DNA of 64,000 bases from Gordius sp. MW1 (Eukaryota; Nematomorpha; Gordioida; Gordea; Gordiidae). A program made the translations under genes and the position numbers. Each line of letters starts with the position of its first letter. The stretch's first letter is position 1. Shown one piece after another: positions 1 to 64,000 of this stretch. The notes under the pieces were generated by a model. That model worked only from the letters and a program-made list of their open reading frames with translations, was not told where the DNA came from and did no database searches. The stretch lies in assembly GCA_964036665.1 (NCBI GenBank), contig OZ038527.1, positions 26,019,901 to 26,083,900 of the forward strand, written 5' to 3'.

Positions 1-395
1 ATCGGATTCAGATTCATATCGCGCAAACTTATCTTTGTCCAAAAATCCGTTTCAATTTCATGGTAAAACTCAGTTTTAATTATTTTGTTTTTTGATAGTT
101 AAAAACATTTTTTGCATGTTTCAACCCTTGAGATTAAATTAAACTTTGCTGAAACCTAAAAATTTAAAAACATACAACATTTAGGTTTAGGAAAAATTTT
201 GTATCTTACAAAGTCGCTGTTATGTTATGCATCTGATATGTAAATCTGCTGTGAATTCCAAGTTAATACACGCCTATGTTATAACCAGTAAGTACGACGA
301 TTTTTAGTGCAAAATCCGATATTAAGACAAGCCTTTAGAAGGGTTGTTAATACCACATAAGAGCTGGGCTATCAGTTTCGTAAGCAAATATTTAC
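1..395. other. Probable first intron of the LRR gene; no feature recognised
   Basis: This AT-rich stretch begins with the donor on the minus strand and has no readable exon continuing the LRR protein. Nothing else is supported here. Confidence 0.5.
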
Positions 396-1251
396 AAGCT
401 AAGGATAATTCTTGGAGTTTGGGTAAGCCTGCGAAAGCCCAACGTCCTAAACCCTTTATCCCATTGTAATCGAGTAGAAGGGTGGCCAGGCGAGGGGGTG
501 AGGCTGAGGGCGGATCGAACCACCCCCTCGCATCTATGTGGGTCAGGAAGTTACGCCCCAAATTTAGCCACCTCAGGGTGCGAAGGTTGGCAAACGCCCC
601 GCCCGTCACGTGATTCAGGAGGTTGTGGGATAGGTCGAGCGCCTCTAGGGATCGCAGCCCGAGGAATAAGCCTCCGCCGCCACCCGTCAATCGCGTTAAC
701 CGGTTTTCGCTTAAACGCAGACCTACGAGGCTTTCGAGATGGTGGAACGGGGCGACTCCATCGCCCGCTGCCGCCCCTCCTTCGATTATCTTGTTGTCGG
801 ATAGGTCTAAAATTAATAAACTCCTCGGCAAAGCGGCAATTTTGAAAGACATTTCGGCTAAGGTCAGTTTTTTGAGGGCCTCGTTGGCCCCCAAATCGAG
901 CCATTTCATATTTATCCCCTGGGCGCCCGCCGCAATCAGCTGATTGGGCGGAGTCCTGCCGCCCCCTCGGCAATCGACCCTCCAAGAGTCGGAGTTTAGT
1001 TGACAATTAGTTGATGGAGATTCCACATTTAATTGCCACGTGACTCGAAGGGCCCGAATCGCCAAGTTCGCGGCGCCGGGCCTTAGGCAATCGCATTTAC
1101 AGACCCCGGCCGGACGGCATAGTTCCTCGAAGGCGGCTGCGGATGAATACAATCGCTGGACCGGTTCGTCCGCACATACCAAACGATCGGTCGATTCGAA
1201 CCAAATGATAATCAGTGCCAATATGGCCGCCGGCTTTAAGAATTTAAACAT
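396..1251 (-). CDS. Secreted leucine-rich-repeat protein, first coding exon (gene continues beyond)
   Basis: The protein starts with a clear signal peptide (MFKFLKPAAILALIIIWFES, residues 1-20, cleavage probably near CAD at 26-28). A cysteine-containing N-terminal region follows (about 45-100, with CKCDC). Then come about six leucine-rich repeats: LLILDLSDNKI, LVGLRLSENRL, LEALDLSHNLL, LRWLNLGRNFL, LATLLLDYNGI and a partial LQELSL. The consensus LxxLxLxxNxL indicates an extracellular or cell-surface binding protein of the Slit/Toll/chaoptin type; the ligand cannot be told. After codon 285 a good donor (GTAAAT at 395-390) interrupts the frame, so the reading beyond it (to 322) is intron and later exons lie to the left, probably outside the window. 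Loops between repeats are unusually Gly/Ala-rich (GGAAAGDG, TGGGGG). The exon is much more GC-rich than its surroundings. Seen: frame, signal, repeats. Inferred: splice site and secretion. Confidence 0.8.
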
Positions 1252-3195
1252 GGCCTAGCCTTACTCTTGCGGTTTCTAGACTTTTCATACAATCCTTTTT
1301 GATATTTTGCCGAATTATTGTGGGGTCGGGGGGACTTTGTTATTGAGCCTATGATATTGTCTTGCGACGAGAATGGTTAAAGTACGAATTCGTTGATGAT
1401 ACTTTCACAAAAGTGAACTATGCAATTTATAGTATCGAATTGAATTTTAGTCTATAGATAGGTTCTATTCATTCATATGTTGCCTGAATTTTTACCAGTT
1501 CCTCCATCTAGAGTATTCATTAGGCCAAAACAAATGAGGAGAATGGGGGGCGTTGATTGCATTTTTGTTTTTTCGGTCATTTATAACTTTACAACAACTA
1601 TTAATGATTCAAGGTAAAAGGGATCTTTTGCTTCTTCATTAAATCACGTATCGATTTTTTTTAATGTTTAAAGTATATTGTATACACTATCTACTTACAA
1701 ACACACATCACTAACCCTTTAACGCTCATGTCGTCATGGTAGTTTATAATAGTGACGCTCGTGGGCTGGATCGGATTTAGAGTGGGGGGGGGGGGCAAAA
1801 TGATTATAGTGATTTAAGCCATAATTAAATTTTGAATAATTGTTAGATTTTAAGGGGGTGCCACCCCCTGGCTAAGGCTTGAAAGAAATATGATCGAAAT
1901 AAAAATATGTCGAATAAATCCAAATCTCCCCATGTTTCTCCTTAGTTTAGGTTAGGGATTAGTTAAGCTTTTAGTCAAGTTCGTAATCCATCTATTGTGA
2001 TTGGACTTTAATCCCACCCCTGGAAATGTGTCGAATGTCATGATATTTTTGGAAATTAAATTTATACCTACATACCATTTCATCTGTTTTACGCATATAG
2101 TTTTGAAAATTTGCAGAAATAATACATTCTCCTTCACTTAATTTTTGGAATAGTTTTTGTAAAAAAAATTCGCAGACGATCTTTTAGAAGTTTATTAAAT
2201 AAGTTAAAGACGAAACTTTTTTTGATTTTGTTTGTTTGTTATATTATTTCTTATACTTATATGTACATAGTTAAGCTAGTGTTATATTGGTTTTTAAAGC
2301 AATTTACAGCTGTGAATTTTTGTTTGTCTCAAGTAATTAATGATTAAAAATTATTATTAACTCTATTTTGGAAGCTGTTATGATTGTAATTTTATTTCAA
2401 AATGGGTACATAAAGAAGCCGTAAATAACAAGTGATATGTGAAAGTTAACAACTTTTGTAACCTGGCATTTCTACGATAAACTTTGAAATTAAGATATAA
2501 ATCCTTATTTTAATCGCAATCATTATATTTTTTTCAATTTTTAAGGAAGTTAGATAATAATTTTTTAGGCATCCAAAAAATGATAAAGAATTTATAGATT
2601 TACATTAAGTTTATAACTTCTTAAGATGTGTTATATCTTCACCAAAAATTGAATTATTTTTGCATATATTTAGCCAAGTCTCACACATTTTGCTGCTATA
2701 TTTAACATAAACTGTAGTTCGACGCACTTTCTCTAATCTTAAATTATTCAGTTCTTCTCACTAGAGTAACATCTTTCACAATAGCATCTTCGAGTTACTG
2801 GATGTTCTTAAAAAATTATCTCGATTTTGGACCAAAAAATTATGTAACAATAACAAGTGTCGACCAGAAAGGCCCGGCCCGTTGCCCGACCTTGGCCATC
2901 CGGCCCACGGGGACAGCCGTCAAATAGATTTTCGGGCGGGCTCGGGTCGGCACCCTAACAAAAATTGGACAATCGGACTAAATGAGATTTTTCCTTATAG
3001 CATATTAATTTTGTCACCTTTTTAACCAATTGTTTAATATTTAATTATCTAAATTCTTATCACCCCTAAAAAATAAAATTTAAATGAGCACTTTTTGGGA
3101 AACATGACGAAACTACTACTACAAATTTAAACAAATCTCACCCCTGGTCGAGGAGGCTTCGGGATAAATGTTTACCCATAGCTATGCCTAATACA
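1252..3195. other. Intergenic space between divergent LRR and IMMP2L-like genes
   Basis: It separates the LRR start (minus) from the visible IMMP2L exons (plus), so it should hold both promoters and perhaps the missing 5' exons of the peptidase; I could not find an exon coding its N-terminal membrane segment or catalytic serine. It contains a decayed copy of the GGGCGTAGCC element near 1760-1880, a GC-rich GCCCG/CGGGC fragment at about 2856-2960, and a 13-bp word CTATGCAATTTAT at 1418 that recurs elsewhere. Confidence 0.5.
1760..1880. repeat. Degenerate GGGCGTAGCC-type hAT MITE (family B)
   Basis: The core, a G tract followed by CAAAATGATTA, TTTAAGCCATAATT and CCACCCCCTGGCTA, matches the interior of the intact copies near 3.7, 5.7 and 9.3 kb. 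Both terminal repeats are decayed. Confidence 0.5.
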
Positions 3196-3377
3196 AGTAC
3201 TAAAACGGCTGGGTTATGTTAGGTCGACCTTTGATTTTAGGCGATCAAACATATAAACAAACCAAAAAGATTTTTGGTCTGTTTGACTGGCTCTTTGGTC
3301 AAACATTTGGTCGGTTGATGTTAAATCAGCTAAAACCAATGGCCGACCAAACAAAACCAGCTGTTTTTACAACACTA
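3196..3377. repeat. GTCGAC-type palindromic hAT MITE (family A)
   Basis: The left arm ACGGCTGGGTTATGTTAGGT faces an inverted right arm that ends in TTTTTACAACACTA. The inner arms carry GTCGACC and inverted GGTCGAC/GGCCGAC words. The family consensus end is TAGTGTTGTAAAAACGGCTG. Confidence 0.7.
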
Positions 3378-3494
3378 CCTAATACCCACCAAATTTAGGT
3401 TTTCTCAAAAAATTTGTATGGCAGATTTGGCAAGAACCTTACGTATATATGATATGATATAAATTCACAGGATAAAATATATCTATAATTAATT

Positions 3495-3515
3495 CATAAA
3501 TTGCATAGCAATTAA
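3495..3515 (+). other. Recurrent 21-bp near-palindromic motif, copy 1
   Basis: The core is AATTGC-ATA-GCAATT, preceded by CATA and followed by AA. The same 21 bases occur exactly in introns of the LMBR1 and Rho genes. Here it sits 55 bp upstream of an IMMP2L-like exon. Function unknown. Confidence 0.6.
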
Positions 3516-3569
3516 TATTGTGTTCCTATTTATCCAAATTCTGTATCATCTCTGTTTATCTTAAACAAG

Positions 3570-6500
3570 GTCGCCCCACAACCCACGTCAAAATCTCATT
3601 AAACGCGTGATAGCTTTGGAAAACGAAATTATACAGTAAGTAACAGCAGAATCATTATAAAGTTAGCTTAGGCCATGGGCGTAGCCAGGATTAAATTTAG
3701 GGGGGGGGGGGGGGCTAATTCATAATTTTGCGAAATTTTGCCCATACTTATATTAATTTATAAAGGATTTTTGGATTTAGAGGGGGGCACCCCTCCCCCC
3801 TGGCTACGCCCATGGCTTTGTCTTGTTAATCTAGAGGACGAAATAATTAATTTTACTATTTTCTTATTAAAGGTCTTGTTAAATATGTAAGAATTTATAT
3901 TGAACAGGGAGTGGAAGCTGCTGAAGGTTATAACTATATACAACATAGATTGCTCATGTCATTTTGTTTCATATGGTAAGGTACGTACTATTAAATCCGC
4001 CATTTTTAACTCGTGTCTTCTGCAGTGTCCCCCATTATTAAAACGGAAAAAGTGAATTTACCTTACTCATTCATTAGCTAATAAATGAAAAAAAATGTTA
4101 ATAAATGATTTTTTAATAAACTGCAAATCAGAGGTCAGATTTGTTAGGAATTTTATGCCCGAACCCGGCCTGGTTCAATTTTTTGACCTCATTGCCCGCC
4201 CGAACCCTTCTAGGGGTACGCCCGGGCCCGCCCGAACCCTTCTAGGGGTACGCCCGGGCCCGCCCGAAACATTAGAGCTGCCCGAAATGCCCGGCCCGAT
4301 ATATCAAATTTGCCTGTTGGGCCCGAAATTTTGCGATCTCAAATTCTTTCCACCATTATTAAAGAAATAAGCATTAAATTAATGGCATATTGAATAAAAC
4401 AAATACAACAATATTTTATTATCCCGGACATAATCTAATTTCCTACATTATTTAAAAGTCGAATGATTTTTCCAAATAAAACTTTTGATCTTTAATTTTA
4501 ATCCTAATGGTTCAAAAAAACGTAGTGTTTGGTCTTTCTAAAAAATCTGGCCAGAGTTTCTTTAAAATATTGTTATCACTGGCAAACCGCTCTAGATCAC
4601 AATATTTTAATATATTAATTGTTAATGCATTTAGGTACAAACATGTTAGAACGTTTAAATTTTATAACAGCAAGATATTAATTAAATGCAGCCGATGTCC
4701 TTGAAAATATTTATATAGCAATTTAATTAAGTTTTACATATTTTATAGATAATCTTACAATAAACAAAATTATACTCCCCTTTGGGTTAACCCGTTAAAG
4801 GCCCTACCCTATGAATAAACTTCTTAATGAATAAAATTAGTCAATCTGTGCTCTTAGAACTTACATTTTTGATAAAAAACCAAATTTATAAATAGAGTTT
4901 AAATGTTAACACTTGCACGCATTGTGTCAATTTGGGATGACGCTTTTGTATTATAGATAGACGGCACATTTGAATTACGAACAATGAATTTTTTTAATCC
5001 TTTCCATGAACGTTGCTAGGGATAAGGACTTGATGGAAATAGATTGGTTCGGGCAAAAATTATAAAAATAACTTGGGGACAGATGGCGAATCAAGTTTCT
5101 TAACTCTTTCAGCATTTTTATATACAATCAAATAAAAATGTAACAAAATAACACATAATCTAAAAAATTTTATTAAGCCCGAATTGCTCGAATCCTATCA
5201 TCGTGCCCGCCCGGGCCCGCCCGATAATAAAAATTTAGCTCAGTTGCCCGGCCCACGGGCCGGGCAATCTGGTCTCTGCTGCAAATGGCACTAAATTGCT
5301 TAAACATAACATCATCACAGTATTTTTATGAATCGTGTAAATGTTATACTTTTAAAATGCTGTTTTAAATATTTAACTAATATTTTTTTGCATTTAGTTT
5401 TAAAAATACTTTAATTAATCAAATTACTAATATAATCTATATGTCCTTCCCTTCCCTTATTATTGCACATTTCAAAATGGCGGAAAAGGGGTACACTCAT
5501 TTAACGTTGATGAGCAGTCTATCTATCATCTAGTCTATGGTTATATATTTACAGCTGTATTAAATTTAAATAGTAAATTTTATAAATAACAATTTTCAAT
5601 TATCCTGTGTTAGCCTTAAAGATTAGCTTTTCAATTTTTGAAAATTATTCTATCGGTCAATCGATCAGCGACTTTACTTATGATCATGGGCGTAGCCAAG
5701 GGCTGCCCCCCCTCTATATCCAAAAATTTGTTGAAATTCATTAAAATTATGGCTAAACTTTCGCAAAAATTATCATTTTGCCCCTCTCTAAATAATTCCC
5801 TTTGAATCCAATCCTGGCTACGCCCATGCTTGTGATAGTTATGATTTTTCGTGGGGTTCAAATATTTCATATTAACTTTAGGCTGCGTTTCGCTTTTTGG
5901 CTATGACTATTATTCAGATATATATATTGTAAAATGCTTGCAAATTTAAAGCACATAATTTAGATTCATAAATTTAATGGTCACGCGAAGTTGTTTATAA
6001 TTAGGCACGACAGGTGAAAATAATTGGAAGCGGTCTAGTCTAGTTGTGGCTAGTAGTTTTAGTCGACTAAACATAGACAGACCAAATTTTGGAATTTTGG
6101 GTGTATATTTTTATTAATCGACCTCTAAGCCCGAAATTGGAAAAATAGACTAGAGTCGACCGTTAGTCCTAGTTATACCAAAGGTGGTCGACCAAGCAAA
6201 ACATAGCCATTTTTACAACACTAGTCTCTAGACATCGGACAATTATTACACGCAACAAAAAATGCTGTTAATTAGGGGGATTTTTTATAGATAAATTGAT
6301 GAATCCTTATAGATAATTACGTTTTGTTATGCGTAAAGCATTTCGTAATTGGCAAATATGAAAGTTGCAAAGTGTGAATGTATTATAGATACACATACAA
6401 CTTATGTAAAAACGGCTGGGTTTTGTTTGGTCGACCTTCGGTGTTAGTCGACTAAACATAGACAGACCAACGGATTTTAGTCTACCAAAACCTATGGTAG

Positions 6501-7922
6501 ATCAAGCGAAACCTAACCAACCGTGTTTAAAACACTAATAGATACTTGCTCTCCCCCCCCCCCCGGTAAGTGTTTATATTTTCACATTTTATATGACGTG
6601 CCATGGGCGTAGCCAGCATTGGAATTAGAGGGGGGGGGCACTAATGATTTAGGGAGGGGCAAAATGATCTTTTTGGCTAATTTTAGCCATAAATCGCACA
6701 AAAAATTTGGATTTAGAGGGGGAGCAGCCCCCCACCCTTCCTGCACCCCCCCCCCCCCTTGTTACGTCCATGTCACGTGCTCATTTTTGAATTTTGCTCG
6801 TTGCTCAACACAGGACTCCGCTCTACAAAAAGCCCGTTGTTAAAGTACCCGTAGGTCACTGTTGGGTCGAAGGTGATAACAAGCTCAACAGTTTCGATAG
6901 CAACGTATTCGGACCAGTAATTTGATCACATTAAATTTTGGACATGAGATTTAGTTTAAAAATTAACTTTTTACCACGTTGTCCAAACGAAATGCACTGG
7001 AAAAGCTGTTATGCAACGTTAATTCAGTAAATTAAATAAGGTTTTTTTAACCCTTTCATTCAAGTAGATGGTGGTTTTGTTGTAAAAATGTCGGGGTTTT
7101 GTTAACGGCCGCCTTTGGTCTGTTTTTTAAATTTGGACTAAGCCTAGTGGTCCACTATGAAAAATAGACACCAAAAAAAGGTTTTGGTTTGTTTATGTTT
7201 AGTCGACCAATACCAAGGCTCGACCAAACAAAGCCCAGCCGTTTTCACAACACAAATGAATGCAGTTAAAAACCTTTACTCCCTTTGTTTTAGCTTAAGT
7301 TGATTTTTATGCAAATTAAATTAATAATATTTATACATTAACGATAAATAAGTCCGGTTTGATAAGACACTTTGAGTAGTCTATCTCTGACCAAGATAGT
7401 TTTTAACAACCTGTTAACTACCCTAAACGGGTTCGTGTTGCAAAAACGGTTGGGTTTTGTTTAGTCGACCTTCGGTTTAGTCGACCTCTAGTCTTAGTCG
7501 AACCACTAAGATCGACCTAACAAGAACCAGCCGTTTTCACAACACTAAAACGAATCAATAAAGTGAGCTCGTCTAAGTATGATTAATATAAGTCACTATT
7601 GACTATCAAAGAGGCACTGTTATTTACAAGATTAAACTGCCATCGAGAACATTACAAAATATAAATTTAACGATCCTTTAGAATGTTAGATTTAAAAAAA
7701 TATCTTGGTTAAACCTTGGATATACGTTTTAAAAGTCGTATACATATTTTTACAAAAAGTCATAGTTTTTCTTGTTTTATGTGTTTCCAGATCCCGATAG
7801 GACTTATATCTAGCCGAGCCTCTTGCATAGTTTGGCCACCCGGTCGCTGGCAAAAGCTTGAGCTCGATTACGACCCCCATCGTCAAACTCACCCGTTTTG
7901 GTTGTGGAAAAACTTTTTCTAA
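3570..7922 (+). CDS. IMMP2L: IMMP2L-like mitochondrial inner-membrane peptidase, three 3' exons
   Basis: Exons 3570-3635, 6814-6916 and 7791-7922 join in frame (phases 2 and 0) and encode the C-terminal two thirds of an S26-type peptidase that cleaves sorting signals of proteins at the outer face of the mitochondrial inner membrane. Family hallmarks are [13 protein letters not shown] with the catalytic-dyad lysine, [14 protein letters not shown] followed by SFDSNVFGP, then [10 protein letters not shown] and [10 protein letters not shown]. The length after the family end is about 15 residues more than in human IMMP2L ([10 protein letters not shown] tail). Exons with the membrane anchor and catalytic Ser were not found; they should lie between 1252 and 3570. 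The introns are 3.2 kb and 0.9 kb and packed with MITEs. The exons are GC-richer than flanking DNA and have no stops, so the gene looks functional. A LINE poly(A) junction lies 58 bp after the stop. Family assignment is from remembered similarity. Confidence 0.82.
3674..3814. repeat. Family B hAT MITE
   Basis: Terminal inverted repeats CATGGGCGTAGCCAGG / CCTGGCTACGCCCATG bound a 141-bp element with G- and C-tracts just inside. Flanks GCTTAGGC and GCTTTGTC agree at 6 of 8 positions, which fits a decayed 8-bp target duplication. It sits in the first visible IMMP2L intron, 38 bp after the donor. Confidence 0.85.
3936..5538. mobile_element. Mutator-like MITE (family D), split by another element
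   Basis: The ends relate to ATAGACTAGATAGACTGCTC inverted repeats and the interior (AAAGTGAATTTACC, GGCACTAAATTGCTT, CACATTTCAAAATGGCGGAA) matches copies at 13.1, 19.2 and 49.9 kb, here in reverse orientation. Flanks GGTTATAACT and GGTTATATAT agree at 8 of 10 bases, as expected for a Mutator-type 9-11 bp duplication. Positions 4129-5278 are a later insertion. Confidence 0.7.
4129..5278. mobile_element. Non-autonomous hAT-like element with GCCCG repeats
   Basis: The element of 1150 bp is flanked by a perfect 8-bp duplication CTGCAAAT (4121-4128 and 5279-5286). The ends are imperfect inverted repeats, CAGAGGTCAGATTTG and the inverse of CAATCTGGTCTCTG. Just inside both ends lie clusters of GCCCG/CGGGC, including two copies of CCCTTCTAGGGGTACGCC in tandem. 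No transposase remains. Related ends occur at 42.2 kb. Confidence 0.8.
5685..5828. repeat. Family B hAT MITE
   Basis: The ends are CATGGGCGTAGCCAAGG and the inverse CTGGCTACGCCCATG. Flanks CTTATGAT and CTTGTGAT match at 7 of 8, giving the clearest 8-bp duplication of this family apart from 11.9 kb. Confidence 0.87.
6030..6223. repeat. Family A hAT MITE, left arm decayed
   Basis: The body has TTTTAGTCGACTAAACATAG and the right end ATTTTTACAACACTAG. The left end no longer shows the full family sequence, so that boundary is approximate. Confidence 0.55.
6402..6537. repeat. Family A hAT MITE
   Basis: The left arm ATGTAAAAACGGCTGGGTTT continues into TTGGTCGACC, and an inverted right arm ends ...TTTAAAACACTA. 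It is a shorter member than the copies at 3.2 and 17.9 kb. Confidence 0.7.
6602..6772. repeat. Family B hAT MITE
   Basis: The ends are CATGGGCGTAGCCAG and GTTACGTCCATG. Flanks TGACGTGC and TCACGTGC match at 7 of 8. G-rich and C-rich tracts lie inside. It ends 41 bp before an IMMP2L-like exon. Confidence 0.83.
7077..7254. repeat. Family A hAT MITE
   Basis: The left arm GTTGTAAAAATGTCGGGGTT and right arm AGCCCAGCCGTTTTCACAAC are inverted relatives, with CGACCAAACAAAG inside. The element lies in the last IMMP2L intron. Confidence 0.65.
7433..7547. repeat. Family A hAT MITE, short
   Basis: The arms CGTGTTGCAAAAACGGTTGG and CCGTTTTCACAACACTA enclose only about 75 bp. This is the second such element in the same intron. 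Confidence 0.7.
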
Positions 7923-7978
7923 CTCTACACACATATCCATATATACATTCCGGTAAATTTTGTCGGCTTTTTTAGCTC

Positions 7979-7980
<2 letters not shown>

Positions 7981-8060
<80 letters not shown>

Positions 8061-8623
8061 TTTATTTGTTAAAAATCCGCTGACAGTAATATAATATAAA
8101 TACATGAAATATAAAAGGCAAAATGCGCCGAATAAAATAATACACTATTCGGATATATCATCATCGAGGGGATCTTCCAAAATTGGCCAAGAATCCGCGA
8201 ACGATTTAAAGTTGTACTTGGCTATAAGAATACCAAGTCTTTGTTTTAGTAAAAAGGGTACCGAATGTTTAGACGGGGGAGAACGTCTTCCAACCTCTTT
8301 AAAAAAAGCTAAGGCCTGTTTGCCAAAGGTGCCTGAACACGAAGCAACCAATGGAATAAAAATATTTGAGGATAATAGGGCTTTGTATTTATTGGTTTTC
8401 CGCCCCTCTGCAACAGCTAAAGAATCATTGTTGCAGTTAGAGGGGGCAAATAGGTCAATACATGTGAAGTCCCATTTAAGGTGAAGACCATTGCTCCATG
8501 GGACTAAAGAAGATCCATCAGGACGCATACGTCCCTCCAAGGCGGGGTCCGATGGCTCCAAGATGGATGGAATCTTTATCATAACGGTAGATATCTCATT
8601 TCTTGTAAACCAATGAGTTGACA
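7981..8623 (-). mobile_element. LINE copy 2, 3' fragment with long A-tail
   Basis: On the minus strand this fragment encodes the C-terminal endonuclease-like domain of the same LINE seen at 9.7-11.3 kb (LEPSDPALEGRMRPDG, LKWDFTCIDLFAPSN, CSGTFGKQA, LLKQRLGILIAKYNF). It ends in an uninterrupted run of 76 T on the plus strand (7981-8056), that is a poly(A) tail, which marks a recent insertion. Coding similarity fades near 8620, where a family A MITE begins, so the 5' truncation point is hidden there. The insertion is just behind the IMMP2L-like stop codon. Confidence 0.8.
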
Positions 8624-8717
8624 TAGCGTTGTTAAAACCGCTGGGTTTAATTTTTGTTTGGTCCACCTTTGGTTTTAGTCGGCTAAACAAAAGCAGACCA
8701 AACCAAGAAAAACACTA
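8624..8717. repeat. Family A hAT MITE, truncated
   Basis: TAGCGTTGTTAAAACCGCTG followed by GGTTTTAGTCGGCTAAAC gives the left arm; the right arm is reduced to AAAAACACTA. It abuts the LINE fragment. Confidence 0.6.
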
Positions 8718-8734
8718 AATTAACATGTTTGACG

Positions 8735-9643
8735 TAGAGAACTGCACGGGTGGTCGGGTCGGGTTCGGGTTGAAATTTTAATATGCTTTCGGGTCGGGTC
8801 GGGTTGGATTTAAAGTGTCGGGTGAAGGGTTATGAATCTTACATTGCAGAGTACGCGGGACATATCTTTAAAAATAATGCTATTATGTATAATATTTTTT
8901 AATTAATATCGAAATGTATAATTGACGATCATTCATTAAGTTAATTAAATTCCCTTTTGTTTTTAAAAATCTGATTGTTTTAATTTGAATGCAAATTAAA
9001 ATTTGACTGGTGAAAGGTAAAATATATCAATAAAATAATATTTTTTAATTGTATTTAAATAGTGTGAAGTTGTAGTTCATTATTAATTTAAACTACATAA
9101 ATATATATTTATAAAACAAATAAGATTATGTTTAAATTTATTAAATGATTCATTTGCAAAACTCTATATTTGAAATTGAATGTGACCAGATACTGTATGC
9201 AAACATTTATATATATCTCTATTATAAATCATTAAAATAAATTTAGTAATCAAAATCTGTGGAATCAATTAGTTTCATAAATCGCACTTTAATTTGTCGA
9301 TTAAATTTTAAACATCCTCATGGGAGTAGCCAGGAAATTGAAATTAGAGGGGGGGGCAATAATAAGGGACCATTTTTTAAATTTTAGCCATAATTTGATA
9401 AAATATCTAAGATTTTTTGGATTTAGAGGGGGGCATCCGCCTGTCTCTGCCACCCCCTAGCTACGCCCATGCACACCGCAATTTTTCTTAGTCTCGCGTT
9501 GGATACCAAAATTTGAAACACGTTCGAAAGGGATTCGGCTAAAATTTTTTAACGCTTTCGTGTCGGGTTCCGGTTGAAAATTTTAAAATGCATTCGGGTC
9601 GGGTCGGGTTCGGGTTGAAAAAAAGTGACTTTACAGTTCTCTA
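8735..9643. mobile_element. Non-autonomous hAT-like element with GGGTC/GGGTT repeats (family E)
   Basis: The ends TAGAGAACTGCACGGG and the inverse of ACTTTACAGTTCTCTA are inverted repeats. Flanks GTTTGACG and GTTTGAAG match at 7 of 8. Pentamer-like runs GGGTCGGGTCGGGTTCGGGT lie inside both ends. Its right half holds a family B MITE (9319-9471) and became part of a 430-bp direct repeat when LINE copy 1 inserted. Confidence 0.75.
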
Positions 9644-9674
9644 GTTTGAAGGGGAAGGTTAAATTGTACAATTT
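9245..9674. repeat. 430-bp direct repeat, left copy, flanking LINE copy 1
   Basis: It repeats almost exactly at 11278-11707, with only a handful of substitutions and G-run differences. It starts AGTAATCAAAATCTGTGG and ends GTTAAATTGTACAATTT, immediately followed by the LINE A-tail (T tract). The LINE sits exactly between the two copies, so this looks like a target-site duplication of unusual length. Confidence 0.85.
9319..9471. repeat. Family B hAT MITE nested in the family E element
   Basis: The ends are CATGGGAGTAGCCAGG and CTAGCTACGCCCATG. The flanks do not show a duplication, so decay or loss has occurred. The same MITE appears again at 11352-11503 because of the 430-bp duplication. Confidence 0.8.
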
Positions 9675-11277
9675 TTTTTTTTATGTATATATTGTTTATT
9701 TGAACGTAAGAACATTATAAAAACGAAGTGTCAAAATTCGAAAAATATAGCGGATGTAAAACAAAATAAAAATATTATGATTCAAAAATGTCGCATGTGT
9801 CATCTTGTAAAAGTGGCCAACTGTCGGCCAGGGATTTAAAATTGTACTTAGCTATAAAAATACCAATTTTTTGTTTAAGTAAAAAATTAGTGGAATATTT
9901 AGAGGGCGGGCAGCGACGGCTGATTTCTTTAAAAAGCTTAAAGGCGGCCGGACCAAAAGTCCCAGAACACGAGGCAACGATAGGGGTAAAGATATTAGAT
10001 GGTAGGAGGGCCTGGTATTTAACCGTTTTGCGGTGTTCGGCGAGAGTCAGAGCGTTGTAGTTTTGGTTAGAGGGGGCGAAAATGTCTATGCAGGTGAAAT
10101 CCCATTTAAGGGGTAGACCATTTTGCCAAGGGATAAGGGTAGAGCCGTCTGGTCGCATCCTTCCCTCCAACGAAGGGTCTGACGGCTCTAAAACGGAGGG
10201 AATGTTGGCTTTTTTAAAAGCGGCTTGGATAAGGCTATTCACCTTTTCGTGCCTTATGTGTTTAAATTTATTGTAAAGGCAGTGTAGGGGATGCCTTGCA
10301 TAAATGTCTATGCTCTGGGAGCAGTTGCGGCAGGAATATTCCTTTGAATAGGGAATTCCTAGTCTGAGGGCGATGGCGTATGCTAGCTCTGGGTCCTCCA
10401 ACATCAATCCAGAAAGTGAGCTAGGATAAGCTTCAAGCCACTCGTGACCCGATCCGTCAAAAACTAAAGATTTAAGGTTGAAGGGCTGGCGGGCGTCGCA
10501 ACTCGATAAGAGGTAATCAACGGAGCGCGATACGAGGCCAGCATCCCAATCCTTTTGTCTAGAGGTTATGGGGAAGGGGGTCCCTGGGTTGACGTTGGCT
10601 GACCAGACGTCTAGGGCTTCTACAAACGACGGATCCTCATTTGTTGTGATTAAACGGTCGATCAATCCTTGGGCAGATTTATAAGAAGAGATAAACGCAG
10701 CTAACGAAATTGAGGTAGCTGGGCGTATGCCCAAGCCGCCAGCTTTAGTAGGTAAAGAGGCTTGGAGCCACGAGGAAGTGCTGAATTTGATATTAAGAAT
10801 TGCTTCTAAAGTATTCTTCATGAAGCTATCGTAGCTTTTTAAAATCTCGGGCAATAAAAAGGCTGAAGAGGACCGGAAGCAGTGTTGAATTTTTGAGATG
10901 TTGAAATAGTTTTTAATGATATAAAATGCGTGGTGTTTGGGGAGGGTATTAAGAATATCCATCTTCGATGTAAGAGTTGATAAGTGGCTATGTAAAAATT
11001 CTTTTAAGGCGATTTGCCCACTATTGGAGAGCCTAGATGAGTAAAACTCATCAATTCAACTTTTAAAAAGGGCTTAAAGATGGGAAATTTGTTGGTATCC
11101 GGGCACTGATATATCTCGCATTTAGAGATATTCAATCTCAAGTTTAGGGAGGTTTCATAATGTTGGATTAAAAGAATGGCCTTGGAAATTTCTTCAGGAG
11201 GGCCGCATAAGGTAGCATCGTCCAGGTACCAGACGTTTAATGATAATGAGCATTGGTTTGAGAGGGATTCAGTTAAA
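9675..11277 (-). mobile_element. 5'-truncated LINE (copy 1) with RT tail and PD-(D/E)XK-like endonuclease domain
   Basis: The minus strand reads, from 11277 down: the end of a reverse transcriptase with the catalytic box VWYLDDATL (near 11220), one frameshift near 11030, then a long open frame 10962-9775. That frame contains AGGLGIRPATSISLAAF, a Cys/His cluster (CRNC...HPLHC), and a restriction-enzyme-like endonuclease signature RPDGSTLIPW...WDFTCIDIFAP...KYQ, as in LINEs that encode a C-terminal nuclease. A 3' untranslated part and an A-tail (T tract at 9672-9682) end it. The 5' part of RT is missing. Two further copies lie at 8.1 kb and 43.6-48.3 kb. Confidence 0.85.
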
Positions 11278-11707
11278 AGTAATCAAAATCTGTGGAATCA
11301 ATTAGTTTCATAAATCGCACTTTAATTTGTCGATTAAATTTTAAACATCCTCATGGAAGTAGCCAGGAAATTGAAATTAGAGGGGGGGCAATAATAAGGG
11401 ACCATTTTTTAAATTTTAGCCATAATTTGATAAAATATCTAAGATTTTTTGGATTTAAAGGGGGGCATCCGCCTGTCTCTGCCACCCCCTAGCTACGCCC
11501 ATGCACACCGCAATTTTTCTTAGTCTCGCGTTGGATACCAAAATTTGAAACACGTTCGAAAGGGATTCGTCTAAAATTTTTTAAAGCTTTCGTGTCGGGT
11601 TCCGGTTGAAAATTTTTACAATGCATTCGGGTCGGGTCGGGTTCGGGTTGAAAAAAAGTGACTTTACAGTTCTCTAGTTTGAAGGGGAAGGTTAAATTGT
11701 ACAATTT
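11278..11707. repeat. 430-bp direct repeat, right copy
   Basis: It is the partner of 9245-9674. It includes a second copy of the family B MITE at 11352-11503 and the right end of the family E element (GTGACTTTACAGTTCTCTAG). Confidence 0.85.
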
Positions 11708-11825
11708 GCCCGAGATGAATTTAATCTGAGGTGGTGGAAAATGAAATTATTGTTTTTCACAAAATGATTTAAGCTCGACACAATTAGTATATAATGGCTC
11801 TACTTTTTTTTTAAATTAATCCTAA

Positions 11826-11918
11826 TTCCGTGTTGGCTTTATTTGGTCAACCATTGGTCTGCATCAGTTCAGTCGACCAAAGCCAAAGGTCGACCAAACA
11901 AAACAAAAACCAACACGA
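11826..11918. repeat. Family A hAT MITE, short
   Basis: The arms CGTGTTGGCTTTATTTGGTC and GACCAAACAAAACAAAAACC are inverted and end in CAACACGA. It is the smallest recognisable member of the family here. Confidence 0.55.
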
Positions 11919-11952
11919 TTATACTTTATGTTTCGACGACAACTGTCATTAA

Positions 11953-12136
11953 CATGGGCGTAGCCAGGTTTTGGATTGGGGGGGGGGGAGGGGCGACACG
12001 TTCAAAAGTTTAATTGGGGGGGGGGGGCAAAACATAAAATTTTTAAGGCTTTTTGCATGTAAATTTTTTTTTCTCGCCATTTAAGGAAAAGGCGGCCGCC
12101 CCCCCCCCCTGCCCCCCCCCCCTGGCTACGCCCATG
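11953..12136. repeat. Family B hAT MITE with clear duplication
   Basis: The ends CATGGGCGTAGCCAGG and CCTGGCTACGCCCATG are perfect inverted repeats. Flanks GTCATTAA and GTCATTAT match at 7 of 8. The G tracts on the left and C tracts on the right could pair into a long hairpin. Confidence 0.9.
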
Positions 12137-13066
12137 GTCATTATTAAATGCATACTTATCTATATTCTTATTCATATGATTTGTATATCGCCATAAAAAC
12201 GTTTGGTGTTTCAGTTTTCCTCTTTTATATCTTGAACTTAAACCATGATTTATAAACCCTTTACAATATGCTAATATAAAAACTCGTAATTTTTTTTCCC
12301 CTTTGAGTTGGATTTAATCTAATTTAACGTCACTCACTCTAAAGGACGTTTTGTGTGTACAGATTTCTATCGCCATTTTTGTCAACTCTTAGTAGTACCT
12401 GGTCAAACTTATTTTTTTATTCAGGCCAAGCGTTTTAATAAGCTTTGGCCATCGTTATCTTGCTATTAAATCAATCGAAAAGCGTCAAAATTTTTTATCA
12501 GCCGGTCCAACATCGACTTTAAAGGGCTAACTATGATTTTTTGGCAGATAATTTTTGAATTGGCCGAATGAGCTTTTTCATGATATGATTGTGGTTTTAT
12601 TAATAATTATTTATTTATGTGGTTTTTTATGCTTTAACAGGTTTTTATGATGTTTTTTTCATTAATTTTTATGGCAAACTCCTTTGTTCGCTTATATTTG
12701 ATGACCTTGGTACCACACTGGTTTATGAATCGCTTTTATATGAAATTTTTATGAGCTGGTTTTAAGCAATACCCTTGGAAACTATTTACTTTTTGAGCTA
12801 TATTTAAAAGTCTTTAACAATTATTAGTTGTGGAAAAGTTGCTTTGAGCTCAAATAATTATAGATGTTTTGACGAGGGCAATTGTGCTAGATTTGCAATG
12901 AGTTTTTCAAAACTTTTTAACACGTATACGTTGTCAAACCCTATGTGTTGTATATCTTACTACTTGTACCTTTGTTTGCTAAACGTTTTAAAAAATATTT
13001 AAAGTTTTATCGTAAAATTTAAATAAACTTCCTTATATTTTACCCATTTTAATGGTCAAACTTAAT

Positions 13067-13492
13067 AGCTAGACTGCTCATCATCTTTAAATAAGTGTAC
13101 CATAAATAAGGGAAGGAAGGACATTTAGATTATAGTAATTTTGGTTAATTAAAGTGTTTTTAAAATGTAATACAAAAAATTGGACTAATAAACATAAACC
13201 AGCATTTTAAAATAAAAACCTTACAAAATTCATAAAAATATTAAATAAAAAATGCTGTGATGCCGCGATGTTAAAGCAATTTAGTGCCATCGCATTTAAT
13301 AAATAATCATTTATTAAAGTTCTTTTCTATTTATTAAATAATGAGCAAGGTAAATTCACTTTTTCTGTTATAACAACGAAATGGTACACAGTAGAAAGAC
13401 ATGGGAAATGGTTAAATTCAAAATGGTGGATATAATGGTACACATTTTACCATATAAAATATATGACACCAGCAGTCCATAGATATAATGCC
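13067..13492. repeat. Mutator-like MITE (family D)
   Basis: GCTAGACTGCTCATCATC at the left, TTTAGTGCCATCGCATTTAA inside and ACCAGCAGTCCATAGATA at the right match the family. The ends are decayed and no flanking duplication is visible. Confidence 0.65.
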
Positions 13493-13656
13493 TCCAATTG
13501 ATCATATACGTTTTAATACATTTTTTTGGTATTATCTCATACCTCTGTGATTTTATCTTAGCGATTCTACTAATTTAAATATTTTTATTTTTCCCGAAAG
13601 TTTTTTCATCAACCGCCTCATCAAAACCCTCACCCCCCCCCCTCCCGCCCCCTGTC

Positions 13657-15084
13657 ATGTGGGGTGATGAGGGTACGGACCCGGACGACGACAATGAATC
13701 ATTGGGTTTAGCGACATCTAGCGGATATTTTAAAATGGCTGATAGCCACTCCAACGCAGGCTTCAAGGATGGTTACCAAAACGCCTACAATGAATTCTAC
13801 TCCAAAGCTTTCGAGCGAAACTCGCACCTTTCGCTCGCTCTCAATTTTACTTTGGCCCGTTATAAGGCTTATTGCAACGGTATTACTAGTGTTGTAAAGA
13901 CATGGGTTTTATTTGGTCGACCTTTGGTTAAGCTAAAACTAATGGTCGACACTCTAGTCTATTTTTTAAATTTTGACTAAGTTTAGAGGTTGACTTTTTG
14001 GTCTGTTTATGTTTAGTCCACAAACCAAAAGTCGACCAAACCATACCCAGCCGTTTTTACAACATTAGTATTAACACTCTTTTAAAAATCAATTGAAAAT
14101 TTTCTATACTATACAAACACATACATATTACCTCAGGGGTATAATTGAAAAATTCGGGATTTCGACACTTTATCTCCTATACCATACATGACTTTTAGGA
14201 ATAAAGAGGGATGGTCCAGGAGAAAAGGGGGAGCTGGCGGGTGCTTTGCTAGTTCAATTGCAAAATCTGGAAAGGGGTTTGGGGAGCGAAGAGCTATTGA
14301 GCTACTTCAACACTCCCGGACTGGGAGAATTAACATTAACAGGTACGTTTTAAGTGGTGTGTTAGCGCCAATCTTGATATTTTGATTAGAAAGTATGAAA
14401 ATATCGATTTTTATGTTGGATTATCATCATGGGCATGTGTGAAATATTATTATTAGGTGTACTTGATTGTGCTTGTTGGCATTTAAATTTTAGGATTTTT
14501 TAGGTTAAACGATATTATCGAGAAGGGTTTTGTTTGGTCGACCTTTGGAACTAAACTGTCGGCTCTGGTCTGTTTTTCAAATTTCGACTAAGACTTTAGG
14601 CTGACTAAGTTTGTTTATGTTTAGTCGACTCAACCAATGGTAGATCAAACAAAACCCGGCCGTCTTTACAGCATTACGAGAAACTTTTTAAAACAAACCA
14701 TTTATTAATTTTAACATGTAATTCATGCACAATAATTGGTTGGAAAAATATATTTTCTGCTTTATCTGTCTAAATTTTTTCCCGGTACTTGTTATTTATG
14801 ATTGGTTTTCGTAGTTCTGAAGTTCTTAGTCACATACAATATATATAAGGCATGGTAAAGTCTGTATGACACTCAATAATAAATATTTACTCTTTTTATT
14901 TTTGCTAGAAAATTCGAATTCATCCTTGACAGAACTTACATCGGGCGATTTAGAAAAAATTGTGCTCAGTGAACAAAGCTCAGTTCAAACACCGACTTGC
15001 ATTTTAGAAACTCTCGACGTTTTAAAAAGATGCGAAATATTTTTCACTCAAAATTCCCTCGCTTATTCAATAGTTCCGCATTGA
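13657..15084 (+). CDS. YAE1: YAE1-like protein, three exons, complete
   Basis: Exons 13657-13879, 14199-14342 and 14909-15084 join through phase-1 introns and give 180 residues. In the middle exon the correct frame is not the longest open frame; the spliced one reads GIKRDGPGEKGELAGALLVQ. Residues about 30-75 (AGFKDGYQNAYNEFYSKAFE, then a helix ending LARYKAYCNG) have the spacing of the YAE1/LTO1 deca-GX3 region, though several glycines are replaced. The C-terminus has CILETLDVLKRC, resembling the YAE1 tail. Family members deliver Fe-S clusters to the ribosome-recycling factor ABCE1/Rli1 in the cytosol. The acidic N-terminus (GTDPDDDNESL) also fits. A family A MITE begins 8 bp inside intron 1 and another lies in intron 2. 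Gene structure is well supported; the family name is a moderate inference. Confidence 0.68.
13887..14067. repeat. Family A hAT MITE in YAE1-like intron 1
   Basis: The end TAGTGTTGTAAAGACATGGG and the inverse CCCAGCCGTTTTTACAAC bound the element. The flanking GTATTAC and GTATTAA resemble a target duplication. Only 7 bp separate it from the splice donor. Confidence 0.75.
14511..14677. repeat. Family A hAT MITE in YAE1-like intron 2
   Basis: GGGTTTTGTTTGGTCGACC on the left and CAAACAAAACCCGGCCGTC on the right are inverted. The extreme left end is decayed. Confidence 0.65.
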
Positions 15085-16308
15085 AGCATTTTTGATTTTA
15101 CAGATTTTTTATTATTGCTGATAAAAATATACTTGGAAATAGTTATGCTTCATCTCAGGTGTTTTTATTATTAAATAGTATATAAATGTTATTTTATTTA
15201 TACTTTAAGAGAAATAATTGTTTCTTAAATCTTTAATTTAAGGGTAATAATTTTTATCGGTACCAGGGGGCGTTACTGTGATATTCTATCCGCAAGGAGT
15301 ATACCAACAGAAATGTATGCGGGAGAGATAATAATACAAATTTTAATATTTTGCATTGGGCTACTATATAAAGTTAATTTTAAACAATAGATCGATTTTC
15401 ATTGAGTGGGGAAATCTTGCTAGGGCCTTGCCTGTGACAACCTTAAGGAGCACGAATTTATACTAGTGAAATAAGTTGAAGGCAAGAGTTTTCTGGTAGA
15501 AACCGGCACTTGTTTTTAGAATCAAAGTTAGTTATGGTTTCTGATTCGTCAAGATTCGTATAATTTTTTGTGATCTATATTAAAGAATTTCTAAACAAGC
15601 ATAAACATCGAAATCGAAAACCTGGGGTCGTGAAGGAAAACGTTAAGGAATATGTACTTTTATTAACTAATGTAATACCATAATATTTTTTCAAAGGGGT
15701 CGGGGGTGCAAACAAATTAAATAAAGTTAAGTTGGACGTTATTAGGAGGTTTAAATATTGAAACTTCTCATGTTCCTTAGATGTAGGTCTGAAATAAAGC
15801 ACAAAAAGGGTTGGCAAAGTCTTATCGCAACGCAATACAAATCTATGAATTAATAAAATTTCAAAATTAAATATGTTTTATAAAAATGAAATTAAATGCA
15901 CAAATAAAATTAAAACCTTGTTACAATTTTACACTTTAGTTTAGATTTGTAAAAACAAACGTTGATATCTATTGTTATCTATTATAACTATCTGGCTTAA
16001 ATTCATAGAAGTAATAATAAAGCAGAACCAGAGCGTCAACAGGAGCATGGTTTAAAAAGTATATTTATACTGGATATGATTAATGTGACATATATTCTAT
16101 ATTCTAGCACGTTCATATTTTTGGTTAATAAAATGTTAAATCAGCTGAGACAAAACCTTAAAGTTATTTCTCTATTTTTTTGAATACGCTAACCATTCTA
16201 GATAACTTTGATTACCAAAAAATATCAGCAGGTGTATAAACCATGTGAAATTTCTTCATGCATTCATTTTTTAAATTTGATGTAAATCCAAATTTTTAAA
16301 TAATCATA
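15085..16308. other. Intergenic between YAE1-like and LMBR1 genes
   Basis: AT-rich with no exon I can support. The minus-strand open frame at 15575-15835 has no recognisable similarity. It should hold the LMBR1 promoter. Confidence 0.5.
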
Positions 16309-19300
16309 ATGTCAGAAGAAGATGAGAAAGAAACTAGATTTAATAATACCGTTAGAGAAAATATAGTAATATTTGTTTTTTGTATTTAATGAACTGGACT
16401 TTTAGGTGTGCTTAATATTTTTCACGGGATTATACCTTGTTTCATCTTTTGTTTTAACATTATTGTGGCAAAAAACTGATTTGGGAGTTACCTTCACAGG
16501 TTTTTTAGTTAATTTATAATAATAAATTAAAATTGCTTTAGATATTGAAGAAGTATTAATACCAAGGATCTCGTCAGTATATAATATATGTAATAAGGTT
16601 TTATCTTAGATTTTAGTTTTGGGATTTCAGCTTTCTCTTTGGCGATATGCTTTGCATCTTCATTCCTTCTTCCATTTTCCATCTTGAGCAATGAAATACT
16701 AATAATATATCCAGATAATGAATATCTAAATTGGCTCAATACACCATTAATTAATAGTAAATTTTATCAAATATTGATGGAATTTTAAATATATGTTGTG
16801 CTATTGACACATATATTTTTAGGTTTATGGACTTATATATATCTACTTTCTAATTTGTGCCTTTTTATATTGTTGCCATTTGCATATTTCTTTGCAGAAT
16901 CTACAGGATTTTATGGATTGCGCAAGGTATATGTCAGTATTTGAAAAAAGCAATACTATAACTGTAAAATCATAGTGTATTGTTTGCTTTTTCTTTCTAG
17001 GGAATTATAAATCGCTTGTATGAAACTACAATAGTTTGCTTCCTTTATGGTATAATGATATCAGGAATATCTTGGCTAATTTTTTCAGCTATTCTCGTTG
17101 ATGAGGCTTCTCATTCACATAAATTATGGACTTGTAAGTTATATTTACCAAATTATATAGTTGTGTTTTTTCTTAGATCTTTGGAGTTATTATATCCCCT
17201 TTTCATACCATTGTATCTCTCTTTTTGGTGTAATAACCCTACTGGGTAAGTAGTCTTATAATTATTTTAACTTGTTTTAACCTATAATTTGTATGAATTT
17301 TGATGAACTCCACCTTTTTAGACTATCTTATTGCTAAAGAATAAACTTTTAAAATCTAATATTTCCTCAATGTTCTAACTTTGCTTTTCATCTACTAATT
17401 ATATATATTGATATGAGCATGAGTTTTATTGCAATAATAACATCTCTTTTTTATTTTAAAAGGGTAATATAACAATAAAATAATATCTATTGTGAGCAAA
17501 ATTGTGACTAAGCCTAAAAGTTGACTAAACAAACCAAAGACCTTTAGTCGTTTCTCATAAATAGACCACACCAAAATTTAGCCACAATCTGGTTTATAAC
17601 ACTCGAGGGACTCCATAAAAAGTCTTTTTAACTATTTAAAAAATTTTTAATTGAAATATATTGATTCCATATGTTTTTTCCAAGTTTCAACCCCAGTTGG
17701 ATTTGCGCGTATTTTTGATGTTATCGGTGAACTAGTTATCAGACCAACGGTATATTTAAATAATATCCTCACTTAAAGCTAACCATTTGTTTAGCCACTT
17801 CACGATTTAAAGGATGAGATGTATGCCGTAAAAATGCAAGAAACATATTTAAAGCAAAGAATTTTGCTGGGCACATTCCAAAATTGTATGTAGTTTCGTA
17901 GTTATGTTGTAAAAACGGCTGGGTTTTGGTTTTGTTTGGTCGGCTTTTGATTTTAGTCGGCTAAACTTAAACAACCAAAGGTTTCGCCAAGAAATGTTTG
18001 GTCTATTTATGCCACTAAGAAAAACAGACACTAAAAAACCTGGTCTCTAAGGTCGACCAAACAAAACCAAAACTCAGCCGCTTTTACAACACTACTTCAT
18101 AGTTTTATTCTTACACATTTTTAAAATAGCACCAGCAAATAGTTAAAACAAAATTTAGTGTTATAACTAAAATGAACCCTTAATTTAGGATATTCTCTTT
18201 ATAAATACAAAAATTTAATATATAAATATTGCTAACTCATTATCAATATACCTTATCAACTTAAGATTCTGCATTGCCCCAAACCGACTCCATGCCGACC
18301 GAATACCAAATCGACTTGGGAACTTTCCAGGGTTCGGTCGACCGAACCTTCAAAAGTTCTAATGTCCGGCGGCTGCAAAAGTTGAAGTTACAATACGCGA
18401 TCATGCAACAGCGGGTGGGCCGTTTGAAAGTTCTAGTTTCAACTTCATTTTGGAAGCGCAACATTAATTACCCTTTCGCCATGCTCTTAATTTTACTATT
18501 AACCGTAAATTTCTTTTAATTGCTATGCAATTTATGGACTCGTTTTTGGTTGTCTGTCCGTCCTGTCCACCTCGTAATTTTTTAGTAAATGCCGTGGAAA
18601 ATTATGCGGGTAATAGAGGCTGTGGACTTATGCTTCTGTAAAAGACTTTTGCTTTCCCACCTAGACTAGCTAATGACCGGCTTTAATTTTTTCGACCTCG
18701 CCCGAGCCTAAATTCCATTATTGTTTATGGGCCCGACTGATTACCTTTTTATATAAATTCCTTTTGGCAATTGTCTAGGTTGTTGCTAACGGATAATTGC
18801 TAAACTGGTTAAATAATTCCTTGCAATTTAATGATGGTCCTTGCCTTCTTCTACTTTGTTTGACCCCGGCCCGAGACCGAAATCCATGTTAATTGCTATT
18901 TATTTTTGATGCTTTATGAATTTCTTTTGGCGACTTGTCTGAGTACATTATATAATATTGGTTGGCAAAAAAATGGGAAAAATCGGAATTTGTTTGTCAT
19001 GATTTTTGAAACTAGATCAAGGAGTTTTTATTAAAATTTAAAGTTTTTTTTTGTCAATTTTATCTTTTTCCCATTTTACCAAATTAATTTTATATTTTTT
19101 TTTAATTTTGATTTGAAACAGGGCATCTCAGTCGTGATTGTAGGCGTTCACTCGCTTGAATTGCTATTAGACGAAAAAGCGTTGCCTTCATTCTCCAAAG
19201 TTCTTTTAATATATTTTAGAATATATTTTATGTATTCATAGACTAGATAGACTGCTCATCAACTTTAAACAAGTGTACCGTTTTTCCGCCATTTTGATAT

Positions 19301-21283
19301 GTGCACAAATAAGGGTATGACGGGGATATTATGATAATTTTGGTTTATTAAAGTGTGTTTTAAAACGTAATAGAAAAAATATTGAACTACTTAAACATTA
19401 AAAACAGCTTATATAATCATTTACAAAATCCATAAAAATAAAAAATAAAAATACAGTGATGTTGCGATGTTAAAGCAATTTAGTGCCATCTGCATTTTAT
19501 CAATAATCATTTTTTTATTTAAGAATTAATGAGGAAGGTAAATTCACATTTTCCGTTTTAACAATGGGGTACATTGCTGAAAGGTATGGGAAACTTTAAA
19601 ATAATGCAACACATTTCACCATCTGAAACATATGACATGAGCAGTCTTGTAGTCTATAAATATATATTACAAGGTTTTTCTTTAACTTTGAACATCTTGA
19701 CTCCCCTCCCGCACACTTGTAGGAGGGGAAAGGGGGATCATTTAAAACTTTTGAAAGGAGTGTCTTCCCCACCCCTTGGCAAAAAATCGACAAATGTCTA
19801 GCAAAAACCATCAAATTATAAAAAGGTGCAAAGTCAATTGCAAGAGTAGCGAAAACATATACATGGAAAGGGAGAAAATAAGTTGCATACGAAGGAAAAG
19901 AGAGAAAGAGCGTTCTTTTACAAAAGCTTTGATTGATCCCTTTTGTCTCCTACTAGTGGCGGGAGGGGAGTCAAGATGTTCAAACATTAAAAAAAACGCT
20001 GTATACGTATATATATATATATATATATATCATATTTTGTCATTTTAATAGCTACATTGTTTAATTTTTCTTATTTTAACGTTTGCAAATGCAGCACATC
20101 AACATCGGCAAGAATTCGTTGTCTCTGATCGGGCCTTTGGGCGCATTAATGGAGATCGTGATTATATTGTGAGTTCCTTTATCCTTCAGCAATTTCTAAC
20201 AAAATTCCGATTTTTTACTAAAATTCCACAAAATCTTTTGCTACAATACTGTTTTTAGATACGTGAAGATAGCCAGTATTATCGGTTTCATGGGTCTACC
20301 CTGTTTGTCGGGCCTGAAACCCAAGCTGAAATCAACTTCCTCGACCATCATAATCATAGATTGTGGGTTATTGCTCATTCTCACTTCGGCTTTTCCCGTC
20401 TTAACACGTACCCTAGGTTTCCTCTCATTCACTATTTTAAGTTTTAACTTTAAATAAATTTTGTTCTTGGTGTTGTGATATTATTAAGAGTAGGAATTGA
20501 TTGAGGCGGGAATTTTATTTAGTTTATATTGAGAAACTAGTAAATTTTCAAATTTATTTTTTAGTTTTTCTTCATTTTGCTTGCATAATATTAGTTAGTC
20601 CCCTTGATCCAGCTGCCTGCCAATCTGTTTTCAATTATCTATTGTTATTACTGCATCGAACTTATACAAACAGTCCACTTTTTTCAAAACTAGCCATTAA
20701 CAACTTTTTGAAAACTAATAAGGGCCATATTATGATTAAAAATCTTGGTTATAGCCTGTCAGTCAATATATCTTTAAGGTGCATTTTTTTATCTAAAAAT
20801 TTAAATATTTTTTAATTTCTATCAAATTAACGTTCATTGTCAAGTTCTTAACTAATTTGTTTGTTTGGAAGTCGCCACAGGTACAATTTCCACCTCACCT
20901 ATGCTTAATTAAATGACCCAAGCTTTAAGTTTTTTGTCGTAGCACCGATGAATTTGTTATCTAAATGTGCGTTCCCTTGGTTTTAAATTATTTCGTAATA
21001 TTTGAGTTTTATACATATAAAAAAGCAATAATATTCATTCTTATAAACTTTCTGTCTCTATTGACTTCGATTAGGCATAACGAAATTTGATTTGTTGGGA
21101 GATTTTGGGAAATTGCGTTGGCTCGGCAACTTCTACCTCGTCCTAACCTACAACTTAGCCTTCGTTGCCGCTACAGCTTGGTGCCTTGCCACTAAATTTA
21201 CCAAAGCCATCAAGGAGGAACTCTATCGTCGCCTCTTTTCTCCCCTCCTTAATTCCCCCGTTTTTCAAGGCATTTCACTCTAA
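16309..21283 (+). CDS. LMBR1L: LMBR1/LIMR-family multi-pass membrane receptor, 14 exons, complete
   Basis: Exons: 16309-16365, 16406-16499, 16542-16572, 16617-16756, 16823-16926, 17001-17133, 17177-17245, 17685-17749, 17795-17885, 18266-18504, 19122-19199, 20095-20168, 20259-20416, 21075-21283. All phases join to 513 residues; vertebrate relatives have about 490. Segments that track the family in order: RENIVCLIFFTGLYLVS, SLAICFASSFLLPFSILSNE, LLPFAYFFAES, STPVGFARIFDVIGELVIRP, the coiled segment LQKLKLQYAIMQQRV, NINYPFAMLLILLLT, SLELLLDEKALP, GFMGLPCLSGLKP, LTRTLGITKFDLLGDFGKL and GNFYLVLTYNLAF. The family has about nine membrane spans. LIMR is an endocytic lipocalin receptor and LMBR1L modulates Wnt signalling in mammals; the role here is inferred only. 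The first six introns are 40-74 nt; later ones reach 895 nt and hold repeats. Exons 10-14 are visibly GC-richer than exons 1-9. The donor of intron 11 (AAA|GTTCTT) is weak. Confidence 0.93.
17495..17606. repeat. Decayed family A MITE in LMBR1 intron 7
   Basis: AGTTGACTAAACAAACCAAAG and a right end GGTTTATAACACT are all that remain of the pattern, so the limits are approximate. Confidence 0.4.
17902..18094. repeat. Family A hAT MITE in LMBR1 intron 9
   Basis: TTATGTTGTAAAAACGGCTG and the inverse AGCCGCTTTTACAACACTA bound the element. Flanks TTTCGTAG and CTTCATAG match at 6 of 8, supporting an 8-bp duplication. It starts 16 bp after the donor. Confidence 0.8.
18516..18536 (-). other. Recurrent 21-bp near-palindromic motif, copy 2
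   Basis: It is the exact inverse of the motif at 3495-3515 and lies 11 bp after the donor of LMBR1 intron 10. The surrounding bases show no further similarity to the other copies. Confidence 0.6.
19238..19656. repeat. Mutator-like MITE (family D) in LMBR1 intron 11
   Basis: It runs from ATAGACTAGATAGACTGCTC to the inverted GAGCAGTCTTGTAGTCTAT (419 bp). The interior AAAGCAATTTAGTGCCATC is diagnostic of the family. It begins 38 bp after the exon. Confidence 0.8.
20008..20030. repeat. AT dinucleotide microsatellite in LMBR1 intron 11
   Basis: A short uninterrupted run of alternating A and T lies 65 bp before exon 12. Confidence 0.7.
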
Positions 21284-21399
21284 TCTATTATGTTCACACT
21301 TTACACTACCCCCCCTCCCCCCTTGAAGCTTAGGTGCAATATATGGCTTGATTAGCGACTAAGTCCACTGTTATAGCAATTTTACTTTATCGAATTGCA

Positions 21400-21536
21400 T
21401 ATGGGCGTAGCCAGGGGGTGGCAGGGAGGTGCGGCTGCCCCCCTCTCATGGCTTTAATTTTCCAAAAATTATAATTTTGCCCCTCCCTAAAGCATTATTG
21501 CCGCCTCCTCTAGTTCTAATCCTGGTTACGCCCGTG
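21400..21536. repeat. Family B hAT MITE
   Basis: TATGGGCGTAGCCAGGGGGT and the inverse ATCCTGGTTACGCCCGTG are its ends. Flanks GAATTGCA and GAATTGTA match at 7 of 8. Confidence 0.85.
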
Positions 21537-21729
21537 GAATTGTACATTATTACCTAGTATTAAAACTTTTCTTACACGTCAAAAACCGAGTACTTTGTTT
21601 TTTTAAGTTTTTGTCCTGACATCCGATCGTTACGTCACAAAATAATCATGGACCATCACCCTCTTTATTTTGCTATATAAATACCAAATTACTACTAAGT
21701 CGTTTCGCATCTTACCCACACACACATAT

Positions 21730-21849
21730 TAGTGTTGTAAAACCGGCTCAGTTTTGTTTGGTCGACCTTTGGCTTTAGTCGATTAAACATAAATAGACCA
21801 AGAGTTTTTAAGGTCGACCAAACAAAACCCAGCCTTTTTTGCAACACTA
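21730..21849. repeat. Family A hAT MITE
   Basis: TAGTGTTGTAAAACCGGCTC at the left and CCAGCCTTTTTTGCAACACT at the right are inverted. It has well-preserved TAGTG/CACTA termini. Confidence 0.8.
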
Positions 21850-22572
21850 TTACACACACTCGTATATATATATACATATGTTTTGGCAATTATAACCCAT
21901 TAACCAAATTGAAAGCATGTGGAAAATGCAATTATACAACACCAATCGTCGTATGCATTTTGAATAAATTTATGTATCATCGAAAAAAATTATATATGTG
22001 GCGTGGATTTTGTTAGAAAAAATAGTATTATTTTTTTTAGAAAAAATTATTAAAATTACACTTTGATTTGTGGCTTAAGTGTGCAGCCATGGAAATAAGT
22101 TCAATTAGAGGTTCTGGTTAGACGACATATTTTGTACCCATTTCTCAAGGAAAATGAAATGAAATATTTGTAATTAATTTGTTTTTGTATTATTAAAAAA
22201 CAAACCGATTATCGTAGGGCTGTAACAGAATAATCGCGATCTAAATAATAATAACTCTAATTTATATGCCATCTAGGACGACCTTTGAATTAGAGACTGA
22301 TTTGGCTAAATTTATCCCTATCTCTTTTAGCATGCGACTCGAAAATAACAACAGATATATAATGTTTTCGCTCTTTTTGGAGATGATCAGTATGTCAAAG
22401 TTATAGGGTTATAAATTATTGTGATTTTTATCTTAAATCGTTTAAATACTTGTATGCTATATTAATGATGGATTTTTATGTGCGTTGCAGTGCATTGATT
22501 GAAGAGCAAAAAACATTCTATAAGCACACTCAAGAATTTTTGCCCTCCCCTCCAATCAAAATCCTGGCTACG

Positions 22573-22940
22573 ACTGCTCATGTCATATATTTGATAGGGT
22601 AAAATGTAGACCATTCAATCCATTATTTTAAATTTAACTATCTCCCATGTCTTTCTGCAATGTGCCCCATTGTTAAAACAAAAAAAAGTGAATTTACCTT
22701 CCTAATTAGTTAATAAATAAAAAAGAATGTTAATAAATGATTAAATTTAACAATATGTAGATGGCACTAAATTGCTTTAACAACCTAATATTTTTATGAA
22801 TTTTGTAAATGTTATATATCTTAAAATGCTGTTTTTAACGTTTAACCAGTCAAATAATATTTATTACGTTTTAAAAACACTTTAATTAACCAAAATTACA
22901 AAAAATTTATGCACATTTCAAAATGGCGAAAAAATGATGT
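22573..22940. repeat. Mutator-like MITE (family D), reversed, truncated
   Basis: GACTGCTCATGTCATATA, AAAAGTGAATTTACCTTC, TGGCACTAAATTGCTTT and CACATTTCAAAATGGCG follow the family in reverse order. The far end is lost, and the near end directly abuts a family B remnant. Confidence 0.65.
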
Positions 22941-24931
22941 TAAATATCAAAAAGATCTAATCTCTTGAAAGACTTATAAATTATCCCTAACTCACTTTAT
23001 AGCATGAAATTGAATTCGTTAAAAAATAATTTGTGCAAAAGCGGAGGAGTCTTATTGAGATAAAACGGAAATGAGATATTCCGTATAGCAGAGATGTAAA
23101 TAAATGCCTAAAGTCACCGTGATCATGGTTTCGATATCAAAGAGTTTACCTGCCTTAAGAGCCTTGAGCTTTCTTTAAGAATGGGAAAATAATCAGGCTT
23201 AAGTGAAGTTTTGAGCTAATTTATATTCATTCTTTTTGCTTAATATCTTTACATTCATCGTAAAATTTATCATATATCACGAAAATAACAATTGTAACTA
23301 GGATGCGTTCTTGGTGAAACCCGTAAGCGAACGAAAATAAGATACAAATCATTTTGTACTTTTCGCGCGATGGTTAAAAAATTTAATTTGGTTTGTATAT
23401 GTATTTTTTATATGTTTATAGAATAATTACGATCCGATCAATAAATATCATTAATATATAAATTTTACGCTGAATATAAAGATATTAATAAAAAAAATGA
23501 AGAGTTTGATAAATTAGCCCAAAAATTAACTTCGCTTTTTTTCGTTTCGCGCATCATCGCGAACGCCCCCTTAAGCAGAAGGAATGAAAGTTGTGGGCAA
23601 AGTGCTTTTCGCCAACACAAGGCACTTGTTCAAGGCGTCTAACATATCAAGCTGGTTATAATCTCATTTAATACTATCGGTTAAGACCAAATCCGATATT
23701 ATAAACGAGAAATGAAGTTTGTCTATCTTTGTACATAACATATCCAATTTCAAAAACTATTTTAATTATACTATAACTGACGATTATTACTGTAGATGAG
23801 TTCTTTCATATCTTTGTAGCTATGATACACTTACACACTATGAGCAAGTAAACAACATCTGGTTGCGAATCAATTCTGGACTACCTAATCATCTCCACTC
23901 TCAATCGGAACAAACTGAATACAACAAATAGTGATGCGAAAAAACCAAGAAAATTCTCGGTCTCGTTTCGTCTCGAAAACGCGAGACAAGAATTTGAAAA
24001 ACAGACCCGAGATCGAGACGAGAATTTTGAGGTCGAGACGAGACGAGATTTTTTCGGCGAGATCTCGCCTTTTTATTTATCTTAGATATTGGTAAAGAGT
24101 ATTTTAATTTACGTTAATATTTAAGGTATAAATACAAATAAATATGAAAGGAATATATTTGATAATATAATTACACCTAAGTGTATTAAATAAAATATGA
24201 TATTTTTTAAAATTTGGCAAGTATGGTTCATGTAAACTACGTATGGATGGCCCTTAGGGTATGTGAATAATTTAATAATATATTTGTCACATATTTGTAT
24301 CCTTAGCATTATTAAATGTTACAAAATTTTAAACTTAACATAAGTTCTGATGGAGTAGTAAATATTACTATAGCATATTTGAATTTGCAGTTTCTCTTCC
24401 TGCATGATGCGGTAATTATAAATTAATGGTCGATTAGTTTAAATTACAAGGTAGCTAAGGTGGCTCGAGATTATTTGAGCATCCTAGCGTCGTTTGTGCC
24501 TGCCTAACGATTTTAAAAGTTCAATAAAGTATTCGATGACACGGTAATAGATTAAATCATGAGTTTCTAGAGGTTTTTATGCTTCAAATATAGTATACCT
24601 CCAAATTTTTAGACCTATATAATAAGACATTATGGGAATAAAATGTTTTGTCATGTGCATTACTTTTCACATTATAAACTGGGGTTGGCAGGTGCATTCG
24701 AATTTACTATATTGTGGCAATTGTGCAATAAAAAATAAATAAGCGCTCACTTATACTGTACTAGATAAATAAATATTTAATGACAAAGTAGAACTTAAAG
24801 GTAATGATTTAGAATACAAATTTGATTATAATGATTTTTGTCATAAAATAAAATGGGTGCACTTTAATTTAAAGTTTAAACCCTTATGTGCTGCTTTAAT
24901 TGTTGTTTTACAACGTTTTAATATGTGTAAC

Positions 24932-25550
24932 TAGTTCCCCCCCCCCCTCTCCCCCGCATCAGAAAGAGGGTAAAAAATTAAGGGGGGGGGGGCAAAACAT
25001 CCCCCTGCCCCCCCCCCTCTACCCCGCATCAGAAAGAGGGTAAAAAATTAGGGGGGGGGGCAAAACATCCCCTGCCCCCCCCTGTCCCCCACATCAGAAA
25101 GAGGGTAAAAAATTACGGGAGTGTTAAAGAGGGTAAAAGGGGAGGGGGGCAAAACACCCCCTGCCCCCCCTGCCCCCCCCCCCTGTCCCCCGCATCAGAA
25201 AGAGGGTAAAAAATTACGGGAGTGTTGAAGAGGGTAAAAAAATAAGGGGATGGGGGCAAAACACCCCTGCCCCCCCCCCTCTCCCCCGCATCAGAAAGAG
25301 GGTAAAAATTGTGGGGGGGGCAAAACACCCCCTGGTCCCCCCTCCCCCGCATCAGAAAGAGGGTAAAAAATAAGGGAGGGCCCCCTCCCGGGTGAGAAAG
25401 AAGGTAAAAATAAGGGGGGGGGGTGGCAAAACACCCACCTGCCCCCCCTCTCTCCCGCATCAGAAAGAGGGCAAAAAATAAGGGGGGCCCCCCCCCCTCC
25501 CCGGGTGAGAAAGTGGGTAAAAAATAAGGGGGGGGGGCAAATCTTCACAA
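24932..25550. repeat. C-rich/G-rich tandem satellite, about 8 units
   Basis: Units of about 65-80 bp repeat the pattern C-tract, CTCCCCCGCATCAGAAAGAG, GGTAAAAAAT, G-tract, CAAAACA. Unit length varies with tract length and some units have GGGTGAGAAAG in place of GCATCAGAAAG. Long Pro/Leu-rich open frames across it are by-products. A single related unit is at 57214-57275. Confidence 0.9.
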
Positions 25551-25615
25551 AATTTTTTTCATAAATAAAACATATTGATTCACTACCTACTTCTATAATC
25601 TATATATATAAAAAT

Positions 25616-26200
25616 TAGTGCTGTGAACGCGTTCATGAACGGCGTTCTTTTTTTTGGTGAACTTTGAACGTGAACGCGTTCAAATTTAACGTTTCAATTT
25701 TAAAAATCTTTATTATTATTTATTTGAAAAATAATGTTAATTTGAATTTTTTAACAAAAAAGTCTTATATTTTTTAATCATCTGTTTTTCCTGTTTCCTA
25801 TTACCAATTCCGAAATACTTTTAACATAATATAACGTGCAAAAGAAGATAAGATTAAAGTTAATTAATTTGATATTATTAATTATAGTTTAATTTATAGG
25901 TTAATATGGACAATCATAATATTATATCGTCGTCATCTTCAGATTCTGAATATTCAAAATCAGAAGGTGAATTGAAATTGCCATGGCCAAAATATGAAAA
26001 ATATTTTTCACTAGTTTCATATAAAGGATCAAATTTAATAATTACCAAATGTAAAATGTGTCCAAAAAGTAGGATATCTGTATCAAGAGGCTCGAGCTCA
26101 AATCTAAAAAGACACCTTATGATAATATTATTATATATGTATATGAATAGATATCTAAGATACAAATACTAATACCTTTAAGACACTTTAATATTTATAT
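25616..26200 (+). mobile_element. 5' fragment of an hAT transposon encoding a BED zinc finger
   Basis: It begins TAGTGCTGTGAACGCGTTCA with further GAACGCGTTC repeats, the typical layout of an hAT end. An ATG at 25906 opens a frame with a serine/acidic start followed by a BED-type finger (KCKMCPKS...SSNLKRHL), the DNA-binding N-terminus of hAT transposases. The frame ends at 26172 and no catalytic part follows. Its terminal TAGTG is shared with the surrounding family C element, which may be a relative or its client. Confidence 0.7.
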
Positions 26201-26446
26201 TAATCCATTCTTAGCATAGATATGGAAGATTGGAGCTAATTTTGTTTGTCCATATATTTAAAATAGGGAATAGTATAAGATTCTTGCAAAAAATAAGGTA
26301 TCTGGGATATGTAAAACTTTAAATATAAATATTAAAAAATCTATACTAGACTTTAAATAAAAATGTCAAAAAATACTTATTACAAGATACAAAAGAATAT
26401 TATATTAGATACAAGTTTTTGTGGTACAGCCAAACACTGATTTTTA

Positions 26447-27532
26447 GTGTTTCGATCTCGTCTCGTCTCGGTCTCGAAAACAAAATCTCGTCTCATCTCG
26501 TCTCGGGAGCGATTAAGAAAATCTCGATCTCGTCTCGATCTAGAAAAATCTCGGTCTCGTCTCGTCTCGACGAGAATTCTCGTCTCGTCTCGACTTTTAA
26601 AAAATATAAATACGGAATAAAAATTTGTCGAGTGTTTTTAAAAATATTAAATCAGTGTAAAAAAATCCAAATGGTAAACTTTAATATTTTTCGAAAAATT
26701 TTAATACACAAACTTTTTAAAGATTTAGCGGGACAGGACTCTCATTGACAATAGAAAAATATAAATTAATTCATAAAGATAACATTTTATATGGAAAGTA
26801 CAGGTTCGTGTATTTATTTTATATTGCATAATTATAGAAATTATAGTAAATTTGAATGCACCTGCCAACCCTGTTTATAATATGAACAGTAATGCATACG
26901 TCAAAACTATGTATTCACATAATGTCTTATTTAGGTTCAAAAATTTGGGAGGTATACTATTAGTTTAAGCATAAAAACAGTTAAAAAACTTATGACTCAA
27001 GATTTAATCTATTACTGTGTCATTTAATATTTTAACTTTTGAAATCGTTAGGCGGGTGCTCAAAAACCTCGAGCCACCTTAGTTCAAGTTGTATAATTGT
27101 TCAAAGATTGAACACCAATTTATAATTAACGCATTATGCAGGATGAGTAACTGCGAAATTCAAATATGCTTTAGTAATATTTACTATTCCATTAGAACTT
27201 ATTCTAAGCCTAACATTTTCATTATAAAAGTATTCACATACCCTAAGGGTCAACCATATTTAGGTAAATCTAAATGATTGCCAAATTTTAATTTTTGCAA
27301 AGATGTATAAAATTTACTACACTTAAATTTTTTTGTATATCAAATATATTTCATACATATTGATTTACACTTATTACCTTAAATGTATCATGCAAATTAA
27401 AATAATCAATAATTTACTAAAACCTACGATCAATAAAAAGTCGAGATCTCGCCGAAAAAATCTCGTCTCGTCTCGACATCAAAATTCTCGTCTCGATCTC
27501 GACATCCGAATTCTCGTCTCGCTCAAAATGTG
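26447..27532. mobile_element. Family C element, inverted copy, 3' truncated
   Basis: It starts TAGTGTTTCGATCTCGTCTC, the inverse of the family right end, continues through GCACCTGCCAACCCTG and CATACCCTAAGGG, and ends in TCTCG repeats at 27430-27530 without the expected terminus. It lies inside another member of its own family. Confidence 0.75.
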
Positions 27533-27535
27533 AAT

Positions 27536-27970
27536 CGAATTATTTTTTTCGTTTTTTTTTGACTATTATGATTGTTCCTGTTCCTACCATTGCTATTATG
27601 ACTTTTTGGCCGTCCGCTGGCTGCTGACCAATGGAATAAATGACCATTGGCCAAAATGTGATTCGAAAACTTTTTTTTCGTTTTTTTTTGACTATTATGA
27701 GTTTATATCCACTTTTACCGTGTCTGGCTGCTGACCAATGGAAAAAAATGACCATTGGCCAAAATGTGATTCGAAATTTTTTTTTCCGTTTTTTTTACTC
27801 TTATGAATTTATATCCACTTTTACCGTGTGCTGGCTGCTGACCAATGGAAAAAAATGACCATTGGCCAAAGTGAGCATCAAAATTTTTTTTTCCGTTTTT
27901 TTGGCTATCATTGACTTATAGAGTATCTGTTGGTACTGACCAATAGAGAAAAAGTGACCATTGGCCAAAT
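27536..27970. repeat. Tandem repeat, about 4 units of 107 bp
   Basis: GACCATTGGCCAAA recurs at about 27642, 27750, 27857 and 27956. Each unit also has GACCAATGGA shortly before it, so CCAAT and ATTGG face each other, followed by a T-rich stretch and CTATTATGA. Confidence 0.85.
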
Positions 27971-28272
27971 TTTTGATTTTTTTAATTAAAAATTGTTCAA
28001 ATTCAACAAAAAATTTCTCCCAACAATTCTGCAAATTCTTAACATTGTGTTGTTTTATAATATAATGTTTGTTAGACCCATAATCACTAAAGGCCATAAA
28101 AACTAATGTAATACGCAACTAGATGCAAACACTAAATCTAACCCTTGCCTATATTACATTTTGCCTTTATTACATTTTGCCTATAATGGAAAATTTGTAT
28201 AAATAATTAATTAATCATTAGGCATTTAATACCCCCCTATAGGCATTCTCGCCCCTTCCCACCTTTCTCGCC

Positions 28273-28289
28273 CATAAATTGCATAGCAA
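28273..28289 (+). other. Recurrent near-palindromic motif, partial copy
   Basis: The first 17 bases match the 21-bp motif at 3495; the last four differ. It lies in non-genic DNA inside the expanded family C element. Confidence 0.45.
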
Positions 28290-29451
28290 ATATGATACAT
28301 TTATACGAAGTACAGATGAGTCGTCCCCCCTTCCCTTCCCTTCTCCCCCTTCCCACGAGGGCCGAAGGCCCGAGTTTGTTTTTTGTATAATGATATCTTT
28401 TACAATATGTGTTTTTAATACATTTTAAACATTCTTTTAATAAAAAATCACGTTATTTTGATTTATTTTAAGGAATATGATGTCAAGAGGTAAAATGAGG
28501 GGAAGCTCTAAAATAACCAAAATAAAAATGGGGGTCCAGAAAATTGTTAATAAGTTTTGTAATGTTGATTTATCAAAATTTATACCATCAATCTTAAGAC
28601 CTTTATAAACACATGTTTAAAATTTGAAAGGGTTTAAGTTATAAGTTAAAAAGTGGGGTAAAGTTATACCCCACGAATGCTCTCGCGTTCGGGATTTTCA
28701 GGAATACTCTTGAGGGTTAAAAACAAGCAATAAGCTCTATAGGCTATAATTGATGATGGTAATTTTAATGGATTAATACGTTTCAAAATTTGTTATGGTC
28801 AACTTTGTGGCTTTAGCAAGGGATATTAAGGGGTCTCATTTTGCCCAAATATATAACTAAGTCAAATATAAGTAAACTTTTAAATTTCTAAGTCTATTTA
28901 TATTTGACAGACACAGTGAATTTGATACAAATGTTATAATTTGCTTAAACTATAAAATTTAATAAGGTCTTTAGTCTAACAATCAGTTAGTATATTGTAT
29001 ATTTATTAAAGTGGTTTAAACTCAAATCCAAAAAGTGTCAATAAACACCACCATTATATTCCAAATTTAATGCAGAATTATTCTATTCGTACTATACTTC
29101 ATATTTGTTTATAGTTTTTTTAATTTGGCCTTTCCATAGAAAATGTTGTATATAAGAATTAGTTCATATCTTTAAATTTTCAGTGATATGTCGTGTCCCG
29201 CTAAATATTTAAGGTTGTGTATTAAGGTTTTTCAAAAATATACAGGTTTGCCAATTGAATTTTTTAACACTTATTTAATGTAAAATAGGAGAAATTTTTG
29301 TTTCGTATTTTTTTAAAAAGTCGAAACAAGTCAAGAATTCTCGTCGAGACGAGACCGGGATTTTTCTAGACCGAGACGAGATGTCCATAATCGTTCCCGA
29401 GACGAGATTTTGCTTTCAACACCGACACGAGATCGAGACACTAACAACAGA

Positions 29452-30335
29452 GCACATGAAGTGCCGGCAGAATATTTAAAATTTATTCGTCGACATTACA
29501 TAATAAATACAATCGTAAGGGTAAGCAAAAATACAAAGCCAAATATGGGTTTTTGTATGCATATTTTCATGTATGATTCTGGAAATAAATCGAGACAATC
29601 ATTTGAGTAAAATGAAAATGGTGCAAATGGCTAAATTAAATGGGCTTATATATCAATGGATTCTATAGTAATATGGTAAGGAGGAGGAGGAGATGGTGGT
29701 GGTGTCAAACAAAGCTTAATTTATGTATCATGATGAGTAGTAATTATAAGCTGTAACGAACGAAATAAGCTTTAGGCGTGTGTACATATTTGATTATTGT
29801 GTTTTGAGGCATGGGCGAGCGGCAGAAAGATCGTGATAAAAAAGCTTCTATACATAATTTCCAAGCGAAATCTCCAAAGGAAAGGTACTTGAGGCTTCCT
29901 CACTAGGGATAGGTAGGTAAGTGAATAGTTACTATATACAAATGCAAAAAAGGGCAAAATCGCGCATTTCTTTCACACATCGTCACTTAGTAATAAATGG
30001 GACCAACGAACGCATACAATAAATGATGATATTACACGAGAAAGAGCAATTTGTAATTATATCATTAAAATGAAATGGTGGCCAACTATTTTTTGCAACA
30101 AAGAAATTGAGAGAGTGATAGACACAGAGTGATTTAAGAATTCGAGTTACAATGCCCGCTATATAAAAAAACAGGGGGGTGTGATTTGTAGATTAGCTAA
30201 GTTCCGGCGCGAGGAGTTTTGAGAGTTTGACACCAAACGTTGAGTGGTTTATGGGGAGGAAGAAAAATAAAGAGCAGTCCCATTATAATAGGAGGGGTGA
30301 GATGCGCCATGAGAGGACCTAGTGACACCCAGTGT
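29452..30335. other. 3' flank of the Rho gene
   Basis: This contains a GGA/GGT-rich microsatellite at about 29680-29705 and otherwise AT-rich DNA. It probably includes the Rho 3' untranslated region; no other exon is seen. Confidence 0.5.
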
Positions 30336-35312
<4,977 letters not shown>

Positions 35313-35573
35313 ATTGGGAGGGGAGACTCTTTATTGAAAGTATATAATAGAGTGAGGAAAAAGAAAAAGAGTTCGAAGAGTCATGAAGAAGTGTTTTACA
35401 CGTCTTTATATAATCGCGAATTAATTGAAATACATTAAATCAATTAACATTTAATGGTGAATCCGCGAGGTATATGTGATTGGTCAATTAACGTCGCGAA
35501 GTAGTAATGTAATGTAAATGAGTCAATTAAGTTTCAAGGCATAAATAATATGCCGCGAGCAATGGATGCAACA
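35313..35573 (-). repeat. LTR, 3' copy of the Gypsy element
   Basis: Minus strand starts TGTTGCATCCATTGCTCG and ends near GAGTCTCCCCTCCCAAT. It is shared with 40535-40794 with few changes. Confidence 0.8.
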
Positions 35574-35599
35574 AATAATCCGCAGGGTAAAAACGGAGT

Positions 35600-38293
35600 T
35601 CATACAAAATTAAAAAAAATTTTGGGCCAATGAACTTGTCGACCAGACTTGGTAATGGTAGGGTTAGGAAGTGGTGCGCTAGGTTTTGTAGAAGAAACAA
35701 TAATAGGTTGGTTTAAATTTTGGTTCGGTGAGTGATTGTTTGGTTTGGGTGAATTTGGGTCAACTGATGAATTCGGGTTATCAACCTTAGGCTCGAGGAA
35801 AGCTGGCTTTAATCGATCAATCGAGACAGTGTCTTTCCTCCCATTGTGGTCAATAATAAAAAATTTAGTATGCTTTTCAATCACTTTGAAAGGTCCTTCA
35901 TAGGGGGGAACCAAGGCTTTGCGGTCAGTCCTAACAAAAACATGGGTTGATGTATATAAATTATCGGAAATTCTCGCGAATTCACCACTAAATGTTAATT
36001 GATTTAATTTTGTTGTTTGATGTTCGATGGTCTGGAAGGTGTAAATCGTACATCATCGAACTGCTCTCAAGGCGTTGGATGTAATCGGCAGAGTTTATGT
36101 CGCAATCCGACGGTCGTAAAAAATCTGGGAGTCGTAAAGAAGTACCGTATACCAACTACAGGCGAGGTCTTCCTTGACGGTGTTGCGAATCCTTAAAAGT
36201 ACAAGGGGAATAAGGTCGGACCAACGGGTAACGTCACCTTTTGTAATGATTGAACTTTTGAGCTGTCGGTGAAATCGCTCTACCATCCCATTGGCTTGTG
36301 GATGGTAAGCTGTCGTAGTGATATGGTGAAGGTGATAACCTAGTAAAATAGATAATTGTTTAAAAAGGGTTAATTGAAATTGCGGTCCCCGTTCTGTGGT
36401 TAATGTCGCTGGAACACCAAAGTTGGCTATCCAGTGTGTCAAAAATGTGCGTGCAACGGTTTCGGTTGTTGCGTCATTAATGGGAATTGCAATCGGCCAT
36501 CGGGTAACACGATCAACGGCAGTAAAAATGTAAATGAGCCGTTAGAAGGTGGTAAGGGTCCGACGAGATCTACATGTACGTGGCACCTTGCGTCTGGTTC
36601 AACGAACGTGCATGGGGTTGATAATACGTGACTATTTACCTTGCATTTTTGACATGCAATGCTTGCTTTTTCCAATCGCGTACATCTTGGTTGATTCCCA
36701 GCCAGACGAAACGTTGGGCGATTAATTTAAGTGTTGGGCGTAAGGCTGGGTGAGAAAGACCATGTAGCTGATTAAAAACTATGCGTCGGAGCGTTCTAGG
36801 TACTAAAGGTCTCGAAGTCGATGTAGATGTATCGCACGTAATAGTTAAATTTGTACCTGGAATTAAGCGTTGTTTCAGTTTAAGGCTTTCGAGCTCTTCT
36901 AGTTGGTATTGCTCTTGTTTTTGTGTTATAGCAATTCTTTCTGTGAGTGATGTGTTTGGTTGTTGAATGGAGTTTGGTTGTTGTATGGAATCGATATTGA
37001 TTCGAAACAAAGTGTCTGCTACTATATTTGCCTTACCTTTAATAAACTGTATATCTGAAGTAAATTGTGAGATATAGTCTAATTGTCGTATTTCGCGCGG
37101 CGAGTATTTATCGGATTTAGAAGTGAGAGTGTAAGTTAACGGTTTGTGATCAGTAAAAATTGTTAAGTCGCGACCTTCTAAAATGTGTCGGTAATGTTTA
37201 ATTGAAAGATAAATTGCTAGCAGTTCTCTCCCGAATGCACTATATTGAGGTGTTTTGCTCAATTTAAGGGAGAAAAAGGATAAAGGACAGATTTCCCCTT
37301 TTACGATCTGATGTAAAACGGCTTCAATGGCAGAGTTTGATGCGTCGGTTGTAATAGAGTTGTTAGCATCATCCACTAAATGATTAAGAGTCTAGATTTC
37401 ATCGAGCATTATTTTAATCTTGTGGAATGCGCCGTGTGCGCTCTGCGTTATGTCCAATGGTCCTTTTGTGTCGTTAAGGAGATCAGTCAGTGGTTGCAGA
37501 AGGAGTGCACAGATGAGTATAAAACGCTTGTAAAAATTTCAATTCCCACGAAACGACGTAGTTGTGTAATAGTGGTCGGGGTGGCAAAATTCTTGATGAC
37601 CGAGATCTTCTCCGGTATTGGCGTTAAACCTTGTGGGGAAACTTGATGTCCTAGGAAATACAAAGAAGAACAGCCCCATTGACACTTGTCCAGGTTAATT
37701 TTTATATCAAAATCTTTTAATCATGTAAAAACCTGACGTAAGTGGTCTAAATGTTCACTAGTTGATGTACTTGCGATTAAAATATCGTCCAAATATGCGA
37801 AGGTAAAACTGAGACCACGGAGAGCTTGGTCAATGAAGCGTTGGAATGTTTGAGCAGCATTTCGTAAACCAAAAGGCATTCGCAAAAATTCATAAAAACC
37901 GAAAGGTGTAGTTATTGCAGTCTTTGCGATGTCTTCCAAGGCTACGGGTATTTGATGGTAAGCCTGACTAAACCTATTTTTGTATAGATGGTTGTGCAGG
38001 CTAGATTGAGCGAGAAACGTGTAGATGTGGTAAGGAGTAACGATCCGGTATAGTTAGAACGTTAAGTGCTCGGTAATGTCCACACGGTCGCCAAACTCCT
38101 GGAGTTTTTTCGGAACCATGTGTAATGGAAAACTCCAAGGGCTTTCTGAGGGTTGAAATATGCCGAGTTCGTGCATGTGTGCACACTCTTGTTTGGCAAT
38201 CTTTAGCTTAACAGTGTCTAAGCGTCTAGGTCTGGCATAAACGAGTGGTCCTTGTGTACGTATATACGCGTGACTTGTAATTTGGAGGGGCAT
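35600..38293 (-). pseudogene. pol: Gypsy pol remnant: reverse transcriptase, RNase H, integrase
   Basis: Broken minus-strand frames show, in order, reverse transcriptase (FPLHMVPKK near 38100, FAYLDDILIAS near 37795 with intact YLDD), RNase H (FTDHKPLTY near 37150) and integrase (zinc-finger CQKC near 36650, GMVERFHRQLKS near 36250, then a proline-rich C-terminal domain). Several frameshifts and stops separate the blocks, so the copy is not intact. The order PR-RT-RH-IN is that of Gypsy/Ty3. Described only; no reading frame was restored. Confidence 0.85.
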
Positions 38294-38355
38294 AAATATC
38301 GGGGAACTCTTTACACATTTTTAAAATACGGTGAATCAATCTTTATTGCGAGTTG

Positions 38356-38802
38356 TTACAAGTTCGAGTCAATATATCGCCCATAAGACTTTAAAGTAGT
38401 CTTAGGGTCTAACAAACATTTACGGCGTATATCAACGAGAAGGTTATAATGATTTAAAAAATCAGCCCCGATAATAGGTGTCTTAACGTCGGCTATGGTA
38501 AAAACCCATTGAAAACTTCTCCGTAAGCTAAGGTCCAGTTCCATTGATTTCTGGCCATAGGTCAGTATGGAACTATTATTTGCAGCTTGGAGGAGGATGT
38601 GTGAGGGGGTGAGATGGTGGTTACGTGGGGGTGGTATGACACTTAATTCCGCGCCGGTATCTAATAAGATACGAAATTTGGTTGATTTATCGTAAATAAA
38701 AAATAAGCGACTGGTGTTATGGCCTGAACCAGGTGTCTCGGATTCTAGCAGGCCTATGGGTTTGACGAGGAAAGCGGGGTATAATTGCAAGGCTGTCGGC
38801 AT
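38356..38802 (-). CDS. Gypsy aspartic protease region
   Basis: The frame contains ILLDTGAELSVIPPP, the active-site DTG loop of retrotransposon proteases, followed by TIADVKTPIIGADFL, the second conserved strand. It overlaps the end of gag by 49 bp in a different frame, typical of gag-pol frameshift organisation. Confidence 0.8.
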   Translation of the reverse strand: MPTALQLYPAFLVKPIGLLESETPGSGHNTSRLFFIYDKSTKFRILLDTGAELSVIPPPRNHHLTPSHILLQAANNSSILTYGQKSMELDLSLRRSFQWVFTIADVKTPIIGADFLNHYNLLVDIRRKCLLDPKTTLKSYGRYIDSNL

Positions 38803-39503
38803 TTAGTGGACTTTTCCTTATATCTTTGGTGATACCAACACCAATATTGGGGAACGTCTGCGCGGGATTGAAAAGGGGATCGAAATCTCCTTGATGTAGA
38901 CCTACTTCTCGACTGAAAACGATTTTTTTGACTGACCTCTTGCCGCAATATCTCGATGCTCACGCTCAGCTTATTGACCATGTCTCTGAGCATCTCTATA
39001 TGTGTGGCAGGGGCGACGTTGGATATTTGAGGTGTATGGTATGTTTCCGCGATATCAACTGTTTCAGCTAGCTTGACTAAAGTCTGGTCACTTGCACAGA
39101 TTGCCAAGATGCTGGCCATGTTGTTGTCCAGGTTTCCAACCACAATTGTTTTGAAATAATGTCGTCCATTTAGGCGGTATCCAGGAGGCTTTTCATGTGT
39201 ATAGAGTTGTGAGGGTGTACGATCACCCAATTGCACGTTCGAGAGTAAGTCGTGGAATCGTGCTGAGTCCGATTTTGTTGTGCGGTCGATGATAGCTGAC
39301 CGGATAGTGGTATACGGAGCCTCAGACGGTAGATTTTCCAAATAATCTTGGATTTCTATTGTGACTTTTTGTGGGAGGCATTCAATCACGTATTCAAGTT
39401 TGCTAGACTCAGATGTTATTCGTCGTATCGTGAAAAGGGCCTCTATTTGGACAAACCATGGGCGGGGATTTATACGATTAAATGGGGGTACTTTAAAAAA
39501 CAT
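38754..39503 (-). CDS. gag: Gypsy gag
   Basis: 249 residues. It starts with a capsid-like region (PWFVQIEALFTIRRI, then YVIECLPQ) and ends in an Arg/Ser-rich segment with a WCWYHQRY...KCRQPC cluster in place of a classical CCHC knuckle, a form common to one invertebrate Gypsy group. The primer-binding site of the middle LTR lies about 75 bp upstream. Confidence 0.8.
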   Translation of the reverse strand: MFFKVPPFNRINPRPWFVQIEALFTIRRITSESSKLEYVIECLPQKVTIEIQDYLENLPSEAPYTTIRSAIIDRTTKSDSARFHDLLSNVQLGDRTPSQLYTHEKPPGYRLNGRHYFKTIVVGNLDNNMASILAICASDQTLVKLAETVDIAETYHTPQISNVAPATHIEMLRDMVNKLSVSIEILRQEVSQKNRFQSRSRSTSRRFRSPFQSRADVPQYWCWYHQRYKEKSTKCRQPCNYTPLSSSNP

Positions 39504-39586
39504 AGCGTTTTACGATTTAATTTGGGCGTCATCCAATTGATTCTTATCTATTTACAAGGTTGGGTATAACAAGGGTGGGTCACCAA

Positions 39587-39844
39587 TATCGGGAAGTAAA
39601 TACCAAAGAATAAAGTAATAAATACTTTATTATATATCCAATTAAAGTGAAACGTTTGAGAGAAAGTAAGTGGTAAGGAAGTGTTTTAAGCGCCTTTATA
39701 TAATCGCGAATTAATTGAATAAATATAGTGAATCCGCGAGCTATATGTGATTGGTCAATTAACGTCGCGAAGTAGTAAGGTAATGTAAATGAGTCAATTA
39801 AGTTTCAAGACATACGTAATATGCCGCGAGCAATGGATGCAACA
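39587..39844 (-). repeat. LTR, middle copy, divergent end
   Basis: It shares the segment from ATATAATCGCGAATTAATTG to GCCGCGAGCAATGGATGC with the outer LTRs. Its other third (39587-39680) is unrelated in detail, so it belongs to another subfamily. Confidence 0.75.
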
Positions 39845-40534
39845 AATATTCCGCTGTGTAAAAACGGAGTTACAAAAATTAAAAAAAAAATTGTTTGCTG
39901 TAAGGGAGGTGTAAATGATGTTACTACTACTAACCAGTTTTTTTCGCCTACCATGGTTGTTAGTGAGGTGGCCGAGGTGTGAAATGTGTGTGTGATGTTG
40001 TGGTCCTATAATATATTAATGAATGCATGCCGCGGGCAGAGGTATCTATATTGGAATTGCAATCGGTCATCAACTAAACCGGTAAGCGGTGGTGAGAACG
40101 TTGGTAGTAGGTGTTATTGTTTTGCCGAACGTAGTCTTTGCTCGTTGCAAGAGGCCATGTGGTGTTGATGTGAGATGGGTTTTGTGATTAGGGCCATGCG
40201 CAGAGCAGTGATTGGGTGTTCGACAGACGTTGTTGTTGTCTATGTAGAGGCGTAGTGGCATCATGGTTTTCGTCGTAGAAACAATCAAATAAATAGGCAG
40301 CCTGTTTCCCTCACAGCAGTCGGACACGTATTGCTCGAGGTTAGTTGAGAGGCTGAAGTTGATTGTTGCAGCTCGATCGTATCTTTACAAAATTTTATTG
40401 GATGCCGGATTCACCAAGACGTGCCCAATATCTAAGTTTCATAATTTTAACAAAAAAAACCAAGACGCCGTTATTTAAGGGCGTGTTCTGGGGGAGGAAA
40501 AAAACGGCTCGCTCGAAACGCGTGGTCACCAATT
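39845..40534 (-). other. 690-bp internal segment between two LTRs, no coding similarity
   Basis: It has a primer-binding site at one end (inverse of GGTCACCA at 40524) and the same end sequence as the full element next to the middle LTR (CCGCTGTGTAAAAACGGAGT). No gag or pol motif is readable, so it may be a non-autonomous partner. Confidence 0.5.
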
Positions 40535-40794
40535 ATTGCGAGGGGAGACTCTTTATTGAAAGTATATAATAAAGTAAGGGAAAAGAAAAGAATTCGAAGA
40601 GTCATGAAGAAGTGTTTTGCACGTCTTTATATAATCGCGAATTAATTGAAATACATTAAATCAATTAACATTTAGTGGTGAATCCGCGAGCTATATGTGA
40701 TTGGTCAATTAACGTCGCGAAGTAGTAAGGTGATGTAAATGAGTCAATTAAATTTCAAGACATAAGTAATATGCCGCGAGCAATGGATGCAACA
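40535..40794 (-). repeat. LTR, right (5') copy
   Basis: It resembles 35313-35573 over its whole length, including GAGACTCTTTATTGAAAG. CCCCT follows it. Confidence 0.8.
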
Positions 40795-43293
40795 CCCCTA
40801 GGTGATGACCAGTTAATTCGCAAATTTACAAATTAATAACACTTTTTATGCTGATTATTAATGGGCATAAATACTCTCACGGTAAAAGTCTTTAGCCTTA
40901 TATCCGGAACACCAGTGCTCCGGTTCCGAAAACTTTTACACACCGACAGTTCATATAAAACAACCTGAGTTTTAGAAACAAAATATTTAAGCTTAGATAG
41001 TCCAAATGGACGCTATATATAATAATGGGTCATCTTAACTTGTTACACACCTGTGATTAGTATTATCTAATGCCTACGTTGTTAAGGAGATTTCAAGCCT
41101 TATTTTGGAAACAGGTTATTAACTAGAGGAACTTTTGATAGCATTTATAAGATCATGTCACACATAGTGATACGGATAATTCTTAATTTCATTACAGGAC
41201 GAGACGATACGAACTTAATCAGCAAAATATCACTTTCAACTTTTCCGACCTAGCTCATATTATACTAAATTTAGTTGTGTTCTGTATGTATGTATATTTG
41301 AAAAATGCCCAAGAGCTTAGTAAGTGCAACCAGTTCCCTATCAACTCGCCGAAAACCATCTTGCCGAATTCACCCTGGGACATTAACGAACATCTCTCCA
41401 TTATCATAAAGAGAGTCTTAAATTGAGTACCTTTTATGATAATTATTAATTTTATTTTAAAAATAACCTAAATATAAACTTTAATCCGAAATTGAATACT
41501 TATTATGCTTAATTGTTGGGGGGGGGGGGTATTTTTTAATTGGGGGGGGCATTTTTTAACATTGGGACATTCAATTCGGCAAGATTGTTTTCGGCAAGTT
41601 GACGAGCCACCAGTGCAATTTGAGCCCCTTCTCACGCCAAATGGCCCAAAAGGCCTCATTATTGCTAACGTGTGTAGTGTTCCTGTAACAAATGTATTTA
41701 TTATATTATGCATTGTAAATATGTATAATAATAAGTTAATGTACCTTAAGTGTGCGTTATAATTGATCATTAAACATCAGATATGGGGAGGAATAAGCCC
41801 GACCTAGTAAAGACGAGATGTGTTTTACTGTGATGATGCTAAACCTATGTAAAAATAGGCAGTATTGACCCCGCCCAAGCGCAGCTTTGGCTCACTATTC
41901 ATTTCTAAAAATGATTAGTATTTGTAAATGATTAATATGAATGAACTTGGAATATTGGTAGTAAATGTTTAAAAATTTATAATGCACTTTGATGTAAAAA
42001 CCCGAAGGTTCCTTTAAATCAAGATCAATTGTAAATGATGTTTTAAGCTTTGAGATTAATATGGATTATAAAGAATACAAATTAATGAGGGCATTATTGC
42101 TTGCAAACATATAAAAAAGCTATTAAAATTATTAAAATATGAAATTGGTAAATTTAGTTTTGAAATATAATATGTAAATTGAAATGCTAGGGGCCATGAA
42201 GCAGAGATAAGATTTGTTTGATTTCTTCTGCCATAATTTAGCCCGGTCCCTTATAATTTTAATGCTCCTTAATCCTTCCGAACTATCCTCAAAAAATATC
42301 CGCCTGGCCATGCCCGAACCAGCTGTCCGGCCCGATATAATATATTTGTCCTCTCGGCCCGAAATTGAGATCCCAAATTATTCAGCCACTATCAAAAAAC
42401 AAGCATCACATTAATGGCATATTAATTAGAGCAAAACCAAATATATGCATGAGACACGTATTTGATTCAGGGGGGGGATTTTTAAAATATGACTCCGGGA
42501 TGACGAAAATAATCATATTATAAATCTTCTGCATGCATTTCGTTATATTTTCAAACTAATTTTAATTTAATTGTTTTTTATAAGATTTACGATAAACATT
42601 ATATAAATTAAATAAAAAAGTGACAAATTAATATGCGAAAACAAAGTGATACACTAAATAAAAAATCTCATTAAGTCCGAATACCCACGAGCCTGCCCAA
42701 TACGGCAGTTTTTCGGTTCGGCCTGGCTCGTGGGGCGTATCATAACATCATTTGTATAGTGGTTTTCCATACCAAATCGATCAAAAACCCCCTTTTAGGC
42801 CATTCCTCTCAGAATCTTTTGAAATTTAACTATTATTGCATTCTGAGAGTTTAGCCTAAATGGATCTTTAATTTTCAAATTGTGGGTGCTCTAAGGTGAA
42901 AAATCAATCTTTTACAACATCGATTCATGACGCTAAATTAAATACATTTTTTAAATTATTTATACCTTTAATCATAGAATCTTGTTGGCTTGCCTCCATG
43001 ATAGAATATTTGACAAAAATAAAAGCGTACATATGGTCAATATGTCATTTTTATTGATGAACAGCTACCGTTTGAAATGCGAAACAAATTTGGCGATCAT
43101 GAGATATGGTAAAAAAGCAAAATATGTACTTTAGCACTTTTGGCACCAATAAGTCCACAAAAATCATATCATTGCTAGTTAAGCAATCTTATGTTATAAG
43201 TGTATAATAACTATATTTGCACAAATCCCCCCTTACACCCATTCCCCATGGATATATAATAAACAAAGTAGTGTAAAAATGTAGTTGTATTTG
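40795..43293. other. Intergenic; one possible exon and a GCCCG-type remnant
   Basis: 41600-41672 reads VDEPPVQFEPLLTPNGPKGL with an AG before and GTGTGT after, which looks like a coding exon, but I cannot name the gene. At 42199 CAGAGATAAGATTTG resembles the end of the element at 4129; GCCCG words follow to about 42730, and the other end is missing. G runs lie at 41518-41548. Otherwise AT-rich. Confidence 0.4.
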
Positions 43294-43456
43294 CACGGGT
43301 GTAGCTAGGGTGGGGCAGAGAGGGGCGGCTGCCCCTTCTATATCCTAAAATTTGCTGAATTTTATTAAAATTGGGCAAAAATTTAAAAAATGGTCATTTT
43401 GCCCCCTCCAAAAATCATTAATGCCCCCTTTAATTCCAATGCTGGCTACGCCCATG
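43294..43456. repeat. Family B hAT MITE
   Basis: CACGGGTGTAGCTAGGGTGG and the inverse TGCTGGCTACGCCCATG are its ends. The inner segments GGGCGGCTGCCCC and TTTTGCCCCC match the family. Confidence 0.75.
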
Positions 43457-43698
43457 TATTCGTTTTAATATATATATTAAAAATATACTTCCAAGTTAGG
43501 TAAGATAAAGGATAAAATTTTTAGAGTGACTTAGTCTTTATACTTTAAAAGTTGTAATCCTTTCCCTAATTGCAGACTATTGTTACAAGGCATAATTAGC
43601 ATGGGAAGAAAACAAATAGGGTATAAGTTGATTCGATGGTCTAGGTTTTCGCTCACCTAATGCAATTTCCCTATCCGCTTTAATATCTTCCTCCCTAT

Positions 43699-43798
43699 TA
43701 TACTAATTTACATATGTCTTAAATCGGAAAACAAAAATATATATTTTATCCACATGGTACATATAAAACTGATATTACAAATTACGCTATATATTACA
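43699..43798 (-). repeat. Short LTR, 3' copy
   Basis: It pairs with 47373-47474, differing mainly in an A-run length. Minus strand starts TGTAATATATAGCG. Confidence 0.85.
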
Positions 43799-44047
43799 TT
43801 TCTCCCTATTTTAAATGTGAAATTCCTCATAGAACCGTACAGGTGGTTTTGACGTTCTAGTCGATCGTCTTAACGTAATCGGACTTGCAACTTTTTCAAC
43901 ATTCGTTTCCAGACTAGTATTGTTAATTTCGACAAACTGGGATTGCATCCTAAATTTTAACTGATCCGCGTGTTTCCTTTTAATTCCTTTATCAGTGCGA
44001 ACATTATATGAATATGAGCCTTTACGTTCTATGATAAATCCTTTGTA

Positions 44048-45959
44048 TCAGCCCGTTTTAATTTTATTCCGAATCCATACTGGATGTCCAACATTAAATT
44101 CCCTATAAAACGCTTTTCGGTCATGGTAGCTCTTTTGTTTAGCTAATCTATCCTTCCACTTTTCTTTCGGATCTGGTCGAATAAGGTTCAACGCTGTCCT
44201 TACTCTTCTTTCCAACAACAATTCCGCCGGAGCTTTACCCGTGGTTGCCTGAGGTGTATTCCTGTATGTCATAGTTGAAGGCATAATTCTTTCTCTTCCC
44301 CTGATTTTCTTGCTGCCCAGTATCTTGATTTTAGCGTTCGAATCATTCTCTCAGCTAATCCATTTGTTTTGGGGTGGTATGGAGTTGATGTTACGTGCTT
44401 AATGTTGTTGTTGTCACAAAATTTTGTGAATTCTTCACCGATAGATTGTGGTCCATCATGATACTATTGCAAGGGAATACCTAACCTGCAAAACCAATTT
44501 CGTAATTGCCTCACAATTTGTCGTCCTATAATCGACGATAGTGTGGCTACCTCCACCCATTTCGATAATGCATCAATTAAAACCAACCAATAATTTCCTT
44601 CGACAGGTCCGGCAATATCTATGTGGACTCGATCCCAAGGACGGTCAGGTACGGACCAAGAATATAAGGGAACTTCTTGTTCAGCTTGTCGGCCTTCTTG
44701 ACAACCGTCACATTCCTTTACAAACAAATAAATACTCTTGTCCATTTCCGGCCACCAAACATAATATCGGGCTAAATTAAGCATTCCTGTAATCCCGGGG
44801 TGTCCTTGGTGTAATATTTTTAAAACCGACTTTTGTAAGCCCCTCGGTATTATTAACCGATTGCCACGCAATAATAATCCATCTTCAAATGACAGTTCCT
44901 CCCTTCGATTGTAGTACGTTTTCATGTCAAAACGGCATTTTTTTAAATTTGACCGCCATTCTCGGTTGACCGCTAAAATTAATTCACGACAAAAAGGATC
45001 TTTTAGCATTTCATAATCTAACTTTAATTCATCTAACATGAGTAGTCCTGCGTGATTGATCTGATCCGTATCAAGGTATTTTGGATCTTGCAGTCTCGAC
45101 AATGCATCAGCGCATTGATTGTTCTTTCCTGATCGGTATTTTATGTCGTATTGATATTCATTTAAAAATAAAGCCCACCGAATTAATCTATTATTGATCA
45201 CTTTCGGTGAATCCCGATGATTTCCGAATAATCTTCTAGAGATTTGTGGTCCGTCAGCAATACAAATTTTCGACCACGTACGTATTGATCGAATTTGTGA
45301 ACACCGAACACAATGGCTCGCGCTTCCCGATCAATTGTAGAGTATCGTTTTTCGGACTCGCTTAACGTCCTGGATGCCTACGCAATAGCTCCTTCGGACC
45401 CGTCTTCATATAAGTGTGATAGTACAGCACCTACACCAGTTTCAGAAGCATCTAACGCTAGGTCGGCAATGAGGTTGAATACGGTACCAATGTATTGGAC
45501 GTTGAAAGCATCAGTTTAACATCGTTAAAAATCTTCTGCTCTTTAGTCGTCCATTTCCAACCGGTGGTCATTTTCATTTACCCCTGTAACTATAATAATG
45601 TCTAGATCTAGAAGTACGCCGCTATGGGGAATCCCATCTAATAATTCCTCCATATAAAGTTGGAATAAATTTGGTGCTATCGAAAGTCCAAATGGAAGAC
45701 TTTTATATCGATAATAACCTAAATGTGTTGCGATAGTGAGATACTGTCGCAACTTTTCTTCGACCTTCATCTGAAGATAGGCATCACGTAAGTCAATTAC
45801 TGTATATTTCTGCCCTCCTGCGATCTTCAGAATTATATCGTCAAATGTCGGAAGTAGATAGTTGTTTAAAGTTAGGAAGGGATTGATAGTAACTCGAAAA
45901 TCGCCGCAGATTCTAATGGAATTATTTGATTTAATACATTTACTATTGGAGTTGCCCAT
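44048..45959 (-). pseudogene. pol: Gypsy pol remnant of the short-LTR element
   Basis: Reverse transcriptase is readable at 45959-45543 (RICGDFRVTINP, YRYKSLPFGLS), but where the YxDD active site is expected the sequence is LLDLDIII, so the catalytic motif is damaged. Then RNase H end and integrase at 45201-44464 (CADALSRLQ, zinc finger HQGHPG...CDGCQ, core start RVHIDIAGP), and its tail at 44284-44048 (SYHDRKAFYREF). Frameshifts separate the parts. Described only. Confidence 0.8.
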
Positions 45960-46239
45960 GTTATTGGTGTTGCTGCAGGATCAACATGGTCAATTATATC
46001 TTCGTCCAATAATCTTTTAATTTCCTCTTCAACTTTATTCCTTAAAGGAAAAGGAACTCTTCGTGCAATAAATGCTCTGGCTTTGGCTTCTTCCTTTACA
46101 AAAAGATTTACCTCATAATCTTTAATACAGCCACTTGCCATCACTGAACACATTGGTATACTTTTCAACCAATTCCTCTTCTATGTTTTGAGGTTTTTCT
46201 TCTATAGCATTAATCTTAACTTGATGAGGAAGTTTTAGG

Positions 46240-46693
46240 TTAAAAGCTTGCATCCAATTTAAACCAAATGAAGTCTTCTTCTACAGTTGTTACAATAGCT
46301 GTTAATTTTAAAGTTTTATTGTTTAAATTTACATAGATATGTGTTTCTCCACATATAGGAACTGGATTATTTCCAAAAGCTTTTATCTTGGGGCATGGTG
46401 TTAATTGAGGTGTATTTAAAATGTTGTAGATATTCTTGTTGATTAAAACTGATGAGCCAGTATCATATAACATTTTGAAAATTTTCTGATTTATTCTTAC
46501 ATGAATGTATGGTTTAAGGTGAGTTACATTATTTAAGTCATAAATTTTTCCAATTGTATTAATAATCTGGTTTACTTTGAGGTTTTGCACATTTTTGCAA
46601 AGTGTCCTCTATGATGACATGTAAAACATTTTTTTAAAAATGCTGGACATTGCTTCATTGCATGTGACTTACCACATCTATAGCAATTTCTTA
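46240..46693 (-). CDS. Gypsy nucleocapsid knuckles and protease
   Basis: Reading down from 46693, two zinc knuckles occur (CYRCGKSHAMKQC, with one residue fewer than CCHC, and CFTCHHRGHFAKMC, a full CX2CX4HX4C). A new frame from 46590 carries the protease loop MLYDTGSSVLI. A stop separates the two. Confidence 0.7.
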
Positions 46694-46700
46694 TGAATGA

Positions 46701-47340
46701 TTATTGATGTTCATCCTTTGTACCAAATTGTTTTATTGATTGCCTATTCTTTTGATTTGAGTACATTGGATTTGGTTTTTTATAATTTTGAATTTTGTTT
46801 GAATCTTGTGATGTGTTAACTTCTTTATTAGCTGTCTCCATTGATTCAGCTAGATTGTATACATCATTAAATGTTACAACATCACCCTCTTTCTTTAAAG
46901 CTTCAGGCCATCTTGTCCTGACATCAATTTCCAATGATAGGTTTTGATACCCATTTAATAGTTGGTCACGGAGCCGTTCATCTAGATTTGAAGTCACAAT
47001 TTTCTGCAGATGATTTAAATCTTGTTACATACTCAATCAGAGTTTCATCATTTCTTTTAAGACATCTCATGAATTGTAATCTGGAGTAGAAAATTGTACA
47101 TTTTTGTTGAAATACCTTTTTCAATCATTTTATTAAGTCCTCATATTTAAGCAAGGATATATCTTCAGGGTATAAGAAATTTATTAAAGTTTCAATATTC
47201 TTTTGACCCATGTATCCCAATATGATTTTGCATCGAGTAGCTTTAGGCACGTTTTTAGCCTCAAAAATATTAGTGATAGTTATTATGCATATTGAAATAT
47301 TATCACCTTGTTTAAAATAAGGTATTCCCACAGTCTCCAT
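46701..47340 (-). pseudogene. gag: Gypsy gag remnant of the short-LTR element
   Basis: Two frames (47340-47125 and 46997-46701) form a retrotransposon capsid-like protein: METVGIPYFKQGDNISI at the start, ILGYMGQKNIETLINFLYP, then LRDQLLNGYQNLSLEIDVR. They are separated by a frameshifted gap. Confidence 0.65.
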
Positions 47341-47372
47341 TATCAGAATAGGTTTTTTCTCGACCGCGCCAA

Positions 47373-47474
47373 TATACTAATTTACATATGTCTTAAATCG
47401 GAAAACAAAAAAAAATATATTTTATCCACGTGGTACTAATAAAACTGATATTACAAATTACCCTATATATTACA
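47373..47474 (-). repeat. Short LTR, 5' copy
   Basis: It pairs with 43699-43798, and the primer-binding site is adjacent on its left in plus coordinates. Confidence 0.85.
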
Positions 47475-48301
47475 CCTATCTTTTACACAGCCCATTAACA
47501 ATCTCGTCCCATTCTCACTCAATCCCTCCATCAATCAAGCCATTTCTTGATGGAATGAGAACGTCAATTTAGGAGTTAATATACCACAATCACAACCCCA
47601 AAAGATTTGGATGGAAGTTTAGTGTGGCGGTCCGTTGCTTACCTTCCCTCGACATGCGACGCCAAACACTACTGCAATCTCATTGGCTTTCGACCATTCT
47701 GGTCATGAATGGCTAGAAGCTTACCCTAGCAAGTTTCCTGGAATGCCCTAAGAAAACCCCATTTTATCCTTCCATTGCCCTTCGCTTGGGCTGTATATAT
47801 ACACTTTGTAATTTACTTGTAGACAAGGAACCGCGTCATCATCTGCATTGTAAATTCATAAAATAAACACATTGTTACAAGCTGACCTCAAACAAGAAAA
47901 GTTCTCTCTCTCCTTGAATTGTCACACCTCTCTATTAAAGGGCGGATGTGTCCTGACTGTACGTCACTTGTCCCTTCTTAGGACAAAGGCCTTTTTTCAA
48001 AATGGGACTACACCTGCATTGATCTGTTTGCACTCTCTAACAATACTCACGACCCCCTAGGATCGGCAGATCATCGTAAATCCTTAAAATATTTAGCTTT
48101 AGCAGGATCCTCCATTTTTATTCCCATCGTTTAGTCGTGCTCAGGGACGATTGGGAAGGGCGCTTATAATTTTTTTTGAAGAACTTAATAAACGCTCATT
48201 TCCTTCAAAAATATTGAATAGTTTCCTACTAAGATAATCAATCGTCATAGCCATCGCTGTTTTATTCCGATAGATTCAATTCTTATAGAGGACTAATAAA
48301 C

Positions 48302-49719
48302 TAGTGATGCGGAAAAACCGAGAAAAATCTCGGTCTCGTCTCGTCTCGAAAAACCGAGACGAGACGAGACGAGAATTTGAAAAATGGAGTCGAGATCGAG
48401 ACGAGAATTTTGATGTCGAGACGAGACGATACGAGATTTTTTCGGCAAGTTTTCGACTTTTTATTGATCGTTAAATTTTTGTAAATTACTGTATATTTTA
48501 ATTTGCATTTTACATTTTAGGTAAAGCGTAAATCAATATGTATGGAATATATTTGATATTAATAAAATTCCTAAGTGTAATAAATATTATATATTTTTGC
48601 AAACAAATTTAAAATTTGACAATTTACTTACTTATGGTTGATACCTTAGTGTATGCGATTTTAAATGTACAATAGAGTAATGAGTTTTCTAGAAGTTCTT
48701 ATGCTTCAACTAATAGTATGCCTCCCAAATTTTTGTACCTTAATAAGACATTATGTGAATACATAGTTTTGTCATATGCCTTACTTTTCACATTATAAGC
48801 TGCGTTGGCAGGTGCATTCAAATTTACTATAATTTCTATAGTGCAATATAAAAGAAATACACGAACCTATATTGTACTATATAAATTACTACTTAATGGC
48901 ATAGCTAGTTAGATTGGAAGGTAATTATTTAGAATACAAATTTGAATATAATGATTTTTGTCATAAAATTTAATACGTGCACATTAATTTAAAGTTTAAA
49001 ACCTTATGTCTTTGATCCTTTAATAATTCTGCTTTAATTGTTGGTTTTACTACGTTTTCATATGTGCAACTAATTTCAATTCCGTAAATAATAATATTCG
49101 TATTAAAAGTCACTTGCACTTGTGGTTAACGTTTTAGTAAACATGCAATAAACTCCATGGGCTATAATTGATGATGGTAATATCAATGGACCTAAACGTT
49201 TGCCTTAAATATCTTAAGGTCCACTTTGAAACTTCAGGGTTCATCAGGATCGCAATTTGCTCAATTATGCAAATAAGTAAACTATAAGCGAACTTATAAT
49301 TTTCTAAGTCAATTTATAGTTGACCACAGTAAATTTGATACAAATGTTATAAATTTAATTTTCTATACTTTAAATTTATTTATAGTTTTTTTAGTCCTTC
49401 GTGTAAAATGTTATCTTTATAAATTAATTCATATTGTCAGTGAGATGTCGTGTCCCGCTAAATCTTTTTGTGTATTAAAGTTTTTCAAAAAGTATAAAAG
49501 TTTGCCATTTGGATTTTTAAACACTTATTTAATATTTTTAATAAAACAGGAAAATTTTTTATTCCGTATATATATTTTTAAAAAAGTCGAGACGAGACGA
49601 GAATTGTCGTCGAGACGAGACGAGACCGAGATTTTTCTAGACCGAGACGAGATTTTCATAATCGCTCCCGAGACGAGATTTTGTTTTTGAGACAGAGACG
49701 AGACGAGATCGAAACACTA
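48302..49719. mobile_element. Family C hAT-like element, compact copy
   Basis: It runs from TAGTGATGCGGAAAAACCG to ...GAAACACTA (1418 bp). Flanks TAATAAAC and GAAGAAAC match at 6 of 8. Dense TCTCG/CGAGA repeats fill about 150 bp inside each end. The middle is AT-rich with no transposase. Confidence 0.8.
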
Positions 49720-49913
49720 GAAGAAACGACTATACCTTTTAATCATTTTATTTATAAACGTTTTCGTTCTTGTATCCTTTTATTCATTATATATTGAATA
49801 TTTTTATATTAGAGCTTTTTTATTTAAAAAATATAATAATACAAGGATGTTGGTTGTCAAAATTATTTTTAGCACAAGTGGTCTTAGGGGGAATTTATGT
49901 ATTGGCTCTTGCC

Positions 49914-50356
49914 ATAGACTAGATAGACTGCTCATCAACGCACAAAATGTGTCACCTTTTTTCCACCATTTTGAAAGGCACATTGTATAGTGGTATATAG
50001 AAATTCGTAATTTTCGCAAATTAAATTATCTTAAAAAGGTAAATAAAAAAATATTGAATTGGGTAGATATCAAAAACAGCATTTTGAAATAAATATCATT
50101 TAAAAAATACATAAAAATAAAAAATGCGATTAAAATTTGTTTATTAATATAGTGCCATCAATATTAATTGCTATTTTGTATAATATTAATTTATTGACGT
50201 TTTTTTAATCTATAAATTAGTGAGGAAGGTAAATTGATTGTTATAGGGCAAAATTACATGGTTAAGATACACCAGTTGCCCTCTTCAAAATGGAGGAAAA
50301 TTAGACACACAATTAACCATGTGCAACATATGGCATGAGCAGTCTATCTAGTCTAT
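49914..50356. repeat. Mutator-like MITE (family D) with perfect 10-bp duplication
   Basis: ATAGACTAGATAGACTGCTC and its exact inverse bound 443 bp. GGCTCTTGCC lies on both sides (49904-49913 and 50357-50366). The 10-bp length points to the Mutator superfamily. Confidence 0.88.
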
Positions 50357-50429
50357 GGCTCTTGCCAGCCCAAACATGTTTTAAAAATTGACGAAATATA
50401 AAATAATGCTTACATTACCTCTCGCCAAC

Positions 50430-53136
50430 ATAGACTACATAGACTGCTCATCACGGTATAAAATGTGTGTTTTTTTCCGCCATTTTGAATAACACATAAT
50501 ATACCTCAATACCCTCACAAATAAGGTCAATTATGAATTATAAAAATACAATAAAAATTAAAAATGTAAAAACTGTAATGATATTAAAATTAATCTAATA
50601 AATTATATATCAGAATACTTAACATAAATATTGTATTAATGCTCAATTTGTTAGTTGAGAATTAATGATAAAGTAAAGAAATATCTATTTTAAAAAGGTG
50701 AATGAAACATATTGAACTAGTTAGGTTTCAACAACAGTATTTTAAAATAGATATTATTGACACATTTCATAAAAATTAAAAATGTAAAAACTGTAATGAT
50801 ATTAAAATTAATCTAATAAATTATATATCAGAATACATAAATATTGTATTAATGCTCAATTTGTAAGTTGGGAATTAATGATAAAGTAAAGAAATATATA
50901 TTTTAAAAAGGTGAATGAAACATATTGAACTAGTTAGATATCAACAAGTATTTTAAAATAGATATTATTGACACATTTCATAAAAATTAAAAATGTAAAA
51001 CTGTAATAATATTAAAATTAATCTAATAAATTTATTTTGTATAGGAATCCCATAAGTTAATGAATTATTAGAATTTCGGTCCTCCCCCAAAAAGGGAGGA
51101 CAATTATCTTTCTAAAATTAATTAGTCTTCCAAAAGTATATTTTTTATTCAACTAGGCGAAACACAAATATATATATGAAAAACGAGAATGAGGAATTAA
51201 AATTAATTAATAATGATGATTGTGCAATAACACTAACTAACGCGAAGTAATTAAATTCGCTCGCTCGAGATAGGTAATAAAAAGCGAAGTGGTACCATCT
51301 CGTGGTAACAACGATGACTCATCAGTCATAAAATAAATTTGCCATAATTAAATTGGATAAGTATAAAAATCGTAGGGTATAAGTGTAAGTATGTGTGGGG
51401 GGGGGGGGGGGGGGGGGGGGTTTAGGTTGAACACCACACCTCCCCCTTTATCGAGAAGTCAAAGACTTAAAGTCCTAACGTTCCGAAAAAGGTTTAGGGG
51501 TTTCAGTGTTGTTAAAAATCATTTAAAGACTGGGGCGGAATTAGGTCGAGCCGGCGATTTAGCTTATCAATTTTAAAACAACGTTCAAACCAACATAATT
51601 TTTTAAACAATTTTCCAAACTTTAGCCCAAAATTAATGTAATTTCTGCTGGCCATGTTGTGACAAGTTTTGCCTTTGCCCTCGGAACTGATTCATGGACA
51701 ACTGATTTTAATGAAATCCTGCCCTCTGAATTAGTTATAAAATGGGGTGCTTCACGGCTACAAAACTCAGCGTCCCCGCTCTCTAAAGCATCACTGGGCA
51801 ATCGCGATGCCACTATGGACTCAGCTTTAAAACTACAAATTTTATCTAAATTAACCCACAGGCTGTACCGTTTTACTTCTATTTTATACCTACACTATAA
51901 TTACACTATAATCTCTCCAAGCAAAATACGCCGACCGCCAAATAATAATCAAAGAAACGCGGGGGGGGGGGGGGGGGGTTTGGCCTAATATTGGTTGATA
52001 ACAATATAATCGTCATATAATAATATATGTGAATAAATCATGTGTATTTTCTATCTTACAATAACATCTAAGTATCGAATAATTGGCGTGAAAGTGAATA
52101 TATTTTTCATTTTTTGACACTCAGGTATGCTTCAGTCTGGGTGGGTATTTGCTTAAAATTTTTCCCTTTCCTCAGGTGTATTCGTGGCTGAGAATATTTC
52201 TTGCACTGAATTAACGAACGGAATAGTTACGTATTTTTCCCTTTGATTGACACTCGGTATCTGGATATCGAATTTTTCCTCGAATGAATACGTGGCTTCA
52301 TCATATTTGCCACTCGGAATCAGGCCGTTGGGATTTCGATTGGTTTGATGGGGTGTTTGTCCGGAGTGGTTCGATTAAAAAATAGAATTAAAGAATTTTC
52401 AACATTTCCGGCGCCAATATTTTGTATAGGAATCCCATAAGTTAATGAATTATTAGAATTTCGGTCCTCCCCCAAAAAGGGAGGACAATTATCTTTCTAA
52501 AATTAATTAGTCTTCCAAAAGTATATTTTTTATTCAACTAGGCGAAACACAAATATATATATGAAAAACGAGAATGAGGAATTAAAATTAATTAATAATG
52601 ATGATTGTGCAATAACACTAACTAACGCGAAGTAATTAAATTCGCTCGCTCGAGATAGGTAATAAAAAGCGAAGTGGTACCATCTCGTGGTAACAACGAT
52701 GACTCATCAGTCATAAAATAAATTTGCCATAATTAAATTGGATAACTATAAAAATCGTAGGGTATAAGTGTAAGTATGTGTGGGGGGGGGGGGTTAGGTT
52801 GAACACCACAAAATTATATATCAGAATACATAAATATTGTTAGTTGGGAATTAATGATAAAGTAAAGAAGTATATAATGTACCCTCTCAAATAAGGTTAA
52901 TTATGAATGATATGTTTTACCCAAGCTGATATGAAAATAACACCTTATTTTTTTTAAAAATATCATATATCTTGTAATATTTTACTATGGAATCAAATCC
53001 TTTTTTCTTTAAGAAGAAAACGACATAGCACAAAACCACATTATGATATGGGACGGTAGTGTTATTTAAAATGGAGGCAAATTTCACACACAATTTGCCA
53101 TATGGAACATATGACATGGGCAGTTATGTAGTCTAT
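50430..53136. mobile_element. Family D element with internal tandem repeats, split by an LTR element
   Basis: It runs from ATAGACTACATAGACTGCTC to GGGCAGTTATGTAGTCTAT. Flanks TCTCGCCAAC and GGTCGCTAAT match at 6 of 10. Inside, a block of about 215 bp (starting ATAAAAATTAAAAATGTAAA) occurs three times at 50551, 50769 and 50980. Positions 51033-52810 are a later LTR-element insertion. Confidence 0.7.
51033..52810 (-). mobile_element. Small non-autonomous LTR retrotransposon
   Basis: LTRs 51033-51438 and 52418-52810 are nearly identical except for a G run (about 28 versus 14). A perfect duplication AAATT lies at 51028-51032 and 52811-52815. On the minus strand a primer-binding site TTGGCGCCGG follows the 5' LTR and a purine tract AAAGGGGGAGG precedes the 3' LTR. 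The 979-bp interior shows no gag or pol motif. Confidence 0.88.
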
Positions 53137-53351
53137 GGTCGCTAATAAACTTATTCAGTATGTAAAAATTTTAAATTAAGGTTTATGCTAGCCTGCGCAA
53201 AATATAGCCTTCCTGGTCTTACACACTTAATGGTACTTTGTTTCTAGCTTTACACAATAATAACAATCGACCTATTAAAATCTGCTTGATATGATACTCC
53301 GAGAAACTTTTGATTAGCCTTATCGATTTGTACCATAAGGCAGTTATAGAA

Positions 53352-54534
53352 ATGAAATGTTACCATGAAATTAATGCAATGGTTAATGGATCGTGCGAGA
53401 TTCATAGCTGTTATAAAAAAAGTATAATTACGATAATCTTGATGAAATTTTATTTTGTAGACAATCTTATAAGAGTTCGTAAAAACGTATCTTATATAGT
53501 TTGTGGAATCATAATTAAAAATAGGCGCATACTTTTGCAACAAGAATCTAAAAAGCCATTTATAGATAAATGGTACGTACCTGGGGGCAAAGTTGAAAAA
53601 AAAGAAAATTTAGAAGTATTTATTTTGCGTTTTATTTAGATTTTTAAAGTCAGCATTAATAAGAGAGGTTAAAGAAGAAGCAGGTGTAATGTGTCATCCA
53701 CTTTCCATAACTTCTATTGAATGTGATAAAGGGAGATGGTTTAGATTTATTTTTAATTGTAACATACAAGGTAGATAACCATTTCATCTCTTAACTTATA
53801 TAATAAGATGAGCCTATTAAGGTAGAACATGATGTCCATTCAAAAAAAGCCCAATGGTTTGATTTAGAAGAAATATTCAAACATAAAGTTAAACTGAGGT
53901 ATATGAAATTAGAAATAGGTAACACGTCATTAGGTACTATGATATTATTGAGAAATTAAAAAGTGACTATTATCAAAATTACATAATGCACGATTTTGAA
54001 AATTACAATATATTGCCCAAGATTGTTCCACATACTCAGCTAGCAGCACAATTGCTAATCATTTGTCATATTGAATCACCGTTAAGATATAAATCATAAA
54101 CTATAAATATTTAATTTAGGAAGCTAGTTTCAAAACTATTGGTTGATCATAATCGATCACTTCCAGTATTTGACATTTACCAAGACAAATTTACAAACGT
54201 CACCATACTGAAAAATTATATCTTAGTAATTTTGTTATATAAATTATTGAAAATTTTAATTTAGGATATTTTCAATAGTGACAATGAACCTTACGAATAT
54301 AAGATGTATGGTGTATTATCATTAGAGCATTGTGGAACCTCAAATACTTCAAATCAGTCACCTATGTTATCTGATGGCCTCATTTTAGGATTTTTAATCG
54401 TATTAAAGTTTAATATTTTACCTACCTGCAATACAAGTTTTAAATTAAAACGATTAAATTCAGGTTATAAAAAAATGCTTAAAGACATTATAACCAAAAA
54501 TATGTACATACCCTTTAAATTTATACATTTATAA
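53352..54534 (+). CDS. NUDT18: NUDT18-like Nudix hydrolase, seven exons
   Basis: Exons 53352-53409, 53461-53615, 53650-53770, 53808-53898, 53934-54080, 54120-54198 and 54265-54534 join to 306 residues; human NUDT18 has 323. The family hydrolyses oxidised nucleoside diphosphates (8-oxo-dGDP) to keep the nucleotide pool clean. The split Nudix box is complete after splicing: GKVEKKE, seven residues, then REVKEEAGV, fitting GX5EX7REUXEEXGU with all metal-binding glutamates. Before it are VRKNVSYIVCGIIIK and DKWYVPGGK; after it WFRFIFNC and AQWFDLEE. The C-terminal exon (LSDGLILGFLIVLKF) resembles the NUDT18 tail. Introns are 34-66 nt. The first exon and start (53352 or the in-frame ATG at 53379) are the least certain. 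It is AT-rich throughout and ends 40 bp from the convergent RPF2 gene. Confidence 0.85.
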
Positions 54535-54574
54535 CGTGAAAGTAATAAAGAATTTTGTACATTGCGACAATATT

Positions 54575-56335
54575 TTATTCTTCTTTAACACGTTTGGTTT
54601 TGAGTCCCTTAATTTTTTTAGTTTTAAGGCTGTCTATATTTTGTTGTTTTATGTGGATTCTTGCAATTTTGGTGCCTTCAACGTTGTAACTAACATTCTT
54701 AACCTTTTTAACCTAAAACAGTAATTATACAAATGATAATTTGAGTAAGACTTGCCTTGAGTTCTTTAGGTGTACGTAGGGCTGCCTTAAATAATTCATC
54801 CGATGCCATCACTTGTCTTCGTAATTGCATATCAAAGTTTGGTCCAATTTCTTCAATTTGTATGGGTTCATTTTTGCCTTTGTTTGTTATTCTACAAATA
54901 TATTAAGCAATAAATATGCATCATTTAACAAAATTTTGGCTTTAAAACCTTTTCATACAAATAATTAGATATTTTATGTTAATATTAAAATTATTGATAT
55001 CAAATGTGTGGGAAAGGAATTTAAATTAATGCAAAAATAACCTATAATCTTGATTAAAAATTAATAAAAACTATAAGCTTTCAAAAAAAACTATGATGTT
55101 TGTAATATTTAATCACAACGTTAAGGACTTAATTGTCAAACAACCTTAACATGTCAAAAATTAAAATTGAGACTTATTTAATTCTATCAGATATAAAGTA
55201 AATACCAAAAAAGTTATAGGATTATTACTTGTAACTTCGGAATAAGATGGAATCACTATCATCACAAAGTGTAAATGACAAAATATGTTCAATTCCATTC
55301 ATTGAAATTGCATCAATTTGTGGTCCCCTAAAAACATCTACACAAATATTTTATTTGGATAATTAAATTTCAATAACCTGTTAGCAAATTCTTAATGCGT
55401 TTAAATATATTGTCTGATTCAAATTTTTGTCCTGTAAATGACAATAGAGGTTTTGCTCCTAGTACAACTTTGCTCTTCTAGAATAGTTTATATTTTAAAA
55501 AATTCTTATGTGCTAAAATAAAAATTCATAGCATAGCTATTGTTAAGAAAGGAGAAATAGTTAGTATTTAAATATGTTAATTGTCCAAATTGCATTTTTT
55601 TAGATTTGGTGTGGGAAAACTGCCCTTTCACAGTTTTACCCATGATAGAATAATCATTGTCAAAGTTATAATCTTGAAACACTAGTCATAATTTATGTCA
55701 GTACATAATTTTTTTTACTAATATTTTAGTTTGAAACATAAATTCAAAGATTAAAATTTTAACGTTTATACCAAAGCAAATCAAATGTTTCAATTACATG
55801 AAAATCCTTGAGTGATTTAAAATTGGTTATACCAAATTCAAACATGTCTAGCACATGAAAATCATACATTCTTCCTAAAAATTGTAAGTATTAAACATTT
55901 TATACAATACCTAAAACAAGGTTATTTGGGCGTTTTTTAGAATGACTTCCCAAAAAAAATAATGAAGAATCATTTTTTTCTGAAAAAAATTCCTATTACT
56001 TTTTAAGGACATAATTTCTATAGCTTACTAAAGGCACTGCATTCTCGAATGGTCTAACTGAGTTTTTCTTGTTGAAGAAAATAGCATTAGGTTTTTTTAA
56101 AGAATACTAAACAATGATTAAGGAAAAAATTAAATTACTATATCCTTCATAACATTTAATATATATTGATTTGCATTATCAGTTCGAACAAATATAGTAT
56201 TTTTATCATTTTCATGTATTTTTGGTTCCTTATTAAGCAAAAAAAGTTTGCCTGCTCTTGTTTTTGGCTTTCTAAATTTACCTAATTTATGAATAACTAA
56301 ATCTACCTAAACGCTTGTTCAACTTCCACAGTCAT
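54575..56335 (-). CDS. RPF2: Ribosome production factor 2 (BRIX domain), nine exons, complete
   Basis: Exons 56335-56307, 56271-56139, 56106-56029, 55992-55911, 55874-55798, 55477-55378, 55337-55229, 54891-54756 and 54712-54575 give 293 residues (human 306). With RRS1 the protein brings 5S RNP into pre-60S particles in the nucleolus. Family markers in order: FRKPKTRAGKLFLLNKEPKI, YSLKKPNAIFF, RPFENAVPLEFFSEKND, LGSHSKKRPNNLVLGRMYDF, MFEFGITNFKSLKDF, LGAKPLLSFTGQKF, VFRGPQIDAISMNGIEHIL, FRSYK, EIGPNFDMQLRRQVMASDEL and the basic tail LKTKKIKGLKTKR. The last intron has a GC donor (AAG|GCAAGT). Most introns are 32-43 nt; two are about 330 nt. No defects seen. Confidence 0.94.
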
Positions 56336-56352
56336 ATCTTTTTTGGTATCGT

Positions 56353-56565
56353 TTCAAAATGTCACAGTCCAAAATGTAACAAAGCCACATCGTGAGATTC
56401 GCAATTACTCATTGCGCAAGCGCATAATTTCCATTGGGTAGTGTTTTAGGTCAGCGTTTTAGGTTAGGGGTTGGGTTAGGATTAGATGTACATCAAATTC
56501 CCTCCCCATTTGAGATTTAATTTTTCGTGATATTCGTGTGACATTTTGGACTGTGACATTTTGAA
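56353..56565. repeat. MITE with perfect 25-bp terminal inverted repeats
   Basis: TTCAAAATGTCACAGTCC plus seven more bases at the left are exactly inverted at 56541-56565. It begins 18 bp upstream of the RPF2 start codon, so it probably overlaps the RPF2 promoter or 5' untranslated region. No target duplication is obvious. Confidence 0.8.
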
Positions 56566-56583
56566 CCCAAGACATCTTTTTTA

Positions 56584-56898
56584 GACCAATGTTACACGAT
56601 CCAAATTCTTGTACTGTATAAGCGATCTGACATTCCATTTTCTTATTCGATCCAAAAAATAACGAAGCGCCGATTTGTGTTTTTCGCATTCGGAAAAACA
56701 CAAATCGTAAGAAATACACATAATTTCTTACTCACGTTTTCATATTGTGATTTCGGTCTCGCAAGGGCAGGTTTTGTAGGGTTAGGGTTAAGTCATTTTA
56801 GGTTCAAAATACATAATTAATTTCTTTAGATCGAATAAGAAAATGAAATGTCAGATCGTTTATACAGTACAAGAATTTGGATCGTGTAACATTGGCCT
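56584..56898. repeat. MITE with about 70-bp terminal inverted repeats
   Basis: Left arm GACCAATGTTACACGATCC and the inverse of GATCGTGTAACATTGG share about 70 bp with a few mismatches. A second, inner hairpin (56671-56707, stem CGATTTGTGTTTTTC) lies in its left half. Confidence 0.8.
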
Positions 56899-57213
56899 CT
56901 TTTTTAATAGTCATCTGTACGGTACATTTTCAATTTTTGTAGTCGATTATATGAATGTATCTAGTGTTGTTAATATGCCTATGCTACTACCATAACTTAT
57001 GGTCGCCCATTACCATCATCATAACCAGCACCATGCTGCTTAATAACCCGGTTGCTATCACTGGCAGTCATGGTTGCTGGTTGAGAGAGATGTAACTAAC
57101 CAGGCATAAGGCAAATTGGATTGATATAAACCCTGGGATCGAGCTGGGTTGTTTTAAACTAAACGTGCTTTTTAGCTAATTTAATTTTAGCTTACTATTA
57201 GAGTTGGCAGCTG

Positions 57214-57275
57214 ACATACCCCCCCCCCCCTCCCCTCTGGTGAGAAATAGGGTAAAAAATAAGGGGGGGTGGCAT
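57214..57275. repeat. Single unit of the C-rich/G-rich satellite family
   Basis: A C-tract, CTCTGGTGAGAAATAGGGTA, AAAAATAAGG and G-tract closely match units in the array at 24932-25550. Confidence 0.75.
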
Positions 57276-57584
57276 ATCAACGGGACAAATAAAGGGAGGG
57301 GACAAAGTTCTTTATAATATATTTTAATTTTTTATCACCATTTTTGGATTAATATATGATTGAAATATATTGATTAGCTTTATATGCAGTGGCGTACGCA
57401 AGGGGGTGGATTTTCGGATCAAACCACCCCCGCGGATTTCGAAAAAATATTTTTTATTTTCTAATATCGCATTATATAATAAATATTATGAAATGAGTTT
57501 TACTTATTAACAACCATTAAGTATTTTTAAGCGTTAATATATTTTTCCTGAATTTTTCATGTGGTTATAAAACGTAAGCATTTC

Positions 57585-57975
57585 ATATGAATTCCTCTAT
57601 CAATTTGAATAAAAGAAAAGGCGCGATATTTAAATATTGTGTCAAAAAAGTTAATCATGTGGAACTGTGTTGCCACTTAATGTGCAAAGAAACAAAAATT
57701 CGAACCAAGGAAATTTCAGGAACTTTTGGTATTTTTAACAGAAAATAATGATAAAGTATGCCAGGCTTTGACAGAATGTCCATATGAATTCCTCTATCAA
57801 TTTGAATAAAAGAAAAGGCGCGATATTTAAATATTGTGTCAAAAAAGTTAATCATGTGGAACTGTGTTGCCACTTAATGTGCAAAGAAACAAAAATTCGA
57901 ACCAAGGAAATTTCAGGAACTTTTGGTATTTTTAGCAGAAAATAATGATAAAGTATGCCAGGCTTTGACAGAATG
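57585..57975. repeat. 195-bp tandem duplication inside hAT copy 1
   Basis: The block starting CATATGAATTCCTCTATC and ending GGCTTTGACAGAATGTC occurs twice in succession with almost no change (one TTTTTAACAG / TTTTTAGCAG difference), so it is recent. It lies in transposase coding sequence and would disrupt the frame. Confidence 0.85.
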
Positions 57976-59480
57976 TCCTTTTTGCAATATTAGTCGATGA
58001 AACCATAGATATCTCAACTCAGGAACAAATGGCTCTAGTAGTAAGATATTTAGATGTGGATTCAACACCAATCGTTGTGAAAGCCCAATTGCTATATGTT
58101 GATATACATGATATGACTGGAAAAGGCATATCTGAAGTTATCCTAATGACTTTAAAAGAATTGAAAATAATTACAACAAAATTGAGAGGACAAGGTTACG
58201 ATGGTGCTCCAGCCATGATTGGTGTAAAAATGGATTGCAAGCTTACATAAGAAATGTCTATCCTACTGCAATCTACATTCACTGTTCATCGCATGTGTAA
58301 AATTTAAGCATTGCCGATTCTTGCAAAATTTCACATATTCGGAATTGTATAGGTATATTTCAATTTTGATATCTAATTTTTTCAATTTATAGGGATCGTT
58401 AAAAAGGTCAATGATTTTTTATCAACACCTAAAAGGCAATATTTGTTTGATTCAATTGTAAAGTCTTCAGATTCCAAAAATTCGAAATTAAAAACCCTCT
58501 GTGAAACAAGGTGGGTTCAAAAGCATCAAGCAATAAACCGCTTTTTTGAATTAAGAGATTAAATTATCACAACCCTTGAGCAGATTAATGAATGGGCAGA
58601 CAATGATTCATCTTCGGGTGCCATACTATTAGTATCAGCACTTAAAACTGGCCATTTTTGGTTATCATTACACACATTAAAGCAAGTCTTTGCTTATACT
58701 CTAAATCTTAGCATTCATTTGCAAAGCGTTAACCTGGACTTATCACAGGCAATAAATGCGGCCGAAAATTTGTGGAAGCTATTAAATTAATTATAAATAA
58801 TTGTCAGGTGAATCTTTTAGGATTTTGAAGATGTCACATTGATGGGAAAACAAATAGCTTTGAGATTTCGATTCCCAGAGGAAATGCCCAACAAACCCCA
58901 GAGGCTTATTATAGAATAACGCTGTATAATGCATTCTTAGACACATTTTTGGTAGAAATGGACACAAGGTTTCTTCAGAATAAACAAATTCTTATGGGGT
59001 TTCATGCTTTACTACTATAACCACCTGTAAAGCTATCTGAAGCTAAACTGGCAAACTTTTTAAATTTAGCTAATTTTTATGGTGTTGATTTGAATGGAAA
59101 TCAAGAACTTTACGAGGCTGAAATCAAACTCTGGTATAAATCATTCAAAAATTGTAACCCTGAAGCCCTCCCATCCAATGCACTAAATGCATTGTCTGAT
59201 CATACTTCCAAACTGCTCTTATATCCAAACATAAAAGTGTTATACCAGATTTTAGCAACACTGCCAATAACAACTTGTTCTAATGAAAGAAGTTTTTCTA
59301 CGCTCAGAAGACTCAAAACTTACTTGAGGAATACAACTGGTCAAGAGGTAAATACATTTTACTAAAAACTCTTAATTTTGTATAGGCTCATAGGTTTGAC
59401 CTTGTAAAATATTCACAGAGATTTAGTTCCAGACACTCAAGGTATAATCAATGAATTTTTGTCTAAATCGCGCAGATAAT
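57600..59480 (+). pseudogene. hAT transposase remnant (DUF4371/ZMYM-like type)
   Basis: After the duplication the frame reads FAILVDETIDISTQEQMALV, the conserved start of the catalytic region in this hAT group, then GQGYDGAPAMIG. The C-terminal dimerisation motif TTCSNERSFSTLRRLKTYLR is at about 59270-59330. Stops and frameshifts between (for example near 58250 and 58560) make it non-functional. Confidence 0.8.
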
Positions 59481-59934
59481 TTTTACCCATACTATTTTAT
59501 CAAATTATATGATATGACGTTTATAATAAATATCTTTTGTGAATGTGTTTGTATTTAAATAAATAGTAAAATTAAGATGATTTTTATTTAAACCCCCCCC
59601 CCCCCATAAAAAATTAAAACCATCCTCGAAATAAAACCCTGCGTACACCCCTGATTACTTGTCAGCTGCCAACTCTAATAGTAAGCTAAAATTAAATTAG
59701 CTAAAAAGCATGTTTAGTTTAAAACAACCCAGCTCGATACCAGGGTTTATATCAATCCAATCTGCCAAATGCCCGGTTAGTTACATCTCTATCAACCAGC
59801 AACCATGCCAACTTTAATCTGCCATGCTAGTAACCGGGTAATTAAGCAGCATGGTGCTGGTTATGATGATGGTAATGGTAGGAGATATGTGCCTATTACC
59901 AAGTTTAGCACTATACAAGCAGAACCAATTCGAG

Positions 59935-61754
59935 CATAGGCGTACAGAAGGGGGTATAAAAACGGAAAGTTTACCCCCTTGGCAAAAATTAATAATTTTT
60001 TTTATTAAAAAATAACATATTTTTAGATTGAAAGTTTTTATTCTATAGCTGTGTAACTGACTCTAAATGACATTTATAAATAAATACCGATAAATACTTT
60101 TTTATTTTTGAATTGAATTTTGACAAAAAGCCAATTAACCATTATTCTTTTTTCCGCTATCGTTTATTCACTAGCATTACAATGAAAAAAAGAAATTTGG
60201 AGCATTAATTCCCTATGAAATTTTCCGATCCTTCTACATCTAAACCTAGTAATTTCTCGATCTATTGATAACACGGTTCAACAAGAAAAATCAACCGGCA
60301 AACTGTTTGCAGATTCTGGTAGAGTTTTTCACGGTGAACACAAATATTTTTTTAGTTTTTTCCCTATACGTCAAGTTTTTTAAATATCCGCTGTCAAAGT
60401 TGCCAAAAACGCGATTTTAGCGTTTTTTAAACGTCAATAACTTGAAAATTAGTCGGTAAAAATTTTATTTAATAGATTTAATACGTAGATATAGGGGAGA
60501 GGAATGTATTTACAATTTTTTTTTATCCTAGCACATTTACTTTTTAAATTATATACAAAATTAATTATCCCTATCTTTTACATTGACAAATTACACCAGA
60601 CTTGAGGGCGCCCTCCCTTCTCTTCAACACTAGGAATTAAGTGCGTGTTGTTGTTTTGGTAATAGTAGTAGTAGAGTAGATAAACAACAACACAAACTGA
60701 TTGATATATTTTTCTATTCACTGACCTGATATTATTTAAAACTTCAAGATGCGATTTATCCTGGTCTTAAAAATTTCCCTGGTATGATCGCGATGCCGCA
60801 ACAGAGGCGGCCACTTTCTGTCTTCTTTGCGGCAATCGGACTATATAATATCGCTATTATGTCTTCATAAACTTTTCAGTTATACATCAATTCTTTGCAG
60901 GCGATTGCAAAAAAAAGTTTAGACCTACAGCAGGTCACCGAGTTGGCCCAAAACATTGTTGATCAGATGAAATTGTTGAGAAATAATGTTGATGAAGAAT
61001 TTCATCAAATTTTTTTAATGGCCGAAGCTAAAGCAAACTTATACCAGTTTGATCTTGTAAAACCCAGATGGGCTAGAAAACAAACTTTCTGAAGTATTAT
61101 TCCGACAGACTTCGTTGAGGAATATTATAAAATCACAATTTTTATACCATTACTTGATTCTTTTATTGTTCAACTCAATGAAAGGTTTTTAGACAAAAAG
61201 GAAATTATTGCAAAGTTTCAAGTTTTGTTTCCTCAAGATTCGAAAGTTTCGCCTGCAGCTGAGATAAAAATAAATCACATAGTAAATTTTTACTTTAATG
61301 ACATGGTACAGATGTTGACGTCAAAACAGAATTTGGTATTTGGTATATGTCGTTGTCTCAGATGCCAGAAGAATTGCGTCTCAAGAATGCTTTGGATGCT
61401 TTTCTAATCACAAAACCAAATTAGAATGCTTACCTAACCTTACAACTTTATTTTATTTATTTACATGCACAAATGAGAGAAGTTTCTCAACTTTGAGAAG
61501 ACATAAGACCTACTTACGGAATCCCATGTCAAACAATGGATTAAATAGTTTGGCGCTTTTAACGATTCATCGGGAGTTAGCCCCAACTTCGGATGAAATT
61601 CTTGATGTCTTATCTTTTGGCAAAAGAAAATTAAAAATTGTTTTATAGCGACTATTTTTAAACACCGCTTTTGTATTTATATTATTGAAATAAAAATGTT
61701 TAAAAAAAATTGGAAATTTTCTACCCCCTTGAGAAAATCCTGGCTACGCGCCTG
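59935..61754 (+). mobile_element. hAT transposon copy 2 with perfect 8-bp duplication
   Basis: AATTCGAG flanks it at 59927-59934 and 61755-61762. The ends are CATAGGCGTACAG and the inverse of GGCTACGCGCCTG. It interrupts the right arm of the long-inverted-repeat element. The right end resembles the terminal repeat of family B MITEs. Confidence 0.85.
60895..61648 (+). pseudogene. hAT transposase remnant, internally deleted (P52rIPK-like type)
   Basis: Broken frames carry VTELAQNIVDQMKLLRNNVD, IFIPLLDSFIVQLNERFL (a hallmark of this hAT group) and the dimerisation motif CTNERSFSTLRRHKTYLRN followed by LALLTIHREL. The N-terminal finger and catalytic start are absent. Confidence 0.8.
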
Positions 61755-61762
61755 AATTCGAG

Positions 61763-62435
61763 CATGTTAACAACGCTAAACGTATCCATTATGCAAAGGT
61801 TATTTAATTCTTCAAAGCGTATAGTTAAAGCAAACCTTAATTATAATAAAATGTCTCCATGATACCTTTGATTTACATTTTTTCTATATTTATATGTTTT
61901 AATCAAACACTTACAAATTACATGACTACATTATAACTCTAAAAGTAAGCCTTTATAAATACGATTGGGACGGGGAGATTACACTCACAACGGGATTTAA
62001 AGTATTTATCTTGTCTAAATCGTTTAACACTACCTACTACGGTGTCTAGTACGTATGCAAAAAGTGGAGGATTGGCGTCAGGTCGAAACCCTATTGAAGT
62101 GGAATGCATTTTAGTAAAATTGACTAATAGCTTATGCAGCGAAAGTATTTATGAAAGATTAAGGAATGCAAAATAATGCCTGGAAAATAAATCGCTTGGT
62201 AACCTCGTCCGTTTATCATGGATATTAAAAGAAAAATATTTCCGGAAATAATGAAAGTTTATGAACCTCAGATTGGTAACATGCAAAGAATCCATCGGCG
62301 AACGATAAATTCAAGCAGAAATTCTCCTCACTTTTGAGTGTTTTGGGAGGAGAAGGGAACATAGACGACGTTTGAAAGATGCATATTAAACGGCGATGGG
62401 TTCTAGGTAGAGACCTGCAAAATCCATTTTTTTAA
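61763..62435. other. Intergenic, no gene recognised
   Basis: After the residual inverted-repeat arm (to 61791) this is moderately AT-rich DNA. A 39-codon ATG frame at 62218-62337 has no recognisable similarity and is not called. Confidence 0.45.
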
Positions 62436-63860
62436 GGCCCGGTGTAATGATCTGAAACGTCGACATTTAAAAAACGCCGACGCTCAATTGAACATTCCTA
62501 TTGGTTAATATGGCAATAACGCGTTATATGCCATATCACGTGATCTTCCTAAAAGCTCAATAGGCTAGTTTTGGCACAAAAACATGTATTTTTTTTGAAG
62601 ACACTAAAATGACGACACAAGACTTTCAAAATATTTTAAGTAATTACTATGCATAATTATCTAAATTATAAATTAAAATTTAAAAAATCATAACAAGCTA
62701 TTAATTTAGCCATTTAAGTATATTATCAAATCTTTTTTTTCACATGTATTTCATAAATTAGGTTAGATCAAGAAAATTATGAATATCAGTTTAGTCAAGC
62801 TCAAACATTTGTATTTTATTCCATTTAACATATCTAATTTTGTATAAAAATGCACATAATCATTTGAAGCTTATTAAAAAATCTTTTACTTTATAGAATT
62901 AGTCTAAGTTATAAACTTTACCTTAGTTTTAAGCTTATAGACAATAAAAATAATTAATAGGATAGGCTTATAAACATAGATTAGATATAATGATCATTAG
63001 CTCAAGCTCAATGAATTTAAATACTCACTCAGCTATTCCTTAGGTTATTATAAATGTACCAAATACAATATTAAGTTTATCATTTAGCTTTACCAAAATT
63101 ACAAGTAAAAGGATAGGCTTATAAACATCGATTAGATATAATGATCATTAGCTCAAGCTCAATGAATTTAAATACTCACTCAGCTATTCCTTAGGTTATT
63201 ATAAATGTACCAAATACAATATTAAGTTTGTCATTAAGCTTTACCAAAATTACAATTAAAAAAATAGGCTTATAAACATAGATTAGATATAATGATCATT
63301 AGCTCAAGCTCAATGAATTTAAATACTCACTCAGCTATTCCTTAGGTTATTATAAATGTACCAAATACAATATTAAGTTTATCATTTAGCTTTACCAAAA
63401 TTACATTTAAAAGGATAGGCTCATAAACATAGATAAGAAATAATGATCATTAGCTAAAGCTCAATGTATTTAAATACTCACTCAAATATCCTTAGACAAT
63501 TAAATGCACCAAATACAATATTGACTTTATAAATTATATCAGCTCAGGTTATAAGCTTTACCATTACCAAAATTACATTTAAAAGGAATTATAAACATAG
63601 ATCAATGATCACAGCTCAACAAAAACACATATCAAAAGAAGTAAATGCAGAGTGCTAAATATGAAAAATATTAATTACTAATATACCATGTTTGAATTAT
63701 AATCAATATTTTTTGTGAATTTTATAGGTAATTAACTAAAAACATCTGTTGATTGACGTTTGTATTAGCCCATAGCAATTTAATTTTAAATTTTAAGAAA
63801 AATTTTTGATTGGCACCTCGATTTTTTTGAGCGTCGTGGAAATGGACATTACACCGGCCC
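62436..63860. mobile_element. Inverted-repeat element holding a 151-bp tandem array
   Basis: The ends GGCCCGGTGTAATG and the inverse of CATTACACCGGCCC match at 13 of 14, and GACGCTCAA occurs inside both. No coding sequence is seen. The superfamily is not clear; no target duplication was recognised. Confidence 0.6.
62952..63560. repeat. Tandem array, four units of 151 bp plus a decayed fifth
   Basis: GGCTTATAAACAT (or GGCTCATAAACAT) recurs at 62965, 63116, 63267 and 63418, an exact 151-bp period. Each unit has GATCATTAGCTCAAGCTC and CTATTCCTTAGGTTATTA. A fragment continues to about 63640. Confidence 0.9.
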
Positions 63861-64000
63861 GAGCCTGGAATTTAAGATGAAAATAAATCAGGCCCGGCCC
63901 GGGCCCGAATTTTAGCATCTTTAGGCCCTTCCCGGAATTTTAGTAATTGCAGAAACACTTAATCAAAGCTAATTTTGGTAAAAAAAAATTTTATTAAATA
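63861..64000. repeat. GCCCG/CCCGGG-rich remnant at window end
   Basis: GGCCCGGCCCGGGCCCGAAT and TTAGGCCCTTCCCGGAAT resemble the subterminal repeats of the element at 4129-5278; the rest lies outside the window. Confidence 0.45.

Follow-up and report, generated by a model that had tools for sequence, protein, structure and literature searches.

Long target-site duplications, very probably made on insertion, at a minority of copies of a putative R2-like LINE in Gordius sp.

A 5'-truncated LINE in the genome of Gordius sp. MW1 is enclosed by 430-bp direct repeats, which very probably represent a target-site duplication (TSD) that arose in the same event as the insertion of the element. A very long TSD generated by target-primed reverse transcription had been the main reading of an initial annotation of this DNA, and it is supported here, against a local duplication, by four further copies of the LINE with precise flanking repeats, and also by the fact that the repeats at two of them (L019 and L028) were reported by a genome search only around their own LINE. 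Long TSDs are not a constant feature of the family, being carried by only 5 of the 31 insertions that were compared. The window referred to throughout is the whole stretch of DNA analysed, 64,000 nucleotides at C1:26019901-26083900 in a genome of 212 Mb and 12 contigs, and positions without a contig name are those of the window.

The window locus and its native context

The two repeat copies, at 9245-9674 (left) and 11278-11707 (right), are 430 bp each and align with 424 matches, five substitutions and two one-base gap columns (98.4% identity), in agreement with the initial annotation, which had described direct repeats about 98% identical that exactly enclose the truncated LINE; both joints proved to be exact. 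The LINE lies on the reverse strand, the left copy being on its 3' side and the right copy on its 5' side. Its A-tail, seen as a run of T on the forward strand, occupies 9672-9682 and overlaps the left copy by three bases, which makes the last three bases of that copy ambiguous. The body of the element (9683-11277) corresponds to positions 1793-3386 of a reference copy of about 3.4 kb (L009), at 99.2% identity, and its truncated 5' end at 11277 adjoins the right copy at 11278 with zero bases between them. Within the body, a 426-aa open frame at 9778-11055 (reverse strand) encodes the C-terminal portion of the LINE protein, including a CCHC-like knuckle and endonuclease motifs, as assigned by alignment to the 957-aa protein of another copy (L027), on which the motifs were located. 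The reading frame is broken 5' of this frame, where a 92-aa frame is found at 11004-11282.

An interspersed repeat, here called R, was delimited at 8754-9645 by paralogue alignments, and the duplication reaches into its interior, the target of the insertion being the edge of R. R crosses position 9245 far in seven of eight paralogues and by only 9 bp in the eighth, and the stretch linking the right copy to the DNA left of 9245 aligns unbroken to two loci (L031 and L036). Because 9245 lies inside R and the sequence continues across it in the paralogues, the left copy appears to be the native one and the right copy the extra one, cut off at the LINE; the window paralogues test the boundary at 9245 only, the joint 9674/11708 lying outside R. 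The 29 bp at 9646-9674, the last three of which are common with the tail, are outside R and yet present in both copies, and for that reason two independent insertions of R, one to each side of the LINE, are rejected.

Several other features accompany the locus. By eye, the stretches at 9321-9472 and 11955-12136 have CATGGGCGTAGCCAGG-like ends, with the inverted form opposite, and are probably MITE-like repeats, one of which lies inside the TSD. A fragment of a related LINE at 8148-8714 (reverse strand) has 71% protein identity to the endonuclease part of the window LINE and a long A-run on its 3' side near 8054. Farther away, a frame with an integrase zinc-binding domain at 44467-45330 (reverse strand) is probably part of an LTR retrotransposon, frames at 35.6-39.5 kb on the same strand resemble it by eye, and a 310-aa frame at 325-1254 (reverse strand) contains leucine-rich repeats (Pfam LRR_8).

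The LINE family and its protein

More than 40 places in the genome, among the matches listed, are related to the window LINE. Judging from their sequences, family copies with a common 5' end would be about 3.4 kb long, with a 5' leader of about 450 bases. In 32 copies the aligned end of the LINE is directly followed by an A run of 0-23 bases, and the base after the run is T in 26 of the 32, by a counting method that excludes A at that position. Two groups of copies deserve mention on their own account. Eight copies of 96% identity and with the same query start, at C7:128157-217999 and C7:20820892-20966100, near both ends of contig 7, are a subtelomeric cluster. Copies L024 (C11, a 76-kb contig) and L025 (C6) share their flanks near the LINE and are one insertion, present twice as either a segmental duplicate or an assembly duplicate.

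The open frame of 957 aa in L027 is a single long ORF that encodes a reverse transcriptase of the LINE type (Pfam RVT_1, E 7e-19), and the Pfam search of this ORF gave nothing convincing besides RVT_1, including no apurinic-type endonuclease domain, such as marks the APE LINEs (L1, L2, RTE and others). The closest solved structures are R2 proteins, with similarity in the reverse transcriptase region only (E 0.004 for the sequence alone, 2.5e-4 with a profile). Downstream of the reverse transcriptase there is a CCHC-like knuckle, CX2CX9HX3C, at residue 773, whose spacing departs slightly from the CX2-3CX7-8HX4C given for LINEs with a restriction-like endonuclease (RLE) in PMC5678591. It is followed by PD at 833-834, D850 and KTVKY at 874, and these correspond, at the level of sequence motifs, to the RLE pattern of PD...D and KX2KY, described in the same source as a PD-(D/E)XK variant whose catalytic lysine sits in a displaced KX2KY (PMC5678591). 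Diverged relatives (58-71% identity) retain RPDG, WDFT/WDYT and KX2KY wherever these are covered, RPDG being kept in both relatives that cover it and KX2KY in both that reach it. The 957-aa protein has no GXW motif anywhere, and a Cys/His cluster at residues 8-33 matches no Pfam domain. On its motifs, the element may be called an RLE-type LINE of the R2 group in the broad sense. The HERO clade is described as including many non-specific elements (PMC4640811).

Flanking repeats and empty sites across the family

The comparison included 31 distinct insertions with both ends read, a sample that favours the copies most similar to the window copy; L025 was dropped as the duplicate of L024, and L052 because its sequence did not extend to the 5' end. 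The initial annotation had proposed a search of other copies and a measurement of their flanking repeats, and this search revealed four more long duplications, all with lengths other than that of the window. Precise flanking repeats whose limits coincide with the two ends of the LINE are present at 5/31 insertions (interval 5-34%), or 4/30 when the window, selected on account of its repeat, is left aside. Their lengths are 430 bp in the window, approximately 331 bp at L019 (320-331 bp, the range coming from an A-run and a 5-bp microhomology), 67 bp at L028, 48 bp at L026, where 6 bp are common with the LINE, and 36 bp at L020, a copy with almost no A-tail (two A's), unlike most others. All five of these copies are truncated and none of the six that extend to the common 5' end (L014, L015, L016, L021, L022 and L027) has a long TSD, numbers too few to be given weight.

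A chance origin of these repeats could be rejected by a swapped-flank control, in which the 5' flank of each of 30 sites was paired with the 3' flank of another copy. Only 5 of the 870 mispairings gave a hit, all of 20-22 bp and none of at least 30 bp, vs. 5 of the 30 own pairs, all of at least 36 bp. In addition, the duplications at L019 (325 bp searched) and L028 (67 bp) were each reported at only two places in the 212-Mb genome, on either side of the LINE, by a search that skips very common words. A scan for A-tailed elements between direct repeats, covering the window and the loci longer than 4 kb other than L025, returned 10 rows, of which four are this LINE (the window, L019, L028 and L026) and six are, by eye, tandem or low-level repeats; L020 was missed owing to its near lack of an A-tail. 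The 527-bp direct repeats at L017 are LTR-like by eye and were discarded as a TSD of the LINE.

Tandem repeats are common in this genome and occur also near some copies of the LINE, so the 430-bp repeat could have existed as a tandem duplication at whose junction the LINE landed exactly. This is extremely improbable, given that five independent insertions, each with a repeat of another length, must all have struck the exact junction and that the repeats of L019 and L028 are found only around their LINE.

The remaining 26 insertions have no flanking repeat of at least 20 bp, duplications being detectable to about 6.4 kb at 20 of the 31 insertions and to only about 0.6-1.3 kb at the other 11. 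Near the junctions, short matches (7-10 bp) and some weak ones with gaps are indistinguishable from chance, and no peak at 5-20 bp such as that of L1 or L2 was seen, TSDs shorter than about 10 bp being inseparable from chance unless an empty site is at hand. Such sites, all of them paralogues rather than orthologous loci, were seen for 7 of these 26 insertions, five by alignment within the set of loci collected and two by rows of matches from a genome-wide search made for L016 and L043 only. In the five alignments, the joints are within about 12 bp of blunt: up to 7 bp are lost at L010, whose 5' joint also has some additional bases, 0-2 bp at L013, roughly 4-12 bp at L018, which has a mixed A-rich tail, and about 5-7 bp at L022, while 3-4 bp are duplicated at L027. 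For L016, the joined query of 529 bases is covered in full by 26 of 40 scored candidates, at lengths of 508-539 bases, and for L043 there are contiguous matches from 8 bases shorter to 41 bases longer than the query stretch. The 19 insertions at which no empty site was seen may include large deletions. The initial annotation had regarded duplications shorter than 30 bp at other copies as evidence against a long TSD. Most other copies are indeed without a TSD of at least 20 bp and L027 has one of 3-4 bp; we read this as placing the 430-bp repeat at the extreme of a minority mode, and not as a sign that the repeat is something else. From these sequences, near-blunt joining looks to be the usual outcome, and the duplications look like a separate, long class.

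Age, mechanism and comparison with known systems

The five TSD pairs have 14 substitutions in 912 bp, i.e., 1.5% (interval 0.8-2.6%), one of the five differences at L019 being in the A-run at the edge of the TSD, and the LINE copies differ from each other by a mean of 1.1% (435 pairs of 30 copies, 3'-terminal 1.1 kb). The similarity of both values suggests a similar age for repeats and elements, which fits a simultaneous origin. In the window pair, when polarised by the eight paralogues, all seven differences (five substitutions and two indels) are derived in the right copy and the left copy carries the majority state of the paralogues at every one, the derived state being found also in one or two paralogues at three of the seven sites. 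A two-sided sign test gives 1/64 for the seven differences and 1/16 for the five substitutions, post hoc and at one locus. Such one-sidedness is not predicted by simple equal ageing. The TSDs of L019 and L028 have no third copy in the genome by which their differences could be polarised.

The one-sided differences bear on two other explanations. A blunt insertion of the LINE might have been followed by a local duplication that copied one flank across the element, and a separate copying event of this kind would also account for differences that fall on one side, just as the near-blunt joints of family insertions with alignable empty sites and no long TSD would suit its first step. We regard it as very unlikely, as the copying must have stopped exactly at both LINE ends five times, and the divergences of LINE and repeats are similar. 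The second is that the element has two outcomes, a near-blunt one and a far one in which the reverse transcriptase, once the RNA template has been completed or abandoned, switches to the displaced strand of the target and copies as many as 430 of its bases. The 5'-side copy would then be marked by errors, as the seven one-sided differences would suggest; an error-prone polymerase that copied the displaced strand would fit them, though the error load in 430 bases seems high, and we consider this outcome rather improbable.

Under the preferred reading, that of a TSD formed during the insertion, target-primed reverse transcription would start at a nick in an A/T-rich site and would end early, leaving the element truncated at its 5' end. 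The second strand would be opened not opposite the first nick but about 430 bases downstream, the strands between the nicks would separate, the end of the cDNA would join the far 3' overhang, and both overhangs would be filled in. For the family, the second opening seems to be usually within about 12 bp of the first, with a blunt joint, a small loss or a gain of 3-4 bp as the result, and we infer that at 5 of the 31 insertions, about one in six, it was made 36-430 bp downstream. The standard model has three outcomes: a duplication if the second nick is downstream of the first, a blunt joint if the two are in line, and a deletion if the second is upstream (PMC2881922). The data fit this model, with a second opening near zero in most of the events that can be judged and 36-430 bp downstream in a minority.

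The sequences themselves show exact repeats that recur at different lengths, two of them with no reported place elsewhere, and a similar divergence of LINE and repeats; the positions of the nicks, the strand displacement, the fill-in and the origin of the distant nick, host-made or stray rather than programmed, are what we infer. In a variant compatible with the TSD reading, the duplication belongs to the insertion event and the element makes no second cut, the distant break being stray, host-made or linked to replication, or else the cDNA being joined to the other sister chromatid; taken together, these possibilities have a chance just short of even. The variable TSD lengths and the near-blunt joints elsewhere favour a stray or host-made break, as does the rise of human L1 TSDs to kilobases in cells that lack nucleotide excision repair (PMC5223499), whereas R9, an endonuclease LINE of bdelloid rotifers, is cited with cuts 126 bp apart (PMC6895275). 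We lean toward an occasional distant nick, possibly made by the host, and, if the repeats are a TSD, this and a cut by the element itself are about evenly balanced.

The step in which LINEs open the second strand and copy it is described as poorly understood (PMC6895275; PMC2881922), and a natural family in which the second opening lies either nearly opposite the first or hundreds of bases away from it offers many datable events on the control of this distance. Long duplications may also provide homologous ends for a later clean loss of the LINE, in addition to duplicated host DNA, a point already made for L1 (PMC5223499).

R9 is reportedly specific for rDNA and has an exceptionally long TSD. 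It shares with the Gordius LINE the broad endonuclease type (R2-type RLE) and cuts that are far apart. In contrast to R9, with its rDNA target and 126-bp TSD, the Gordius LINE is found at dispersed sites with differing flanks, no rRNA family match occurs in the window, and its TSDs are of 36-430 bp, with none of at least 20 bp in 26/31 insertions. R2 of Drosophila and Blattella is described as having blunt or deleted 5' junctions, microhomologies and, in truncated copies, variable positions of the second cut (PMC2718515; PMC7650587). These features are likenesses to the Gordius LINE. The differences are that R2 is specific for a 28S site and that the passages available from these sources mention deletions and a few duplications, none of hundreds of bp.

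L1 and ZfL2-2 are APE-type LINEs. The usual TSDs are short, about 15 bp for L1 and 5 bp for ZfL2-1 (PMC4245944), and both L1 and ZfL2-2 resemble the Gordius LINE in having occasional long ones. In wild-type DT40 cells, one of 25 ZfL2-2 insertions had a TSD of 1228 bp (PMC2666801), and in cells deficient in nucleotide excision repair the TSDs of L1 ranged from 5 bp to 5.3 kb, for which the authors propose the use of a distal, unrelated nick (PMC5223499). TSDs of L1 longer than 100 bp never exceeded 10% of the events in HeLa cells and made up three of nine in complemented cells (PMC5223499). The difference is that these are assays in cell lines, while the Gordius data are a genome's own insertions. 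Our literature search, mostly of open-access papers seen in part, found no earlier natural, dispersed RLE-type family with near-blunt joints in general and a sizeable minority of 36-430 bp TSDs. Long TSDs as such are already known, from R9 and from L1 and ZfL2-2 in cultured cells, and what appears to be new here is their range of 36-430 bp in one natural, dispersed family of RLE-type LINEs in which near-blunt joints are the rule.
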